The notes under the pieces: generated by a model
Told to the model about the DNA's origin: nothing
The model's input: the letters and a program-made list of their open reading frames with translations, nothing else
Database searches by the model: none
Shown here: positions 1 through 64,000 of the stretch, piece after piece
Position numbering within the stretch: position 1 is the first letter of the stretch
Layout: every line of letters starts with the position of its first letter
Assembly (NCBI RefSeq): GCF_028532485.1
Contig: NZ_CP116942.1
Coordinates: 1,550,001 to 1,614,000 of the forward strand
Source of the DNA: Iamia majanohamensis
GTDB taxonomy: Bacteria; Actinomycetota; Acidimicrobiia; Acidimicrobiales; Iamiaceae
Length of the DNA stretch: 64,000 nucleotides
Direction: 5' to 3'
Program-made: the position numbers and the translations under genes

Positions 1-1
1 C

Positions 2-157
2 CCGTGGGTCACCGAGCAGCTGGGCCAGGGCTACCTGGCGGTGAACTGGGAGGCCACCGTCGACGAGGTGGCCGCCTTCATCCAGCCCCACCCGTCCCTC
101 TCGGAGAACTTCGGCGAGACCATCCTCTCGCTCACCGGCCGTGGCCTGCACGGCTGA
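2..157 (+). CDS. lpdA: Dihydrolipoyl dehydrogenase (E3), C-terminal end only
   Basis: Only the last 51 codons are present; the gene begins upstream of the window. The tail reads through a QPHPSLSENFGETIL segment, which matches the C-terminal interface end of dihydrolipoamide dehydrogenases, where the His-Pro and following Glu form the catalytic dyad of the partner subunit. E3 reoxidises dihydrolipoyl groups on E2 using FAD and NAD+. The next gene downstream encodes an E2 and the one after that makes lipoyl groups, which supports the call. Too little is visible to say which 2-oxoacid complex it serves. Confidence 0.75.
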   Translation, partial: PWVTEQLGQGYLAVNWEATVDEVAAFIQPHPSLSENFGETILSLTGRGLHG

Positions 158-160
158 CAC

Positions 161-190
161 CCCCACCTGATCGCCCCCCACCTGATCGCC
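161..190 (+). repeat. 15-bp perfect tandem duplication in the lpd-E2 spacer
   Basis: The unit CCCCACCTGATCGCC occurs twice head to tail (161-175 and 176-190), followed by a degenerate CCCCAC. It lies between the E3 stop codon and the Shine-Dalgarno sequence of the E2 gene. No function is evident; slippage duplication is the simplest reading. Confidence 0.8.
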
Positions 191-215
191 CCCCACCCCC
201 AGGAGCGCGCCCCCC

Positions 216-1631
216 ATGGCCGAGATCCAGATGCCCCAGCTGGGCGAGACCGTCACCGAGGGCACCATCACGAAGTGGCTGAAGTCCGTCGGTGACGAGA
301 TCACCGAGGACGAGGCCATCGTGGAGGTGTCCACCGACAAGGTCGACTCGGAGATCCCCTCGCCCGTCAGCGGGACCATCACCGAGATCAAGGTCGAGGA
401 GGGCGACACCGTCGACGTGGGGGCCGTGCTGGCCATCGTCGGCGACGGCGACGCGGCCCCGGCCGCCGACGGCGGCGGCGAGGAGGCCGACGCCAGCGAC
501 CCGGAGCCCGAGCCCGACGCCGAGGAGGAGGCCCAGGACGAGGCCACCGAGCCGGAGGCGGAGCCCGAGCCCGAGCCTGAGCCGGAGCCGGCCCCCGAGC
601 CCGAGCCCGCACCGGAGCCGGAGCCAGCCCCCGCCACCGCGGCGGCGTCCGACGAGGGGCGGTCCGGCGGCGGGGCCGAGGGCATGGTCCTGTCGCCCGT
701 GGTGCGGCGGCTGGTCGCCGAGCACGACGTCGACGTGTCGTCCATCGAGGGCACGGGGGCCGGCGGGCGCATCACCCGCAACGACGTCCTCGCCGCCGTC
801 GAGGGCGGCCAGGCGGCCGCCGCCGCACCGACGGCCGAGCCCGAGGCCCCGGCCGCCCCGGCCCCGGCCGCGCCCCGGGCCCCCAGCCCGCAGCGGGTCA
901 CCCCGTCCACCCCGGGCGAGGCGTCCACCTCGGTGCCGTTCAACAACATCCGGCGCCGCACGGGCGAGCACATGGTGCGCTCCCAGGCCACCTCGCCCCA
1001 CGCCTTCACCGCCATGGAGGTCGACCTCGAGGGGGTGGAGCAGGTCCGCCGGGCCCACAAGGAGCGCTTCAAGGCCGAGTCCGGGGCCAGCCTGACCTAC
1101 CTCCCGTTCATCTCCCGGGCCCTGGTCGACGCGGTCGACGAGTTCCCCCACATGAACGCGAGCGTCGGCGACGGCGAGCTCATCGTCCACCACGACGTCA
1201 ACCTCGGCTTCGCCGTCGACCTCGGCTACGAGGGCCTCATCGTCCCCGTGGTGCACGGGGCCCAGGACCTGCGCCTCCCGGCCATCGCCCGGGCGGTGGC
1301 CGACCTGGCCGACAAGGCCCGCACCCGCAAGCTCTCGGCCGACGACATCAGCGGCGGCACCGCCACCATCACCAACGCCGGGGCGTCCGGCACCCTGCTG
1401 CAGCTGCCCATCATCAACCAGCCCCAGGTGATGATCCTCTCCACCGAGGGGGTCGTCCGTCGTCCCGTCGTGGTCACCGACGCCGCCGGCAACGAGGCCA
1501 TCGCCATCCGCTCGGTCGGCAACCTCACCCTCGGGTGGGACCACCGGGCCTTCGACGGCGCCTACGCCGCCGCCTTCCTGCGGCGCATGGTCGACATCCT
1601 CGAGCAGCGGGACTGGGAGGCGGAGCTGTAG
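216..1631 (+). CDS. Dihydrolipoamide acyltransferase (E2) of a 2-oxoacid dehydrogenase complex
   Basis: This E2 core protein (471 aa) carries an acyl group on a swinging lipoyl arm and passes it to CoA. In order it has one lipoyl domain (residues 1-75, Lys42 in the TDKVDS motif), a long acidic Glu-Pro/Ala-Pro linker, a peripheral-subunit binding domain near 155-190 (GAGGRITRNDV), a second Ala-Pro linker, and a catalytic domain ending in HRAFDG (His443, Asp447). AGGAG at 201-205 fits the ATG start. The E3 gene precedes it and LipB-LipA overlaps its stop. Whether it is the succinyl-, acetyl- or branched-chain enzyme cannot be decided here; actinobacterial SucB often has more lipoyl domains. Confidence 0.92.
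   Translation: MAEIQMPQLGETVTEGTITKWLKSVGDEITEDEAIVEVSTDKVDSEIPSPVSGTITEIKVEEGDTVDVGAVLAIVGDGDAAPAADGGGEEADASDPEPEPDAEEEAQDEATEPEAEPEPEPEPEPAPEPEPAPEPEPAPATAAASDEGRSGGGAEGMVLSPVVRRLVAEHDVDVSSIEGTGAGGRITRNDVLAAVEGGQAAAAAPTAEPEAPAAPAPAAPRAPSPQRVTPSTPGEASTSVPFNNIRRRTGEHMVRSQATSPHAFTAMEVDLEGVEQVRRAHKERFKAESGASLTYLPFISRALVDAVDEFPHMNASVGDGELIVHHDVNLGFAVDLGYEGLIVPVVHGAQDLRLPAIARAVADLADKARTRKLSADDISGGTATITNAGASGTLLQLPIINQPQVMILSTEGVVRRPVVVTDAAGNEAIAIRSVGNLTLGWDHRAFDGAYAAAFLRRMVDILEQRDWEAEL
560..640 (+). repeat. Glu-Pro/Ala-Pro codon repeat in the E2 linker
   Basis: A low-complexity run of GAG/CCC/CCG/GCC codons encodes alternating Glu-Pro and Ala-Pro dipeptides. Such stiff extended linkers let the lipoyl domain swing between active sites in E2 proteins. 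The acidic character is stronger than in the second, Ala-Pro-rich linker near 820-900. Confidence 0.8.
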
Positions 1632-3349
1632 TGGCGCCCGGGGTCCCGCCGCTGCACGTCCGCTGGCTGGGTCGCGTCCGCTACCGCGACGCCCTCGCCC
1701 TCCAGCGGGGCCTGCACCGCACACCGGGCCACGACCACCTGCTCCTGCTCGAGCACCCGAAGGTGTTCACCCTCGGGGTCCGGGCCGACCTGTCCCACGT
1801 GCTGGTCCCGCCGGCCGAGGTGGGCGCCGAGCTGGAGCGGGCCGACCGGGGCGGCGACGTCACCTACCACGGCCCCGGCCAGCTCGTCGGCTACCCGATC
1901 CTCACCGTCCCCGGGGCGGCCGGCGGCTCCAAGCCCGACACCCCCGCCTTCGTCCACGGCGTGGAGCAGCTGGTCATCGACGCCCTGGCCGAGCTGGGCG
2001 TGGTCGCCGGGCGCCTGGAGGAGTACCCGGGGGTCTGGGTCGACGTCGACGGGCCCGAGCCCCGGAAGATCTGCGCCATCGGCGTGCGCCTCACCCGGGG
2101 CCGGTCGATGCACGGCTTCGCCCTCAACGTCGACCCCGACATGGAGATGTTCCGGGCCATCGTCCCCTGCGGCATCGCCGACCGGCCCGTCACCTCGCTG
2201 CGGGCCGAGGGCGTCGAGGCGACCATGGCCGAGGTGGTCGACGTCGTCGCCCGCCTGGCCGGCGAGCGGTGGGGGGCGGGTGGGGTCGACCGGGCCGACG
2301 TGGTGTGGCGCACGTCCGCCGCCGACCTGGCGCCCTTCAGCCGGGGCGAGGGCCCGGGCGAGGACGCCCAGCGGGTGCCCGACGGGCTCCGGGGCGCAGC
2401 CCAGGAGGGCACCTCGGCCCGTCGGCTCGGCCGCCTGGCCGACGCCGGGGTCGACCAGGCCGTGTCCATCTCGGCCCGCAAGCCGGACTGGATGAAGGCC
2501 CGGTTCCGCATCACCGACGACTACCGGCGCCTGAAGCACACCCTCCGCGACCTCGACCTGGTCACGGTGTGCGAGGAGGCCGGCTGTCCCAACATCTTCG
2601 AGTGCTGGGCCGACGGCACGGCCACGTTCATGATCAACGGCGAGCGCTGCACCCGGGCGTGCGGGTTCTGCCTGGTCGACACCCGCCACCCGCAGCCCCT
2701 CGACGCCGGCGAGCCCGGGCGGGTGGCCGACGCGGTCGAGCGCATGGACCTGGCCCACGCCGTGGTCACCGCGGTGGCCCGCGACGACCTGGACGACGGC
2801 GGCGCCGCCGCCTTCGCCGCCACCGTGCGCGCCATCCGGGCCCGCCGCCCGGCGACCGCGGTCGAGGTGCTGATCCCCGACTGCAAGGGCGACCCCGACG
2901 CCCTGGCCACGATCTTCGACGCCCGGCCCGACGTGCTCAACCACAACCTGGAGACGGTCGCCCGCCTCCAGCGCGCCGTGCGGCCCTCGGCCTCCTACGC
3001 CCGCAGCCTGGCCGTGCTGGCCCGCGCCGGGGAGGCCGGGCTCACCACCAAGTCGAGCCTCATCGTGGGCCTGGGCGAGACCGTCGAGGAGATCCACCAG
3101 GCGCTGGCCGACCTGGCCGCGGTCGGCACCGACATCGTGACCGTGGGCCAGTACCTCCGTCCCACCACCCACCACCTCCCGGTGGCCCGCTGGTGGACCC
3201 CCGAGGAACTGGCGGCGGTGGCCGAGGTGGGCGAGGCCATGGGCATCGGCCACGTCGAGGCCAGCCCCCTCACCCGCTCGAGCTACCACGCCCGCCAGGC
3301 CGCCGAGGCGGTCTCGGAGGCGCCGGTGGCCGTCGGCCACCCCGGCTGA
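1631..3349 (+). CDS. lipB-lipA: Bifunctional octanoyltransferase / lipoyl synthase (LipB-LipA fusion)
   Basis: One 572-residue open frame contains both steps of lipoate synthesis. Residues 1-235 are LipB: RGGDVTYHGPGQLVGYP at 73-89, RKICAIGVR with Lys146, and catalytic Cys180 in the PCG motif. Residues 283-572 are LipA: auxiliary cluster cysteines C314, C319 and C325, radical-SAM cysteines C340, C344 and C347, and the terminal RSSYHA motif. A 45-residue variable linker joins them. The GTG start overlaps the E2 stop by one base (TAGTG). LipB moves octanoyl from ACP to E2 apoproteins and LipA inserts two sulfurs, so the product modifies the neighbouring E2. No stop or frameshift separates the halves. 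Confidence 0.93.
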   Translation: MAPGVPPLHVRWLGRVRYRDALALQRGLHRTPGHDHLLLLEHPKVFTLGVRADLSHVLVPPAEVGAELERADRGGDVTYHGPGQLVGYPILTVPGAAGGSKPDTPAFVHGVEQLVIDALAELGVVAGRLEEYPGVWVDVDGPEPRKICAIGVRLTRGRSMHGFALNVDPDMEMFRAIVPCGIADRPVTSLRAEGVEATMAEVVDVVARLAGERWGAGGVDRADVVWRTSAADLAPFSRGEGPGEDAQRVPDGLRGAAQEGTSARRLGRLADAGVDQAVSISARKPDWMKARFRITDDYRRLKHTLRDLDLVTVCEEAGCPNIFECWADGTATFMINGERCTRACGFCLVDTRHPQPLDAGEPGRVADAVERMDLAHAVVTAVARDDLDDGGAAAFAATVRAIRARRPATAVEVLIPDCKGDPDALATIFDARPDVLNHNLETVARLQRAVRPSASYARSLAVLARAGEAGLTTKSSLIVGLGETVEEIHQALADLAAVGTDIVTVGQYLRPTTHHLPVARWWTPEELAAVAEVGEAMGIGHVEASPLTRSSYHARQAAEAVSEAPVAVGHPG

Positions 3350-3488
3350 TCGCCCGCCTCGCTCGCGGGTCGGTGGGGAGCGTGGGCCCGGGCGGTGCCG
3401 TGACCACCGGGGCCGTGGCGGTCCGTGCGACGCGCCCAGCGGCGGTCGAGCCCTCCGGGTCGTCGGGTGGGCTCGTGACGGTGGGTCG

Positions 3489-4583
3489 ATGACGGGCGCA
3501 CGGCCCCCGGTGGGGCGGCGGGCGGTCGCCCGGGCGCCGGTGCGCGTGGCCGACGTCGGCGGCTGGACCGACACCTGGTTCGCGGCCCGCGGTGCGGTCT
3601 GCTCGGTCGCGGTGGGTCCGGGTGCCACCGCCGAGGTGCGCGTGCGCCCCTGCGCCGGGCGGCCCCCGGTGCGCATGTGGGCCCCGGACCTGGCCGCGTC
3701 CTGGTCCCTGCGACCCGACGGGGACGACGGCTGGCGGCGTCCCCGGCCCGGGGCGCAGCCCCTGCTCGACCACGCCGTCGGCCTCGTCCTCGAGGGGCTG
3801 CCCGACGGGGTCGTGGGCGACGAGGGCGTGGCCCTCGACGTCGCCGTGCGCGCCGCCGTGCCGCCGGGCTCCGCGGTCGGGACCTCGGCCGCGGTCCTGG
3901 TCGCACTGGTGGCCGCGGTCGGCGCCGCCCTCGACCGGCCCCGGACCCCGGAGGCCGCCGCCCGGGACGCCTACGAGGTCGAGGCCGGGCGGGTCGGCCG
4001 GGAGAGCGGCGTGCAGGACCAGGTGGCGGCCGCCTTCGGCGGCGTGTCGTGGATCGAGGTCGACCCCCACCCCGGCTGGCGCCGCGCGCCGGTGGCCCTG
4101 CCCGCCGGGACGGGGGCAGCGCTGGCCGAGCGGCTGGTGACGGTCCACCTGGGCGGGGGCCACGACAGCTCGGTGCTGCACCGGGTGGTCATCGAGGCGG
4201 CCGAGGCGGGCGACGCCGAGGTCCTCGCCGCCCTGGCCGAGCTGCGCGGCCTGGCCGCCCTGGCCCGGCGCCACCTGGCCGCGGGCGACCTGGCCGGGTG
4301 GGGCACCGTCCTCACCGCCGCCACCCAGGAGCAGGCCCGTCTGCACCCGGCCCTGGTGGGCGACGACGCCCGGGGGGTCATGGACCTCGGCGCCGCGCAC
4401 GGGGCCCGGGGTGCGAAGGTCAACGGTGCGGGCGGGGCCGGGGGCACGGTGACCCTGGTCGGCCCGGAGGACCCCACCGCCCGGCTCGCCCTCGAGCGGG
4501 CCCTGGTCGACGCCGGACGGGGCTGGGAGGTGCTCGACCTCGTCCCCTGCGGCGGCCTCGAGGTCGTCGTCACCGATCCCTGA
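3489..4583 (+). CDS. GHMP-family sugar kinase
   Basis: This 364-aa protein has the three GHMP kinase motifs. An N-terminal RVADVGGWTDT segment resembles the substrate loop of heptose and fucose kinases, VPPGSAVGTSAAVLVAL is the glycine/serine ATP loop, and a C-terminal GAKVNGAGGAGG is motif 3. The GGWTD signature points to the D-glycero-D-manno-heptose-7-phosphate kinase / fucokinase branch, which would phosphorylate a sugar for nucleotide-sugar synthesis. The exact substrate is unknown. No strong ribosome binding site or TANNNT box precedes the ATG. It converges on the small membrane protein genes and stands 140 bases after LipB-LipA. Confidence 0.8.
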   Translation: MTGARPPVGRRAVARAPVRVADVGGWTDTWFAARGAVCSVAVGPGATAEVRVRPCAGRPPVRMWAPDLAASWSLRPDGDDGWRRPRPGAQPLLDHAVGLVLEGLPDGVVGDEGVALDVAVRAAVPPGSAVGTSAAVLVALVAAVGAALDRPRTPEAAARDAYEVEAGRVGRESGVQDQVAAAFGGVSWIEVDPHPGWRRAPVALPAGTGAALAERLVTVHLGGGHDSSVLHRVVIEAAEAGDAEVLAALAELRGLAALARRHLAAGDLAGWGTVLTAATQEQARLHPALVGDDARGVMDLGAAHGARGAKVNGAGGAGGTVTLVGPEDPTARLALERALVDAGRGWEVLDLVPCGGLEVVVTDP

Positions 4584-4590
4584 TGCGCCC

Positions 4591-5094
4591 TCAGCCGGCT
4601 GCCGCCGTGGGCTCCCGGCGGGGCGACGACCAGAGGGGCGTCAGCCCGGCCGGGCGCACCAGGTCGAGGAACACCAGCACGCCCATCGTGGCGAGGACGC
4701 CCTCCAGCCCCCGGCGGGCGTAGTGGGCGACGGAGCGGGCGATGTCGTCGGGCAGGGGGAGGGCCAGGACGTCGCGGAGCGGTCCCTCCGCCGCGCACAC
4801 CAGGGCGAGGGCCGCCAGCACCCCGTAGGTGGCGAGCCGGGCCGTCCGCCGCCGGGGGGCGAAGGCCCACCCCTCGGGGCCGCGGTGGAGGCCGAGGGTC
4901 AGGTCCAGGGCGAGGGCGAGGGTGAGGACGTTGACGTAGGACTCCACCTGGAGGTCCCAGAACACGGCGAGGGCCGTCCCCACGTCGTCGCCGGCCACCC
5001 ACCGCCACAGCTGGTAGGTGCCGGCCCAGCCGGCCAGCACCATGCAGGCGAGGAGGGCGGCCACGTAGGTGGCCCGCCGGGCGGCGAAGGTCAC
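4591..5094 (-). CDS. Hypothetical small membrane protein
   Basis: The 167-aa product has about four hydrophobic segments: YVAALLACMVLAGW near the N-terminus, one around residue 50 after a Trp-rich stretch, one near 90-105, and LEGVLATMGVLVFLDLV near 145. I do not recognise a family. The GTG start overlaps the stop of the upstream gene in a GTGA, so the two are translationally coupled and probably form a complex or share a process. Its 3' end faces the GHMP kinase only seven bases away. A longer in-frame extension upstream is Arg/Pro-rich shadow of the preceding gene and was not used. Confidence 0.6.
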   Translation of the reverse strand: MTFAARRATYVAALLACMVLAGWAGTYQLWRWVAGDDVGTALAVFWDLQVESYVNVLTLALALDLTLGLHRGPEGWAFAPRRRTARLATYGVLAALALVCAAEGPLRDVLALPLPDDIARSVAHYARRGLEGVLATMGVLVFLDLVRPAGLTPLWSSPRREPTAAAG

Positions 5095-5330
5095 GAGGCC
5101 TCCGGCGTCGCGGGTGCCGGCCGGTGGCGCAGGACGAGGTCGAGGAACAGGGCCAGCACGATGGCCGAGATGGGCGCCTCCACGTTGGTGCGCACGAACG
5201 CGTACAGGCTCTCCCCCGTGCTGTCGCCGAGCAGCGAGGTCATGGCCCTGCGGGTGACGTCCTGGCAGATGACCACGACGAGCAGCAGGTTGCCGCCGTA
5301 GAAGAGGACGCGGGTGGCCACGGGGTGCAC
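5091..5330 (-). CDS. Hypothetical small membrane protein (coupled partner)
   Basis: With the GTG at 5330 the product is 79 aa; an in-frame GTG at 5393 would give 100 aa. I prefer 5330 because GGAG lies 7 nt upstream and a TACGAT -10 box at 5367-5372 would start the transcript near 5360, inside the longer version. Two hydrophobic segments are visible, RVLFYGGNLLLVVVICQDV and ISAIVLALFLDLVL. The family is not recognised. The stop overlaps the next gene's start (GTGA). A promoter for the M24 peptidase runs the other way about 60 bases off. Confidence 0.55.
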   Translation of the reverse strand: MHPVATRVLFYGGNLLLVVVICQDVTRRAMTSLLGDSTGESLYAFVRTNVEAPISAIVLALFLDLVLRHRPAPATPEAS

Positions 5331-5366
5331 GGTGGGGCTCCGGGGGGCGGGCGGAGGGGCCCACCC

Positions 5367-5372
5367 ATCGTA
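5367..5372 (-). promoter_or_regulatory. Putative -10 box TACGAT for the small membrane protein pair
   Basis: On the minus strand TACGAT lies about 37 bases before the preferred GTG (5330), giving a short leader that contains the GGAG ribosome binding site. No clear -35 hexamer is visible. Confidence 0.4.
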
Positions 5373-5431
5373 GTCGTGCACGTCTGGGCCCACGCTCTGC
5401 GTGGTCGGGGCTCGGTGCGGTCCGGCCCCCC

Positions 5432-5437
5432 TAGCCT
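5432..5437 (+). promoter_or_regulatory. Leaderless -10 box TAGCCT for the M24 peptidase
   Basis: TAGCCT is followed by six bases and then the GTG at 5444, the geometry of an actinobacterial leaderless transcript. It also decides between the GTG and the ATG five codons later. Confidence 0.65.
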
Positions 5438-5443
5438 GGCCCC

Positions 5444-6553
5444 GTGCACGCAGAGCGCATGGATCGGGTCCGGGCCGCGATGGCGGCGCAGGGGATCGAC
5501 GTCCTCCTCCTGTCGGTCGGCCCCGACCTGCCCTGGCTGGTGGGCTACGAGGCCATGCCGCTCGAGCGCCTGACCATGCTGGTGCTGCCCCGCGAGGGCG
5601 AGGCCACCCTCGTCGTGCCCCGCCTGGAGGCGCCCCGGGTGGTCGAGCGCCCCGACGTGTTCGCCCTCCGGCCGTGGGAGGAGGCCGAGGACCCGGTTGC
5701 CGCGGTGGCCGCCCTGGCCGGTCCCGCCTCCGTGGTGGCGGTGGGCGACCGCACCTGGGGCGGGTTCGTGCTCGACCTGCAGGGGGTGATGCCGGGAGGG
5801 GCTCGGTGGGTCCGGGCCTCGGCGGTCACCGGACCGCTGCGCGCCCGCAAGGACCCCGAGGAGGTGGCCGCCCTCCGCGTCGCGGCCGAGGCCGCGGACC
5901 GGGTGGCCGCCCAGCTGCAGGGCGGTGAGGTCCCGCTGCGGGGCCGGACCGAGGCGCAGGTGTCGGCCGACATCGGCCAGCGGCTCCTGGACGAGGGTCA
6001 CCACCGGGTCAACTTCGCCATCGTGGCCGCCGGTGCCCACGCCGCCAGCCCCCACCACGAGCCCGGCGAGGCGGTGATCGAGGCCGGCCAGGTCGTGCTC
6101 TGCGACTTCGGCGGCACCTGGCCGACGCCGTCGGGTGCGGGCTACTGCTCCGACATCACGCGCTGCGTGTCCCTGGGCCCGCCGCCGCCCGAGGTGGCCG
6201 ACGCCTACGACGCCCTCCGGGCGGCCCAGGCCGCCTCGGTGGCCGCGGCCGACGTGGGCACCGCCTGCGAGGCCGTCGACGCCGCGGCGCGCGACCCGCT
6301 GGTCGCCGCCGGCTACGGCGACCGCTTCATCCACCGCACCGGCCACGGCATCGGCGTGGAGGAGCACGAGGACCCCTACATCGTCGCCGGCAACGCCGCC
6401 GCGCTCGAGGCCGGCCACGCCTTCTCGGTGGAGCCCGGCATCTACACGCCGGGCGCGTGGGGCCTGCGCCTGGAGGACATCGTGGTGGCCACCGATGCCG
6501 GCCCCCTCGCCCTCAACCGGGCCGACCACTCGTTGGTGCTGGTCGACGCCTAG
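5444..6553 (+). CDS. M24-family Xaa-Pro aminopeptidase/dipeptidase
   Basis: The 369-aa protein has an N-terminal creatinase-like domain (residues 1-125) and a C-terminal pita-bread metallopeptidase domain. The five metal ligands are all visible: Asp in VLCDFGGT, Asp in YCSDITR, His in HRTGHGIGVEEHEDP, Glu in FSVEPGIY and Glu in LRLEDIVV. It should cleave N-terminal residues before proline, or Xaa-Pro dipeptides, in the cytosol using two divalent metals. The GTG start is supported by a TAGCCT box six bases upstream; an ATG lies five codons further in. It is transcribed alone and converges on the EPS priming transferase. Confidence 0.9.
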   Translation: MHAERMDRVRAAMAAQGIDVLLLSVGPDLPWLVGYEAMPLERLTMLVLPREGEATLVVPRLEAPRVVERPDVFALRPWEEAEDPVAAVAALAGPASVVAVGDRTWGGFVLDLQGVMPGGARWVRASAVTGPLRARKDPEEVAALRVAAEAADRVAAQLQGGEVPLRGRTEAQVSADIGQRLLDEGHHRVNFAIVAAGAHAASPHHEPGEAVIEAGQVVLCDFGGTWPTPSGAGYCSDITRCVSLGPPPPEVADAYDALRAAQAASVAAADVGTACEAVDAAARDPLVAAGYGDRFIHRTGHGIGVEEHEDPYIVAGNAAALEAGHAFSVEPGIYTPGAWGLRLEDIVVATDAGPLALNRADHSLVLVDA

Positions 6554-6565
6554 TCCCGGCGGGCC

Positions 6566-8038
6566 CTACTTGGCTCCCTGGCGCAGCAGCACCACCGGGA
6601 CGGTCTTGGCCAGGATGGCGAGGTCGATGAGCAGCGACCAGTTGTCCACGTAGTACAGGTCGAGGCGGGTGTAGTCCTCGAAGGAGCTCTCGCTGCGCCC
6701 GTTGACCTGCCACATGCCCGTGATGCCGGGGGTGACCCGCAGGCGCTGGGTGAGCAGGGGGTCCCAGGCCTCGGTCTCGTGGGGGAGGGCGGGGCGGGGG
6801 CCCACCAGGCTCATCTCGCCCCGGATGACGTTCCAGAGCTGCGGCAGCTCGTCGATCGAGGTGGTGCGCAGCACCTTGCCCACCCGGGTGACCCGGGGGT
6901 CGTCGGTCATCTTGAACAGGGGCCCGTCGGCCTCGTTGGCCTCGAGCAGCTCGGCCCGCCGCTCCTCGGCGTCGACCACCATCGTCCGCAGCTTGATGAC
7001 CTGGAAGGGGCGGCCGTTGCGGCCCACCCTCACCTGGCGGAACAGCACGGGTCCCCGGCTGTCGAGGCGGATGGCGACCATGGCCGCGAGCAGGACCGGG
7101 CTGGCGGCGAGGAGCGTGAGGGAGGCGAGGGCCACGTCGAAGACCCGCTTGGCGGTCCGGCGCCAGCCGTCCCGCTGCACCGGCTCCACGTAGACCACCG
7201 GGAAGCGACCCAGGGGGCGGACGACCAGCCGCTGGGAGGCGATGTCGCGCAGCGTGGACGACAGCTCGACGTGCACGCCGCGGTCGAGGAGGTCACGGGC
7301 CAGCCGGTTGGTGGTGGCGCTCTCGATGGCCGAGGCGGCGACGATCACCGAGGCCCCCCGCCGGGCCTGGAGGATCTCCCCGGCGTCGGCCACGGTGCCG
7401 AGCAGCGGCACGCCCGGCACCGGCTCGGGGTCGGTGACGGTGTCGTCGACGAAGCCGAGCACGTGGTAGCCGAGCCAGGCGTCGGTGCGGAGCATGGCGG
7501 CCAGCTCGCGGCCCTCGGGGTTGGCGCCGGCGATGACGACGTTGCGCACCATGCGGCCCCGGGCGCGCATGGCGGCGAAGGTGCGCCGGGCGACCTCCCG
7601 CTCGGCGGTGACGAGCAGCGTGGTGGCGACGAACAGCACGATGATGCGGGAGCGGGGGAGCTCCAGGTCGACGAAGAAGGCGGCCAGCGCCACCCCCATG
7701 GAGCCGAGGAAGGTGGCGTTGACGATGCGGCGCACCTCGTCGATGCGCCGACCGATGAAGCGGATGTTGTAGAGGCGCTGGCCGGCGAAGATGGCCAGCC
7801 ACACCGGGAGCGTGCTCATCACCAGCAGCACGAACTCGGCGTCGCTGGTGCCCACCCGGGCCCCGTTGCCCAGCGGGTCGACGACGAGCACGCTGATCAC
7901 CGCGGCCACCACGACCGTCACCAGGTCGATGGCCCCGAGGGCCGTCTTGGGGTCGACGCGGAGTGGTCGGTCGCCCTCGACGGCGACCGGGGGCGCCCCC
8001 ACGCCGACGTCGTCCGAGGCTGCCTGGGCCAGGCTCAT
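6566..8038 (-). CDS. Polyprenyl-phosphate sugar-1-phosphate transferase (EPS priming enzyme, WbaP type)
   Basis: This 490-aa membrane enzyme would start exopolysaccharide synthesis by moving a sugar 1-phosphate to undecaprenyl phosphate. The N-terminal half has about four or five transmembrane segments and a CoA-binding-like Rossmann region (RNVVIAGANPEGREL). The C-terminal bacterial sugar transferase domain (about 290-490) begins with a re-entrant helix (KRVFDVALASLTLLAASPV) and contains LFRQVRVGRNGRPFQVIKLRTM-type and SIDELPQLWNVIRGEMSLVG motifs. Start chosen at the ATG preceded by GGAAGGGGGGTGG; upstream in-frame codons look non-coding. It is the last gene of the minus-strand EPS cluster, 167 bases after the BY-kinase. 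Confidence 0.92.
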   Translation of the reverse strand: MSLAQAASDDVGVGAPPVAVEGDRPLRVDPKTALGAIDLVTVVVAAVISVLVVDPLGNGARVGTSDAEFVLLVMSTLPVWLAIFAGQRLYNIRFIGRRIDEVRRIVNATFLGSMGVALAAFFVDLELPRSRIIVLFVATTLLVTAEREVARRTFAAMRARGRMVRNVVIAGANPEGRELAAMLRTDAWLGYHVLGFVDDTVTDPEPVPGVPLLGTVADAGEILQARRGASVIVAASAIESATTNRLARDLLDRGVHVELSSTLRDIASQRLVVRPLGRFPVVYVEPVQRDGWRRTAKRVFDVALASLTLLAASPVLLAAMVAIRLDSRGPVLFRQVRVGRNGRPFQVIKLRTMVVDAEERRAELLEANEADGPLFKMTDDPRVTRVGKVLRTTSIDELPQLWNVIRGEMSLVGPRPALPHETEAWDPLLTQRLRVTPGITGMWQVNGRSESSFEDYTRLDLYYVDNWSLLIDLAILAKTVPVVLLRQGAK

Positions 8039-8085
8039 CGCGGTGCCACCCCCCTTCCGGTGTCGTGTCCGGGTGACGGTCACAG

Positions 8086-8091
8086 AGAGTA
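8086..8091 (-). promoter_or_regulatory. Possible -10 box TACTCT for the priming transferase
   Basis: The 167-base gap between the BY-kinase and this gene contains TACTCT on the minus strand, about 47 bases before the ATG, leaving a leader with a strong purine-rich ribosome binding site. No -35 match is obvious, so this is tentative. Confidence 0.35.
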
Positions 8092-8205
8092 GTCGATCTT
8101 CGGGGCCGCGCCACCCTTCGAAGTGGGGACGGCCGTGCCGGTGGCGCACGCCCCACCCCCGGGTGACGGGGCGGTGGCGCGCCGGCGACGTCGGGGGGTG
8201 CCCGC

Positions 8206-9741
8206 TCAGGGGCGGATCCCGTAGGCGTAGGCCCCGGCCGACCGACGGCTGGTGTCGCTGTCGTTGTTGAGGGCCGCGCCCAGGACCCGGGCGCCGGCGA
8301 GGGACAGCTCGGTGCCGGCCTCGGCCACCTGGGCGGTGCCCGCCTGGGCCTGGGACACGACCATGAGGGTGGCATCCAGGGCCGGCGCCAGCACGAGGAC
8401 GTCGGCCACGGCCAGCACCGGGGGGGTGTCGACGATGACGTGGTCGAAGCCGTGGCCCAGCTCGAGGATGGCCCGGGCGGTGGTGTCCGAGCCGAGGAGG
8501 TCGGTGGGGGTCTCCACCTCCGAGCCCCGCGTGACGACGGTGAGGTCGCCGACCCGGTGCTCGACGTCGTCGATGGTGGCCCGACCCAGCAGCAGGTCGG
8601 AGAGGCCGGGGGCGGCGGGGAGGTCGAACATCTCCTCCACGCCGGCCCGGCGGAGGTCGGCGCCGATGAGGATGACCCGGCGCCCGCCCTGGGCCAGCGC
8701 CACGGCCAGGTTGGCGGCCACGGTGGTCTTGCCCTCGTCGGCGACCGAGCTGGTGATGGCCAGGGTGCGCACCCCGTCGGCCTGGCCCGCGAGCAGCACC
8801 GAGGTGCGGAGGCGGCGGAACGCATCGGCCTCGGTGCCGGCCGGGGCGTGGACGGTGACCAGCCCGGTGCTGGGGTGGCGGAACCGCTCCGGGAACACGG
8901 GGATCGTGCCGAGGGTGCTGACCCCGAGCGTGCGCTCGAGGTCCGCCGCGCCCCGCACCCGCGTGTCGAGGCGGTCGAGCACGAAGGCCGCGCCCAGCCC
9001 GAGGAGGAGCCCGGCGGCCAGCGCCGCCGCGAGGGTGCGGGCCAGGCCCCGGGGCTGGGGGCCCTGGGGGAGGCGGGCCGGGGTGATGATGGTGCCCCCG
9101 TCGACGAGGGTGGCCTCCACCTCGGTCAGCTCGGTGGTGAGGTCGCTCAGGGTGGAGCGGGCGCTGTCGATGGCGTCCTGGGCCTCGGCCTCCTCGGTGC
9201 TGCCGGCCTCGGCGGCGTCGCGCAGCTCGACCTGGGCGGCGATGTTCTCCTCGGTCGCGTCGATGCGCTCCTGGTAGGTGGCGGCGCGCTCGTCGACCGT
9301 GGCCTGCTGCTCCTCCTGCTTCTGGGCCACGTAGGCCTCGGCGAAGGCCTGGGCCCCGGCCTGGGCCGCCTCGGGGTCCGACGCGGTGAAGGAGATGCTC
9401 AGGATCCGGGCCTCCGACGGGGACTCGGCGACGACGTGGCCGAGGAGGTCCCGGGTGTCCTGGTCGCCGGGCAGCTCCTCGGCGGCGCGGGCCGCGACCA
9501 GCTCGGACTGGACCACCTGCAGCTCGGTCTGGACGTCGGCGATGGCCTCGGCGGGGGTCTGGGTCTGGGCCGGGTCCGGCAGGGCGACCTGGGCCGTGGA
9601 CCGGTAGACGTCGGGGCGGGTCAGGCCGTAGGCCGCCCCCAGCAGCAGGCAGACGGCGACGACGGCCCCCACCACCAGGGCCCGCCGTCGCACGACGCCC
9701 AGGTAGTCACCGAGCTCGACCGAGCCTGGATCAGTGGCCAT
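8206..9741 (-). CDS. Wzz/BY-kinase: polysaccharide chain-length determinant with tyrosine-kinase ATPase domain
   Basis: The 511-aa protein combines a Wzz domain (transmembrane segments near residues 22-42 and 235-255, with a long coiled coil between them in the periplasm-equivalent) and a cytosolic CpsD/CapB-like ATPase. The ATPase has Walker A (SSVADEGKTT) and Walker B (HVIVDTPPV). Walker A' reads VILIGADLRR, where the family consensus is IDxDLR, so its first Asp is Gly. There is no C-terminal tyrosine cluster; only two tyrosines occur, in the last eight residues. It should regulate chain length with the neighbouring ligase and flippase. It begins 48 bases after the flippase stop. Confidence 0.87.
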   Translation of the reverse strand: MATDPGSVELGDYLGVVRRRALVVGAVVAVCLLLGAAYGLTRPDVYRSTAQVALPDPAQTQTPAEAIADVQTELQVVQSELVAARAAEELPGDQDTRDLLGHVVAESPSEARILSISFTASDPEAAQAGAQAFAEAYVAQKQEEQQATVDERAATYQERIDATEENIAAQVELRDAAEAGSTEEAEAQDAIDSARSTLSDLTTELTEVEATLVDGGTIITPARLPQGPQPRGLARTLAAALAAGLLLGLGAAFVLDRLDTRVRGAADLERTLGVSTLGTIPVFPERFRHPSTGLVTVHAPAGTEADAFRRLRTSVLLAGQADGVRTLAITSSVADEGKTTVAANLAVALAQGGRRVILIGADLRRAGVEEMFDLPAAPGLSDLLLGRATIDDVEHRVGDLTVVTRGSEVETPTDLLGSDTTARAILELGHGFDHVIVDTPPVLAVADVLVLAPALDATLMVVSQAQAGTAQVAEAGTELSLAGARVLGAALNNDSDTSRRSAGAYAYGIRP

Positions 9742-9789
9742 GGCGCTGTCCCCTGTCGTGTCGGTGGAGGTGGTCGGTCGGTCGGCGGG

Positions 9790-11376
9790 TCACGAGGCGG
9801 CCCTCCGTAGGACGTCGGCAACTCCCATGCGATCTGGAGCCTGGCGCACCCCGACCACGAGGAGGACGCCCCCGAGGGCCACCCCGACGAGGAGGCCGGC
9901 CATGGTCGCGCCCAGGGCGATCCGGGACAGGACCAGCACCACCCCGACCCCCGTGGTGAGGGCGAGGGCCCGGAGGCTGCGGGCGCCGAGGGGCTGCACC
10001 CGCAGCAGCAGCCACATCTGGATCGCCGGCAGGCCGTTGGCCACGGCGAGGCTGAGCGTCCAGGCCAGGGCCGCCCCCTGGATCCCCAGGTGGGGGATCA
10101 GGAGCAGGTTGGCGCCGATGTTGGTGGCCAGGGCCACACCGGTGTTGACCAGGCTGAGGCGGCTGCGCCCGGCCATGAGCAGCAGCATGTCGATCGGTCC
10201 GGCCGCGCTGGCGAGGAGGAAGCCCACGCCGGTGATGGCGATGACCGAGGCCCCGTCGCCGAAGCCCGACCCGAAGGCGGTGACGAGGTAGGGGGCGAAC
10301 ACCATCGCCGTCAGGTAGGCGGGCCAGGCCAGCAGCACCAGCCAGGCGGTGGCGGCCTGGAAGAGGCGGCGCGCGTCGTCGGGGCCGCCGCGGGCGAGCA
10401 CCGAGGCGATCTGGGGACCGAAGGCCAGGGCGACGGCGTTGCCCGCGAAGTTCCCCACGATGAGCCACCGGGTGGCGGCCGTGTACACCCCGACGGCCTC
10501 GGTGGACTCCAGGGCCCCGAGCAGCAGGGCGTCGACCCAGAGGATGGTGAGGGCGAAGACGCCGGCGAAGGAGCGGGGCAGGGCGAAGGCCCAGAAGCGG
10601 TGGCGCAGGTCGGCCCGGCCGATCGCCGCGGGCCGGTCGGCCCGGTCGCGGACGGCCCGCTCCGCCCGGCGCACGAGGACGGCGGTCCAGAGGGAGATGG
10701 GGACGAGCGCCACCGCGAACGGGCCCGCCCAGGTGAGCCCGACGGCGGTCACGCCGCCGCCGGCGGCCAGCACGACGAGCATGAGGACGGGGAGGGCGAC
10801 GGACCGGCCCAGGCGCTCCACGGCCACGCTCGGGACCATGGTGCCGAACCCCCGCGAGCCCCCCTCGATGGCCTGGTAGGCGGCGGCGACGGGCACGAAG
10901 GGACCCAGGACCCGGAGGTAGGTGGCCAGCTGGTCGGCGGGGGCCCCGGCCCCCTCCCCGCCGGAGGAGAGCAGGCGCCCGAGCGGCTCGGCCAGGACCA
11001 CCATGGCCACGCCCACCGCGGTGGAGAGGACGAGCACGGGGACGAGGGCGACCCGGTAGAGGTGGCGCACCTCGGCGCCCCGGCCCCGGGTGAGGAAGCG
11101 GCTGGTGAAGCGGACCAGCGCCAGGTCGGTGCCGGCCATCGACGAGCGCGCCGCGATGTTGAACACCGCGATGGCGGTGAGGAAGGCACCGGCACCCACC
11201 TCCCCGAGCTGGCGGGTGACCACGACGATGAGGGCGAAGTTGGCCACCCCGTACACCGCGAACCCCGCCAGGTTGACCAGGCTGGAGCGGCCCAGGGTGC
11301 GCCCGTCGTCGGTCTGGTCCCCGTCGTCGGCGTCGCCGGGCCGCGGGGGAGGGGCGTCGTCGGCCACGTCGGTCAC
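9790..11376 (-). CDS. Oligosaccharide flippase (Wzx, MATE/MOP superfamily)
   Basis: This 528-aa multi-spanning membrane protein has about 12-14 transmembrane segments and the N-terminal SSLVNLAGFAVYGVANFALIVVV pattern of Wzx-type lipid-linked oligosaccharide flippases. It would move undecaprenyl-linked repeat units across the membrane for polymerisation. The first 35 residues are acidic and probably cytosolic. The GTG start overlaps the sulfotransferase stop (GTGA), which places it at the end of the eight-gene coupled chain. A much longer open frame upstream in the same phase is non-coding shadow of other genes. Confidence 0.88.
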   Translation of the reverse strand: MTDVADDAPPPRPGDADDGDQTDDGRTLGRSSLVNLAGFAVYGVANFALIVVVTRQLGEVGAGAFLTAIAVFNIAARSSMAGTDLALVRFTSRFLTRGRGAEVRHLYRVALVPVLVLSTAVGVAMVVLAEPLGRLLSSGGEGAGAPADQLATYLRVLGPFVPVAAAYQAIEGGSRGFGTMVPSVAVERLGRSVALPVLMLVVLAAGGGVTAVGLTWAGPFAVALVPISLWTAVLVRRAERAVRDRADRPAAIGRADLRHRFWAFALPRSFAGVFALTILWVDALLLGALESTEAVGVYTAATRWLIVGNFAGNAVALAFGPQIASVLARGGPDDARRLFQAATAWLVLLAWPAYLTAMVFAPYLVTAFGSGFGDGASVIAITGVGFLLASAAGPIDMLLLMAGRSRLSLVNTGVALATNIGANLLLIPHLGIQGAALAWTLSLAVANGLPAIQMWLLLRVQPLGARSLRALALTTGVGVVLVLSRIALGATMAGLLVGVALGGVLLVVGVRQAPDRMGVADVLRRAAS

Positions 11377-12269
11377 GGCGTGGTCGTCCACGGCGGCGGG
11401 GTGGGCAGCTCGGCGCGCAGCCAGGCGTCGGAGGCGGCGGTCGCCTCGCGGATGCGGGCCACCGCGTCGGCCGGGATGGCACCCTCGCTGCGGGGGTTCC
11501 ACCGGCCCGGGGTGACCTGGCGGCGGCTGATGCCCAGGAAGTCGTGCAGGCGGTCGAGGGTCGGGCCCGGGTCCTGCTCGAGGTCCTGGGTGTAGAGCAC
11601 GAGGACCCGCTCCCGGCCCACCGCGGCCCACAGGCGGCGGATCTGCTCGTCGTAGCGGCCCCGGGCCACGTAGGACTGGTGCTGGTGGGCCAGGTGCAGG
11701 CCGGGCCGGTGGGCGAGGACCGCCTCGGCGCCGGCGAGGCGCGCGGGCTCGGCGGCGAGGGCGGCGTCGAAGTCGGCCAGGGGCTCGAAGCCCCGGGCCC
11801 GCTCGTGGTGGAACTGGGACCACGCCCGGGTGACGGGGTCGCGGAGGATCATCACCAGGCGCACGTCGGGCAGGGCCTCGGCGATGCGGCCCGGCGCGTA
11901 GGGGTGGAAGCCGTAGTAGGGGGCGGCCTCGCCGACGATCGCCGGCTCGCCGGCCTCGGCCGCGGTCCGGGCCACGGCGGCGCGGAGGGGGAAGCCGGCG
12001 CGGTACCAGCCCTCGGGGCGCTGGGAGGCCACGTCGAACCAGTGCACCCCCTTGGTCAGGCGGGGGAAGCGCACCGCCGGGTGGTCGGCGAGCAGCCGGT
12101 ACAGGGTGGTGGTCCCCGAGCGCTGGGCGCCGACGATCAGGAAGTCGGGCTCGGCCCGCCACCGGGCCGTCGGCCGGGCGGCGGCCTGGGCCCCGTGGAG
12201 GGTGGCCAGGAAGAGGCGGTAGCGCACCATCTCCGGCAGCTGGGGGAGGTGGTCGCGGGCGGGGCTCAT
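11373..12269 (-). CDS. PAPS-dependent sulfotransferase (EPS cluster, copy 1)
   Basis: The 298-aa protein has the 5'-phosphosulfate loop VGAQRSGTTTLYRLL near residues 45-60, a HWFD segment after TKGVH, and the 3'-phosphate binding RDPVTRAWSQFHHE motif near 150, as in heparan/carbohydrate sulfotransferases (Sulfotransfer_1/3). It should transfer sulfate from PAPS to a sugar hydroxyl. Its ATG overlaps the upstream kinase-like gene's stop (ATGA) and its own stop overlaps the flippase start, so it is tightly tied to EPS synthesis. The acceptor sugar cannot be read from sequence. Confidence 0.85.
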   Translation of the reverse strand: MSPARDHLPQLPEMVRYRLFLATLHGAQAAARPTARWRAEPDFLIVGAQRSGTTTLYRLLADHPAVRFPRLTKGVHWFDVASQRPEGWYRAGFPLRAAVARTAAEAGEPAIVGEAAPYYGFHPYAPGRIAEALPDVRLVMILRDPVTRAWSQFHHERARGFEPLADFDAALAAEPARLAGAEAVLAHRPGLHLAHQHQSYVARGRYDEQIRRLWAAVGRERVLVLYTQDLEQDPGPTLDRLHDFLGISRRQVTPGRWNPRSEGAIPADAVARIREATAASDAWLRAELPTPPPWTTTP

Positions 12270-13414
12270 CGGGCGGGGTCCTTCCTGGCCGCGGCGTCGA
12301 GGGCGGCGGCCACGGGCTGGCCGGGCCCCAGGGGGCCGAGGCGGGCGTCGTCGGCGTAGCGCACCCGGAGGGTGGCCAGGTAGGCCTCCACCACGAGGTC
12401 CACGTCGTCGGGGTCGTGACCCAGCCCGACGAGGAGCGGGCCGACCCGCCGCCGGGCGGCGCGGACCGCCTCCTCGAGCGCCACGCCGTCGCGCAGCAGC
12501 GCGACCTGGAGCTCGTTGTGCACCGCGTCGAGGCCGAGGGGCACCGGGGCCTCGGACCGCTCCCAGTCCCACACGAGCAGGCGGTCCCCGTCCCAGGCCG
12601 CGTTCCACGGGGCCAGGTCGCCGTGCCACCGGCCGAAGGGCCAGGTGCGCCCGTCGAGGCGGGCCCCGAGGGCGTCGAGGCGGGCGGCCACCGCTCCGTC
12701 GGGGTCGACGCCCGCCGCGGCCCGGGCCCGCAGCGCCTCCCACCACGCACCGGTGGCGGGCGCCCGCGAGGCCGGCCCGGCCACCGCGGCCAGGGCGGCC
12801 ACGGTGAGGTCGAGGGGCCCGGTCGTCTCGACCAGGTCCATGTGGGCCAGCACCAGGAGCGGGTGCCCCTGCCAGGTGCCCGAGGCCAGGACCTCCGGGG
12901 TGGCGACCGGCGGGTCCGGTCGGCGGGCGAGGGCATCGGCCTCGTGGGCGACGAGGGCGTCGGTGTGGTCGTCGACGCCGAGCTTGGCCCAGGCGAGGGT
13001 GCGGCCGTCGGACGCCAGCACCTGGAGCACCGGCTTGCGGTTGGGGCGGGGGCCGCCGAGGGCGATGGCGACCTCGACCTCGTCGCGGCCCACGAGCGTG
13101 CCCAGGTGGCGGCGCAGGCCGGGCGCGCCGGGCGTCCCGTCGGCCACGGCGACGGCGCCGGGCAGGAGCCGGCCCGCACCCAGGCGCAGCGCTCCCCGCA
13201 CGGCCCACCGGGTGGCGGCCGCCCGCCGTCCCGTGCCGGGGCGGAGGTGGGCGCCGGCACCGGCTCGCCCGGCCGTGGGGACCAGGTACCGGGGCCGCGA
13301 GGGGGAGGGGAGGACCGCGTAGCGCCGGGTCGGCCCGGCGGGGCCGCCGTCGGGCGCGAGCAGCGCGGCCACCGCGTCGAGGGCGGTGGCGTCGGAGCGG
13401 AGGGCAGCGGTCAC
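12266..13414 (-). CDS. Aminoglycoside phosphotransferase/choline-kinase-like protein
   Basis: In this 382-aa protein the C-terminal half carries the APH-fold catalytic loop WHGDLAPWN and a downstream VWDWE metal-binding segment, so an active small-molecule or sugar kinase is plausible. The N-terminal half has an Ala/Arg-rich region and a possible N-lobe (VEVAIALGGPRPNRKPVLQV). It is sandwiched in the EPS cluster, with GTGA and ATGA overlaps on both sides. Inference: it phosphorylates a sugar or a polymer substituent rather than an antibiotic. APH-fold proteins of this kind recur in polysaccharide loci. Confidence 0.75.
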   Translation of the reverse strand: MTAALRSDATALDAVAALLAPDGGPAGPTRRYAVLPSPSRPRYLVPTAGRAGAGAHLRPGTGRRAAATRWAVRGALRLGAGRLLPGAVAVADGTPGAPGLRRHLGTLVGRDEVEVAIALGGPRPNRKPVLQVLASDGRTLAWAKLGVDDHTDALVAHEADALARRPDPPVATPEVLASGTWQGHPLLVLAHMDLVETTGPLDLTVAALAAVAGPASRAPATGAWWEALRARAAAGVDPDGAVAARLDALGARLDGRTWPFGRWHGDLAPWNAAWDGDRLLVWDWERSEAPVPLGLDAVHNELQVALLRDGVALEEAVRAARRRVGPLLVGLGHDPDDVDLVVEAYLATLRVRYADDARLGPLGPGQPVAAALDAAARKDPAR

Positions 13415-14778
13415 GTCGTCGCCCCGGCCGCGCCGCCTCGGTCGCCACCGGGCGCGGCGAGGGCTCGCTCGCGCTCGAGGCGCGCGGCGCGGACGCCGAG
13501 GGCGGCGGCGATGAACACGATGTGCAGGGAGGACGGGATCATGTCGTAGACGAGGATCTGCACCAGCCCCACGATGAGCGCCACGTGGCACCAGAACGTG
13601 ACCGGGGGGCCGGCGCGGGTCTCCCAGATGAGCCGCAGCCAGGCGGCCAGGAACACGCCGAGGCCGACGTAGCCGGTCGAGACCAGGACGGTCCACAGCA
13701 TCCCCTGGGTCCCGAGGTTGGGGTAGACGCGGTTGCCCGGGAACGGCACCGGGCCGCCCAGCCCGATGATGGGGCTCTCCAGGGTGGCGCCGAGCGACTC
13801 GACGTAGATGCGCTCGCGCCCGGCCGAGCTGTGGTCGTTCTCGGCCCGGCTCTCCACGATGCCCCGCACCGGGGTGAACACCACCACCAGCAGGCCCACG
13901 GTGAGCAGGGCCACGAGGGCCCGCCGGGCGGTGCGGCCCACGTCGCCGTGGCGGCCGGCGGCGTAGATCAGGGCGACGCCGAGGCTCAGCCACAGGCCCC
14001 GGTTGAGGGAGATGAAGACGGGGACGAGGGAGGCGGCGAGGAGGACGTAGGCGGTGGCCCGGCGTCGGACGTCGACGGACTGGAGCCACGACAGGAAGAA
14101 GAAGGGCAGCAGCAGGGCGTAGGCCGATCCCCAGTCGTTGGTGTACACGAAGGGGGCCTTGGGCCGGCCCAGCGGGTAGCCGAGGATGTCCTGCACCTGG
14201 GCGAAGCCCGGCGTGGTCAGCTCCTGGAAGAAGTCGTTGCCGGCCAGGGAGTCGGGCAGCAGGCGGGCGGTGAGGCTGGGCAGCTCGCCGGCGGGGAGCA
14301 GCACGCCCAGCCACCCCCCGACGACGACGACGACCCAGAAGCCGGCCAGGAGCCGGACCACGTAGGACGACGGGATCTCCTCCTCGTCGGCGGCCACGAT
14401 GGCCAGGAAGAACACGGTGCAGGAGGCGTAGCTGGCCAGCCGCCACAGGTAGGCGAACGGCAGGCCGCCCCCGTCGAGGGCGGTGACCGAGAGCACGACG
14501 AAGACGAGGTAGAGCAGCCAGAGGCCGAAGCCGAACGGGACCTGGATCGGGCGTCGGCGGGTGACGAGGCGGACGGCGAGGGGCGCGGCGAAGACGGGCC
14601 AGATGAGGGCACCGGCACCCAGCGCCCACCACAGCGGGAACCCGGCGATGCAGAGGGTGATCGGCCAGTGCGGCGGGAGCCGGCGGGCCCGGGGGGTCGC
14701 GGCGACGGCCGTCCCGGCGGTGCGCCGGGTCGGCAGCGGGGGGGCGGCGGGGCGGAGCCCGACCCGCGCCAGGGCCAT
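13411..14778 (-). CDS. O-antigen ligase/polymerase family membrane protein (Wzy/WaaL type)
   Basis: This 455-aa protein has roughly ten to twelve membrane segments. The large loop between residues about 210 and 260 contains the conserved FVYTNDWGSAYALLLPFF region, and a SAGRERIYVE loop follows at about 315. These are features of Wzy_C ligases and polymerases, which join undecaprenyl-linked repeat units. With the flippase, Wzz kinase and priming transferase it completes a Wzx/Wzy assembly route. The ATG overlaps the GT2 stop by one base (TGATG). Confidence 0.88.
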   Translation of the reverse strand: MALARVGLRPAAPPLPTRRTAGTAVAATPRARRLPPHWPITLCIAGFPLWWALGAGALIWPVFAAPLAVRLVTRRRPIQVPFGFGLWLLYLVFVVLSVTALDGGGLPFAYLWRLASYASCTVFFLAIVAADEEEIPSSYVVRLLAGFWVVVVVGGWLGVLLPAGELPSLTARLLPDSLAGNDFFQELTTPGFAQVQDILGYPLGRPKAPFVYTNDWGSAYALLLPFFFLSWLQSVDVRRRATAYVLLAASLVPVFISLNRGLWLSLGVALIYAAGRHGDVGRTARRALVALLTVGLLVVVFTPVRGIVESRAENDHSSAGRERIYVESLGATLESPIIGLGGPVPFPGNRVYPNLGTQGMLWTVLVSTGYVGLGVFLAAWLRLIWETRAGPPVTFWCHVALIVGLVQILVYDMIPSSLHIVFIAAALGVRAARLERERALAAPGGDRGGAAGATT

Positions 14779-15740
14779 CAGATCCCCCGGCCGCCGGCCT
14801 GCAGGACCCGCAGCACCCACTCGGAGCGGACGAGGCCGGACGCGACGAGCAGCGCCAGCCAGGCGCGGGGCTGGGTGCGGTCGTGGGCCAGGGCCCGGCG
14901 CGCGGTGGCGACCGCGGCCCGACGGTCGCCCATGGAGGCCAGGGCGAAGGCCTGCTGGCCCTCGATGCGGGCCAGGCCCGCCGGCACCGTGGCCAGCTCC
15001 GGGTGGGCGGCGACGAGGTGGTCGAGGGCGTCGACGATCGTCCGCCACCGCTCGGCGAAGAACGACGAGCGGTGCCAGAACACCTTAGCCAGCGGGAGGG
15101 TGACGGCCCCCACGTCGTGGCGGCGGGCGGCCCGGAGGAGCAGGTCGTAGTCCTCGGCGTAGCTGCCCGGGAGCTCCTCGTCCACCAGGCCGATGCCGTC
15201 GACGAGGGCGGCCCGGCGGAAGAGGTAGGTCGAGGGGTGGGCCTCGGACACCCGGGAGAGCAGCAGCTCGTCGTGGGTGATGCGGTCGCGGTCGAGGACC
15301 CGCACCGACACCTTCCCCTTGGCCTCGACGAGCACGCCCGCGGTGACCGCCTCCAGGCCCGGGTCCCGGGCGAGGAGGGCCACCTGGGCCTCCAGCTTGC
15401 CGGGCAGCCAGAGGTCGTCGTCGTCGCAGAAGGCCACCAGCTCCCCGGCGGCGGCCGTGATCCCGGTGTTGCGGGCGCCGGCCAGGCCGGGGACGCGGGC
15501 GTTGGCCAGGACCCGGACCCGCCGGGCGCCGCCGCCCGGGGCGGTCGCCTCCCGGGCCAGGTCGTGCTCGGGGGTGGACTGGTCGAAGACGGCCAGCACC
15601 TCGACGTCGCCCGGGTAGCGCTGGTCGAGCACTGAGGCCACGGCCCGGCGGAGCAGCTGCGGGCGGTCGCGCGTGGCGATCACCACCGACACCGGGGGTG
15701 CGGCGGGAGGGGCGTCGGGCGGGGGTGCCGGGGTGGCCAT
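14778..15740 (-). CDS. Family 2 glycosyltransferase (EPS cluster)
   Basis: The 320-aa cytosolic protein has a GT-A fold start (VSVVIATRDRPQLLRRAVASV), the LAGARNTGI substrate segment and the metal-binding CDDDDLW motif near residue 105. An AEDYDLLLR segment follows at the usual catalytic-base position. No membrane helix is visible; the C-terminal 90 residues look like a helical, TPR-like extension. It would add a sugar to the growing lipid-linked unit. It is coupled at both ends by TGATG overlaps. Confidence 0.9.
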   Translation of the reverse strand: MATPAPPPDAPPAAPPVSVVIATRDRPQLLRRAVASVLDQRYPGDVEVLAVFDQSTPEHDLAREATAPGGGARRVRVLANARVPGLAGARNTGITAAAGELVAFCDDDDLWLPGKLEAQVALLARDPGLEAVTAGVLVEAKGKVSVRVLDRDRITHDELLLSRVSEAHPSTYLFRRAALVDGIGLVDEELPGSYAEDYDLLLRAARRHDVGAVTLPLAKVFWHRSSFFAERWRTIVDALDHLVAAHPELATVPAGLARIEGQQAFALASMGDRRAAVATARRALAHDRTQPRAWLALLVASGLVRSEWVLRVLQAGGRGI

Positions 15741-16705
15741 CAGGTGTCCATCGGCCGCACCCGGCGTCGGGTGTAGCCGTAGGCGAGCAGGAGGGGGGCG
15801 GTCAGGGCGGTGACCAGGCGGCGGTCGGCCGCGGGGAGGTGGTCGCGCCAGGCGTCGTCGGGCCGCAGCGGGATGGTGCCGGAGCGGAACCGCATGGGGT
15901 TGCCGGCCACCGAGTGGCTGGGCCCGAGGCGGGCGCCGTCGGGACCGAGGAAGGAGTCCCAGCCCGGCTCCAGGGCCAGCCCGGTGGGGGCCAGCACCCG
16001 GGCCAGGGACCCCGCCGGGTCGGCCAGGAGGTCCTCGTAGCGGAGGCGGAGGACGGGGGTGCCGGCCACCGGCAGGGCGGCGAGGGCGAGGTTGAAGGCG
16101 TCCCACCACGCCGCCGAGGACGCGGGGGAGTAGCGCGGCATCTCGGCCCCGGCCCCCACCTCCGGCCGGGCCACCTCCTTGGTCCAGGAGTAGGCCACGC
16201 CCCTGCTGTCGCGCACGATCTGCACGACCCGCAGGTCGACGGCGCGGAGGTGGCGCAGGGCGAAGGCGGTGGATGCGTGCTTGGACGAGTCCACGAGGAC
16301 GCCCACGCCGGCCTCGGCGGCGGCCGCGAGGTACAGGCGCTCCAGGCGGTCGACGTGGTCGGCCAGGTCGCGCCGGAAGGCGCCCCCGGCGGGGACGGCC
16401 AGGCGGGGGAGGTGGCGGTTGCGGTCGACCCGCCCCTGGAGGCGCTGCCACGAGGGCCCGTCGACCTCGTCCCAGCCGCCGAAGGCGCGGTCGCCGACGG
16501 CGGACCAGAAGGGGCACCGGTCGAGGGGCTCGCCGCAGGCGCAGGTCTCCCCCTCCACCAGGCCGCGGGTGGGCAGGTGCACCACCTCGCCCAGCGGGGC
16601 GACGCCGGGCACGGCGCCGAGCAGGCGCTCCAGGAGGGTGCTGCCGCTGCGACCCGACCCGCCCAGGTAGACGACCGTGGGTCGGTCGGGGCTCGGGGTG
16701 GTCAC
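15740..16705 (-). CDS. PAPS-dependent sulfotransferase (EPS cluster, copy 2)
   Basis: In this 321-aa protein GGSGRSGSTLLERLL at about residues 15-29 is the 5'-phosphosulfate loop, and the IVRDSRGVAYSW region near 150 supplies the 3'-phosphate site. A CACGEPLDRCPFW segment early on suggests a metal or disulfide site typical of this subgroup. It differs clearly from the first sulfotransferase of the cluster, so it is probably not a recent duplicate and may sulfate a different position or sugar. GTGA and TGATG overlaps tie it to the neighbouring glycosyltransferases. Confidence 0.87.
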   Translation of the reverse strand: MTTPSPDRPTVVYLGGSGRSGSTLLERLLGAVPGVAPLGEVVHLPTRGLVEGETCACGEPLDRCPFWSAVGDRAFGGWDEVDGPSWQRLQGRVDRNRHLPRLAVPAGGAFRRDLADHVDRLERLYLAAAAEAGVGVLVDSSKHASTAFALRHLRAVDLRVVQIVRDSRGVAYSWTKEVARPEVGAGAEMPRYSPASSAAWWDAFNLALAALPVAGTPVLRLRYEDLLADPAGSLARVLAPTGLALEPGWDSFLGPDGARLGPSHSVAGNPMRFRSGTIPLRPDDAWRDHLPAADRRLVTALTAPLLLAYGYTRRRVRPMDT

Positions 16706-17232
16706 CGGGCCAGCACCCCGTCGATGAGGTCGCCCAGCAGCGTGACCGCGGCGGGAGGGGCGCCGTCGGCCCGCTCGACCGCGTAGGCGCCGGGGTCGGC
16801 CACGGCTGCGTCGAGGTGGCGGTGCAGGGCGTCCTCGTCCTCGACGCACAGGGCCTGGCCCCGGGCCGCCATCCACCGCCCGAAGGTCACCTGGTGGTCG
16901 TCGACGACCTCGCCCTGCGCCGCCAGGCGGGGGACGACGACCGGCAGCCGTCCGGCGGCGCGGGCGTCGAGCACGGTGCCGGGGCCGGCGTGGCCGACCA
17001 CGACGCGGGCCCGGGCCATGAGCCCCGGGATCACCGCCGGGTCGAGCACGGCGTGGCCCTCGGCGTGGGTCGGTGGGGGCGCGGTGCCGTGCTGGACGAC
17101 GCAGGTGCGGTCGGGGTGGGCGCCGGCCCAGGCGTCGACCCACGCCACCAGGCGGGCGAAGGGGTGGTGGTCGGTGCCCAGGGTGACCACCACGTCGACC
17201 GGCTCGTCGCCGGTGAGGGCGGAGGGGCTCAC
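16702..17232 (-). CDS. Alg13/PssE-like catalytic subunit of a split glycosyltransferase
   Basis: The 176-aa protein matches the C-terminal half of MurG-type GT-B enzymes: VDVVVTLGTDHHPFARLV at the start and VVGHAGPGTVLDA with PVVVPR near residues 75-100, which bind the nucleotide sugar. It lacks a membrane anchor and should act with the adjacent Alg14-like partner, as PssE does with PssD. The GTG overlaps that partner's stop (TGTGAG), which favours equal amounts of the two subunits. Confidence 0.85.
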   Translation of the reverse strand: MSPSALTGDEPVDVVVTLGTDHHPFARLVAWVDAWAGAHPDRTCVVQHGTAPPPTHAEGHAVLDPAVIPGLMARARVVVGHAGPGTVLDARAAGRLPVVVPRLAAQGEVVDDHQVTFGRWMAARGQALCVEDEDALHRHLDAAVADPGAYAVERADGAPPAAVTLLGDLIDGVLAR

Positions 17233-17702
17233 AGCAGGGGCCCGATCACGACGCTGCCGCGGTAGTGCTGCTGCTGCTCGGGCCACTGCACGCAGAAGAG
17301 GTCGGTGAAGGGGCGGCACAGCCGACCGGTCAGGGTCGGGCTGTCGACCCGGTCGAAGACCTCGACGTACACCGTCGGGATGCCCCGGAGCCGGGCCAGC
17401 AGCAGGAACGGCACCGCGACCCCGGCCCCGTTGCTGATGACGACGTCGGGGCGCTCGGTGCGCAGGACCCGGCGGGCCATGACCAGGTTGCGCAGGGCGT
17501 TGGGGAGGTTCCGGGTGGTGGGGTGGTGGGCCCACCAGGTCCGCTCCGCGGCCAGGTGGGACCGGGCGTCGGCCTTGTCGAAGGTGACCCAGGCCCGGTC
17601 GTGGCGCGACCACCAGGGCCGGAGCTGGAGCAGCTGGGCCAGGTGGCCTCCGGTGGAGCAGACCAGGAGGGCCCGGGGGCGGGGGGCGGGAGGGGGCGTC
17701 AC
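17229..17702 (-). CDS. Alg14/PssD-like membrane-associated subunit of a split glycosyltransferase
   Basis: This 157-aa protein has the ALLVCSTGGHLAQLLQL start of Alg14/PssD proteins, TFDKADARS after the first strand, and PDVVISNGAGVAVPFLLLARL as a hydrophobic, membrane-associating stretch near residue 90. It corresponds to the acceptor-binding half of a GT-B transferase and recruits the Alg13-like subunit to the membrane. It is the first gene of the coupled EPS chain and has a TAGGGT box nine bases before its GTG start. Confidence 0.85.
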   Translation of the reverse strand: MTPPPAPRPRALLVCSTGGHLAQLLQLRPWWSRHDRAWVTFDKADARSHLAAERTWWAHHPTTRNLPNALRNLVMARRVLRTERPDVVISNGAGVAVPFLLLARLRGIPTVYVEVFDRVDSPTLTGRLCRPFTDLFCVQWPEQQQHYRGSVVIGPLL

Positions 17703-17711
17703 AGGCCTGGA

Positions 17712-17717
17712 ACCCTA
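17712..17717 (-). promoter_or_regulatory. -10 box TAGGGT for the eight-gene EPS chain
   Basis: On the minus strand TAGGGT precedes the GTG of the Alg14-like gene by nine bases, slightly longer than other leaderless boxes in the window. As the genes down to 9790 all overlap, this could be the promoter for the whole chain. Confidence 0.55.
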
Positions 17718-17789
17718 CGGTGCGGGCCTCCCCGGGTCGGTGCCGCCCGGGCCGGGTCGCGGCGTCCGGGGCCTCCCGGCTTCAGCAGG

Positions 17790-19283
17790 TCAGCGCTGGT
17801 ACACCCGCACGTAGTCGACCTCGAGGTCGGCGTGGCCGGCGGCGGGGCGGTAGCCGGCGGCGACGGTGCCGGGGTCCACGCCGGGCGCGCCGACCCAGGC
17901 CGACAGGACCAGCTGGTGGGGCCGGTCGAGGCCGAAGGGGTTGGGGAAGGGGCCCTTCGGGTTCTCCCAGCCGCCCGCGGTCGTGAGCACCCGGGTCCCA
18001 CCGGGCGAGACCTGCCAGGTCCCGTGCTTGTCGAAGACCGTGATCAGGACGTCGTCCACGTAGAAGCGGATCTGCATCGTGGTCGGGTCCGACGGGTCGG
18101 TCGGCTCCCACTCCACGGCGTAGGTGTGCCACCGGGTGACGTCGTGGCCCATGTAGGGCATGTTCTGCATCCCGCAGGTGCCCGAGCAGGTGTAGTTGTA
18201 GTGGATCGCCGGCTTGAAGCGGTTGATGTTGGGCTCGCCGGCCTTGCCGATGTACTCGAAGACGTCGATCTCGGTGGGGTCCTCCTTGGTCCAGCCGGGC
18301 CCGCCCAGGTTGCCGTGGGTCCAGAACCCGCCCCAGAGGTAGTTGCCCTTGTCGGTCCAGCGGACCCGGGCCTCGAACCGGCCCCCGGCCTGGCGGAAGC
18401 TGCTGAAGGTGTTGAGCCCGGCGCCCGAGTGGGCCTGGCCCCCGGCGCAGGCGCCGCCGGCCCGCTGGGTGCGCATGACCAGCTTCCCGCCCGTCACGCT
18501 GACGTTGCTGGCCTTGGGGCAGGTCGAGGCCTTGGGCGACTCGACCGAGTCACCCCGGGCCTCGTCGTAGACGTTCCACGTGCTGCGGTCGACCGCGGTG
18601 CCGGAGAACTCGTCGGCGAAGGTGAGCCGCCAGCCCGACGGGCCCGGCTGCGGGGTGGTCGTGGGGGGCGGGGGGGTGGTGGGGGTGCTGGTGGCCCCGA
18701 CGGTGAAGGTGGGGGCGAGGGCGTCGGCCGAGCGGCTCCGGGCCCCCTCGAGCGACACGATCTCGAGCTCGTAGGGGCTGGTGGTGGTGATGGCCAGGTT
18801 GACCCGGCCGCCCACGACGCGGGCCCCGGCGATGGGGATGGTGGCCCGGGCGCCGGCGCCGGTGCGCCCGAGGCGGCCGACGGTGGCGCCGAGGGCGGGG
18901 CGGTTGCTGAAGGTGGTCGACGCCGAGACGGGGCCGGTGTCGTGGACCTGGAGGGCGAAGCCGGCGTGGACGGGGGTCAGCCCGAGCGTGCCGGAGGTGG
19001 TCGCGGGGGTGCCGGCGGGGACGGGGAAGGAGAGGTAGCCGACCTTGGTCTTGCCCTGGCTGTCCATGATCCGCAGGGCGACGTCGTCCGCCCGGCCCGA
19101 GGTGGGGGCGGTGCTGGTGGCGAAGGTGTCGAGGGCGGGCGTGGCCACCGGCGGGGCGCTGACCGGTGCCGGTTCGCACGCGGCGGCGGCGAGGACGAGC
19201 AGGACGAGGACGCCGATGCCGATCGCCCGGTGGCGGGGCCGGGTGGCGGACGGGGCGAGGGGGGTGCGACGACGGAGGACCAC
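17790..19283 (-). CDS. Secreted lipoprotein glycoside hydrolase, family 16
   Basis: The 497-aa protein has a lipoprotein signal (LVLLVLAAAAC, lipid Cys about residue 36), then a beta-rich region (about 45-200) resembling a DNRLRE carbohydrate-surface domain, a Thr/Pro linker, and a GH16 domain (about 225-497). The catalytic EIDVFE motif is intact near residue 337. GH16 enzymes cut beta-1,3/1,4-glucans or galactans by a retaining mechanism. It lies beside the EPS cluster on the same strand and could remodel the polymer, or feed on external glucans. The GTG start is preceded by a purine-rich GAAGGGAGGGA. Confidence 0.9.
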   Translation of the reverse strand: MVLRRRTPLAPSATRPRHRAIGIGVLVLLVLAAAACEPAPVSAPPVATPALDTFATSTAPTSGRADDVALRIMDSQGKTKVGYLSFPVPAGTPATTSGTLGLTPVHAGFALQVHDTGPVSASTTFSNRPALGATVGRLGRTGAGARATIPIAGARVVGGRVNLAITTTSPYELEIVSLEGARSRSADALAPTFTVGATSTPTTPPPPTTTPQPGPSGWRLTFADEFSGTAVDRSTWNVYDEARGDSVESPKASTCPKASNVSVTGGKLVMRTQRAGGACAGGQAHSGAGLNTFSSFRQAGGRFEARVRWTDKGNYLWGGFWTHGNLGGPGWTKEDPTEIDVFEYIGKAGEPNINRFKPAIHYNYTCSGTCGMQNMPYMGHDVTRWHTYAVEWEPTDPSDPTTMQIRFYVDDVLITVFDKHGTWQVSPGGTRVLTTAGGWENPKGPFPNPFGLDRPHQLVLSAWVGAPGVDPGTVAAGYRPAAGHADLEVDYVRVYQR

Positions 19284-19359
19284 TCCCTCCCTTCGTCCAC
19301 GTCAGCCACTGTGTGAGAGGTTCGCACCACTGAGGGTGGAATTCCTCCCGTGCCAGGGC

Positions 19360-20661
19360 CTACACGGGCAGGAAGGCGAGGCGGGGGTGCCACTCCCCGC
19401 CCAGGCGGCTGGAGTCGCTCCCGATCCACAGCCCCCGGTCGGTGGGCGTGAGGGTGCCGACCTGGAGGCCCCGCTCGCGGTCGACGGTCCACGGGAGCAC
19501 GGCGCCGGTGCCGGGCGCGTAGGCGGCGATGCCCGGCCGATCGACGGCCCCGGGGCCCTTGGCGTCGCCCCGGGGGGCGTTCTCGTTGTTGGCCCAGCGC
19601 TGGTGGCCGGCGGCGTAGACGGCGGCGCCGGTGATGGCCACCGCGGAGAGCGAGTCGCCGCCGGTGTAGTCGGCCCAGGTGGGGCGCTGGCCGGCGCCGG
19701 TGCGGCCCAGCTCCCAGCGGGCGACGGTGTCGCACAGGGTGGAGAGGCCGCCCCAGGCCCCGGTGGTGACCACCGCGAAGTACCGGTCGTCGGGGGAGAT
19801 GTCGACGTCCTTGACGTAGTAGTCGTAGGTCGAGCTGCACACGCCGGCCCGGTACCCGTCGGTCGCCCACGTCGACACCGACGCCGAGGAGGCGCCGACG
19901 TCGACCACCGCCACCTGGGTCCGGGGCTGGTAGCCGACCCGGCGGAAGTTGCCGGTGATGACCAGGCGCCGACCGTCGCGGGTGGCGTCGAGGCTGTTGA
20001 CCAGCGGCGTGCCCCGCAGGGCCTGGTCGACGGGGACGTTGAAGGAGGGGTCGACCTTGCCGCTGGTGGCGTCGACGGCGGCCAGCCGGTACCGGTTGGT
20101 CGACTGCACCCGGGTGAACGTGCCGCCGATGAAGGCCCGGCCGCCGCGCACCACCATGGTGAGCACCCAGCCGTCGGTGCCCGGGGCGAAGGAGGTGTTG
20201 GGCGCGCCCGTCCCGGGGTCGACCTTGGCCAGCCCGGGGGTGAACCGTCCGCCCACCCGCTGGAAGCTGCCGCCGACGAGGAGGAGGCCGTCGCCGCTCA
20301 CGGCGAGGGCCCGCACGCCGCCGCGGTCGAGGGCGGGGGTGAAGGTGCGGTCGATGGCGCCGGTGGCCTTGTCGAAGGCGAACAGGCCCCGGCGGCTGTA
20401 CTCGGCGGCCCGGTCGAACTCCTTGACCCGGGTGAAGTCGCCACCGACGATGACCCGGTCGCCCAGGTCGAGCACGGCGTGGACCTGCCCGTCGAGCACG
20501 TGGGGGGTGCGGTCGGCCGGGTTGGTGCCCACCGCCCGCGGGTGGACGGGGTTGTCGTCCGGGGCGGCGAGGGGGCCGCAGGCGCCGAGGAGCAGGGCCA
20601 CGGCGGCCACCCCGGCGGTGAGGGCGAGGCGCCGGCGGCGGCGGGTGGAGGTGGCGGGCAT
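19360..20661 (-). CDS. Secreted beta-propeller-like lipoprotein
   Basis: The 433-aa protein has an Arg-rich n-region, a hydrophobic stretch and the lipobox LLLGACG (lipid Cys about residue 28). The mature part consists of repeated units of about 45-50 residues with the pattern VIVGGDFTRV / LLVGGSFQRVG / AFIGGTFTRV, each followed by an Asp-Pro-rich strand. This is typical of delta-60/DUF5122-type propellers. Enzymatic function is not apparent; binding to a surface polymer or another protein is possible. It is the first of two genes (with GH16) coding outward-facing lipoproteins next to the EPS cluster. GGAGACC precedes the ATG. Confidence 0.75.
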   Translation of the reverse strand: MPATSTRRRRRLALTAGVAAVALLLGACGPLAAPDDNPVHPRAVGTNPADRTPHVLDGQVHAVLDLGDRVIVGGDFTRVKEFDRAAEYSRRGLFAFDKATGAIDRTFTPALDRGGVRALAVSGDGLLLVGGSFQRVGGRFTPGLAKVDPGTGAPNTSFAPGTDGWVLTMVVRGGRAFIGGTFTRVQSTNRYRLAAVDATSGKVDPSFNVPVDQALRGTPLVNSLDATRDGRRLVITGNFRRVGYQPRTQVAVVDVGASSASVSTWATDGYRAGVCSSTYDYYVKDVDISPDDRYFAVVTTGAWGGLSTLCDTVARWELGRTGAGQRPTWADYTGGDSLSAVAITGAAVYAAGHQRWANNENAPRGDAKGPGAVDRPGIAAYAPGTGAVLPWTVDRERGLQVGTLTPTDRGLWIGSDSSRLGGEWHPRLAFLPV

Positions 20662-20814
20662 GGGGTGGTCTCCGGGGCGGGCGGTGCGGCGGGGTGGGGG
20701 AGGGCGGGCGACAGACTGCCACCCTCCGTGGCGCGAGGCAAGGGAAGATCACGCGGAGTGGTTGCTGGACGGGTGGGCGCGGCGCCGGACTCCGCCCCGG
20801 CGGGGGGCGGCCCG

Positions 20815-20820
20815 TAGGGT
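20815..20820 (+). promoter_or_regulatory. Leaderless -10 box TAGGGT
   Basis: TAGGGT lies seven bases upstream of the GTG at 20828 and fixes that start within a longer open frame. Confidence 0.65.
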
Positions 20821-20827
20821 CCGGCCG

Positions 20828-21679
20828 GTGATCCGCCTCGACGCCGCCACCGTGCTGCTCCAGTGGAGCACCGGGGGGCTGGCCTTCCTGTGGGTCACCT
20901 CCCGGCGTCGGGAGGTGGGCCTCGGCTACGGCTGGCTCCTCCGGGGCACCTTCGGGCTCATGGCCCTGGCCGGGCTGGTGGTCGGCATCGGCATCGGCGT
21001 GGTGTGGCCGCGCGAGCTGGCCTCCGCCGGCGTGGTGCTGGCCGCCGGGGCCGCCCTGGTGGTGTCGATCGTGCGCCGACGGGCGGGCGTCGCCGGCCAG
21101 CGGGAGCGGGTGGAGGCCCGCAGCGCCCGGGTGACGGCGATGACCGGCATCGACCGCGCCGCCCAGACCTTCGACGCCGACGCCCCCGAGTTCCCGCCCG
21201 TGCTCGACCTCGTCGCGCCGGCCATCGGTCTGCTCGGGCTGGTGGCCGCGGGCATCGACGCCGGCTCCCCCGTGTGGCTGTCGGTGGCGCGCACCGTGGT
21301 GGGCGCCGCCTTCCTCGGGGCCATCACCGACGCCATGCTGCTGGGGCACTGGTACCTGGTGCAGCCCGGCCTGGCCCGGGGCCCGCTGCTCGAGCTGGTG
21401 CGGGCCACCATGTGGGTGTGGCCCGCCGAGGTGCTGCTGCTGCTGGTGCCCACCGGCATGGGCTCGGTGCTCTCCGGCACGATCGACGACCAGTACGGGG
21501 GGATCCTGGGCTGGACCTGGGCCACCTGCGCGGTCACCACCCTCGGCCTGCTGGTCGTCACCCGGGCCGCGCTGAAGGAGCGCCAGTACAGCGCGGTCAT
21601 GGCCGCCACCGGCCTGCTCTACCTGGCGATCCTCACCGCCTTCGGCACCGACCTCATCGCCCGCGCCCTGCTCGCCTGA
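20828..21679 (+). CDS. Hypothetical eight-helix membrane protein
   Basis: I do not recognise a family for this 283-aa product. Eight hydrophobic helices can be drawn across its length. A soluble loop of about 40 residues (QRERVEARSARV to PEFPPV) separates helices 3 and 4. Helix 5 contains a distinctive GAITDAMLLGHWYLV with Asp, His and Trp in the membrane, which suggests a cofactor or ion site. A leaderless box fixes the GTG start. It stands alone and converges on the EEP-family gene with only three bases between stop codons. Confidence 0.65.
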   Translation: MIRLDAATVLLQWSTGGLAFLWVTSRRREVGLGYGWLLRGTFGLMALAGLVVGIGIGVVWPRELASAGVVLAAGAALVVSIVRRRAGVAGQRERVEARSARVTAMTGIDRAAQTFDADAPEFPPVLDLVAPAIGLLGLVAAGIDAGSPVWLSVARTVVGAAFLGAITDAMLLGHWYLVQPGLARGPLLELVRATMWVWPAEVLLLLVPTGMGSVLSGTIDDQYGGILGWTWATCAVTTLGLLVVTRAALKERQYSAVMAATGLLYLAILTAFGTDLIARALLA

Positions 21680-21682
21680 CCG

Positions 21683-22477
21683 TCACGCCGCGGGGAGGCG
21701 GAGCGCGGCCCGGAGGGCCAGGTGGTCGGTCGCCGGCAGCGGGAGCCGCTCGAGGCCGACCACGGCGACGTCGGGCGACACGACGACGTGGTCGAGGGTC
21801 AGCACCGGCGTCACCGGGACCCACATGAGGGGGTGGGCCGCGGTGGGCCAGGTGGGGAACCACCGGTGGCCCCGGCGCACCTGGGCGTCGACCAGGCCGC
21901 GTCGGGCCAGGGCCCGCCGCAGGCGACGGTGGCCGCCGGTGGCGTTCCAGTCGCCGGCGAGGACCACCGGCCCCGGGGCGTCGTCGGCCACCGCGGCGTT
22001 GGCCTCGATGGTCGAGTGCCACACGGCCACGTCGTGGTCGTGGATCGGGGCCTGGGTGTGGACGGGCACCACCCGGACGTCGGTGCCGTCCACGTGCACG
22101 TCGGCGACGTGGCCACGCCGGCCCCCGAGGTCGCAGCCGCCCCGGTCCGTGAGCGGGTGCCGCGAGGCGATGGCGGCGCCGAAGTAGCCCTCGTCAGGGT
22201 CGAGCACCGCGTGCGGGTGGCTCGTGGCCAGGCCGGCCGCGCCCAGCGCGTCGACGGTGTCGGCCGTGACCTCGGTGAGCAGCAGGAGGTCGGCGTCGAC
22301 GGCCAGCACCCCACGGGCCTGGGCCTCGGCGTCGTGCTCGGTGCGGCAGAGGTTGGCGGCCAGCACCGTGAGCAGGGGACCGGTCGACGGGCCCGACGGT
22401 CCGGGGTCGCGGGGTCGGAGGGGGAGGCCCGACTCGGCGATGATCGCCCGTCGGCGCAGCCCGGAGGTGCGTCCCAC
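21683..22477 (-). CDS. Endonuclease/exonuclease/phosphatase (EEP) family protein
   Basis: From the GTG at 22477 the product is 264 aa; a later GTG in the LLTVLAAN segment is also possible, so the start is uncertain. EEP-fold motifs are complete: the Asn of VLAANLC, Glu of LLTEVT, GDWNAT for GDxN, LDHVVVS and the terminal TDHLAL for the catalytic His. Substrates in this superfamily range from DNA to sphingomyelin and inositol phosphates, and nothing here selects among them. No signal peptide or membrane helix is seen. It begins 33 bases after the MetH stop on the same strand and may be cotranscribed with it. Confidence 0.75.
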   Translation of the reverse strand: MGRTSGLRRRAIIAESGLPLRPRDPGPSGPSTGPLLTVLAANLCRTEHDAEAQARGVLAVDADLLLLTEVTADTVDALGAAGLATSHPHAVLDPDEGYFGAAIASRHPLTDRGGCDLGGRRGHVADVHVDGTDVRVVPVHTQAPIHDHDVAVWHSTIEANAAVADDAPGPVVLAGDWNATGGHRRLRRALARRGLVDAQVRRGHRWFPTWPTAAHPLMWVPVTPVLTLDHVVVSPDVAVVGLERLPLPATDHLALRAALRLPAA

Positions 22478-22509
22478 CGGCCCCGACCCGATGTCCCGGC
22501 CGGCCCCGC

Positions 22510-25500
22510 TCAGCGGACCACGAAGTACTTGGCCTGCGGGTGGTGCAGCAGGATGGCGGAGGTGGTCTGCTCGGGCTGGTACTGGTAGCCGGTGTCCTCG
22601 CCGACCTCGATGCCGAGCCGGGAGGCGTCGAGCAGCTCGGCCACCCGGAGGTTGTCCTCCAGGTCGGGGCAGGCCGGGTAGCCCCACGAGTAGCGGCCGC
22701 CCCGGTACTGCTGGCGGAAGAGGCCCGCCAGGCTGGGCCCGTCCTCCTCGGCGAAGCCCCACTCCTCGCGGATGCGGCGGTGCCACATCTCGGCCAGCGC
22801 CTCGGCCATCTCGACGCCGAGGCCGTGGAGCATCAGGTAGTCGGTGTACTTGTCGGCCGCGAAGAGCTCGGCGGTGCGCTCGGAGATGGCGGCGCCCATG
22901 GTGACGATGTGGAAGGCGACGTAGTCGACCTCGTCGCCGTCGACGGGCTTCACCAGGTCGGTGATGCACTGGTGGGGCTCGACCCGGGAGCGGGGGAAGC
23001 GGAAGCGGGTCAGCTCGCCGTCGCGGGACTCGTCGGACCAGATGACGATGTCCTGGCCGTCGGCGTTGGCCGGGTAGTAGCCGTAGACGACCGCCGGGTT
23101 CAGCAGGCCCTCGGTGGTGGCCTGGGCCAGCTGGGCCCGCAGCGTGGGCCGCATCCGCTCCCGGAACTCGTCGTTGGTCTCCTTGGACCCGTCCGCCTTG
23201 GCCTCGGGCCGGAACTGCCACTGGTTGCGGAACAGCGCCGTCTCGTTCACGTAGCCGAGGATCTGGTCGAGGGCGATGCCCTTGACCACCTTCGAGCCGG
23301 TGAACGGGGGGACGAAGACCGGGTTGTCGGCCTCCAGCCCCTCCCACCGGTCGGGCACGTCGACGCCGTCGTCGGTCCCGGCGTCGCGGCCGCCGAAGCG
23401 GCCCGACAGCTGGACCTCGGAGTCGCTCGGGACCTTGCCCCAGTCGGGGTCGTCGTCGGAGCGGCCCTTCTTGATCTCGTCGAGGCGGTCCATCACGTGG
23501 AGGCCCTCGAAGGCGTCCTTGCCGTAGAAGAGGCGGCCCCCGTACACGTTGCGCAGGTCGCGCTCGACGTAGGTCCGGGTGAGGGCGGCGCCGCCGAGCA
23601 GCACGGGCACGTCGAGCTCGCGCTGGTTCAGCTCCTCGAGGTTGTCGCGCATGATGAGCGTGCTCTTGACCAGCAGGCCGCTCATGCCGATGGCGTCGGC
23701 CTCGACCTCGAGGGCCTTCTCGATCATGTCGCTGATCGAGACCTTGATGCCGATGTTGTGGACCTCGTAGCCGTTGTTGGTGAGGATGATGTCGACGAGG
23801 TTCTTGCCGATGTCGTGGACGTCGCCCTTCACCGTGGCGAGCACGATGCGGCCCTTGCCGTCGTCGCCCTCCACCTTCTCCATGTGGGGCTCGAGGTGGG
23901 CCACCGCCGCCTTCATGGTCTCGGCCGACTGGAGCACGAACGGCAGCTGCATCTCGCCCTTGCCGAAGAGGTCGCCGACGACCTTCATGCCCGAGAGCAG
24001 CACGTCGTTGACGATGTCGAGGGCGGGCAGGCCGCCGGCCATGGCCTCGTCGAGCTCGTCGGTGAGCCCGTCGCGCTCGCCGTCGATGATGCGCTGGCTG
24101 AGGCGCTTCTCGATGGGCCAGTCGGTGCGGTCCTCCTGCTCGACGGCCTGGGCCTTCACGTCGGCGAAGACGTCGAGCAGCTTGTGCAGCGGGTCGTAGT
24201 CGGCGGCCCCCTCGGAGAGGGCGCCGTCGGGGCCCCGGCGGTCGTAGATGAGGTCGAGCGCCACGTCGCGCTGCTCGTCGGGGATCCGGGAGATGGGCAG
24301 GATCTTGGAGGCGTGGACGATGGCCGAGTCCAGCCCCACCTGGGTGCACTCGTGGATGAAGATCGAGTTGAGGACGTGGCGGGCTGCCGGGTTGAGGCCG
24401 AAGCTCACGTTGGAGACGCCGAGGGTCGTGTAGACGCCCGGGAACTCCTCCTTGATCTGCTTGATCGCGTCCATGGTGGCCATGGCGTCGCGGCGGAGGT
24501 CCTCGTCGCCGGTGGAGAGGGGGAACGTGAGGGCGTCGAAGATGAGGTCGCCCTGGCGCAGGCCGAAGCGCTCGGTGGCCAGGGCGACGATGCGGCGGGC
24601 CACCCGCATCTTCCACTCGACGTCGCGGGCCTGGCCCTCCTCGTCGATGAGCAGGCAGATGACGGCGGCGCCGTACTCCTTGGCCATGGAGAAGACGCGG
24701 TCGAGGCGGCTGCCCTCGGCCTCGCCGTCCTCCAGGTTGGCCGAGTTGAGGATGGCCCGGCCGCCGACCCACTGGAGGCCGGCCTCCATCACCTGGGGCT
24801 CGGTGGAGTCGAGCACGAGGGGGGCGTTGGCCTGGGTGGCGAACCGGCTGGCCAGCTCGTCCATGTCGTCGGTGCCGTCGCGGCCCACGTAGTCGACGCA
24901 GAGGTCGAGGACGTGGGCGCCCTCCTTGATCTGGGCGTTGGCCATGGCCGAGCAGGTGTCCCAGTCGGCCTCGAGCATGGCCTCGCGGAACTTCTTGGAG
25001 CCGTTGGCGTTGGTGCGCTCGCCGATCATCAGGAACGAGGCGTCCTGGTGCAGGGGCACCGCGGAGTAGATCGAGGAGACGGCGTCCTCGTGCTCGGGGG
25101 TGCGGCTCGCCGGGGTGAGCTCGGGGGCCATCTCGGCCAGCAGCCGGATGAACTCCGGGGTGGTGCCGCAGCAGCCGCCGATCACCTGCACGCCCAGCTC
25201 GGTGACGAAGCGGCGCTGGTGGTCGCGCAGCTCCTCGGGGGTGAGGTCGTAGTGCATGGCCCCGTCGACCACCGACGGGAGCCCGGCGTTCGGGAGGCAG
25301 GAGATGGGCATGCGGGCGTGCTGGGACAGGTGCCGCAGGTGCTCGCTCATCTCCGAGGGCCCGGTGGCGCAGTTGAGCCCGACGACGTCGATGCCGAGGG
25401 GCTCGATGGCGGCCAGGGCGGCGCCGACCTCGCTGCCGAGCAGCATGCGGCCGGTGAGCTCCATGGTGACCTGGGCCTGTATCGGCACCGGGCGGCCCAC

Positions 25501-26043
25501 CGCGGCCATGGCCCGGCGGGAGCCGATGACGGCGGCCTTCACGGCCAGCAGGTCGAAGTGGGTCTCGAGGATGAGGAGGTCGACGCCCCCCTCGAGCAGG
25601 CCGCGGGCCGCCTCCTCGTAGGCGTCGCGCAGGGCGGCGAAGCGGATCTGGCCGAGCGACGGGGCCTTGGTGCCGGGGCCGAGGGAGCCGGCGACGAAGC
25701 GGGGCCGGTCGGGGGTGGAGAAGTCGTCGGCCACCTCGCGGGCGATGCGGGCGTTGGCGAGGGCGATCTCGTGGGCCCGCTCGGGGATGTCGTACTCGCC
25801 CAGGGGCACGGCGAAGGCGCCGAAGGTGTTGGTCTCGACGACGTCGGCGCCCACCTCCAGGTAGGCCGAGTGCAGCGCCCGCACCACGTCGGGGCGGGTG
25901 ACGCCGAGGATGTCGGTGCAGCCCTCGAAGGCGGGGCCCCCGTAGTCGTCGAGGTCGAGGTCCTGGGTCTGGAGCCACGTGCCCGTGGCCCCGTCGTAGA
26001 CCACGACCCGCTCGGCCACGGCGTCGAGGAAGGCGCTGTCCAT
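22510..26043 (-). CDS. metH: Cobalamin-dependent methionine synthase
   Basis: This 1177-aa protein transfers the methyl group of methyltetrahydrofolate to homocysteine through B12. Four modules are present in order: homocysteine/zinc domain (VVYDGATGTW; GLNCATG and GGCCGTT zinc cysteines), pterin-binding domain (MIGERTNANGSKKF), cap plus B12 domain (VKGDVHDIGKNLVD, His ligand in DxHxxG), and AdoMet activation domain (RYSWGYPACPDLED). I start at the ATG at 26043 because TAGCGT lies seven bases upstream; nine earlier in-frame codons would overlap that box. The promoter is divergent from uppS. No cobalamin riboswitch can fit upstream. Confidence 0.96.
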   Translation of the reverse strand: MDSAFLDAVAERVVVYDGATGTWLQTQDLDLDDYGGPAFEGCTDILGVTRPDVVRALHSAYLEVGADVVETNTFGAFAVPLGEYDIPERAHEIALANARIAREVADDFSTPDRPRFVAGSLGPGTKAPSLGQIRFAALRDAYEEAARGLLEGGVDLLILETHFDLLAVKAAVIGSRRAMAAVGRPVPIQAQVTMELTGRMLLGSEVGAALAAIEPLGIDVVGLNCATGPSEMSEHLRHLSQHARMPISCLPNAGLPSVVDGAMHYDLTPEELRDHQRRFVTELGVQVIGGCCGTTPEFIRLLAEMAPELTPASRTPEHEDAVSSIYSAVPLHQDASFLMIGERTNANGSKKFREAMLEADWDTCSAMANAQIKEGAHVLDLCVDYVGRDGTDDMDELASRFATQANAPLVLDSTEPQVMEAGLQWVGGRAILNSANLEDGEAEGSRLDRVFSMAKEYGAAVICLLIDEEGQARDVEWKMRVARRIVALATERFGLRQGDLIFDALTFPLSTGDEDLRRDAMATMDAIKQIKEEFPGVYTTLGVSNVSFGLNPAARHVLNSIFIHECTQVGLDSAIVHASKILPISRIPDEQRDVALDLIYDRRGPDGALSEGAADYDPLHKLLDVFADVKAQAVEQEDRTDWPIEKRLSQRIIDGERDGLTDELDEAMAGGLPALDIVNDVLLSGMKVVGDLFGKGEMQLPFVLQSAETMKAAVAHLEPHMEKVEGDDGKGRIVLATVKGDVHDIGKNLVDIILTNNGYEVHNIGIKVSISDMIEKALEVEADAIGMSGLLVKSTLIMRDNLEELNQRELDVPVLLGGAALTRTYVERDLRNVYGGRLFYGKDAFEGLHVMDRLDEIKKGRSDDDPDWGKVPSDSEVQLSGRFGGRDAGTDDGVDVPDRWEGLEADNPVFVPPFTGSKVVKGIALDQILGYVNETALFRNQWQFRPEAKADGSKETNDEFRERMRPTLRAQLAQATTEGLLNPAVVYGYYPANADGQDIVIWSDESRDGELTRFRFPRSRVEPHQCITDLVKPVDGDEVDYVAFHIVTMGAAISERTAELFAADKYTDYLMLHGLGVEMAEALAEMWHRRIREEWGFAEEDGPSLAGLFRQQYRGGRYSWGYPACPDLEDNLRVAELLDASRLGIEVGEDTGYQYQPEQTTSAILLHHPQAKYFVVR

Positions 26044-26050
26044 CCCGACA

Positions 26051-26056
26051 ACGCTA
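26051..26056 (-). promoter_or_regulatory. Leaderless -10 box TAGCGT for metH
   Basis: The minus-strand TAGCGT is seven bases from the ATG at 26043. The transcript should begin at the start codon, leaving no room for a riboswitch. Confidence 0.7.
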
Positions 26057-26105
26057 CAGAGGCCCCCCACATCCCCCTAACGGGTCTCGTCCGCAGGGGA
26101 GGGCC

Positions 26106-26111
26106 TACGCT
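26106..26111 (+). promoter_or_regulatory. Leaderless -10 box TACGCT for uppS
   Basis: TACGCT is seven bases upstream of the ATG at 26119. With the metH box it forms a divergent pair 50 bases apart. Confidence 0.7.
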
Positions 26112-26118
26112 CTGGTCG

Positions 26119-26886
26119 ATGCGGATCATCGAGGCCGACCAGGTGGCCGACGTGCGGGCGGGCGAGGTGCCGGCCCACGTCGGGGTCATCATGGACGGCA
26201 ACGGGCGCTGGGCCCAGATGCGCACCCTCACCCGCTCCGAGGGCCACGCCGCGGCCGAGGACGCCGTGGTGGCGACCGTCGACGCCTGCCTCGACCTCGG
26301 CGTGCGGTGGCTGTCGGCCTACGCCTTCTCGACCGAGAACTGGACCCGCGAGGTCGAGGAGATCGCCTTCCTCATGCGCTTCGACGAGTGGCTGCTGCGC
26401 AAGGAGCGGCGCGACGAGCTCAACGAGAAGGGCGTGCAGATCCGGTTCCTGGGCCGCCTCGACGACCCCCGCATCCCGGAGGACTCCCGCGACTGGCTGG
26501 TGGAGACGGCGGCGCTGACCGAGCACAACACCCGCATGGTCCTCGGCATCGCCTTCAACTACGGGGGCCGGGCCGAGATTGTCGACGCCGTCCGGGCCCT
26601 GGTGGCCCAGGGGGTGGCGCCCGAGGAGGTCACCGAGGAGCGCCTGGCGGCCGAGCTCTACGCCCCCGACATGCCCGACATGGACCTGGTCGTGCGCACC
26701 TCGAGCGAGCACCGGACCTCGAACTTCTTCCCCTGGCAGGCCACCTACGCCGAGCTGGTGTTCCTCGACACGCTGTGGCCCGACTTCCGGGAGGGCCACC
26801 TCTACTCGGCGGTGGCCGAGTACCAGGCCCGCCGCCGGCGCATGGGCGCCGCCAGCGCCGCCGCCGGGGCCGACCGCCGAGCCTGA
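26119..26886 (+). CDS. uppS: cis-Prenyltransferase (undecaprenyl diphosphate synthase family)
   Basis: The 255-aa protein makes long cis-polyprenyl diphosphates for cell-wall lipid carriers. The catalytic Asp26 lies in VIMDGNGRWA, followed by YAFSTENWTRE for the allylic substrate pocket and RTSSEHRTSNFFPWQATYAEL near the C-terminus, the IPP-binding Arg/Ser region (usually RTSGExRxSNFLLWQ). Length fits the family. Product chain length is uncertain, since actinobacteria can carry a short-chain cis-synthase as well. A polyprenyl synthase gene follows 65 bases downstream with its own leaderless box. Confidence 0.93.
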   Translation: MRIIEADQVADVRAGEVPAHVGVIMDGNGRWAQMRTLTRSEGHAAAEDAVVATVDACLDLGVRWLSAYAFSTENWTREVEEIAFLMRFDEWLLRKERRDELNEKGVQIRFLGRLDDPRIPEDSRDWLVETAALTEHNTRMVLGIAFNYGGRAEIVDAVRALVAQGVAPEEVTEERLAAELYAPDMPDMDLVVRTSSEHRTSNFFPWQATYAELVFLDTLWPDFREGHLYSAVAEYQARRRRMGAASAAAGADRRA

Positions 26887-26939
26887 GGCCGACGGGCCGG
26901 GCCCGCGCTCCGAGTGGTCGGAGCCCAGGGCCCGCTCGG

Positions 26940-26945
26940 TACGCT
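26940..26945 (+). promoter_or_regulatory. Leaderless -10 box TACGCT for the polyprenyl synthase
   Basis: TACGCT is six bases upstream of the ATG at 26952 and selects that start. Confidence 0.65.
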
Positions 26946-26951
26946 CCCCCC

Positions 26952-27995
26952 ATGGACCCGGTGGAGCTGGCCGCGCTGCTCGGCCTGACGGAGCTGCCGG
27001 CGGGCCTCGAGGCGGTCGAGGTCGAGCTCGACCGGGCCGTCGTGGTCACCCGCGACGAGATCGAGCAGCCCGCCCGGCGGGTCGTGCTCGGCGGCGGCAA
27101 GCGCCTGCGGCCCGCCCTCGCCCTCGGGTGCGCAGCCGCGGCCACGGGCCGCGACGGCGACGCCGTGGTCGACCCCGACGTCGTCCTCGGCGCCACGGCC
27201 GTGGAGCTGGTCCAGGCCGGGTCGCTGGTCCACGACGACATCATGGACGAGGCCGGGGAGCGCCGGGGGGTCCCCACCATCAACGCCAAGGAGGGCCCCA
27301 GCCAGGCCCTGCTCGTCGGCGACTTCCTCCTGGCCCGGGCCGGCCAGCTGGCGGCGACGGTCAACCAGGACGTGGCCGGGCTGCTGGCCGCCGCCATCGC
27401 GGACCTGTGCATCGGCCAGTCGGCCGAGGTCGCGACCCTCTTCGACGTCGACCGGTCGGTGTCGGCCTACGAGGACTCGATCCGGGGCAAGACGGCGGCC
27501 CTCTTCCGGGCCGCGTGCGAGATCGGCGCCGCCGCCGCGGAGGCGCCCGACGGCGCGGTCACCGCCCTGGCCACCTACGGCACCGCCTTCGGCATGGCCT
27601 TCCAGGTCGTCGACGACGTGCTCGACCTGGTCTCCACCGCCGAGGCGCTGGGCAAGCCGGTCGGCAACGACATCCGGGAGGGCGTCTACAGCCTGCCCGT
27701 CCTCCTCGCCCTCCGGGGCCCCGACGGCGCCGCCCTGGAGGCCCGCCTCGGCCACCGTCCCGGCGAGGACGAGGTGGCCCACGCCCTGGCCCTGGTGCGG
27801 GGCTCCGACGGCGTGGCCGCCGCCCTCGATCGGGCCCGGGAGTTCAACGCCGAGGCCGTGGCCGCCCTCTCCGAGCTGCCGCCCGGGCCGGCGCGCGACG
27901 GCCTGGCGGCCCTCCCCGACGCCTACCTGGACTGGGTCCTCGACGCCAAGGCCCCCGACCTCGTCGCCGGCGCGGCCACGGCCGCCGGTCGCTGA
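26952..27995 (+). CDS. trans-Polyprenyl diphosphate synthase
   Basis: This 347-aa class I prenyltransferase has a first aspartate-rich motif DDIMD at 95-99, preceded by GGGKRLRP at 47-54, and a second DDVLD at 221-225. A GKT/FGMAFQ region at 180-217 supports a trans-polyprenyl diphosphate synthase of the IspB/GrcC type. It condenses IPP onto allylic diphosphates, probably to make the menaquinone side chain. Small residues (Ala, Gly) rather than aromatics precede the first motif, which fits a long-chain product. This is an inference from family rules. Confidence 0.92.
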   Translation: MDPVELAALLGLTELPAGLEAVEVELDRAVVVTRDEIEQPARRVVLGGGKRLRPALALGCAAAATGRDGDAVVDPDVVLGATAVELVQAGSLVHDDIMDEAGERRGVPTINAKEGPSQALLVGDFLLARAGQLAATVNQDVAGLLAAAIADLCIGQSAEVATLFDVDRSVSAYEDSIRGKTAALFRAACEIGAAAAEAPDGAVTALATYGTAFGMAFQVVDDVLDLVSTAEALGKPVGNDIREGVYSLPVLLALRGPDGAALEARLGHRPGEDEVAHALALVRGSDGVAAALDRAREFNAEAVAALSELPPGPARDGLAALPDAYLDWVLDAKAPDLVAGAATAAGR

Positions 27996-28018
27996 GCGGT
28001 CCCTCCACCCGGCGCCGG

Positions 28019-28024
28019 TAGCCT
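28019..28024 (+). promoter_or_regulatory. Leaderless -10 box TAGCCT for the cobalamin adenosyltransferase
   Basis: TAGCCT is eight bases upstream of the GTG at 28033. Confidence 0.6.
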
Positions 28025-28032
28025 CGGCGCCC

Positions 28033-28569
28033 GTGAAGATCTACACGCGCAAGGGCGACGACGGCACGACCGGGCTGCTCTTCGGCGGTCGCGTGACCAA
28101 GGACTCGGCCCGCCCCGAGACCTACGGCCAGGTCGACGAGGTCCAGGCCGTGATCGGCGTGGCCCGGGCCCACGCCCCCCGGGGCGAGGAGCTCGACGAG
28201 ATCCTCACCGGCATCCAGCGCGACCTGTGGGTCCTCATGGCCGACATGGCCACCGACGGGCCCAACCGGGAGAAGCTGGTCGCCGGCACGACCCTGGTGA
28301 CCCCGGAGATGGTGGCCCCGCTCGAGGAGCTCATCGACGAGGTCGCCACCCGGTTCGAGCCGCCCACCGAGTTCGTGATCCCCGGTGGCACGGTGGTGGC
28401 GGCGCACCTCGACGTGGCCCGCACCGTCGTGCGCCGGGCCGAGCGGGTGGCCGTGGCCCTCGCCCCCGAGAGCACCTCGGCGCTGGCCTACCTGAACCGG
28501 CTCTCGGACCTGCTGTGGATGCTCGCCCGGTGGCAGGAGGGCACGTCCCTCCGCTCCCGCGACGCCTGA
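28033..28569 (+). CDS. PduO-type ATP:cob(I)alamin adenosyltransferase
   Basis: The 178-aa protein has the N-terminal ATP loop TRKGDDGTTGLLFGGRV, a GQVDEVQAVIG helix and the VRRAERVAVAL arginine-glutamate motif that contact ATP and the corrinoid in PduO enzymes. It makes coenzyme B12 (adenosylcobalamin), which the methylmalonyl-CoA mutase encoded at 50.7-52.8 kb needs. MetH upstream uses methylcobalamin instead. It is about the usual length and begins with GTG. Confidence 0.93.
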   Translation: MKIYTRKGDDGTTGLLFGGRVTKDSARPETYGQVDEVQAVIGVARAHAPRGEELDEILTGIQRDLWVLMADMATDGPNREKLVAGTTLVTPEMVAPLEELIDEVATRFEPPTEFVIPGGTVVAAHLDVARTVVRRAERVAVALAPESTSALAYLNRLSDLLWMLARWQEGTSLRSRDA

Positions 28570-28618
28570 GCGCACCGCGGCCCCGTCCCCGCCCCCACGC
28601 CTACAGAGAGGACCGTCC

Positions 28619-30097
28619 GTGCCCCGCACCGTCACCCCCACCACCGCCAAGGCCCCGTCCCGCGCCGACCTCCTCGTGGTCGGGGCCCGCACCGGCGACC
28701 AGCTGGCCGACGACCTCCAGGTCGTCGGCGTGCCGCCCCGCTTCGCGTCGGCGGCCGGGTTCACCGGGGCGGTGGGCCAGACGCTGCTCGCCCCCCGGCC
28801 CGGCGAGCGGGGCGCGGACGTCTTCGTGGTGGGCCTGGGCGAGGGCGCCGAGGTCGACGCCAACCGTCTGCGACGGGCCGCCGGCACCGCCGGGCGGGCG
28901 GTGACCCGCCACGCCAAGGTGGTGGTGGCCCTGGGGGAGAAGGCCGGCGACGGCACCAGCCCCGAGGCCGCGGCCCGGGCCGTGACCGAGGGGTGGATGC
29001 TCGGGGCCTACCGGTTCGACGACCTCCGGACCGACCCGCCCTCCTCCGCGGTGCGGTCGGTGACCCTCACCGCCGGCGGGGCCCGGGCGGCGCGCACCGC
29101 GGTGCAGCAGGGCGCGGCCACCGCCCGGTCGGTGATCCTGGCCCGCGACCTGGTGAACCAGCCCGGCGGCTCGCTGGTGCCGGCGCAGCTGGCCGACCGC
29201 ATCCGCGACGCCGGGCGGGAGGCGGGGCTCAAGGTCCGCGTCGACGGCCCCGCCGCCATCCGTCGCAAGGGCCTGGGCGGCGTCCTCGGCGTCAGCCAGG
29301 GCGCCACCAACGAGCCCCGCTTCGTCGAGGTCACCTACACCCCGGAGGGCCCGCCCCGGGGCCACGTCGCCCTGGTGGGCAAGGGCGTCACCTTCGACAC
29401 CGGGGGGTACTCGCTCAAGTCCTCCGACGGCATGAAGGGGATGAACGGCGACATGGGGGGCGCCGCCGCCGTGGTCGGCGCCATGACCGCCCTCGGGGCG
29501 CTCGACGCCCGGGTGAAGGTCACCGGGTACCTGCCCCTGGTCGAGAACATGATCGGCCCCGACGCCATCCGGGTCGGCGACGTCCTCCACATCCGGGGCG
29601 GCACCACCGTCGAGGTGCTCAACACCGACGCCGAGGGCCGGCTGATCCTCGCCGACGCCCTCCGGCTCGCGTCCGAGGCCCGCCCCGACGCCATCGTCGA
29701 CGTGGCCACGCTCACCGGTGCCTGCATGGTGGCCCTGGGGCCGCGCACGGCCGGGCTCTTCGGCTCCGACGACGCCCTCGTCGGTCGGCTGCGCGCCGTG
29801 GCCGAGGCCGCGGGGGAGGACGTCTGGCCCATGCCCATGCCGGCCACCCTGCGCCCCGGGCTCGACTCCGACGTGGCCGACATCCGCAACATCTCGGGGG
29901 GCCGCCACGGCGGGGCGTCGGTGGCGGCGCTGTTCCTCCGCCACTTCGTGGCCGACGACGTCCCGTGGGCCCACCTCGACATCGCCGGCCCGTCCTGGGT
30001 CACCGACGCCGCCGACGGCGAGATCCCGAAGCTGGGCACCGGCTTCGGGGTCCGGCTCCTGGCCGAGGCCCTGGCCGGCTGGACGCCCTTGCCCTGA
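28619..30097 (+). CDS. pepA: Leucyl aminopeptidase, M17 family
   Basis: This is a 492-aa cytosolic two-metal aminopeptidase that removes N-terminal residues from peptides. Metal and active-site motifs are intact: VGKGVTFDTGGYSLK (Lys and Asp), MNGDMGGAAAV, and the M17 signature NTDAEGRLILADAL near residue 336. The N-terminal macro-like domain (1-170) is variable, as usual. GTG start with AGAGAGGA six bases upstream, so this gene has a real leader, unlike its neighbours. A hairpin follows the stop. Confidence 0.94.
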   Translation: MPRTVTPTTAKAPSRADLLVVGARTGDQLADDLQVVGVPPRFASAAGFTGAVGQTLLAPRPGERGADVFVVGLGEGAEVDANRLRRAAGTAGRAVTRHAKVVVALGEKAGDGTSPEAAARAVTEGWMLGAYRFDDLRTDPPSSAVRSVTLTAGGARAARTAVQQGAATARSVILARDLVNQPGGSLVPAQLADRIRDAGREAGLKVRVDGPAAIRRKGLGGVLGVSQGATNEPRFVEVTYTPEGPPRGHVALVGKGVTFDTGGYSLKSSDGMKGMNGDMGGAAAVVGAMTALGALDARVKVTGYLPLVENMIGPDAIRVGDVLHIRGGTTVEVLNTDAEGRLILADALRLASEARPDAIVDVATLTGACMVALGPRTAGLFGSDDALVGRLRAVAEAAGEDVWPMPMPATLRPGLDSDVADIRNISGGRHGGASVAALFLRHFVADDVPWAHLDIAGPSWVTDAADGEIPKLGTGFGVRLLAEALAGWTPLP

Positions 30098-30120
30098 GCG
30101 GAGCGGCGCCGACGCTCAGG
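30093..30120. terminator. Hairpin between convergent pepA and the unknown 30116-30835 gene
   Basis: CCTGAGCG (30093-30100) and CGCTCAGG (30113-30120) form a perfect 8-bp stem with a 12-base loop that spans both stop codons. There is no U-tract. It could act in both directions. Confidence 0.5.
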
Positions 30121-30835
30121 CGGCGTCGCCGCCGAGGTCGGCCTCCTCGCGGAGGGCGGTGGGCACCGTCCGTGGGGGAGGAGCCGGCGCGGCCGACGGC
30201 ACCGCGGCGGGCCCGACCGGCGGGTGCAGGTCGACCTCGGGGTCACGGGCGCGGACCAGGCGGTGGGCCCACACCGCGGCCTCCCGGGCCACCACGGGGT
30301 GCACCTTCCAGCGGTGGAGCCGCTGCTCGGTGGTGGGGACGTCCTCGCGCAGCTCGGCCAGGGCCAGCGCCACCCGCCGGGCCCGGCGCCGCTGGGCGTC
30401 GAGGGTCGAGGCGTCGCGCTCCACGGCCCGCCAGGCGTCGTGGCGGGCCCGCACGCCGGCAGGGAGGCGGTCGACCTGGTGGCGGGTGAGCGGGGGCAGG
30501 TTGCGGCGCACCGCGAGCGTCGGCCCGGCCGAGGCCCGGGCCACGCCGAACTGGCAGGCCCGGTGCAGGGCCCGGACGAGCGGGCTGTGGCGCCCCCGGC
30601 CCGCACCGAGGCCGAGGGCCTCGGCGGTGGCGGCCAGCTCGAGGGTGGTGCCCTCGGGCCGGGCCTCGAGGGCGGCGTCGACGTGGCGCACCAGCCAGGT
30701 GGTGGAGGGCCCGAGGATCGAGAGCCAGAACTGCTCCACGTAGGTGGAGCGGGCGGGGTAGCCGAGGGCATCGACCACGGGGTCGTCCCAGGTCTCGAGG
30801 ACGAGGGTGGGGGCGGACAGGTCGGGGGCAGGCAT
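30116..30835 (-). CDS. Uncharacterised helical protein
   Basis: I do not recognise this 239-aa protein. Residues 1-180 are predicted helical, with conserved-looking segments (STYVEQFWLSILGPSTTWLVRH and SPLVRALHRACQFGVAR) and many basic residues. The two blocks could form a winged-helix-like DNA-binding unit, but that is a guess. The last 50 residues are Pro/Ala-rich and probably disordered. GGGAGA lies eight bases before the ATG, so it has a leader. The upstream region is unusually AT-rich for this window and carries phased AAAGT repeats, so its control differs from its leaderless neighbours. Confidence 0.65.
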   Translation of the reverse strand: MPAPDLSAPTLVLETWDDPVVDALGYPARSTYVEQFWLSILGPSTTWLVRHVDAALEARPEGTTLELAATAEALGLGAGRGRHSPLVRALHRACQFGVARASAGPTLAVRRNLPPLTRHQVDRLPAGVRARHDAWRAVERDASTLDAQRRRARRVALALAELREDVPTTEQRLHRWKVHPVVAREAAVWAHRLVRARDPEVDLHPPVGPAAVPSAAPAPPPRTVPTALREEADLGGDAA

Positions 30836-30887
30836 GGGATCGCTCTCCCGGGGGTGCTGGGGATGGGGTCGGGGGAAGCGACGTCAC

Positions 30888-30935
30888 TGTCTCTCATGTA
30901 CTTTCAGACACTTTGCGCCATACGTCAACCCCCCG
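30888..30935 (-). promoter_or_regulatory. AT-rich control region with phased AAAGT repeats
   Basis: On the minus strand a TTGACG hexamer is followed by AAAGTGTCTGAAAGTACATG, two AAAGT copies exactly ten bases apart. It is the least GC-rich stretch I see in the window and sits upstream of the unknown 239-aa gene. The TTGACG resembles a -35, but no TANNNT lies at 16-18 bases, so either another sigma factor or an activator or repressor site is possible. Confidence 0.4.
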
Positions 30936-30959
30936 GGTCGCGGGGTGGCCCCGTCCCGG

Positions 30960-30965
30960 TACCGT
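30960..30965 (+). promoter_or_regulatory. Leaderless -10 box TACCGT for the Sir2 gene
   Basis: TACCGT is seven bases upstream of the ATG at 30973 and selects this start over longer in-frame extensions. Confidence 0.65.
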
Positions 30966-30972
30966 CGAGGCC

Positions 30973-31818
30973 ATGGCGGCCGACGAGACCTCCACCCCCA
31001 CCACCGCCGAGCGCGAGGGCATCCTCGAGCGGGCCTGGCTCGACGGCACCGAGGTCGCCCTCGACCTGGCCGTGGCCGAGGTGGCCGACTGGGTCGCCGA
31101 GAGCGGGTCGATCGTCGTGCTCACCGGCGCCGGCATCTCCACCGACAGCGGCATCCCCGACTTCCGGGGCAGGCACGGCGTGTGGACCCGGGACCCCGAG
31201 GCCGAGAAGGCCAGCACCATCTCCCACTACCTCTCCTCGCCCGAGGTCCGGAAGGTGGCGTGGCGGCGCCGCCTCACCTCGCCGGCCCGCTCGGCCCGCC
31301 CCAACGCCGGCCACCTGGCCCTGGTCGAGCTGGAGCGCCAGGGGCGCCTCGACACCCTGGTCACCCAGAACACCGACGGGCTCCACCTCCTCGCCGGCAC
31401 CAGCCCCGAGCGCCTGGTGGAGGTGCACGGCTCGGCGCGCGGCGTGATGTGCGTCGACTGCGACGACCGGGCCGACATGCGCGTCGCCCTCGACCGGGTG
31501 GAGGCGGGCGAGGAGGACCCGGCGTGCCGCTCGTGCGGCGGGATCCTGAAGTCCACCACCGTGCTGTTCGGGGAGTCGCTCGACCCCGCCGACATCGACG
31601 CCGCCGGCGAGGCGGCCGAGCGCTGCGACCTCGTCCTCGCCGTCGGGACCACGCTCAACGTCTTCCCCGCGGCCCACGTGCCCCGCGTGGCCCAGCGGGC
31701 CGGAGCCCGCCTGGCCATCGTCAACGGCGGCCCGACCGACGCCGACGACGGGGCCGACGCCGTGCTCCGGGGGTCGATCTCCGACATCCTCCCCCGCCTC
31801 GTCGCCGGCCCCGCCTGA
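30973..31818 (+). CDS. NAD-dependent protein deacylase, Sir2 family
   Basis: In this 281-aa sirtuin GAGIS (52-56) and IPDFRG (61-66) bind NAD, TQNTDGLH (131-138) lines the active site, and His152 in EVHGS is the general base. Four zinc cysteines are in place (C160, C163, C185, C188). It should remove acetyl or other acyl groups from lysines using NAD. The N-terminal 40 residues are longer than in minimal bacterial sirtuins. Acyl-CoA synthetases are frequent targets in bacteria, but none is encoded nearby. Confidence 0.92.
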   Translation: MAADETSTPTTAEREGILERAWLDGTEVALDLAVAEVADWVAESGSIVVLTGAGISTDSGIPDFRGRHGVWTRDPEAEKASTISHYLSSPEVRKVAWRRRLTSPARSARPNAGHLALVELERQGRLDTLVTQNTDGLHLLAGTSPERLVEVHGSARGVMCVDCDDRADMRVALDRVEAGEEDPACRSCGGILKSTTVLFGESLDPADIDAAGEAAERCDLVLAVGTTLNVFPAAHVPRVAQRAGARLAIVNGGPTDADDGADAVLRGSISDILPRLVAGPA

Positions 31819-31826
31819 GGGCCGGC
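31804..31826. terminator. Hairpin at the Sir2 stop codon
   Basis: GCCGGCCC (31804-31811) pairs perfectly with GGGCCGGC (31819-31826) around a seven-base loop that contains the Sir2 TGA. It lies between two convergent genes and has no U-tract. Confidence 0.5.
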
Positions 31827-31827
31827 C

Positions 31828-34122
31828 TCAGCCCTCGGTGACCACGAGGGTGAAGGTGGCGTCGGGCCCGGGCGCCGTCACCCACCCGGGATCGTCCTGG
31901 CCCACGCCGAGGCCCACCCGGTAGCGCCCGGGGGCCAGGGGCTGGAGGCGGGCGTCGACGGCGACCACCGAGGCCGGGGCCGTGAACGCCTCCCCGGGGA
32001 CCACCCAGCCGGGCACGTCGCCCCCGGACCGGGCCCCGACCGGGTCACCGGGGTCGAGGGGGTCGACCGTGGCCACGATGCGGACCCCGGCCGGGCCCCC
32101 GTAGGCGCCGCGCCCGGGCCAGGGCGACCCGCCGCCGGTGTGGCGGACCCGCACCCCCACCTCGACGGTCCCCCCCGGGGCCACCTCCACCTTGGTGCCC
32201 GCCTCGCCCCGGACGAGGGCGACGTCGGCCGACCGGGCCGCCTCGGGGAGCCCCGTGGGGAACCCGGCGGGCAGCAGCAGGCCGTCCTCGGCCAGGCGGT
32301 CCTGGTCGGGCCCGGGACGGACCCACAGGCCCACGCCCGCCTCGGCTCCCCAGAAGGTGGTGTAGCCCGACTGGTCGACCAGGGCGAGGCGCGCGCCCTC
32401 GGCGGCCAGGCCTGCGTCGTCGCTGCGTGTGAGGACGAACGGCGCGTCGGGCCCCTCGCCGAAGGCGGGGTCGTAGGTCGTGAAGGCCACGTCGGGGAGG
32501 GCCCAGGGCCAGCTGAGCGCCGGGAAGGCGCCGTCGACGGCGCGGACGTCGATGCTGACGGCCTCGGGTTCGAGGCGGCGGACGTCGGCCGGCACGTCCC
32601 AGCCCTCGTAGATCGTGTCCTCGAACGAGGTGGTCGCCGACACCGTCCCGAAGCCGGCCCAGACCGCCCAGGCGACCAGCACCGGGGCCAGCAGCAGCGG
32701 GCGGCGAGCGACCGCCGCCACCCCGAGCACCACGACGAGCCCCACCAGCCCGGCCAGCGTCGCCCGCCAGAAGGTCCCGGCCGGGTCGTCCCCGACGTAG
32801 CGGATCACCGCCGGCACCGCGAACGCCGAGTACTGCCCGTCGTAGGCGCCGGCGTCGCGCACGAGGAGCAGCACCGCGGCCAGCCCGCCGACCACCGCCG
32901 CGGCCAGGGCGCCGAGGCGGAGCAGCCGGCGGCGGTCGGCCGCGACGACCACCAGCACGCCGGCCATCAGCCACAGCGGCGTGAAGGAGTCGTTGTGGCG
33001 GCCGTAGACGAGGTGGTCGGCCCGGAACTGGTTCTGGGCGAAGAAAGCGACCGAGGTGGCGAACACGGCCCCGGCCAGGGCCAGCAGCCAGGCCAGGGCG
33101 AGGCGGTCCACGGGTGCGGCGGCGCCGATGCCCGCCTGCAGGCCGGGCCCCCCGGCCGGCCGGGCGTCGCTCGCCGCCCTCCGGCGCAGGGCCAGCACCA
33201 GGCCGGCGCCGCCGACCACGGCGAGCCCGAGCGACCCGGCCGCCAGGTACCAGGCCTGGCCCACGGCGGTGGCCGCCACCTCGCCCAGGCCCGAGGGCGA
33301 GGTGACCAGCTCCCGCAGCTCGGTGGCGCCGCCCTCCAGGCGCTCCACGTGGGTCCAACGGGCCCGCTCGACGGCCCGGGTGGCCAGCCACGCGGTCGCG
33401 CTCCCGGCCCCCAGGAGCACGGCGTTGCCTGCGGCCACCCGAGGCGCCACCACCCGGGTGCGCGCGCCGACCGCCAGCACGACCAGCCCCACCACCAGGG
33501 CGCCCGTGAACCGGGGGTGGGTGGCGTAGAGCAGGGCCACCGCGGGCCCGAACAGGTAGGCCGCGGGCCCGGTCCGCCGGGCGGCGTGGAGGGCGAGCAC
33601 GCTGGCGGGCACGAGGGGCAGGACGAGGTCCTCGGCGATGGCCGAGGACCCGGCGGCCACCACCGCCGGCGCCACGGCCCCGATGCCGGCGGCGAGCAGG
33701 GCGGCCCCCCGCCCGGCACCGAGCACCCGGCGGGCGACCAGGACGAGCAGGGGCACGACGGAGGCCAGCAGGACGGCGTTGACGACCATGACGGCCCGCC
33801 ACTGCGCGCCGGCCGACGTGAAGGCCCGGGTCACCGGCGCGATCACGAGCGGGTAGCCGAGGGCGTAGCGGGGCGCGGTCGGCATCTCCCAGCCCGCCCC
33901 CGCCCCGGCCAGCCACCGGGCGTTGCCCAGGTAGCCGGTCTCGTCGAACACGACGGTCGGGGCCCCGACCCGGGCCGAGGCCACGAGGTGCAGCACCAGG
34001 GCCGCGACGGTGGCGGCGACCACGCCCACGGCGAGGCCCCGGGGCCCGAGGTCGGCGGCGGGGAGGGGCGGGGTCGTCCCCGCGCCGGGTCGGTCGTCCT
34101 CGACCGCGCGCACCTCCGACAC
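31828..34122 (-). CDS. Membrane glycosyltransferase-like protein (GT-C type)
   Basis: This 764-aa protein has about ten to twelve transmembrane segments in residues 25-490 and a soluble beta-rich C-terminal domain. The first extracytoplasmic loop begins TVVFDETGYLGNARWLAG, with acidic residues in the position of the catalytic Asp/Glu of PMT/ArnT-like GT-C enzymes. These use polyprenyl-phosphate sugars to glycosylate lipids or proteins outside the cell. Donor and acceptor are unknown. The GTG start at 34122 is set by TAGGGT seven bases upstream; a much longer open frame in phase extends across the divergent genes and is not coding. Confidence 0.78.
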   Translation of the reverse strand: MSEVRAVEDDRPGAGTTPPLPAADLGPRGLAVGVVAATVAALVLHLVASARVGAPTVVFDETGYLGNARWLAGAGAGWEMPTAPRYALGYPLVIAPVTRAFTSAGAQWRAVMVVNAVLLASVVPLLVLVARRVLGAGRGAALLAAGIGAVAPAVVAAGSSAIAEDLVLPLVPASVLALHAARRTGPAAYLFGPAVALLYATHPRFTGALVVGLVVLAVGARTRVVAPRVAAGNAVLLGAGSATAWLATRAVERARWTHVERLEGGATELRELVTSPSGLGEVAATAVGQAWYLAAGSLGLAVVGGAGLVLALRRRAASDARPAGGPGLQAGIGAAAPVDRLALAWLLALAGAVFATSVAFFAQNQFRADHLVYGRHNDSFTPLWLMAGVLVVVAADRRRLLRLGALAAAVVGGLAAVLLLVRDAGAYDGQYSAFAVPAVIRYVGDDPAGTFWRATLAGLVGLVVVLGVAAVARRPLLLAPVLVAWAVWAGFGTVSATTSFEDTIYEGWDVPADVRRLEPEAVSIDVRAVDGAFPALSWPWALPDVAFTTYDPAFGEGPDAPFVLTRSDDAGLAAEGARLALVDQSGYTTFWGAEAGVGLWVRPGPDQDRLAEDGLLLPAGFPTGLPEAARSADVALVRGEAGTKVEVAPGGTVEVGVRVRHTGGGSPWPGRGAYGGPAGVRIVATVDPLDPGDPVGARSGGDVPGWVVPGEAFTAPASVVAVDARLQPLAPGRYRVGLGVGQDDPGWVTAPGPDATFTLVVTEG

Positions 34123-34129
34123 GGCGGCG

Positions 34130-34135
34130 ACCCTA
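34130..34135 (-). promoter_or_regulatory. Leaderless -10 box TAGGGT for the GT-C protein
   Basis: The minus-strand TAGGGT is seven bases from the GTG at 34122. Confidence 0.65.
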
Positions 34136-34196
34136 GGGGGCGGCCGGGGACCGGCCCCGGCGGCGCGGCGGCCTGGGGAATAGGTGACCCGCTGGG

Positions 34197-34202
34197 TAGG
34201 GT
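34197..34202 (+). promoter_or_regulatory. -10 box TAGGGT for moeZ with a short hairpin leader
   Basis: TAGGGT would start a transcript near 34209, giving a leader of about 55 bases. The leader contains GGGGCCCCGAGGGGCCCC, which can fold on itself, and a GAGG ribosome binding site. Confidence 0.45.
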
Positions 34203-34263
34203 TTTCCCCTGATGCGGGGCCCCGAGGGGCCCCACCGCACGAGACGAACGCGAGGGATCCACC

Positions 34264-35457
34264 ATGCCGAGCTTCCGCGACATCCTGGCGGCCACCAAGG
34301 CCCAGGTCAGGGAGGTCACCACGGACGAGGCCGACGAGATGCGCCAGCAGGACGGCGCCGTCGTGCTCGACGTGCGCGAGCCCGACGAGTACGAGCAGGG
34401 CGCCATCCCGGGCGCGGTCCACATCCCCCGGGGCACGTTGGAGACCAGCATCGAGAACCGGATCCCCGACAAGGACGCGCCGGTGATCATCCACTGCGCC
34501 AGCGGGGTGCGCTCCGCGTTCGCGGCCAAGAGCCTGGGCGAGCTGGGCTACACCCACGCGGTCACGGTCGCCGGCGGCTTCAACAAGTGGAAGGACGAGG
34601 GGCGCGACTGGTCGACCCCGCAGACCCTGACCCCCGACCAGCGCAACCGCTACAAGCGCCACCTGCTGCTGCCGGAGGTCGGCGACGAGGGCCAGCAGCG
34701 CCTCCTCGACGCCAAGGTCCTCCTCCTCGGGGCCGGTGGCCTGGGCTCGCCCGCCGCGCTCTACCTGGCCGCGGCCGGGGTGGGCACCATCGGCATCATC
34801 GACATGGACGTGGTCGACGACTCCAACCTGCAGCGCCAGGTGCTCCACAACCTGGAGCGCATCGGCGACCGCAAGGTCGACTCGGCCAAGAAGACCCTCA
34901 CCGCCCTCAACCCCGACGTCGACGTCGTCACCTACGACACCCGGCTGGGCGAGGACAACGTCATGGACATCCTGGGGGGACCGGACGGCGACGGCTGGGA
35001 CGTCGTCGTCGACGGCACCGACAACTTCCCGACCCGCTACCTGGTCAACGACGCCTCGGTGAAGCTCGGCATCCCGGTGGTGCACGGCTCGATCTTCCGC
35101 TTCGAGGGCATGGTCACCGTCTTCGACCCCCGGAACGGGCCGACCTACCGCGACATGGTCCCCGAGCCGCCCCCCGCCGACATGGCCCCCTCCTGCGCCG
35201 AGGCCGGCGTGCTCGGCGTCCTGCCCGGCATCGTCGGGTCGCTCCAGGCGCTCGAGGCCATCAAGCTCATCCTCGAGCTGGGCGACGTGCTCCGCGGCCG
35301 GCTCCTCGCCTACGACGCGCTGGAGACCTCCTTCCGGGAGTACAAGGTCCAGGTCGACCCGACCAACGAGATCACCTGGGACAACCGGGACCGCATCCAG
35401 GTGGCCGAGGTCGAGGGCCTCTGCGCCCCGCTGCCCCTGGCCCCCGCGCCGGCCTGA
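34264..35457 (+). CDS. moeZ: Rhodanese-MoeZ/MoeB-type adenylyltransferase fusion
   Basis: The 397-aa protein has a rhodanese domain first (residues 18-115, persulfide Cys78 in IIHCASGVRS) and a ThiF/MoeB E1-like domain second (120-397, GAGGLGS at 156-162, SCAEAGVLG with Cys311). It would adenylate the C-terminal glycine of a small sulfur-carrier protein and hand over sulfur for molybdopterin, thiamine or cysteine synthesis. Typical MoeZ has the rhodanese at the C-terminus, so the order is reversed. The zinc CxxC pairs of MoeB are absent (PTYRDMVPEPPP instead), as in MoeZ. The leader has GAGG eight bases before the ATG. Confidence 0.9.
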   Translation: MPSFRDILAATKAQVREVTTDEADEMRQQDGAVVLDVREPDEYEQGAIPGAVHIPRGTLETSIENRIPDKDAPVIIHCASGVRSAFAAKSLGELGYTHAVTVAGGFNKWKDEGRDWSTPQTLTPDQRNRYKRHLLLPEVGDEGQQRLLDAKVLLLGAGGLGSPAALYLAAAGVGTIGIIDMDVVDDSNLQRQVLHNLERIGDRKVDSAKKTLTALNPDVDVVTYDTRLGEDNVMDILGGPDGDGWDVVVDGTDNFPTRYLVNDASVKLGIPVVHGSIFRFEGMVTVFDPRNGPTYRDMVPEPPPADMAPSCAEAGVLGVLPGIVGSLQALEAIKLILELGDVLRGRLLAYDALETSFREYKVQVDPTNEITWDNRDRIQVAEVEGLCAPLPLAPAPA

Positions 35458-35510
35458 CCCCACCCCCTCCGCACCCGGCGGTCGTCTGCGGCCGACCGGG
35501 TGCCGGGGCG

Positions 35511-35516
35511 TAGCCT
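35511..35516 (+). promoter_or_regulatory. Leaderless -10 box TAGCCT
   Basis: TAGCCT is seven bases before the ATG at 35524, which fixes that start over upstream in-frame codons. Confidence 0.65.
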
Positions 35517-35523
35517 CGCCCCG

Positions 35524-36588
35524 ATGGACGCGGCCGCCCCCCCTCCCACGGGCGACCCCGCCCAGCAGGGTGGCGCCGAGGGGTCGTCGTCGGGGCGGCG
35601 GCGTCGCGCCGCCCAGCTGACCACCGTCGTCGGCCTCCTCATCGGGGGGCTCACCTGCGCCTTCGTGGTGCGCACCCTGTCGAGCGAGTGGTCCGAGGTG
35701 CGCGAGGCCGTCCTCGACGCCTCCCCGGCGTGGGTCGCGGCCTGCTTCCTGCTCTGCATCGCCTCGATGACCAGCATCGGCTGGGTCTGGACCGACGTCC
35801 TCGCCCTGCTGGGGGTGCCCGTGCGGCGGACCCGGGCCCTCGCCTGGTACTACATCGGCGAGCTGGGCAAGTACCTGCCCGGCGGGGTGTGGCCCGTGCT
35901 GGGCCGGGGCGAGCTGGCCCGGCGCAACGGGCCCGTGCCCGGGCCCCGGGCCTACGCCAGCGTGGCCCTCTCGCTGGTGACGCTCTACCTGGCGGCCATG
36001 CTCGTCGCCGTCGGCCTGCTGCCCTTCGCCCTGGGCGACGACGGCCCCGGTGCCGCCGCCTTCGTGCTGGTGCTGCTGCCCCTCGGCCTGGCGGCCCTCC
36101 ACCCCCGGGTGATCGAGCCGCTGCTGGGGCTGGTGCGGCGGGTCACCAAGCGGCCCCTGGCCATGGAGGTGCCGCCCTGGCGCGACACCGTGGTGGTGGT
36201 CCTGCGCTACGTGCCCACGTGGGTGTTCATCGGGGGCGCCACCGCGGCCATGGCCCAGGCCATCGACCCCGGCGCCTCGCCGACCCGCGTCGCCTTCGCC
36301 GCCGTGCTCAGCTGGACCGCCGGGTTCCTCGCCGTCCCCGTGCCCGCGGGGGCGGGCGTGCGCGAGACGGTCTTCATCGCCGCCAGCGGCCTGTCGCCGG
36401 AGCTGGGGGCCACGGTGGCGGTGGCCACCCGGGTGCTCTTCATCGTCGTCGACGGCGGCGGCGCGGCCGTCGCCGGGGCCTACCTCCGCCGGGTGCGGCG
36501 GACCTCGGCCCTCGTGGCCGGGCCCGCCCTCGACGTCCCCACCGCCGGCGACGTGCCCGCCCGGGCCGACGCCCTGCCCGACACCTGA
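35524..36588 (+). CDS. Lysylphosphatidylglycerol-synthase-type membrane protein (UPF0104, flippase-like)
   Basis: This 354-aa protein has about eight transmembrane helices after a disordered, charged N-terminus of 35 residues. The signature YYIGELGKYLPGGVWPVLGR near residue 115 and the second-half VPAGAGVRETVF motif mark the LPG_synthase_TM / UPF0104 family. Related proteins flip or synthesise lipid-linked products. No catalytic C-terminal domain is present, so lysine transfer is unlikely. It is independently promoted and on the same strand as the DUF4129 cluster. Confidence 0.85.
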   Translation: MDAAAPPPTGDPAQQGGAEGSSSGRRRRAAQLTTVVGLLIGGLTCAFVVRTLSSEWSEVREAVLDASPAWVAACFLLCIASMTSIGWVWTDVLALLGVPVRRTRALAWYYIGELGKYLPGGVWPVLGRGELARRNGPVPGPRAYASVALSLVTLYLAAMLVAVGLLPFALGDDGPGAAAFVLVLLPLGLAALHPRVIEPLLGLVRRVTKRPLAMEVPPWRDTVVVVLRYVPTWVFIGGATAAMAQAIDPGASPTRVAFAAVLSWTAGFLAVPVPAGAGVRETVFIAASGLSPELGATVAVATRVLFIVVDGGGAAVAGAYLRRVRRTSALVAGPALDVPTAGDVPARADALPDT

Positions 36589-36629
36589 GCGCCGGCCCCG
36601 GGGCCGCCGGGCCGGCGGGACCCGAGGGG

Positions 36630-36635
36630 TACAGT
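36630..36635 (+). promoter_or_regulatory. Leaderless -10 box TACAGT for the membrane-stress-type cluster
   Basis: TACAGT is seven bases before the ATG at 36643. The next four genes overlap or nearly abut, so it may drive the run to DUF58 at 41559. Confidence 0.65.
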
Positions 36636-36642
36636 CGACCCG

Positions 36643-37635
36643 ATGGCGGCGCCCGCAGGAGCCGACCGGGGCCCCGGGGCCACCGGACCGGTCGTGGCCC
36701 TGCGGCCCCTCGGCATCGGCGAGGTGCTGGATGCCGCCATCAAGGTGTACCGCAGCCGGGCCCGGGCCATGGTCGTCGCCACCGCCGTGGTCGTGGCCCC
36801 CGCCATCGTCCTCCAGACCCTGGTCCAGCTCTCGGCCGGTGACCCCCAGGCCCTCACCGAGACCGACGCCGCCACCGGCCTGCCGACCGTCGATGCCCGG
36901 TCCGTGTTCGTGTACCTGGGCGGGACGTTCGCGTCGACGGTGATCCTGCTGGTCGCCAACAACCTGGCCCTGGCCGGGACGACGCGCATCTCGGTCGGCA
37001 CCTACCTGGGCGACGAGACCGACTGGCGGGGCTCGCTGCGCTTCGCGGCGCAGCGGTTCTGGCCGCTGCTCGGCGTGCTCGCCCTCAGCTCGGCCGGGCT
37101 CGTCCTCGGCTTCCTCCTGTGCATCGTGCCCGGCATCTGGCTCCAGGGCATCTGGGCCGTCGCGGTGCCGGCGCTGCTGGTCGAGGACCTGGGCCCGATC
37201 GCCGCCCTGCGGCGGTCGGCGGCGCTGGTGAGGGGCGGCTTCTGGCGGGTCCTCGGCGCCATCCTCCTCGGCTCGCTGCTCGCCTCGCTCCTCCAGGGCG
37301 TGCTGACCGCACCCGTCCTCGCCCTCCAGCTGACGGGGACGAGCTTCCTCGTCACCTCCCTGCTGCTGGGGGTGGTGCAGCTGGTCGGCGTGGCCCTGAC
37401 GACGCCCTACGTCGCCGCCCTGACCGCGGTGGTCTACGTCGACCTCCGGGTCCGGAAGGAGGCCTTCGACCTCGAGCTGCTGGCCGGCGGCGTCGGGGTG
37501 GAGCCCCCGGAGAGCCCCGACCCGCCCGTGGGGCCCACCCCGGCGCCGAGCCCGGTGCCGCCCGCGGGGGGCTGGGTCCCGGCCCCGCCACCCGGGGGGT
37601 GGGGCCCGCCCGGCGGCGCCGCGCCGGGTGGCTGA
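36643..37635 (+). CDS. Membrane protein, GPDPase_memb-like
   Basis: The 330-aa protein opens with PLGIGEVLDAAIKVYRSRA, the start of the membrane domain seen in glycerophosphodiesterase-associated and DUF-type proteins of actinobacteria. About six transmembrane helices follow to residue 270. The last 45 residues are Pro/Gly-rich and cytosolic. Its stop overlaps the next gene by eight bases. Homologues usually precede DUF4129, DUF4350, MoxR and DUF58 genes, as here. The job of the cluster is unknown; a membrane or envelope assembly role is suspected. Confidence 0.75.
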   Translation: MAAPAGADRGPGATGPVVALRPLGIGEVLDAAIKVYRSRARAMVVATAVVVAPAIVLQTLVQLSAGDPQALTETDAATGLPTVDARSVFVYLGGTFASTVILLVANNLALAGTTRISVGTYLGDETDWRGSLRFAAQRFWPLLGVLALSSAGLVLGFLLCIVPGIWLQGIWAVAVPALLVEDLGPIAALRRSAALVRGGFWRVLGAILLGSLLASLLQGVLTAPVLALQLTGTSFLVTSLLLGVVQLVGVALTTPYVAALTAVVYVDLRVRKEAFDLELLAGGVGVEPPESPDPPVGPTPAPSPVPPAGGWVPAPPPGGWGPPGGAAPGG

Positions 37636-38263
37636 CCCCACCGGCGCCCAGGAGGACGCCCGCCGCATCCTCTCCGGCGACCGGTACCAGGCCCGTGAGG
37701 TGCCCCGGCCCCTCGAGGGGGTGCTGCGGTGGCTGGGTGACCGCCTCCGCGACCTGGCCGAGCCCCTGGGTGACCTGCTCTCCACGCCCGGCGGCGTCGC
37801 CGTCACCGTGGCCGCCGTCGTCCTCGCCACCGGGCTGCTCGCCGCCGGTGCGGCCCGCCGGCGGACCCGCAGCCACGAGGTGGTGGCGGCCCGACGGCGG
37901 CGGTCCGGGCGCCCCGACCCGGCGGCGCTCGAGGGCGAGGCGGCCGAGGCCGAGGAGGCGGGCGACCTGGCCGCCGCGGTCCGCCTGCGCTTCCGGGCCG
38001 GCGTGCTCCGCCTGGAGGAGGCGGGTGCGGTGCCGGCCCGGGCCGACACCACGTCGCGCCGACTGGTGGAGGCCGTCCCGTCGGCGACGCTGGCCGACCT
38101 GGCCGGCACCTTCGACGCCGTCGCCTACGGCGGCCGTCGGGCCCGGCCCCGGGACGTGGCCGCGGCCCGGGCGGGCTGGCCGAAGGTGGTGGCCGAGGCG
38201 GCGGCGACCGGTGCGGGCCACGACCCCGACCGGCCCCGAACGCCCACCCGGGTGTCCGCGTGA
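37628..38263 (+). CDS. DUF4129 domain protein
   Basis: In this 211-aa protein one transmembrane helix near residues 58-78 separates an N-terminal extracytoplasmic segment (QEDARRILSGDRYQ, the start typical of DUF4129) from a cytosolic helical C-terminal domain with LRFRAGVLRLEEAGAV and TFDAVAYGGRR motifs. The GTG start overlaps the upstream stop by eight bases, and the TGA overlaps the next GTG. DUF4129 proteins occur with transglutaminase-like or MoxR systems; the biochemical role is not established. Confidence 0.8.
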   Translation: MADPTGAQEDARRILSGDRYQAREVPRPLEGVLRWLGDRLRDLAEPLGDLLSTPGGVAVTVAAVVLATGLLAAGAARRRTRSHEVVAARRRRSGRPDPAALEGEAAEAEEAGDLAAAVRLRFRAGVLRLEEAGAVPARADTTSRRLVEAVPSATLADLAGTFDAVAYGGRRARPRDVAAARAGWPKVVAEAAATGAGHDPDRPRTPTRVSA

Positions 38264-39257
38264 CCGCGGTGCGCGCCGGCGCCGGCGCCGACGCCGACGA
38301 CGACGCCGTCGGGGAGGAGGCGGGGCCGGCCGGGTCCTGGTGGCGCCGGGTCGGCCCGGTCAAGCGGACCGTCGCGGTCGTGGTGGCCCTCGTCGTGGGG
38401 GTGAACCTGGTGCTGGGCGCCCTCGACCTCCTCCTTGGCTCCGACCCCGGGGGGCCCACCGGGTCGAGCCTGGCCACCGGGGATGACGGCGTGGCCGGCT
38501 GGGCCGACCTGCTCGAGGTGCGCGACGTGCCGGTGACGCGGCTGCGCACCCCGCTGGAGGACGCCGAGATCGACCCCGACGCCACCCTGGTCGTGTCCGA
38601 GCCGGCCCAGGACCTGGCGCCGGACGCCCAGCAGGCGGTGGCCGCCCACGTGGCCCGGGGTGGGCGCCTCGTGGCCGTGGGCCCTGCGGCCACCGGTGCG
38701 CTGGCCGCCGCCACCGGCGTCGACCCCGGGTGGGCCGACGGCGGCCCGGACGCCCCGGTGCCCCTGGCCGACCGCCCCGAGGTCGCCGGGGTCGAGCGCC
38801 TCTCGGGCGAGGGCCGGGGCCGCTACCTGACCCCCGACGGCCTCACCCCCCTCGTCGGCGGCGGGGGAGAGGTCACCGCCGTCGTCGACGGCCGGGTGGT
38901 CGGGGTGGCCGACCCGTCGCTGCTCTGGAACCGCCACCTGGCCGAGGCCGACGACGCCGCCTTCGCCCTCGCCCTGGTCGGCGAGGGCCCCGTGGTCTTC
39001 GCTGAGGCCGAGCACGGCTACGGCGCCAGCCGCGGCCTCGGCGCCCTCCCCCTGTCCTGGCGCCTGGCCGCAGCCGGCCTGGCCGTGGCCGCCCTGCTCG
39101 GCATGTGGTCGGCGGGCCAGCGGTTCGGCCCCGTCGAGCGCCCGACCCGCGCCCTGCCCCCGGCTCGCGCCGCCTACGTCGACGCCGTCGCCGCCGCCCT
39201 GTCCCGCACCGGCCGCCCCCCGCCGCCGGCGCACGCCCCGTCCCCGGAGGACCCGCC

Positions 39258-39261
<4 letters not shown>
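38260..39261 (+). CDS. DUF4350 domain protein
   Basis: This 333-aa protein has an N-terminal transmembrane helix ([19 protein letters not shown], about 40-60), a Rossmann-like external domain resembling type 1 glutamine-amidotransferase folds ([30 protein letters not shown]), and a C-terminal helix ([15 protein letters not shown], about 275-290). It fits DUF4350. No catalytic cysteine is seen in the fold, so a structural or sensing role is more likely. GTGA overlaps occur at both ends. Confidence 0.8.
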
Positions 39262-40265
<1,004 letters not shown>

Positions 40266-40281
40266 CGGCGTCGGTGACCGC

Positions 40282-41559
40282 GTGAGCCCCTCGCCCCGCG
40301 CCGTCGTGCTCGCCGTGGCCCTGGCCCTGGCCCTGCTCGTCGTCCCCTGGCCGCTGGTCCTGGTGGCCGCCGTCGCCGCCCTGGCTGCGACCACGGTCGA
40401 CGCCGTCGCCGCCCGCGCCCCCCTCCGCGTCCGCCGCACGGTGCCGGCCCGCCTGGCCCGGGGGGTCCCGGCCGGCCTGTCCGTGCTCGTCGAGGGCGCC
40501 GGCGCCCGTCGGGTGCGCGTGCGCCAGCCCCGTCTCCCGGACCTGTGGTGCGAGCCGGCCGAGGGCGACGGTGGCCTCGACGCCGAGGTGGTGGCCCACC
40601 GGCGCGGCCACCACCTCCTCCCTCCGGTGGTGGCGCGGGCCACGGGCCCGCTCGGGCTGGCGCGCTGGGACCACCGCGTCACCGGGCCGGCCGAGGTCGA
40701 CGTCGACCCCGACCTGCCCGCGGCCCGGCGGCTGGCCTCGGCCGTGCGCCAGGCCCGGTTCCGGGACCCGGGGCTGCGGCGGCGGGGGGCGGTGGGGCTG
40801 GGCACCGACTTCGACCGCCTGCGGGACTACCAGCCCGACGACGACGTCCGGCACGTCAACTGGGTCGCCACCGCCCGCCGCGGCCGCCCCACCACCAACG
40901 TGTACCGGGAGGACACCGAGCGCGACGTGGTGGCCCTCGTCGACCTGGGCCGCCTGATGGCGGCGCCGGTCCGACCGCCCGGGGCGGCCGACGCCGTCAC
41001 GCGCCTCGACGTCGCGATCGACGCCGCCGCGGCCCTGGCCGCCGTGGCCGACGCCGTCGGCGACCGGTGCGGCACGGTCGCCTTCGACGACGAGGTCCGG
41101 GCCCGGGTCCGACCCCGCCGGGCCTCGGGCGCGGCGGTGGTACGGGCCCTGCACGCGCTCGAGCCCCGGCCCGTCGACAGCGACCCCGAGGTCGCCTTCC
41201 GGGCGGTGGGCACCACCAAGCGGGCCCTGGTGGTGGTGCTCACCGACCTCGTCGACCCGGCCGCGGCGGCCGCCCTCCTCGACGCCGTGCCCGTGCTCGT
41301 GCGCCGCCACGCCGTGGTGGTGGCCTCCTGCACCGACGCCGACCTCGAGGCCGACGTGGCCCCCGACGCCGACGGCACCGCCCCGGACCCCGACGCCGCC
41401 CGCCGGCGGGTGGTGGCGACCCGGGTGCTCGACGCCCGTGACCGGGCCCGGGCCGAGATCACCCGGCGGGGCGCCACCGTGGTCGAGGCGCGGCCCGAGC
41501 GGTTCTCGGCCGCCGTGGTGGCGGCCTACCTCGACGCCAAGGCCGCGGCCCGGCTCTGA
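40282..41559 (+). CDS. DUF58 domain protein (MoxR partner)
   Basis: The 425-aa protein starts with two hydrophobic helices ([27 protein letters not shown]), then a beta-sandwich region and the DUF58 signature [21 protein letters not shown] near residue 175. A VWA-like fold follows, with [11 protein letters not shown] in place of the MIDAS start. MoxR and DUF58 proteins are nearly always paired. The 3' end overlaps the facing SpoIIM-like gene by 34 bases. Confidence 0.92.
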
Positions 41560-42581
41560 CCGCGGGGCGGCGCCGGCGGCTCCCCGGCGCCCGCCCGTCC
41601 CCGCCACACGACCAGCAGCCAGAAGGGGGCGGCCACGAGGACGCCGACGACCACCGCGGCGGCGGGGGGCAGGCCCCGCGGGGTGACGAAGCCCTCGACC
41701 AGCCCGGTGGGCACCAGCCACAGGGCGATGCCCAGGGCCATCTCCGCCGCGGCCCGCATCTCCTCCACCAGCACCTCCCCGCGCGGCCGGTGACCCGGCG
41801 CGACCAGCCCCCGCCCGACGCGCAGCCCGGCGGCACCGGCCACCGTCACCAGGCTCAGCTCCAGCAGCCCGTGGGGCGCGAGCAGGCTCAGGGCCACCGA
41901 CCCCCCGCCCCCGGCGACGAAGAGCCCCACCACCACGCCGACGATGCCGCCGTTGTAGACGAGGACGGCCGCGGTGGCCAGGCCGCCGGTGATCCCGCCG
42001 GCCAGGCAGAGCAGGGCCACGCGGATGTTGTTGGTGAAGATCTGGGTGGCGAACGAGGCGCTGTCGCTGGTGGTCAGCCCCCGGTCGCCGGCGTCGCCGC
42101 CCCGGGCCGCGGCCTCGGCCGCGTCGCGGGAGAGCGGGCTGGCCTGGGCGACCCTGGTGGCGGTGGCCGGGTCGTGGTGGGCCCACAGGGCCAGCCCGAC
42201 CATCGGGCCCCAGAGCAGGAGGGCCGCCACCAGGAGGGTCCCGGGCTGCTCGCGCACCCGCACGTAGATGCCGGTGGTGAGCCAGTGCCGGAGCGAGCCC
42301 CGCCGCCCGGGGGTGCGGTAGACGAGGCCCCGGGCCCGGCGGACCAGGGCGTCGAGCTCGGCGACGACGGGGTCGCCGGGCCAGCGCTGCCGGGCCCGGG
42401 CCAGGTCGGCGGCCGCGGCCCGGTACCCCTCGCCCAGGGCCAGCACCTCCTCGGGGGTGAGGCGGTCCGCGCTCGGCCCGGCCCGGCCCACCAGGTCGGT
42501 GAGGTGGGCCCAGGCCGGGGTGCGCTCGGCGATGAAGCGGTCGACGCCCCGTCGGGTCGGGGCCGCCTGCTCAGCCGTCAC
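41526..42581 (-). CDS. Stage II sporulation protein M-like (SpoIIM/DUF95) membrane protein
   Basis: This 351-aa protein has a soluble helical N-terminus (RGVDRFIAERTPAWAHLTDL), then five or six transmembrane helices with the family's FTNNIRVALLCLAGGITGG and GLLELSLVTVAGAAGLRVG motifs. In SpoIIM this domain sits in the peptidoglycan-remodelling engulfment complex of endospore formers; in actinobacteria it appears with MoxR and RDD genes and has no known role. It faces DUF58, and the two coding regions overlap by 34 bases at their ends. The GTG start has no clear TANNNT box. Confidence 0.85.
   Translation of the reverse strand: MTAEQAAPTRRGVDRFIAERTPAWAHLTDLVGRAGPSADRLTPEEVLALGEGYRAAAADLARARQRWPGDPVVAELDALVRRARGLVYRTPGRRGSLRHWLTTGIYVRVREQPGTLLVAALLLWGPMVGLALWAHHDPATATRVAQASPLSRDAAEAAARGGDAGDRGLTTSDSASFATQIFTNNIRVALLCLAGGITGGLATAAVLVYNGGIVGVVVGLFVAGGGGSVALSLLAPHGLLELSLVTVAGAAGLRVGRGLVAPGHRPRGEVLVEEMRAAAEMALGIALWLVPTGLVEGFVTPRGLPPAAAVVVGVLVAAPFWLLVVWRGRAGAGEPPAPPRGQSRAAALASR
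41569..41591. terminator. Hairpin in the DUF58/SpoIIM-like convergent end
   Basis: GGCGCCGG (41569-41576) and CCGGCGCC (41584-41591) form a perfect 8-bp stem with a 7-base loop just after the DUF58 stop. It lies inside the 3' end of the facing gene. No U-tract. Confidence 0.45.
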
Positions 42582-42635
42582 CGGGCCATCCTCGCGCCCC
42601 GTCCGCACCCGGCGGGGCCCGGGGCCGTCCGCCGG

Positions 42636-42641
42636 TAGCGT
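42636..42641 (+). promoter_or_regulatory. Leaderless -10 box TAGCGT for the RDD gene
   Basis: TAGCGT is seven bases upstream of the GTG at 42649. Confidence 0.65.
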
Positions 42642-42648
42642 GCCGCCG

Positions 42649-43404
42649 GTGGAGATCGAGGACCGGCTCACGGTGCCGACGCCGGAGGGCGTCGACCTGG
42701 AGCTGGTGGTGGCCGGCCTCGGGTCCCGGTTCATGTCGTCGTGCGTCGACACCCTGCTCCAGGTGGCCGTGCTCGTGCCCCTCCTCCTCGCCGCCGGCCG
42801 CCTCGGCGGCGCCGCCGGCCCCGCCCTCGGCGCGGTGTCGGTCCTGGTCGTCTTCGTGGGCGCCCCGGCCGCGTGGGACGCCCTCGGCGGGGGCCGGACC
42901 CCGGGGCGGCGGGCCACCGGCCTCCAGCTCGTCCGCGACGACGGGTCGGCCGTCACCGTGGTGCCGGCCTCGGTGCGCAACATCGTCCGCCTGGTCGACT
43001 TCCTGCCGTCGCTGTACTCGGTCGGCGCCGTCTCGGTGCTGGCCACCCGCCACCACCAGCGCCTGGGCGACCTGGCTGCGGGCACGCTCGTCGTCCGCAC
43101 GGGGGCGGTGCGGCGTCGGGCGCCCGTGGCGGTGCCCGGCGCGACCCGCCCCGAGCCGGCGGCCGACGACGCGGCCCCGGCCCCGGTCGGGGGCTGGGAC
43201 CTCACCGGCGTGTCGGCGGCCGACGAGGCCGTGGTGCGCTCCTTCCTCGCCCGCCGGGGGACCCTGGACCCCGCGGCCCGGGCACGGGTGGCCGGTGCGC
43301 TGGCCCGCCGTCTGGAGCCGGTGGTGGTGGGCCCGGACCGGGCCGCGGGCGACGAGGCCTTCCTCGAGCAGGTGCTGGCCGCCCGGGAGGCCCGGGCCCG
43401 CTGA
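42649..43404 (+). CDS. RDD family membrane protein
   Basis: This 251-aa protein has an RDD domain (residues 18-150) with three or four helices; GLGSRFMSSCVDTLLQVAVLV is the first helix and TPGRRATGLQLVRDDG the second conserved block. A Pro-rich linker and a cytosolic helical tail (VRSFLARRGTLDPAARARV) of about 70 residues follow. It is the companion of the SpoIIM-like gene, from which it diverges, and both belong with MoxR-DUF58. RDD proteins are proposed to transport or anchor, but this is unproven. Confidence 0.85.
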   Translation: MEIEDRLTVPTPEGVDLELVVAGLGSRFMSSCVDTLLQVAVLVPLLLAAGRLGGAAGPALGAVSVLVVFVGAPAAWDALGGGRTPGRRATGLQLVRDDGSAVTVVPASVRNIVRLVDFLPSLYSVGAVSVLATRHHQRLGDLAAGTLVVRTGAVRRRAPVAVPGATRPEPAADDAAPAPVGGWDLTGVSAADEAVVRSFLARRGTLDPAARARVAGALARRLEPVVVGPDRAAGDEAFLEQVLAAREARAR

Positions 43405-43422
43405 GGACGCCGCCCACCGGCG

Positions 43423-43468
43423 CACGAGAGGTCGGCCGGCGGTGGTGACCACATCTCGTGTCCTCTCG
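43423..43468 (+). terminator. Competing hairpins after the RDD gene (terminator or attenuator)
   Basis: CACGAGAGGTC (43423-43433) can pair with the GACC at 43447-43450 and TCTCGTG at 43454-43460. Alternatively CGAGAGG (43425-43431) pairs with CCTCTCG (43462-43468). The two stems share the same 5' arm and exclude each other. They lie in the 138-base gap before the WXG-like gene pair. Confidence 0.45.
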
Positions 43469-43542
43469 GTGTTTGCCGCACGGTGAGGCGGGGCATCCCG
43501 GGAGGGCCTTCCCCCGGCGACCACCGTCCCGAGGGAGGCCCC

Positions 43543-43944
43543 GTGGCCCCGACCCCCACCCACCTGCGCGCCGCCGCCGACGGCCTGCGGCGCATCGCCC
43601 GTCGGCTCGACGTCGACCTCGAGCCCCTCCCGGCCCGGGGGGACCACCGCACCTGGGAGGGACCGGCGGCCACGTCCCACCGCCGCGCCGCGGCGGACGC
43701 GGGCGCCCGGGCCCGGCAGGCCACCGCGGACCTGCGGACCGTCGCCGCCGGGCTCGATGCCCGGGCCGATGCCGTCGAGCGGGCCGAGGCCGCTGCGGCC
43801 GAGGCGGCGCGGCTCGAGGCCGAGCGACGGGCCGCCGACCGGCTGGAGGGACGCCGCCCACCCGAGCCTTCGGGGCGCCCGGCACCCCCCACGCTCCGCC
43901 CCGATGCCCCCTTCGCCCTGGTGGGGGAGATGGGCCGTGGCTGA
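43543..43944 (+). CDS. WXG100-like small helical protein
   Basis: The 133-aa protein is almost entirely helical. It has a TWEGPAA turn near residue 45 followed by a long heptad-like helix (RQATADLRTVAAGLDARADAVERAEAAAAEAA), the layout of WXG100/ESX-type secretion substrates. Such proteins usually dimerise and are exported by a type VII system, but no EccC-like ATPase is in the window. GAGGGAGG lies five to eight bases before the GTG. Its end overlaps the next gene by eight bases. The assignment rests on pattern only. Confidence 0.55.
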   Translation: MAPTPTHLRAAADGLRRIARRLDVDLEPLPARGDHRTWEGPAATSHRRAAADAGARARQATADLRTVAAGLDARADAVERAEAAAAEAARLEAERRAADRLEGRRPPEPSGRPAPPTLRPDAPFALVGEMGRG

Positions 43945-44989
43945 CGCAGGGATCGTGGCCCTCGACCCGCCCCGCCTGGCGGTGCTCGAGGCCTTCCTCC
44001 GCGACGCCGGCGCCCTCTGCACGCGTGCCTCCGGGGACGTGGTCGGCGAGCTGGCGGGCACGGGGGAGGCCGTCCCCCCGGCGGTGGGTGAGCTCCGCGC
44101 CCTGGCCGAGTGGTGCGGGGTGCAGGCCGACGGCGTGCGGTGGCGGCGGCGGGCCGTCGAGGCCCTGCCCGCCGCGCTGCCCCTGCCCGCCTGGCCCCCG
44201 GGCCCGCCCGCGCTGGCCCGCTCGCGGGCCGAGGTGTGGGCGCCTCGGCTCGTCGCCGCGCTGGCCGGCTCGCCGCCGGACTGGGACGTGCTGGCGCCGG
44301 TGCTGGCCGAGGTGGCGCGCGGGCTCGGCGACCCGGTCTTCGTCCGTCGCCTGGGCCGGCTGGTCGGTCCCGATGCCCTGCTCCTGCTCCCCCTCGACGT
44401 CGAGGCCGCGGGCGTCGCGGCCACCGCCCCGGAGGCCGAGGTGGAGGCGGCCCGGACCGTCGTCGGCGACCTGCTGGCCGGGGTCGAGCCCCCCGAGGAC
44501 GACCCGAGCCCGGCGTGGGCCGCGGTGGAGGGCCTGGCCCACGCCCCGGGGGAGGCGGTCCTCCGCCAGGTCGAGGAGCGGGCCGACGACTGGGGCCTGG
44601 CCACCGACGTGCTGGGGGGCGTCGTCGGCCTGGTCAGGGTGGGTCGGGGCGCCCCGCTGCCGGGGGTCGGGCCCCTCGCCGTCGCCGGGCTGGCGGCCGA
44701 CGTGGCCGGGCTCGCCGCCGACGACGCCGACGAGCTGGACGTGCTCTCGACGCTGGCCAGCGGGCTGCGGCTGGCGGCCCCGCTGCTCGGTCCGTGGGCC
44801 GGGGTGGCCTACGGCGGTGCGGTCCTGCTGGGCCTGGTGGCCTGGGCCGCGGCCCACGACATGCCCGACGACGAGCGCGACGTCCGGCGCGACGACACCG
44901 GCACGGGCGTCCGCCGGTACCCGAGCGGCAGCCCGTCGAACACCAACGTCGACACCGCGGGGGTGCCCCTGGACCCGGCCTTCAGGTGA
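43937..44989 (+). CDS. Uncharacterised protein paired with the WXG-like gene
   Basis: I cannot assign a family to this 350-aa protein. The N-terminal 110 residues are helical (LDPPRLAVLEAFLRDAGALC) and could be a second WXG-like module; residues 130-230 look like an alpha-helical array; a hydrophobic segment at about 280-310 could cross or insert into a membrane; the tail from 312 on is Arg/Asp-rich and ends in a Ser/Asn/Thr stretch. The start overlaps the upstream gene by eight bases, so both are probably made together, as secretion substrate and partner. Confidence 0.5.
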   Translation: MADAGIVALDPPRLAVLEAFLRDAGALCTRASGDVVGELAGTGEAVPPAVGELRALAEWCGVQADGVRWRRRAVEALPAALPLPAWPPGPPALARSRAEVWAPRLVAALAGSPPDWDVLAPVLAEVARGLGDPVFVRRLGRLVGPDALLLLPLDVEAAGVAATAPEAEVEAARTVVGDLLAGVEPPEDDPSPAWAAVEGLAHAPGEAVLRQVEERADDWGLATDVLGGVVGLVRVGRGAPLPGVGPLAVAGLAADVAGLAADDADELDVLSTLASGLRLAAPLLGPWAGVAYGGAVLLGLVAWAAAHDMPDDERDVRRDDTGTGVRRYPSGSPSNTNVDTAGVPLDPAFR

Positions 44990-44998
44990 GGGGGGCCG

Positions 44999-45628
44999 TC
45001 AGGCGGGCCGACGCACCGAGGCCGCCACCATCGTCCACGGGAACGGCGAGCGGACGTCGCGCACCGTGAAGGTGGTGCCCACCACCTCGGCGAAGCCGCG
45101 CTTCGACCAGTGGTTGATGTGGCCCGGTGTGTTGCCCAGGTCCCGCAGGTACTTGCCCCGGGCCATGTTGGCGGCCGACCAGATGCGCTCGCGCGGGACC
45201 GAGAGCACGACGTCGCGCCGGCACACCCGATCGAGCTCGGCCAGGGCCCCGATGGGGTCGGGGACGTGCTCGAGCACCTCGATGGCGAGGACCAGGTCGA
45301 AGGCGTCGTCGGGGAACGGCAGCCGGCAGATGTCGGCGAAGGCGCCGCTGTGGGCCTTGCCGATCCAGTGGGCGGCCAGCTCGTGGTCGGGCAGGTCGAT
45401 GCCGGCGATGGGCACCTCGGGCCACCGGGCCCGGAGGCGCTCGGCCACCTCGCCCTCGCCCACGCCCACCTCGAGCACGGTGGTGGGCGGCGTGGCGGGC
45501 AGGGAGGCGTCGAGGGCGGCGAAGAAGCCGTCCATGAGCCGGCGCTCGACGGGGTTCTGGCTCGCGTACTTGTCGTAGGTGTTGCCGGTGGGGACCGCCT
45601 CATCGGCGGGCGCGGGGGAGGCGGTCAC
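44999..45628 (-). CDS. Class I SAM-dependent methyltransferase
   Basis: The 209-aa protein has motif I VLEVGVGEGEVAERL near residue 50, an acidic turn (IAGIDLPDHE) and motif IV FDLVLAIEVLEHV, matching the Methyltransf_11 type that acts on small molecules or lipids. The substrate is not evident. It is coupled by a GTGA overlap to the polyprenol-phosphate glycosyltransferase upstream, so modification of a glycolipid or polysaccharide is possible. The N-terminal NTYDKYASQNPVERRLM segment is a plausible substrate-binding lid. Confidence 0.85.
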   Translation of the reverse strand: MTASPAPADEAVPTGNTYDKYASQNPVERRLMDGFFAALDASLPATPPTTVLEVGVGEGEVAERLRARWPEVPIAGIDLPDHELAAHWIGKAHSGAFADICRLPFPDDAFDLVLAIEVLEHVPDPIGALAELDRVCRRDVVLSVPRERIWSAANMARGKYLRDLGNTPGHINHWSKRGFAEVVGTTFTVRDVRSPFPWTMVAASVRRPA

Positions 45629-46644
45629 CGCACCGCCTCCGGGGCCCGGGTGCGGTGGCCGGCGGGCACGGTGGGCGGGGCGTCCCGGGTGAAGCCGGCC
45701 GCGGGCTGCACCTCCCGGGTGGCCCGGGTGGCCCGGCCGATGAGGTCGGCCAGCATCCCGATGACGAACACCTGGAAGGCGACCATCAGGATCAGGAGGG
45801 TGTTGATGGCGACGCGGAAGTCGTTGGTCGAGACGTCGTAGACGAGCTTGGCCAGCCCGATGAGGGTGAAGAGGAACCCGATGGGCAGGAACACCCGGAA
45901 CGGGTCGTAGGACAGGGTCATCCGGATGACCTGGAGCAGGTAGCGGCGGGTGTCGGCCCGCCAGTGGAACTTCGAGGTCCCGGCCCGCTCCGAGTAGGTG
46001 ATGGGCCAGTACTTCACCGTGTAGCCGTGGGCCAGGAAGGTCATGGTGATGGTGGTGACGCAGCTGAACCCGGGGGGCAGCTGGCTGACGTACTGCAGGG
46101 CCACGTCGCGCCGGAACGCCCGCATGCCCGAGTTGAGGTCCGGGATCGGCGTCTGGACGAGGTAGGACGCCAGGCGGCGGATGAAGGCCTTGGCCGGCAC
46201 CCGGAAGGCCTTGTGGGTGCCCTCCTCGGAGGTCCGGGCCCCCACGACCTGGTCGTAGCCCTCCATCTCGGCCACCAGCTCCGGGATGAGGTCGTTGGGG
46301 TAGGACATGTCGACATCGGTCCAGACCACGATGCGCCCGCGGGCGGCGCGGGTGCCGTACTTGCGGGCCGACCCCGAGCCGCGGTTGGTGAGGAACTGGA
46401 TGAGGCGGATGCCCTCGACCTCGCGGAGGGCCTCGCCGGAGCCGTCGTTGGAGCCGTCGTCGATGACGATGATCTCGTAGGAGTGCTCGGACGCGTCCAT
46501 GGCCGCCCGGATGCGGTCGATCTCCTGCCGCAGGTGGCCCTTCTCGTTGTAGACGGGCAGCACGATGCTGACGTCGACCTCGTCGGCCCCCACGGGGACG
46601 TCGAGCCCCTCGTCGGGCGCGACCGTGACGGGTGGCTCCTCCAT
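45625..46644 (-). CDS. Polyprenol-phosphate glycosyltransferase, family 2
   Basis: This 339-aa protein has a GT-A domain with VSIVLPVYNEKGHLRQ, IIVIDDGSNDGSGE and the TDVDMSYP metal-binding region, then two C-terminal transmembrane helices (about 260-310). It should make polyprenyl-phosphate sugars, the donors used by GT-C enzymes such as those at 46.7 and 31.8 kb. ATG start with TAGCCT eight bases upstream. The downstream methyltransferase is translationally coupled. Confidence 0.9.
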   Translation of the reverse strand: MEEPPVTVAPDEGLDVPVGADEVDVSIVLPVYNEKGHLRQEIDRIRAAMDASEHSYEIIVIDDGSNDGSGEALREVEGIRLIQFLTNRGSGSARKYGTRAARGRIVVWTDVDMSYPNDLIPELVAEMEGYDQVVGARTSEEGTHKAFRVPAKAFIRRLASYLVQTPIPDLNSGMRAFRRDVALQYVSQLPPGFSCVTTITMTFLAHGYTVKYWPITYSERAGTSKFHWRADTRRYLLQVIRMTLSYDPFRVFLPIGFLFTLIGLAKLVYDVSTNDFRVAINTLLILMVAFQVFVIGMLADLIGRATRATREVQPAAGFTRDAPPTVPAGHRTRAPEAVR

Positions 46645-46652
46645 GGGCAGCG

Positions 46653-46658
46653 AGGCTA
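46653..46658 (-). promoter_or_regulatory. Leaderless -10 box TAGCCT for the GT2 gene
   Basis: The minus-strand TAGCCT is eight bases from the ATG at 46644, inside the last codons of the upstream membrane glycosyltransferase gene. Confidence 0.6.
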
Positions 46659-48299
46659 CCGGTCGCCCCTCCGGGGCCGGGAACCCTCGGCCCCGGCCTC
46701 GGGTCGCGACGGCTCGACGCCGTCGTCGGTCGGCGTCGCGGACGCGACCTCGCGCCCCACGACCACCAGGGCGGCCACCGCGACCAGGGCGCCGAGGACG
46801 GCGCCCACGGCCAAGGCCTCGCCGGGCCAGGGGCTCCACGCCACCAGCGCCCGCAGCTCGCCCCGGAGGCCCTCGCCCGGACCGCCCCAGAACCCGTCGA
46901 GCATGGTGGCGTAGCCGATCGCCTGGAGCACGAGGGCCGCCGCCAGCGCGGCCGGGAGGGCCCACCGCCCGGCCAGGCGGGCGACGCCGGAGGCGGCCAC
47001 CACGACCAGGGGCACCAGCACGGCGAAGAGGTAGCGACCCTGGATGAACGGCGTCTGGCCGCTGCGGGCGTAGAGGCTCCAGGCGTGCTGGACCACGAAG
47101 GCGCCGAGGGTGGCCACCGGGACCAGGCCGACGAGCAGGTCGGTCCGCCGCAGCCGGGGGGCGGGGCGCCAGAGGCCGACGGCCACGACGACCACCAGGG
47201 CGACGGTGGCCACGGCCACGACGACCAGGGGGATGCGGGCCGAGTAGAGCCCGAACCAGCCCCAGAACCGCTCGGTGAAGAAGGCGCCGAAGCGGCGGGC
47301 GAAGAAGCCGACGTCGGGGGAGAAGCCGGGCTGGGTGGGCACCAGGGTGCCCTCCAGGGACGGGGCGAAGGAGCCCTCCCGCACCTTGTTGCCGACCCAC
47401 CACCAGCCGCTCACCAGCGCGGCCACCACGCCGCTCGCCGCGCCGGTGACCACGGTGCGCACGTCGCACCCGGCGACCACCGGGGCGGCGTGGTCGTCGG
47501 CCGTCGAGGCATCGCCCGCCCGGGCCCGGCGACGGGCCGCGACGAGGTAGGCGAGGGCGATCCACGGGAGGAGCAGGACGGCGAAGGCCTTGGTGAGCAG
47601 GGCCAGCCCCGCGACCAGCCCGACGAGCGCCGCGGTGCGCGCCCGGCGGTCGCCCCGGACCACGCCGGCGAGCAGCACGGCCAGGGCGGCCGACAACGCG
47701 GTCAGGAGGTTGTCGTTGTTGACCGTGGAGCCGATGTGGGTGAGCTGGGGCACGACCAGGACCAGCGCGGCCGCCGTCGTCGCCGGGCCCCGTCGGGCCC
47801 CCAGGCGGTGGGCGGTCGCCCACGCGGCCAGGGGGAGCAGCACGACCAGGGCGGCGTTGGCGATGCGCAGCACCCCGACCTCGGTGACGAGCGCCGGGGG
47901 TGACGACCCGGGTACGACGGCCCGCTCGGCCCGGAGGACGAGGGCCATCGACTGGTAGTAGAGCGGGGGGTGCTGGGGCTGCTGGTTGAACCCACCGCCG
48001 GGGTCGTCCTGGGAGCCGCCCAGGGCGTCGATGTCGGCCCGGCCCGCCTTGGACGGGGCGTCGGCCGCGGCCTTGTCGGGGTCCCGGACGTCACCGGTGA
48101 AGTAGGGGATGGCGACGCGCTTCACCGCGGCGGCCGTGCGCCGGCCGTCGTGGGCCGGGTAGTGCGGGTCGTCGGCCAGGCGCAGGGCCAGGTCGGCGTG
48201 GACGAACTCGTCGGGGGCGAGGAAGAGGGGAGCGGCCACCGACGAGGTGGCCAGCAGGACGCCGAAGAGGGCGCACAGGGCCCACACCGCCCCCGGCAC
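46656..48299 (-). CDS. GT-C membrane glycosyltransferase (ArnT/PMT-like)
   Basis: The protein is 547 aa from the GTG at 48299. About eleven transmembrane segments are visible, and a first external loop with APDEFVHADLALR places acidic residues where the catalytic Asp/Glu of GT39/GT83 enzymes lies. It would use a polyprenyl-phosphate sugar outside the cell. A CTG at 48398 overlaps the MeaB stop as CTGA, mirroring the GTGA overlaps elsewhere, and would add 33 disordered residues; CTG is a rare start, so I list the GTG version. It sits with the GT2 that could make its donor. Confidence 0.8.
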   Translation of the reverse strand: MPGAVWALCALFGVLLATSSVAAPLFLAPDEFVHADLALRLADDPHYPAHDGRRTAAAVKRVAIPYFTGDVRDPDKAAADAPSKAGRADIDALGGSQDDPGGGFNQQPQHPPLYYQSMALVLRAERAVVPGSSPPALVTEVGVLRIANAALVVLLPLAAWATAHRLGARRGPATTAAALVLVVPQLTHIGSTVNNDNLLTALSAALAVLLAGVVRGDRRARTAALVGLVAGLALLTKAFAVLLLPWIALAYLVAARRRARAGDASTADDHAAPVVAGCDVRTVVTGAASGVVAALVSGWWWVGNKVREGSFAPSLEGTLVPTQPGFSPDVGFFARRFGAFFTERFWGWFGLYSARIPLVVVAVATVALVVVVAVGLWRPAPRLRRTDLLVGLVPVATLGAFVVQHAWSLYARSGQTPFIQGRYLFAVLVPLVVVAASGVARLAGRWALPAALAAALVLQAIGYATMLDGFWGGPGEGLRGELRALVAWSPWPGEALAVGAVLGALVAVAALVVVGREVASATPTDDGVEPSRPEAGAEGSRPRRGDR

Positions 48300-48394
48300 C
48301 CGGCGCAGGCGGTCGCGCCGGGTGGGGGCACCGGCGTCGGCGGCGGGCCCCCCGGCGGATGTCGTCGGGGCCCCGGGGTCCGGGTCGGTGGCGG

Positions 48395-49381
48395 TCAGGA
48401 CGCACCCAGCAGGTCGAGGAGGCGGGCGGCCCCGGCGGCGGGGGAGAGGGTGCCCGCCCCCACCTCGGCCTCCACGTCGGGCAGGGCCTCGGCCACGGCC
48501 CGGTCGGTGCGCAGCCGCAGCTCGAGCGCGCCCCGGAGCTCGGACCACAGCCACGCCCGGGCCTGCGCGGCCCGCAGCCGGTCGAGGCCGCCGCTGGCCC
48601 GCAGGGCGGCGTGGGCGGCCTCCACCGCCTCCCACACCTCGCCCACGCCGCGCCCGTCGACGGCGGAGGCCTCGACCACCTGGGGGGCGACCTCCTCGTG
48701 GCGGGGGCGCAGCAGGTGCAGCGCCCGCCGGATGTCGGCCGCGGCGTGGGCCGCGGCCCGGGCCAGGTCGCCGTCGGCCTTGGTCACCACCACCACGTCG
48801 GCCAGCTCCATGATCCCCCGCTTGATGCCCTGGAGGTCGTCGCCGCCGGCGGGCGAGGCGAGCAGGACGAAGAGGTCGGTGAGGTCGGCCACCGCGACCT
48901 CGCTCTGGCCCACCCCCACGGTCTCCACCAGGACGACGTCGAAGCCGGCCGCCTCGCAGAGCAGGAGCGCCTCGCGGGTGCGCCGGGCCACGCCCCCCAG
49001 CTCGCCGCCCGACGGCGACGGCCGGACGTAGGCCCCGGGGTCGCGGGCCAGGTCCTCCATGCGGGTCTTGTCGCCGAGGATCGACCCGCCCGAGCGCGAG
49101 CTGGTGGGGTCGACGGCCAGCACCGCCACCCGGTGGCCCGCCCCCGTCAGTCGGGTGCCGAAGGACTCGATGAAGGTGGACTTGCCCACGCCGGGCGGGC
49201 CGCTGATGCCCAGGCGGACGGCGTCGCCGGTGCGCCCCAGCACGGCGTCGACGAGCCGCGCCGCCTGCTCGCGGTGGTCGGTGCGGGTGGACTCGACCAG
49301 GGTGATGCCCCGGGCCAGGGCCCGCCGGTCGCCCGCGGCGATGCCCTCGGCCAGGTCGGCGACGGGGTCGGCGTCGGGCAT
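48395..49381 (-). CDS. meaB: Methylmalonyl-CoA mutase-associated GTPase MeaB
   Basis: This 328-aa G3E GTPase loads and protects adenosylcobalamin in methylmalonyl-CoA mutase. Walker A GPPGVGKSTFI is near residue 62, the switch segment DPTSSRSGGSILGDKTRM follows, VVLVETVGVGQSE is Walker B-like, and VVVTKADGD is the base-recognition NKxD region in a TKAD form. The C-terminal dimerisation arm is present. ATG start with TACCCT six bases upstream. The mutase gene lies 1.3 kb away, and the SGNH gene diverges between them. Confidence 0.95.
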   Translation of the reverse strand: MPDADPVADLAEGIAAGDRRALARGITLVESTRTDHREQAARLVDAVLGRTGDAVRLGISGPPGVGKSTFIESFGTRLTGAGHRVAVLAVDPTSSRSGGSILGDKTRMEDLARDPGAYVRPSPSGGELGGVARRTREALLLCEAAGFDVVLVETVGVGQSEVAVADLTDLFVLLASPAGGDDLQGIKRGIMELADVVVVTKADGDLARAAAHAAADIRRALHLLRPRHEEVAPQVVEASAVDGRGVGEVWEAVEAAHAALRASGGLDRLRAAQARAWLWSELRGALELRLRTDRAVAEALPDVEAEVGAGTLSPAAGAARLLDLLGAS

Positions 49382-49387
49382 CCGCAG

Positions 49388-49393
49388 AGGGTA
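49388..49393 (-). promoter_or_regulatory. Leaderless -10 box TACCCT for meaB
   Basis: The minus-strand TACCCT is six bases from the ATG at 49381; it fixes this start over an extension to 49669 in phase. Confidence 0.65.
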
Positions 49394-49474
49394 GGCAGCG
49401 GGCACGCCGCGGACCCTCTCCGGTGGGGCCGGCCGACCGGTCCCGAGGCGGGGCGGCCCGGCGACGGGGGCAGG

Positions 49475-49480
49475 TACGTT
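49475..49480 (+). promoter_or_regulatory. Leaderless -10 box TACGTT for the SGNH lipoprotein
   Basis: TACGTT is seven bases from the GTG at 49488. It pairs divergently with the meaB box. Confidence 0.6.
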
Positions 49481-49487
49481 CGGGGCC

Positions 49488-50705
49488 GTGCGGCCCGCCC
49501 GACCCGTGATCGCCCTCCTCGTGTCCGGCCTGCTCGCCGTGGCGGCGTGCAGCAGCGGCGACGGGGGGCGCGCCGCACCCGCCAGCACCGGCTCCTCGGT
49601 CCCGGCCGGTGGCGGCGACGGGCCGTCGCTCGTGGTGGTCGGCGACTCGGTGGCCGCGGGCGAGGGCATCGCCTACGGCTACCGCTACGCGCCCGATGAG
49701 CGCGACCCCGATCGCAGCGGGTGGGAGGGGGGCACCTCGGACCCCGAGTGGCAGGGGGCCTACCAGGACTGCCACCAGGACGACCACGCCTACGGCGAGG
49801 TCGTGGCCGACGCCCTCGACGCCGACCTGGCCAAGCTCGCGTGCACCGGTGCCACCTACCTCAACGGGATCACCACCCCCCAGACCTACGGGAGCACCAC
49901 CTACCGCCCGGCCCAGCTGGGCGACTGGGCCACCCGGACGGACCTGGACGCGGACTACGACGCCGCCGACCCCGACGTGGTGGTGCTCACCTTCGGCGCC
50001 GACGACGTCGACTTCACCGCCATCGTCGAGTACTGCGTGTCGGGCTACAGCACCGACGAGTCCCTCGCGGTCGAAGCGCTGTCGGCGGCCGAGGACGTGG
50101 CCGGCGCCATCCGCGACGCCCTCGAGCGCCGGGCGCCGACCCTCGCCGACGAGCTCGCCGGGGGCGACACCCGCCGACGCGACGACGCCTCGTCCAGCTA
50201 CTGCACCGCCGCGAACCCGGGGAGGCCGATCGAGGAGCTGTTCCTCGACCGCATCGCGAGCGGCGAGATCGCCGACCACTACCGCGACGTGGTGACCGCC
50301 ATCCAGGAGCGGGGCCGCGACCCCGAGCACGGGGACGGGAAGGTGCCCGAGATCGTCTTCACCACCTATCACCGGCCGCTGCCGGCCGGCCTCGACGGGG
50401 ACTGCTGGGACGTGTGGCCGCTGTCGGGCGCCGAGCAGTCCTACCTCGACAGCCTCCAGGGCGTGCTGCAGACCACGCTGGAGGACGCCGTGGGCGACCT
50501 GGACGGCGTCACCATCGCCGACATCTCGAGGGCCGTCGACGGCCACCGGTGGTGCAGCGAGGACCCGTGGGTCTACGGGCTGTCGGTGTACTGGACGGCT
50601 CGCGCCCTCGAGAGCCAGGCGCCGTTCCACCCGACCCCCGAGGGCCAGCGGGCCATCGCCGCCGTCGTCGAGGACGCGGTGCGCTCGGCCACCGGCGGAG
50701 GCTGA
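49488..50705 (+). CDS. Secreted SGNH/GDSL-type hydrolase lipoprotein
   Basis: The 405-aa protein has a lipoprotein signal (LVSGLLAVAAC, lipid Cys about 21) and a Gly/Ser-rich spacer. The SGNH fold then shows block I VVVGDSVAAGEG (nucleophile Ser), block III FGADDVDF where most members have GxND, and block V FHPTPEGQ with the catalytic His. Several cysteines (CTGATYL, YCVSG, SSYC, DCWD, WCSE) suggest disulfides in an exported protein. It may act as an esterase or lipase on extracellular acyl or acetyl groups. Confidence 0.85.
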   Translation: MRPARPVIALLVSGLLAVAACSSGDGGRAAPASTGSSVPAGGGDGPSLVVVGDSVAAGEGIAYGYRYAPDERDPDRSGWEGGTSDPEWQGAYQDCHQDDHAYGEVVADALDADLAKLACTGATYLNGITTPQTYGSTTYRPAQLGDWATRTDLDADYDAADPDVVVLTFGADDVDFTAIVEYCVSGYSTDESLAVEALSAAEDVAGAIRDALERRAPTLADELAGGDTRRRDDASSSYCTAANPGRPIEELFLDRIASGEIADHYRDVVTAIQERGRDPEHGDGKVPEIVFTTYHRPLPAGLDGDCWDVWPLSGAEQSYLDSLQGVLQTTLEDAVGDLDGVTIADISRAVDGHRWCSEDPWVYGLSVYWTARALESQAPFHPTPEGQRAIAAVVEDAVRSATGGG

Positions 50706-50707
50706 GG

Positions 50708-50724
50708 CCGGGGATCAGCCCCGG
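50708..50724. terminator. Hairpin at the convergent end of the SGNH and mutase genes
   Basis: CCGGGG (50708-50713) and CCCCGG (50719-50724) flank the loop ATCAG that holds part of the mutase stop codon. The stem is perfect and lacks a U-tract. Confidence 0.5.
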
Positions 50725-52844
50725 GCGCGGAGGAGGTCGAGGACCTGCCGGGCGGCGGAGGGGATGTTGGTGCCGGGGCCGAAGGTGGCGGCCACGCCGG
50801 CGTCGGCCAGGAACTGGTGGTCGCCGGGCGGGATGACGCCGCCGCAGACCACCAGGACGTCGTCGGCGCCCTCCTCGCGGAGGGCGGCGATGAGCTTGGG
50901 CACCAGGGTCTTGTGCCCGGCGGCCTGGGACGAGACGCCCACCACGTGGACGTCGTTCTCGACGGCGTCGCGGGCGGCCTCGACCGGGGTCTGGAACAGC
51001 GGGCCCACGTCGACGTCGAAGCCGAGGTCGGCGAAGGCGGTGGCGATGACCTTGGCCCCGCGGTCGTGGCCGTCCTGGCCCATCTTCACCACCAGCATCC
51101 GGGGCCGGCGGCCCTCGTCGGCGGCGAAGGCCTCGACCTCGGCCTGGATCTCCTCGAAGCCGGCGTCGCCCTCGTAGCCCTTGCCGTAGACGCCCTCGAG
51201 GGTGCGGACCTCGGCCCGGTGGCGCCCGAAGACGTCCTCCATGGCGTCGCTCATCTCGCCCACGGTGGCCCGGGCCCGGGCCGCCTCGATGCAGAGCGCG
51301 AGGAGGTTGGCGTCGCCCCCCGCCCCCTCGCGCAGGGCGTCGAGGGCGGCGTCGCAGGCGGCCTGGTCGCGCTCCGCCCGGACCCGCTCCAGCTTGGCCA
51401 CCTGCTGGGCCAGCACCGAGGCGTTGTCGATGTCGAGGACGTCGACCACCTCGGGGTCCTCGACGGTGTACTTGTTGACCCCGACCACGACCTCCTCGCC
51501 CCGGTCGATGCGGGCCTGGCGACGGGCGGCGGACTCCTCGATGCGGAGCTTGGGCATGCCCGACTCGACGGCCTTGGTCATGCCGCCCAGCTCCTCGACC
51601 TCGTCGAGCAGGGCCCGGGCCTTGTCGGCCAGGTCGCGGGTGAGGGCCTCGACGTAGTACGAGCCGCCCAGCGGGTCGACCACCTGGGGCACGCCGGTCT
51701 CCTCCTGCAGCACCAGCTGGGTGTTGCGGGCGATGCGGGCGCTGAAGTCGGTGGGCAGGCCGAGGGCCTCGTCGAAGGCGTTGGTGTGGAGGCTCTGGGT
51801 GCCGCCCATCACCGCGGCCAGGGCCTCGACGGTGGTGCGGATCACGTTGTTGTACGGGTCGAGCGCGGTGAGCGACACCCCCGAGGTCTGGCAGTGGGTG
51901 CGGAGCATGAGCGACTTCTCGCTCTTGGGCTCGAACTGGCTCATCACCTCGTGCCAGAGGAGGCGGGCGGCGCGGAGCTTGGCCACCTCCATGAAGAAGT
52001 CCATGCCGATGGCGAAGAAGAAGCTGAGGCGGCCGGCGAAGCGGTCGACGTCGAGGCCCCGGTCGAGGGCGTAGCGGACGTACTCCAGGCCGTCGGCGAT
52101 GGTGAACGCCAGCTCCTGGTCGGCCGTCGCCCCCGCCTCCTGCATGTGGTAGCCGGAGATCGAGATCGAGTTGTACCGGGGCATGTGCTCGGACGTGTAG
52201 GCGATGATGTCCGACACGATCCGCATGCTCGGCTCGGGCGGGTAGATGTAGGTGTTGCGGACCATGAACTCCTTGAGGATGTCGTTCTGGATGGTCCCGC
52301 TGAGCTGGTCCTGGCCGACGCCCTGCTCCTCGCCGGCCACGATGAAGCTGGCCAGGCACGGGAGCACCGCCCCGTTCATGGTCATCGACACCGACATCTT
52401 CTCCAGGGGGATGCCGTCGAAGAGGATCTTCATGTCCTCCACCGAGTCGATGGCCACGCCCGCCTTGCCCACGTCGCCCTCGACACGGGGGTGGTCGGAG
52501 TCGTAGCCCCGGTGGGTGGCGAGGTCGAAGGCCACCGACACGCCCTGCTGGCCGGCGGCCAGGTTGCGCCGGTAGAAGGCGTTGGACTCCTCGGCGGTGG
52601 AGAACCCCGCGTACTGGCGGATGGTCCACGGCCGGTTGGCGTACATGGTCGAGCGCACGCCCCGGGTGAAGGGCCCGAAGCCCGGGAGGCTGCTCGTGTC
52701 GGCGCCGTCGAGGTCGGCCTCGGTGTAGAGGGGCTTGACGTCGATGCCCTCGGGCCGGGTGCGCACCAGGTCGTCGGGGCTGCGCCCCTTCAGCTCGGCT
52801 CCGGCCTTCTCGCGCCAGTCGTCGATCGTGGGGTCGTCGGTCAC
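50715..52844 (-). CDS. scpA: Methylmalonyl-CoA mutase, large (catalytic and B12-binding) subunit
   Basis: This 709-aa subunit interconverts succinyl-CoA and (R)-methylmalonyl-CoA with adenosylcobalamin. The N-terminal TIM barrel shows [17 protein letters not shown] and [16 protein letters not shown]; the C-terminal B12 domain (about 560-709) has the [11 protein letters not shown] motif with the axial His. The GTG start is set by TACGCT seven bases upstream; an in-phase extension to 53246 through an 18-bp repeat is not supported. No small subunit gene is seen here, so it is a homodimer or its partner lies elsewhere. MeaB and the adenosyltransferase are its auxiliary enzymes. Confidence 0.95.
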
Positions 52845-52851
52845 ACCGCCG

Positions 52852-52857
52852 AGCGTA
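52852..52857 (-). promoter_or_regulatory. Leaderless -10 box TACGCT for the mutase
   Basis: The minus-strand TACGCT is seven bases from the GTG at 52844. Confidence 0.65.
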
Positions 52858-52875
52858 CGGCCCGCCCCCGGGAGC

Positions 52876-52947
52876 GGCCCAACGGGCCGGTCCGGACCGA
52901 CGTCCCGGGCCGGACCGACGGGCCGGGGTGGACCGACGGGCCGGGGC
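52876..52947. repeat. 18-bp minisatellite, four copies
   Basis: Units beginning at 52876 (degenerate), 52894, 52912 and 52930 share the core GGACCGACGGGCCGGGG and follow an exact 18-bp period. It fills most of the 106 bases between the mutase start and the kynureninase stop. The period is a multiple of three, so open frames run through it. Confidence 0.7.
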
Positions 52948-52950
52948 CGG

Positions 52951-54171
52951 TCAGGCCGCCAGGTGGCGGCGGATGCCCTCCACGGCGTCCCACAGGTCGA
53001 CGAAGCGGGTGTGGAGCGGCGCCGCCGCGAGGCGGACGATGTCGGGGGCCCGGTGGTCGGCCACGACCCCGTCGTCGGCCAGGGCGTCGACCAGGGCGCG
53101 GGCATCGGGGTGGCGCAGGGCGAGGTGCTGGCCCCGTCGGGCGGGGTCGGCCGGCGTGGCCAGCGCCACCCCGAGGGGCAGGAGCGCGGCGGTGGCCGCG
53201 TCCCACACCATCCGCATCTGGGCCCGGCCCACCTCGGCGAGGGCATCGACCCCGGCCTCCTCGTGGAGGGCCACGCCCTCGTCCACCGCCAGCAGGCCGG
53301 CCACCGGCGGGGTGCCCACCAGCAGCTGGCGGGCGTCGGGCTGGGGGGCGTAAGTGGCGTCCATGGCGAACTGGTCGACCTGGCCGAACCAGCCGTGGAT
53401 GGGCTGGTGGAGGTGGGCGTGGCGCCGGGCCCGGTAGGCCAGGGCCGGCGCCCCGGGACCGGCGTTGAGGTACTTGTAGGTGCAGCCCACCGCCAGGTCG
53501 GCGCCGTCGGCGTCGAGGGCGAGGGGCACCGCCCCCACGGCGTGGGAGAGGTCCCACAGGACGAGGGCCCCGGCGGCGTGGGCGGCGGCGGACACCGCGG
53601 CCATGTCGGCGCGGGCGCCGGTGCGGTACCGGACGAGGGATGCCACCACCACGCCCACTGCGCCGTCGGCGCAGGTCCGGGCCACGGCGTCCGCGGCCAC
53701 GGGCCCGTCGCAACCGTCGAGGGGCACGACGCGGACCTCGAGGTCCCGGTCGGCGGCCACCCCGTCCACGACGTAGCGGTCGGTCGGGAACTCGTCGTCG
53801 GCCACGGCCACGGCTCGTGCGTCGGGGCGGCCCGAGAGCCCGGCGTGGAGGAGCTTGTGGAGCTGCACGGTCGTCGAGTCGCCCACCACGACCTGCCCCG
53901 GCCCGGCCCCGACGAGGCGCCCCACCCGGTCGCCCACCCGCGTCGGCAGGTCGAGCCACTCCTCCCAGCCCTCCACCCTGCGCCCGCCCCAGCCCTCGCG
54001 CGTGAAGGCGGCGAGGCGGTCCTCGGTGGCGGCGGGGAGGGGGCCGAGCGAGTTGCCCATCAGGTAGGCCGACCCGTCGAGGCCGACGAACCGGTCGCGG
54101 AAGCGGGCCAGGGGGTCGGCCCGGTCCAGGGCCTCGGCGTCGGCGCGGGTGGGGGCGGGCGCCGCGGGCAT
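52951..54171 (-). CDS. kynU: Kynureninase
   Basis: The 406-aa PLP fold-type I enzyme cleaves kynurenine to anthranilate and alanine. [12 protein letters not shown] at about 31-42 is the family start, [16 protein letters not shown] lies mid-protein, and the PLP Lys sits in [17 protein letters not shown] near residue 230. Length is normal. TACCCT six bases upstream sets the ATG start. No other kynurenine-pathway gene (tryptophan dioxygenase, formamidase) is visible here, so the role may be tryptophan breakdown or NAD precursor supply. Confidence 0.92.
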
Positions 54172-54177
54172 GGGCGC

Positions 54178-54183
54178 AGGGTA
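54178..54183 (-). promoter_or_regulatory. Leaderless -10 box TACCCT for kynU
   Basis: The minus-strand TACCCT is six bases from the ATG at 54171. Confidence 0.65.
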
Positions 54184-54238
54184 GGGGCGGCCGCCGACCC
54201 GGCGCCCCGCCGCGGCCCGGCGCCCTCCGGCACCTGGG

Positions 54239-54244
54239 TACCTT
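54239..54244 (+). promoter_or_regulatory. Leaderless -10 box TACCTT for the histidine phosphatase
   Basis: TACCTT is eight bases before the ATG at 54253, divergent from the kynU box. Confidence 0.6.
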
Positions 54245-54252
54245 GGCGGGGG

Positions 54253-54813
54253 ATGCCCGCGACCGAGGTCCTCGTGCGCCACGCCATGGCCCTCGCCGAC
54301 CCCGACCGGGCGCCGTCGCGGTGGGAGCTGGGCCCGGCGGCGCGGGCCGCGGCCGCCGACCTGGCCCTGCGGGCCCGGCTGGGCGAGGTGGTCGGCGTGG
54401 CCTCCAGCACCGAGCCCAAGGCCCGGGCCACGGCGGAGGCCTTCGCCCGGCGGGTCGACCTGCCGGTCGTGGGCGACGAGCGCCTGGTCGAGGCCCGGCG
54501 TCCCTGGGTGGGGGAGGGGTACCGCTCGGCGGCCCACCGCTACCTGGCGGGGGACGAGCCGTCGGGCTGGGAGCCCCGGGCCGAGGTCGCGGCCCGCACC
54601 GCGGACGCGATCGACGACCTGCGGGCGGCCTCGGGCGACGGCGAGCTGGTGGTGGTCGGCCACGGCCTGGCCCTGTCGCTGCACCTGGAGGCCGTGCTGC
54701 GGGGCCGCTTCGACGCCTACGGGTTCTGGTGCCGCCTCGCCTTCCCCGACGCGTGGCGCCTCGACCGCACCGACCTCACCCTGTCGCGGGTGCTCGACCC
54801 CGCCGACCGCTGA
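54253..54813 (+). CDS. Histidine phosphatase superfamily protein
   Basis: This 186-aa protein has VLVRHAMA near the N-terminus (usually RHG), SSTEPKARATAEAF with the second active-site Arg-containing segment, and VVVGHGLALSLHL with the catalytic second His. It is shorter than typical phosphoglycerate mutases and could dephosphorylate a small metabolite. The RHA in place of RHG is seen in some family branches. Its stop lies 28 bases from the convergent ECHDC3-like gene. Confidence 0.85.
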   Translation: MPATEVLVRHAMALADPDRAPSRWELGPAARAAAADLALRARLGEVVGVASSTEPKARATAEAFARRVDLPVVGDERLVEARRPWVGEGYRSAAHRYLAGDEPSGWEPRAEVAARTADAIDDLRAASGDGELVVVGHGLALSLHLEAVLRGRFDAYGFWCRLAFPDAWRLDRTDLTLSRVLDPADR

Positions 54814-54844
54814 GCGCGCCGCGAGAGGCGGTTCCGTGGCTCAG
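54810..54844. terminator. Possible nested hairpin between the histidine phosphatase and ECHDC3-like genes
   Basis: CTGAGC (54810-54815) pairs with GCTCAG (54839-54844), and an inner CCGC/GCGG stem sits in the loop. It crosses both stop codons. Weaker than the other hairpins. Confidence 0.35.
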
Positions 54845-55602
54845 GACAGCTCGGGCCGGCGCTTCTCGAGGAAGGCGGCCACGCCCTCCCGGGCGTCCGC
54901 GGTCTGGGTGGCGGCGGCCATGACCTCCACGGCCAGGGCGTAGGCGTCGTCCTGGGGGCGGCCCACCTGGGCGTAGAAGGCCTGCTTGCCGAGGCCCTTG
55001 GAGTCCCGCCCGCCCCGGGTGGCCCGGGCCAGCAGGTCGGCCACCGCGGCGTCGAGCTCGTCGTCCGGGACGCAGCGGTTCACCAGGCCCCAGGCCGCCG
55101 CCGTCGGCGCGTCGACGACGTCGCCGGTGAGGGCCATCTCCAGGGCCCGCTTCTGGCCCACGGCCCGGGCGACGGCCACCGCCGGGGTGTGGCAGAACAG
55201 GCCGCCGCGCCCGCCGGGGAGGGCGAAGCCGGCCGAGGCCGCCGCCACCGCCAGGTCGCAGGTGGCCACCAGCTGGCAGCCCGCCGCCGTGGCCAGGGCG
55301 TGGACCCGGGCCACCACCGGCTGGGGGATGGACTGGACGGTGTCCATCAGCTCGGTGCAGGTGCGGAACAGGTGGCGGGCGGCGGCCAGGTCGGCGCCGT
55401 CCATGTCGGCGAAGTCGTGGCCCGAGGAGAACACCGGCCCCTCGGCGGCCAGCACCACGCCCCGGGCGTCGGAGCGCCCGACGTCCTCGAAGGCGGCGGT
55501 GAGCGCCTCCAGCACGTCGAGGGCGAGCACGTTGCGCCGCTCGGGCCGGGTGAGGGTGAGGGTGGTGGTGTCCCCGTCACGGGTGACCGACAGCGCGTCC
55601 AT
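54841..55602 (-). CDS. Enoyl-CoA hydratase/isomerase superfamily protein, ECHDC3-like
   Basis: The 253-aa crotonase-fold protein matches ECHDC3 in its distinctive segments: SSGHDFADMDG, TAAGCQLVATCDLAVA and FALPGGRGGLFCHTPAVAVAR, plus a C-terminal KQAFYAQVGR and EGVAAFLEKRRP. Both catalytic glutamates of hydratases are missing: Gln110 stands for the first (AGCQL) and Gly130 for the second (LPGG). Hydration is therefore unlikely; a CoA-ester binding or other lyase/isomerase role is possible. No TANNNT box is seen near the ATG. Confidence 0.85.
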   Translation of the reverse strand: MDALSVTRDGDTTTLTLTRPERRNVLALDVLEALTAAFEDVGRSDARGVVLAAEGPVFSSGHDFADMDGADLAAARHLFRTCTELMDTVQSIPQPVVARVHALATAAGCQLVATCDLAVAAASAGFALPGGRGGLFCHTPAVAVARAVGQKRALEMALTGDVVDAPTAAAWGLVNRCVPDDELDAAVADLLARATRGGRDSKGLGKQAFYAQVGRPQDDAYALAVEVMAAATQTADAREGVAAFLEKRRPELS

Positions 55603-55670
55603 GGGCCCACCGTCGCGCCTCGCCCCCGGCCCCACAAGGGCCCGTGCGGGCCGGGGCCCGGGACCAGCCG

Positions 55671-55676
55671 TAGGGT
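55671..55676 (+). promoter_or_regulatory. Leaderless -10 box TAGGGT before a 14-codon ORF
   Basis: TAGGGT is six bases upstream of the GTG at 55683, which opens the short ORF preceding the gene at 55724. Confidence 0.5.
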
Positions 55677-55682
55677 GGCGCG

Positions 55683-55727
55683 GTGGCGATGCAGCCGGTG
55701 CGCCGGACGGGGGCCTCCCGGTGGTGA
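55683..55727 (+). CDS. Putative 14-aa leaderless upstream ORF
   Basis: A GTG six bases after a TAGGGT box begins MAMQPVRRTGASRW and stops in a TGA that overlaps the GTG of the next gene (GTGA). The start geometry matches the other leaderless genes here, whereas the next gene has no box of its own. It would work by bringing ribosomes to the downstream start; the peptide itself may be dispensable. Confidence 0.45.
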   Translation: MAMQPVRRTGASRW

Positions 55728-56194
55728 GCAGGGCCCTCGCCGTGCCCGCCCTGGTGTGCCTGGTCGCCGGCGTGGTGCTCGGGGTGTGGGGCTGGGCCGG
55801 CCGCGACGACGCCCGCGACCGCATCCGCCCGGAGCAGGAGGTCGACGACGAGGGCCTGTTCGCCCCGCCGGCCGACGAGGGGGAGCGGCGTGACCGGGCC
55901 TGCGTGGTCCTCCGGGCCGCCGCCGAGGTCGAGATCCCGCCCCTGGGCGCCGACGCCGGCACCGTGAGCCTGCCCGACTCGCCCGCCGCCACCACCGCCG
56001 CCCTGCTGGCCGTGCTCGACCCCGACCGGGTCGAGGACGTGGCCGCGCTCGACCGGCCCGACGTGCGTGCCGCCATGGCCGCCCAGCGGCGCCAGGTCGA
56101 GCGGGTGCAGGCGGCCGGCACCGACCCGGCTGCCGACACCGGTGTGCGGGACGCCGGGCGCGACCTGGAGCGCGTGCTGGACGGCCCCTGCTGA
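55724..56194 (+). CDS. Small membrane-anchored or exported protein
   Basis: This 156-aa protein opens with a hydrophobic helix (ALAVPALVCLVAGVVLGVWGW, residues 4-24), which can be a membrane anchor or an uncleaved signal. The rest is soluble, acidic and mostly helical, with an ERRDRACVVLRAAAEVEIPP segment and two cysteines that could bond. The family is not recognised. An in-frame GTG at 55721 is an alternative start. It is probably cotranscribed with the 14-codon ORF. Confidence 0.6.
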   Translation: MSRALAVPALVCLVAGVVLGVWGWAGRDDARDRIRPEQEVDDEGLFAPPADEGERRDRACVVLRAAAEVEIPPLGADAGTVSLPDSPAATTAALLAVLDPDRVEDVAALDRPDVRAAMAAQRRQVERVQAAGTDPAADTGVRDAGRDLERVLDGPC

Positions 56195-56235
56195 CGCCCG
56201 GCGCGCCCCGTGCCGGGGCCGCGTCCGGGCCTCGG

Positions 56236-56241
56236 TAGCCT
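56236..56241 (+). promoter_or_regulatory. Leaderless -10 box TAGCCT for the LpdA-like gene
   Basis: TAGCCT is seven bases from the GTG at 56249. Confidence 0.65.
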
Positions 56242-56248
56242 CGGCCGG

Positions 56249-57616
56249 GTGGCACACCGTTTCGTGGTCATCGGCGGGGGACCCGCGGGCAACACCGCGG
56301 CCACCACCGCGGCACGCCTCGGGGCCGAGGTCACGCTCGTCGAGCGGGACGTGGTCGGCGGTGCGGCCCACCTGCGCGACTGCATCCCCAGCAAGGCCAT
56401 GATCGCCACGGGGGGCGCCATGGACGACCTCCGTCGGGTGGCGGGCATGGGCCTGGGCGAGGTCGAGCCCTCCGTCGACCTGGCCGCCCTCCGGGCCCGC
56501 ATCGCCGGCATCGAGGACCAGCTGGAGCGCTCCGTGTCCGGCCTGCTGGCCAGCCAGGGCGTGCGCATCGTGTCCGGCACCGGCCGGCTGGTTGGCCCCC
56601 ACCGGGTGGAGGTCACCCCCCACGGCGACGGGCGGGTCGAGGTCATCGAGGCCGACACCGTGGTGCTCTCGACCGGCAGCCGCCCCCGCATCCCGGACTT
56701 CGCCCCCATCGACGGCGAGCGGGTGCTCACCACCCGCGACGCCTACCCGCCGCCCACCCTGCCCGAGCACCTCGTGGTCATCGGCTCCGGGGTCACCGGC
56801 GTCGAGTTCGTGCACATGTTCTCCGCCTTCGGCGGCGAGGTCACCCTCATCGTCAGCCGCCAGCAGGTCCTGCCGGCCAAGGACCCGGAGGTGGCGGCGG
56901 TGCTGGAGGAGGACTTCCTGCGGCGGGGCGTGCACCTGCTGAAGGGGGCCCGGGCCGAGGGCATCGACGTCACCGACGACGGCATCGCCGTGCGCTGCGA
57001 CGACGGGCGGGTGGCCCGGGGCAGCCACGCCCTGCTCTGCATCGGGTCCATCCCCAACTCCGAGGAGCTGGGCCTCGACGCCGCCGGGGTCGAGACCTCG
57101 TCCGGCGGCTACATCGTCGTCGACCACAACTGCCTGTCGTCGGCGCCGCACATCTACGCCGCCGGCGACCTCTCCGGGAAGCTGCCCCTGTCGTCGGTCG
57201 CCTCCATGCAGGGCCGCAAGATCGCCGAGCACGCCCTCGGCCTCCACCGGGGCCCGCACCGCCACCTCGACTACGAGAAGGCCGCCTCGGCCATCTTCAC
57301 CGACCCCGAGATCGCGGATGTGGGCCTGGCCGAGGCCGACGCCTTCGCCAGTGGCCGCAAGGTGCGGGTCACCAAGGTGCCGTTCTCGGCGTCGGCCAAG
57401 GCGCTGATCAACGACGACTCCCGCGGCTTCGTGAAGATCATCTCCGACCCCGCCACGGGAGTGGTGCTGGGTGGCTCCATCGTGGGCCAGCACGCGGCCG
57501 AGCTCATCTCCGTGCTGGCCCTCGCCGTCACCGCCGGGCTCAAGGTCAACGACATCGTCGAGAGCCTGCTGGTGCACCCGGCCCTGGCCGAGTCGCTCGC
57601 CGACGCGGCCGAGTAG
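56249..57616 (+). CDS. lpdA: FAD-dependent NAD(P)H:quinone reductase, LpdA type
   Basis: The 455-aa protein has an FAD motif VVIGGGPAGNTAA at 6-18, an NAD(P) Rossmann motif VVIGSGVTGVEF about residue 180 and IYAAGDLSGKLP near 305. The usual redox disulfide GGTCLNVGC is GGAAHLRDC: the first Cys is Ala40 and only Cys45 remains, as in the M. tuberculosis quinone reductase Rv3303c. It therefore cannot reduce lipoamide by disulfide exchange and more likely reduces quinones. This is a different gene from the E3 end at 1-157. Confidence 0.85.
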   Translation: MAHRFVVIGGGPAGNTAATTAARLGAEVTLVERDVVGGAAHLRDCIPSKAMIATGGAMDDLRRVAGMGLGEVEPSVDLAALRARIAGIEDQLERSVSGLLASQGVRIVSGTGRLVGPHRVEVTPHGDGRVEVIEADTVVLSTGSRPRIPDFAPIDGERVLTTRDAYPPPTLPEHLVVIGSGVTGVEFVHMFSAFGGEVTLIVSRQQVLPAKDPEVAAVLEEDFLRRGVHLLKGARAEGIDVTDDGIAVRCDDGRVARGSHALLCIGSIPNSEELGLDAAGVETSSGGYIVVDHNCLSSAPHIYAAGDLSGKLPLSSVASMQGRKIAEHALGLHRGPHRHLDYEKAASAIFTDPEIADVGLAEADAFASGRKVRVTKVPFSASAKALINDDSRGFVKIISDPATGVVLGGSIVGQHAAELISVLALAVTAGLKVNDIVESLLVHPALAESLADAAE

Positions 57617-57624
57617 CGGACCCG

Positions 57625-58161
57625 GTGGAGGGCCAGCCCACGCGCCCGGGCCAGGGGGCCACCATGCCCCAGGGGCCGGACTCCTTCCCCGCCCAGGGCG
57701 TCAACAGCCTGGCGTCGGTGGGCCAGCGGACCCTGGCCCGGGTGGTCGACCTGGTCGTCATCGGCATCCCCGTGACCATCGGCTACACCATCGCCGCGGT
57801 CATCGCCTCCGGCGGGTCGCCCGACCCGGAGACCACCCTCGCCAGCCCGCAGGCCTCGGCCTGGACGTGGGGGGCGGCCATCGCCCTGGCCATGGTCTAC
57901 GAGACGGTCTGCGTCACCCTCTGGGGCCAGACCCTCGGCAAGCTCGTCGTGGGGCTCCGGGTCGTGCGCCTCGTCAACGGCCGCTGCCCCCTCTGGTGGG
58001 AGGCCGCCCTGCGCATCGCCCTGCCCGGGGCGGTGGCCGTGATCCCCAACCCGCTGGCCAAGGCGGCGGCCCTCACCCTCTACGTGGTGGCCGGTTTCGA
58101 CCCCATGCGCCGCAACGTCCCCGACCGGGCCGCCGGCACCGTCGTCGTCCGCGCTCGCTGA
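57625..58161 (+). CDS. RDD family membrane protein (short)
   Basis: This 178-aa protein is an RDD domain with three to four helices: SVGQRTLARVVDLVVIGIPVTI is the first helix with its Arg and Asp, then WGQTLGKLVVGLRVVRLVNG and ALRIALPGAVAV. The N-terminal 35 residues are Pro/Gly-rich. It starts with GTG eight bases after the LpdA-like stop; an ATG 13 codons in is also possible. It may be cotranscribed with the reductase. The second RDD protein at 42.6 kb is longer. Confidence 0.82.
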   Translation: MEGQPTRPGQGATMPQGPDSFPAQGVNSLASVGQRTLARVVDLVVIGIPVTIGYTIAAVIASGGSPDPETTLASPQASAWTWGAAIALAMVYETVCVTLWGQTLGKLVVGLRVVRLVNGRCPLWWEAALRIALPGAVAVIPNPLAKAAALTLYVVAGFDPMRRNVPDRAAGTVVVRAR

Positions 58162-58180
58162 GGACCCCACCCCGGGGTCC
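58162..58180. terminator. Hairpin between the RDD and acyl-CoA carboxylase genes
   Basis: GGACCCC (58162-58168) and GGGGTCC (58174-58180) form a perfect 7-bp stem with a 5-base loop, starting one base after the RDD stop and facing the convergent carboxylase end. No U-tract. Confidence 0.5.
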
Positions 58181-58185
58181 CGGCG

Positions 58186-59967
58186 CTACTCGATGACGAG
58201 GACGACGTCGTTGGCGTTGACGGCCTGGCCGGCCTCGACCTTGATCTCGGCCACGGTGCCGTCCTTGTCGGCGACGATGGTGTTCTCCATCTTCATGGCC
58301 TCGAGCAGGCACACCGTCTGGCCGGTGGTGACCTCGTCGCCCACCGCGACGGTGACCTTGACGATGGTGCCCTGCATGGGCACGACGACCGAGCCCGACC
58401 CGGCCGCGGCGGCGGAGCCGCCGGCCGTGCCCTTGCGGCGGGGCCGGAGGGCCCCTCCGCCGCCGGCGTCACCCGCGACGGGGGCCGCCGCCGAGGCCGG
58501 GACCCACATGGCCACCGAGAACCGCTTGCCGTTGACCTCGACGTCGACGTCGCGCCGCACCTTCTCCTCGGGCTCGTCGCCCTCGCCCGGGGCGGCGGCG
58601 GGGTCGACGACGTCGGTGACGCCCGAGAGGTCGAGGACCTCCTCGACCCACTTGGTGGAGTGCCGGGCGGCCTTGAAGTCGTCGTGGCCGAGGATGGCGA
58701 GGTCGGCCGGCAGGGTGGTCTTGATGCCGTCGACGGTCATCTCCCGGATGGCCCGCTGCATGCGGGCGATGGCCAGGTCGCGGGTGCCGGCCCACACGAC
58801 GAGCTTGCCGACCAGGTTGTCGTAGAACTGGCTGACCTCGTCGCCGGCCATGTAGCCGCCGTCCCAGCGGATGCCGGGGCCCTGGGGCACCGACAGGTCG
58901 GTGATGCGCCCGGGGGAGGGGATGAACTTGCCGCCGGCCGGGTCCTCGGCGTTGACCCGGACCTCGATGGCCCAGCCCCGCAGGTCGATGTCGTCCTGCG
59001 AGAACGAGAGGGGCTCGCCCGAGGCGACGAGGATCTGCTCGCGCACCAGGTCGATGCCCGACACCAGCTCGGTCACGGGGTGCTCGACCTGGAGGCGGGT
59101 GTTCATCTCGAGGAACCAGAACTCGCCGTCCTGGTAGAGGAACTCGACGGTGCCGGCGTTGACGTAGCCGCAGGCCAGGGCCACGTCGACGGCGGCCTGG
59201 CCCATGGCCCGGCGGGTCTCCTCGGGGAAGTCGGGGGCGGGGGCCTCCTCGACCAGCTTCTGGTGGCGGCGCTGGGCCGAGCAGTCGCGCTCGCCCACGT
59301 AGACGCCGTTGCCGTGGCTGTCGCAGACGATCTGCATCTCCACGTGGCGGGGCTTGGTGAGGTAGCGCTCGACGTAGCACTCGTCGCGCCCGAAGCCCTT
59401 GAGCGCCTCGGATTGGGCCGACTCGAGGGCGCTGTGGGCCTCGGCCGCGCTGGGGACGACGCGCATGCCGCGACCGCCGCCGCCGTAGGCCGCCTTGATG
59501 GCGACGGGCCAGCCGTGCTCCTCGCCGAAGGCGACGACCTCGTCGCCGCTCTGGAGGAACTCGGTGGTGCCGGGGACGCCGGCCACGCCCGCCTCCTGGG
59601 CCGCGATGCGGCTGGAGACCTTGTCGCCCATGACCTCGATGGCCTCGGGCGGCGGGCCGATGAAGGTCACGCCCTTCTCGGTGATGGCCCGGGCGAAGTC
59701 GGTGTTCTCGGAGAAGAAGCCGTAGCCGGGGTGGACGCCGTCGGCCCCGCACTGCTCGATGACCTCGAGGATCTTCTCGGTGTTGAGGTAGCTCTCCGCC
59801 GCGGTCTGGCCGCCGAGGGAGTAGGCCTCGTCGGCGAGGCGGACGTGCAGGGCGTCCCGGTCGAGGTCGGAGTACACCGCGACGGAGGTGATGCCCATCT
59901 CCTGGCAGGCACGGATGACGCGGACGGCGATCTCGCCCCGGTTGGCGATGAGGATCTTGGAGAGCAC
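58186..59967 (-). CDS. Acetyl/propionyl-CoA carboxylase alpha chain (biotin carboxylase plus BCCP)
   Basis: The 593-aa protein has a biotin carboxylase half (residues 1-450) with the ATP-grasp loop YGGGGRGMRVV near 163, HPGYGFFSEN at about 80, and the conserved EMNTRLQVEHPVTE stretch at about 290. After a Gly/Ala-rich linker, the C-terminal biotinyl domain holds AMKMEN with the biotin Lys559. It would carboxylate biotin for a separate beta subunit (acetyl- or propionyl-CoA carboxylase). BirA is encoded divergently 150 bases away. The GTG follows TAGGAA by six bases, an imperfect box. Confidence 0.93.
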   Translation of the reverse strand: MLSKILIANRGEIAVRVIRACQEMGITSVAVYSDLDRDALHVRLADEAYSLGGQTAAESYLNTEKILEVIEQCGADGVHPGYGFFSENTDFARAITEKGVTFIGPPPEAIEVMGDKVSSRIAAQEAGVAGVPGTTEFLQSGDEVVAFGEEHGWPVAIKAAYGGGGRGMRVVPSAAEAHSALESAQSEALKGFGRDECYVERYLTKPRHVEMQIVCDSHGNGVYVGERDCSAQRRHQKLVEEAPAPDFPEETRRAMGQAAVDVALACGYVNAGTVEFLYQDGEFWFLEMNTRLQVEHPVTELVSGIDLVREQILVASGEPLSFSQDDIDLRGWAIEVRVNAEDPAGGKFIPSPGRITDLSVPQGPGIRWDGGYMAGDEVSQFYDNLVGKLVVWAGTRDLAIARMQRAIREMTVDGIKTTLPADLAILGHDDFKAARHSTKWVEEVLDLSGVTDVVDPAAAPGEGDEPEEKVRRDVDVEVNGKRFSVAMWVPASAAAPVAGDAGGGGALRPRRKGTAGGSAAAAGSGSVVVPMQGTIVKVTVAVGDEVTTGQTVCLLEAMKMENTIVADKDGTVAEIKVEAGQAVNANDVVLVIE

Positions 59968-60101
59968 GAGGTCTTCCTAGGCGACGGGCGGTGGGTCGAT
60001 CCAGCACGGTAGGCCCTGGCCCGGGGTGGCCCCGTCCCCGCCGGCCCCGCGGCGGCGTCGCGCCGGCCCCGCCGGGCTGGCACCGGGGCGCCGCTCTCGC
60101 C

Positions 60102-60107
60102 TAGAGA
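60102..60107 (+). promoter_or_regulatory. Weak -10-like box TAGAGA for birA
   Basis: TAGAGA is seven bases before the GTG at 60115. It has the spacing of the other leaderless boxes but lacks the final T. Confidence 0.35.
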
Positions 60108-60114
60108 CACCGCC

Positions 60115-60975
60115 GTGACCGGTGCCCCGAGCCCCTTCGACGTCGACGCGGTGCGGGCGTCGGTGGCCGGCACCCGGTTCGCCGACGTGCGGTGGGTGGC
60201 CGAGACGGGGTCGACCAACGCCGACCTGTGGTCCGTGGCCACCGGGGGCGGCGGCGAGGGCACGGTGCTCGGCGCCGACCACCAGACCGCGGGCCGGGGT
60301 CGTCGAGGCCGGACCTGGACCGCACCGGCCGGGGCCGCGGTCCTCGTGTCGGTGCTGCTGCGGCCCCCCGCCCCCGCGGTCGACCTGGCCACCCCGGCGG
60401 TGTCGCTGGCCGCGGCCGAGGCGGTGGAGGCCGTCTGCGGGCGGGCCCCGGGCATCAAGTGGCCCAACGACCTGGTGGTCGTGGGCGACGGCGCCGGCCC
60501 CGACCGCAAGCTGGCCGGGGTGCTGGCCGAGGCGTCGTGGCCCCCGGGGGTCGACATCGCCTCCGGCTACCGCGAGCCGTCGCCCTCGGTGCGGGTCCCG
60601 GTGGTGGTGGGCCTGGGCCTCAACGTGGCGGCGGAGGGTCGCGACCCCGAGCTCGAGGGCGTGGCTGTGGCCTGCGACGAGCTGGCCGGGCCGGGGGTCG
60701 CGGTGGGCCGCGAGGACCTCGTCGTCGCCTGGCTGGGGGCGCTCGACCGCTGGTACGGGCGCATCCTCGACCCCGGGGGCCGGGAGGAGATGTGGGAGGC
60801 GTGGCGGGCCCGCTCGGCCACCCTCGGGCGTCGGGTGCGGGTCGACCTCGGGGTCGACGACCTGGAGGGCGAGGCCGTCGACGTCACCCCGACCGGCCAG
60901 CTCGTGGTCCGGACGCTCGAGGGCGACGAGCGGGTCCTCGCCGTGGGCGACGTGACCCACCTGCGCGCCGTCTGA
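60115..60975 (+). CDS. birA: Biotin-[acetyl-CoA carboxylase] ligase
   Basis: This 286-aa protein has a central ligase domain with GSTNADLWSVA, the TAGRGRRGRTW biotinyl-AMP loop (68-78 region), IKWPNDLVVV and a C-terminal SH3-like domain ending LAVGDVTHLR. There is no N-terminal winged-helix repressor domain, so it is a ligase only. It attaches biotin to the BCCP Lys of the divergently encoded carboxylase alpha chain. Confidence 0.93.
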   Translation: MTGAPSPFDVDAVRASVAGTRFADVRWVAETGSTNADLWSVATGGGGEGTVLGADHQTAGRGRRGRTWTAPAGAAVLVSVLLRPPAPAVDLATPAVSLAAAEAVEAVCGRAPGIKWPNDLVVVGDGAGPDRKLAGVLAEASWPPGVDIASGYREPSPSVRVPVVVGLGLNVAAEGRDPELEGVAVACDELAGPGVAVGREDLVVAWLGALDRWYGRILDPGGREEMWEAWRARSATLGRRVRVDLGVDDLEGEAVDVTPTGQLVVRTLEGDERVLAVGDVTHLRAV

Positions 60976-61123
60976 GCCCCGCGCCGACACCGGACCGGGC
61001 GCCCAGGTGGACGGCAGGTGGCCGGGCGGGGACCGCCCGGTGGACCGCGACCGAGGTGTGACCGAGGCCCGTTGCCGTCGCCCCCCGGGGCGATGAGACT
61101 CCCCCGATGGGCGGCCCGAGCAC

Positions 61124-63019
61124 GTGACCTCCACGGTGGACGACCGGGGGGCCGATCCCCTCGGGCCCGACCTGGGAGGGGTGCTCGCCGCGCCCGCCCT
61201 CCTGCGTCGCACCGCCCCCGAGGTCCCGGCCGGCGCGGTGCCCGGGCGAGCCGACCCCGCCCTCGCGGAGGGGGCCGCCCCGCCCGGGGGCCCCGACGCC
61301 GCTGACCCGACGGCGGGGCGCGACGACGAGGCCCGGCGGGCCCGCCGGACCGCGACCCGTCGGTACGTCGCCCTGCTCGCCCTCCCCCTGCTCGCCGGGG
61401 CCGCCCTCCGCCTGGTGCTGGCCCTCGGCGACCAGGTGATCACCAACGACGCCAGCGCCTACCTCCAGAGCGGGCGCAACCTGGTCGAGGGCCGGGGCTT
61501 CGTCCGGGCCCCGGGCACCCCCGAGCTCCACTTCCCGCCGGGCACGCCGCTCCTTCTCGGCGGCACGTGGCGGCTGACGGGGAGCCCGCTGGTCGCGCTC
61601 ACGTCGGTGACGTTCCTCGCCTCCACGCTCTGCCTGCTGCCCCTGGCCGGGCTGGCCCGGCGCCTGGGCGGCGACCGGGCCGGGGTGGCGGCCTGCTGGG
61701 TCGGGGCCCTGGCGCCCGGCCTCACCGTCGTCCCCGTCAACGCCGGCGGCGGGTCCGAGGCCCTGCACCTGCTGTTCCTGCTCACGCTGCTGTGGCTGGT
61801 GGCCACGCTGCGGTCCCGCGAGGGCCTCGGCGTCTGGGCGACCGCGGCCGGGGCCGGGCTGGCGGCCGGGGCCCTGTACCTGACCCGGCCCGAGGGGCTG
61901 CTGCTCGTCCTCCCCGTGCTCGCCGCCGTCGTGCTCACCAGCGGCGTGGTCGGCGACCTGCGCCGCCGCGAGGTGACCGTCCGGGGCCTGCTGCGGAGGC
62001 TGGCGCCGGCCGGCGTGGTGCTGGCGGTGCTGGCCGCGTGCATGGCGCCCTACGTCGTCCACCTCCACCGCCACACCGGGTCCTGGGAGCTGACCGCGAA
62101 GTCCCAGGACGCCAACATCGAGGCCTGGCGGGCGGTGGCCGACGGCGACCGTCGGGCCCGGGACCGAGTCCTCTACGAGCTCGACGACAGCGGGCTGGGC
62201 CTGGTGGAGCGGTCCACCAGCCTGCCCGGCCTCGTCGCCGACGACCCCGGGGGCTACGCCGGCATCGTCGGCACCAACGGGGTCCAGCTGTGGTCGGAGT
62301 ACGTCGCCCCCCGGCCCTCCACCGGGTCGTCGTTCCCGTCCTGGGTCCTGCTGCCCCTGCCCCTGCTCGGCGTGGCCCTCTGGGGGGCGCGGCGGCACCG
62401 GCGCGACCCCGTGGTGCTGGCCCTCGTCGCGGTGGCCGCCCTGGCCACCGCGACCTGTGTCGGCTTCTTCGTCCAGTCCCGGTACCTGGTTCCCGCGACC
62501 GGTGCCCTCTGCGTGCTGGCCGGGCTCGGCCTGGCCGGGCTGCGGCCCCGGTGGCGCGTCGGGGCGGCGGCGGTGGCCGCCCTGCTGCTCACCGTGCCCC
62601 TCGTGACCGAGGTGGGCCGGGACCCGGGGGTGTTCGCCACCCGCGAGCCGGTCGAGCACCAGGTGGCGGGGGAGTGGCTGGCGCGCAACACCGCGGCCGA
62701 CAGCCGGGTGATGACCCGCAGCCTGGTCACCGCCTTCTACGCCCAGCGGCTCGCGCTGGCGCCGCCGTTCGCCTCCCTCGACGAGACCCTCCGCTACGCC
62801 CGCCACCACGGTGTCGACCACCTCGTGGTCGACGAGTTCCTCATGTACCGGTTCCGTCCCCAGCTCACCCCGCTGCTCGGGCCGGGGCCGTGGCCCGGGC
62901 TGCGCCTGGAGCACGCGTTCCACGAGCGGGGCCGGCTCACCCGCATCTTCGCCCTCGACCCGGCGCCGACCTCCGACTCGCCCGACCCGCCGCCCCTGGG
63001 GTTCGTGGGCGACGGCTGA
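61124..63019 (+). CDS. GT39-like membrane glycosyltransferase
   Basis: In this 631-aa protein about nine transmembrane segments follow an acidic, disordered N-terminus of about 75 residues. The first external loop has TNDASAYLQSGRNLVEG with Asp in the catalytic position and HFPPGTPLLLGG, typical of PMT_2/GT39 proteins. A soluble C-terminal domain (about 500-631) follows. It would take polyprenyl-phosphate sugars; acceptor unknown. The GTG at 61124 is the first usable start; no TANNNT box lies at 6-9 bases. Only the 148-base gap separates it from birA. Confidence 0.85.
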   Translation: MTSTVDDRGADPLGPDLGGVLAAPALLRRTAPEVPAGAVPGRADPALAEGAAPPGGPDAADPTAGRDDEARRARRTATRRYVALLALPLLAGAALRLVLALGDQVITNDASAYLQSGRNLVEGRGFVRAPGTPELHFPPGTPLLLGGTWRLTGSPLVALTSVTFLASTLCLLPLAGLARRLGGDRAGVAACWVGALAPGLTVVPVNAGGGSEALHLLFLLTLLWLVATLRSREGLGVWATAAGAGLAAGALYLTRPEGLLLVLPVLAAVVLTSGVVGDLRRREVTVRGLLRRLAPAGVVLAVLAACMAPYVVHLHRHTGSWELTAKSQDANIEAWRAVADGDRRARDRVLYELDDSGLGLVERSTSLPGLVADDPGGYAGIVGTNGVQLWSEYVAPRPSTGSSFPSWVLLPLPLLGVALWGARRHRRDPVVLALVAVAALATATCVGFFVQSRYLVPATGALCVLAGLGLAGLRPRWRVGAAAVAALLLTVPLVTEVGRDPGVFATREPVEHQVAGEWLARNTAADSRVMTRSLVTAFYAQRLALAPPFASLDETLRYARHHGVDHLVVDEFLMYRFRPQLTPLLGPGPWPGLRLEHAFHERGRLTRIFALDPAPTSDSPDPPPLGFVGDG

Positions 63020-63046
63020 GGCCCGGGCCAGCGGGCGCGGGACGCG

Positions 63047-63907
63047 TCAGGGGTCGAGGGTGCGGGCCTCGACCGCCGCCAGCGCCGCCGACGCGGCCTC
63101 GGTGACCGGACCGGGGCACGGGGTCGGGAGGGCGCCCCCGTCGACCTCCCCGATGGGCTGCACGTCGCGGGTCGAGGAGGTCAGGAAGGCCTCGTCCGCA
63201 GAGCGGAGGTCGTCGAGGGTGAGGGTGTCGGACTCCGACGCGCCTGCGACCTCGAGGACCAGCTCCCGGGTGATGCCGGCCAGGCAGCCCGTGGCCAGGC
63301 CCGGGGTGAGCAGGGCACCGCCACGCACCACGAACACGTTGGAGCCGGTGCCCTCGCTGAGGCGACCGTGGACGTCGGCGAAGACGGCCTCGGACGCCCC
63401 CGCGGCCCGGGCCCGGGCCAGGGCCAGGACGTTCTCGGCGTAGGAGGTCGACTTCACCCCGGCCAGGGCGCCGGTGGGGTTCCGCGTGAAGGGGACGGTG
63501 GCCACCCGGGTCACCGGCTCCCAGGAGGTGGGGGGCGAGGTGACCACCAGCACCGTCGCCGGCGCGCCCCCGCGGTCGCTGCCGGCGGGTCCCGGGCCCC
63601 CGGTGAGGGTCAGCCGCACCCGCCCGACGGGGCTGCCGCCCTCGTCGGCGGCGGAGAGGACGGCGGCGCAGGCGGCGCGCAGGTCGTCGTCGGCCAGCGG
63701 CACCTCGAGCTCGAGGGCGGCGGCCGAGCGGTGCAGCCGGCGGAGGTGCCGGGTGAGGGCGAAGGGGGTGCCGTCGACCACCTTCATGGTCTCGAACACG
63801 CCGTCGCCGACCGTGAGGCCGTGGTCGCTGACGCCGACGGTGGCCTGGTCGGTGGGCAGCACCCGACCGTCGATCCAGCACCAGCTGGCGGGGGCGGGGG
63901 CCGTCAC
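63047..63907 (-). CDS. Class IV aminotransferase (aminodeoxychorismate lyase-like)
   Basis: The 286-aa PLP fold-type IV protein has GVSDHGLTVGDGVFETMKV near the start, the PLP Lys in GVKSTSYAENVLALARA, and VHGRLSEGTGSNVFVV, the phosphate-binding glycine loop. It could be aminodeoxychorismate lyase, branched-chain or D-amino acid aminotransferase. The GTGA overlap with a PabB-like C-terminus favours 4-amino-4-deoxychorismate lyase in folate synthesis. I start at the GTG at 63907 (VTAPAPASW) because it overlaps the upstream stop; a longer frame to 63973 would run inside that gene. Confidence 0.82.
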   Translation of the reverse strand: MTAPAPASWCWIDGRVLPTDQATVGVSDHGLTVGDGVFETMKVVDGTPFALTRHLRRLHRSAAALELEVPLADDDLRAACAAVLSAADEGGSPVGRVRLTLTGGPGPAGSDRGGAPATVLVVTSPPTSWEPVTRVATVPFTRNPTGALAGVKSTSYAENVLALARARAAGASEAVFADVHGRLSEGTGSNVFVVRGGALLTPGLATGCLAGITRELVLEVAGASESDTLTLDDLRSADEAFLTSSTRDVQPIGEVDGGALPTPCPGPVTEAASAALAAVEARTLDP

Positions 63908-63999
63908 CGGGCCAGCCTCCCACGGCTGGCGAGGCCGATCAGCCGGGCCGCCTTCAGCTCGGTCTCGGCCCACTCGCCGTCGGGGTCCGAGCCCCAGGT
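63904..63999 (-). CDS. Aminodeoxychorismate/anthranilate synthase component I, C-terminal end
   Basis: Only the last 31 codons are inside the window. They read SDPDGEWAETELKAARLIG, the usual C-terminal end of chorismate-binding enzymes (PabB/TrpE), followed by an Arg-rich tail. The TGA overlaps the GTG of the class IV aminotransferase. Together they would make 4-aminobenzoate from chorismate. TrpE cannot be excluded from this fragment alone. Confidence 0.6.
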   Translation of the reverse strand, partial: TWGSDPDGEWAETELKAARLIGLASRGRLAR

Positions 64000-64000
64000 G

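Follow-up and report, generated by a model that had tools for sequence, protein, structure and literature searches.

A fused octanoyltransferase–lipoyl synthase gene is the standard arrangement across the class Acidimicrobiia

LipB and LipA catalyze consecutive steps of an essential cofactor pathway. In the 64,000-nucleotide stretch of the Iamia majanohamensis genome analyzed here (the window) a single open frame of 572 codons appears to encode both of them. The locus raises the question of whether this frame is a genuine fused gene, and, if so, how widely it occurs, how it arose and what would be gained by holding the two enzymes in one chain. With octanoyl-ACP as the donor, LipB passes through an octanoyl-Cys intermediate and transfers the octanoyl group to the lipoyl lysine, after which LipA adds two sulfurs (PMC9307952; PMC12246082).

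The frame, named lipBA herein, is open from its GTG to the TGA at 3347–3349, and both of its domains score above their family cut-offs, which agrees with an earlier, sequence-only reading of the window that had described a single uninterrupted LipB–LipA fusion. A longer version beginning at the GTG at 1535 (604 aa) would start inside the gene for the acyltransferase E2, and homology of the product to its relatives begins only at approximately residue 3–8; for these reasons, the start is likely at 1631 (Table 1). This GTG shares one base with the E2 stop codon TAG (1629–1631; junction TAGTG), and the overlap with the E2 gene claimed in the same reading amounts to that single base. Because lpd precedes the E2 gene and lipBA overlaps it, the three likely form an operon, lpd–E2–lipBA. 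The E2 gene was found immediately 5′ of the fused gene in 92 of 104 fused loci.

Table 1. Position of lipBA, its domains and the adjoining upstream genes in the window
Feature	Position	Strand	Details
3′ end of lpd (dihydrolipoyl dehydrogenase, E3)	1..158	+	family by sequence inspection; full gene begins upstream of the window, L162 5210–6658
E2, SucB_Actino-type dihydrolipoamide acyltransferase	216..1631	+	one lipoyl domain (~222–437); 1-nt overlap with lipBA
lipBA, fused octanoyltransferase–lipoyl synthase	1631..3349	+	572 aa, GTG start, TGA stop
LipB domain, residues ~8–215	1652..2275	+	Pfam/NCBIfam; catalytic Lys146 (2066–2068), Cys180 (2168–2170)
Variable linker, residues ~216–261	2276..2413	+	conservation and fold confidence lowest at 240–260
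LipA domain, residues ~262–560, with N-terminal extension as in M. tuberculosis LipA	2414..3310	+	Pfam/NCBIfam, conservation, 5exk alignment

The Pfam matches in the lipBA product were LplA-B_cat (18–207), LIAS_N (281–319) and Radical_SAM (338–494). The LipB half passed the NCBIfam cut-offs of TIGR00214 (135.4 bits; cut-off 83.55) and NF010925 (171.5; cut-off 155), and the LipA half those of TIGR00510 (329.2 bits; cut-off 310.25) and PRK05481 (387.2; cut-off 203). The latter half carries the cysteines of the auxiliary cluster (Cys314/319/325, CX4CX5C) and of the radical-SAM cluster (Cys340/344/347, CX3CX2C), as well as the motif RSSYHA at residues 549–554. In 105 full-length relatives, the LipB residues Lys146 and Cys180 and all six of these LipA cysteines were conserved in 100%, while RSSYHA was nearly invariant (Ser551, 100%; Ser550, 99%). 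Judged by these residues, both halves look active; in the sequence-only reading, the two catalytic sites had been described as apparently intact. The linker behaves differently: the gap between the matched LipB and LipA domains ranges from ~19 to 170 residues across loci, and its sequence is poorly conserved.

Each half resembles its stand-alone counterpart. Like the LipB of M. tuberculosis (1w66) and other stand-alone forms (2qhs; TIGR00214/NF010925), the first half comprises the whole domain with its Cys/Lys dyad (1w66: 45% identity, VIA Z 29.3), but it runs in frame into LipA, whereas elsewhere in Actinomycetota lipB is a separate gene, often adjacent and upstream of lipA. The second half shares CX4CX5C, CX3CX2C and RSSY with stand-alone LipA/LIAS (M. 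tuberculosis 5exi/5exj/5exk, human LIAS 8tsk; TIGR00510), and residues 262–565 align with 5exk (Z 42.8, 52% identity); residues 262–283 are the counterpart of the N-terminal extension of M. tuberculosis LipA, with which the model aligns from residue 262. It differs from stand-alone LipA in that its N-terminal extension is joined to LipB, and from other actinobacterial LipA in consistent changes, with H553 in place of R and Q447 in place of F.

Taken alone, this one sequence is weak evidence of fusion, since a 60-codon linker at 82% GC would be open and in frame by chance in ~21% of cases in this genome. However, matches to lipBA were present in 56 of 61 relatives and in 189 of 197 Acidimicrobiia genomes, mostly as one frame over both halves, and the named records among the closest matches were mostly from Acidimicrobiia or Acidimicrobiales. 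The sequence-only reading had suggested searching related genomes for both domains in one protein, and had named a stop or frameshift in the linker as the result that would speak against it; both domains were kept in one frame, with the linker open, in the ~125 Acidimicrobiia loci fetched. Matches flagged as split or as having a stop inside also proved to be fused, in 20/20 of the first batch and in 21/21 read of the second (from which G193 and G202 were left out because of contig breaks), the stop being the one that ends the gene. In one reduced family, six members with genomes of ~1 Mb and 33–34% GC were fused as well, and at such a base composition an open linker is unlikely to arise by chance. 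Conservation of the fusion in more than 100 relatives, some of 33% GC, removes the doubt about a chance linker. The LipB–LipA fusion is thus the standard arrangement across the class Acidimicrobiia and no oddity of this genome, contrary to the rarity that had been implied earlier. That an assembly or sequencing error joined two genes in this genome, as the chance of ~0.21 for an open linker might allow, is ruled out for practical purposes by the same fusion in ~125 loci from many separate assemblies, including single-contig and 33% GC genomes.

Two exceptional records were seen in the class. One genome (G106) holds a separate second lipB–lipA pair beside its fused copy (contig C83:2400–3961), which may stem from contamination or from gene transfer. 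In another locus (L086, 2998–4627), on a low-coverage metagenome contig, the fused gene has a frameshift inside LipB, probably an assembly error.

An open frame could also be fused in part only nominally, if a start inside the linker gave LipA alone in addition to the long product. Two codons in the window might serve: GTG at residue 278 (2462), which is in frame, and GTG at residue 249, which has a 4-base Shine-Dalgarno-like match. However, the linker had fewer start codons per 100 codons than control stretches within the fused genes (5.45 vs 6.4–9.1), those with a Shine-Dalgarno match fell inside the control range (0.86 vs 0.46–1.08), and only 11 of 105 relatives have GTG at codon 278, which is mostly CTG or CTC. 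Moreover, every lineage retains the frame, and internal initiation would not depend on this. Because linker starts are not enriched and none is conserved, a separate LipA product, which the sequence-only reading had also put forward as grounds for rejecting the fusion, is quite improbable. The fused chain may be split by proteolysis after translation.

Outside the class, the arrangement is different. In 22 loci from Nocardia, Mycobacterium, Streptomyces, Cellulomonas and other actinobacteria, LipB was either encoded by a gene of its own or not nearby, and the fusion was found in 0/20 fetched loci from other families of the phylum, which again had two genes or no LipB nearby. When LipB was nearby in out-of-class loci, it usually directly preceded LipA on the same strand. 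In a sample of the whole phylum, the listed out-of-class matches that spanned both halves all had a stop between the halves, although a fusion listed as two far-down matches could be overlooked in this sample; among the best matches with annotation in plasmid records, only separate genes were seen. In phylogenetic trees, a branch with SH-aLRT 86 set the fused LipA sequences apart, while the LipB tree needs three changes, of which its starred branches force only one; this tree allows a single origin without recovering one by itself. As separate lipB and lipA genes are often neighbors, in this order, in other actinobacterial classes, the fusion most likely arose once from joined neighbors, by loss of the stop and spacer between them at or near the base of Acidimicrobiia.

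In the complete, single-contig genome of 4.58 Mb, lipBA is the sole copy of lipB or lipA, and no second copy of either was found elsewhere in it. A short LplA/LipM-like protein with weak family scores is encoded near an rsmH-like gene (L114 1423–2082, − strand; genome 2550174–2550662) and is a possible lipoate scavenging or transfer enzyme. Since lipBA is the only copy and the match of this protein to known ligases is weak, the lipBA product is probably the sole de novo lipoyl route in the genome. By inspection, there are two lipoyl-domain proteins in the genome, the adjoining E2 and GcvH. Two other strong Biotin_lipoyl matches were rejected as lipoyl substrates because they carry an AMKM/SMKM biotin motif, and a fifth match was weak and located in a stretch with fatty-acid-synthesis-like genes. 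In the window itself, ~58192–58389 (− strand) belongs to an acyl-CoA carboxylase alpha chain with its biotin domain at the C-terminus (EAMKMEN).

The architecture, the conservation of the catalytic residues and of the fusion, the gene order and the single copy point, with high probability, to one bifunctional enzyme of single origin for the last two steps of lipoyl cofactor assembly, a 1:1 tethered pair probably coupled behind lpd and the E2 gene. In the proposed reaction, the LipB half would take octanoate from octanoyl-ACP as a thioester on Cys180, with Lys146 as general acid/base, and pass the octanoyl group to the lysine of the lipoyl domain in E2 and in GcvH. Through radical-SAM chemistry, the LipA half would then insert two sulfurs, into C6 and C8. 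lipBA would probably be co-transcribed with lpd and the E2 gene and translationally coupled behind them. The likely benefit would be an equimolar enzyme pair held at the lipoyl domain, with octanoyl-E2 reaching LipA at once.

How closely the two sites cooperate was considered with AlphaFold models of the lipBA product and of a divergent relative (~52–53% identical, with a different linker), each of which had a pTM of 0.92. Structural alignments of LplA-type chains with the LipB part also drew in a LipA helix, the same one in both models (456–468, equivalent to 436–449). A pTM of this value, high for a two-domain chain, and the helix common to both models suggest a fixed, conserved arrangement of the LipB and LipA domains, and lend indirect support to the direct passage of octanoyl-E2 between the sites that the sequence-only reading had considered possible. 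On the other hand, the wide variation of the linker in length and sequence disfavors a precise conserved tunnel and is equally consistent with simple tethering.

Two readings of the tethered pair follow. In the first, the fusion matches the dosage of the two enzymes without any catalytic hand-over, and the mobile lipoyl domain diffuses between the sites. We regard this as evenly balanced between right and wrong: it fits the poorly conserved linker, and separate adjacent genes suffice in other actinobacteria, but the fusion persists throughout the class, even in the streamlined 1 Mb genomes, and the whole-chain pTM is high in two divergent members. In the second, the lipoyl domain docks on a surface shared by the two active sites, and in its octanoylated form it would move from LipB to LipA without being released. 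The two models, in which one LipA helix recurs close to the LipB part, are consistent with such proximity channelling, as is the E2 gene lying directly upstream in most fused loci, whereas the variable linker argues against it, and the reading is possible but somewhat doubtful. Conserved LipA residues specific to the fusion were set aside as an interface signal, since they may reflect the LipA lineage only. The most demanding version, a structurally fixed enzyme that throughout the class hands the octanoyl-lipoyl domain to the sulfur-insertion site without release, is rather unlikely; if true, it would provide a natural single-chain lipoyl assembly enzyme, usable to trap the complete reaction sequence. 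Direct hand-over of a protein-bound intermediate is hard to test with separate proteins, and the natural fusion of LipB and LipA offers a single-chain system for such a test.

Other fusions in lipoate metabolism have been described, and lipBA differs from them. The family LplA_LipA_fuse (NCBIfam NF053790, bifunctional lipoate–protein ligase/lipoyl synthase) also carries lipoyl synthase behind an acyl-attaching enzyme on a single chain, but its N-terminal part is, by name, a lipoate–protein ligase and not LipB; the lipBA product scored 340.3 bits against the cut-off of 800, and only its LipA half matched, aligning to positions 331–605. The fused ligases Lpl(AB) and Lpl(BA), the latter nearly confined to Actinomycetota, are likewise gene fusions in lipoate assembly, but they join the catalytic and accessory domains of a ligase, not two successive synthesis steps (PMC10332631). 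No description of a LipB–LipA fusion was found in the part of the literature covered, in which PMC10332631 treats other fusions only. lipBA therefore represents familiar enzymes in an apparently undescribed, class-wide architecture, although the fused proteins are very likely already present in sequence databases. The fusion is a possible marker for the class Acidimicrobiia. It also bears on annotation: a survey that treats LipB and LipA as two genes may overlook one half of each protein or label it wrongly.

Downstream of lipBA, the window contains a GHMP-type sugar kinase-like gene (3489–4583, + strand) with a weak match to the heptose kinase HddA and to mevalonate kinase. Of 104 loci, only one had such a gene close to its fused gene, the flank being limited in most of them. 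Further along, the region 6566–9741 (− strand) holds, by inspection, polyprenyl glycosyl-phosphate transferase-like and Wzz/tyrosine-kinase-like genes, and resembles the start of an exopolysaccharide cluster.
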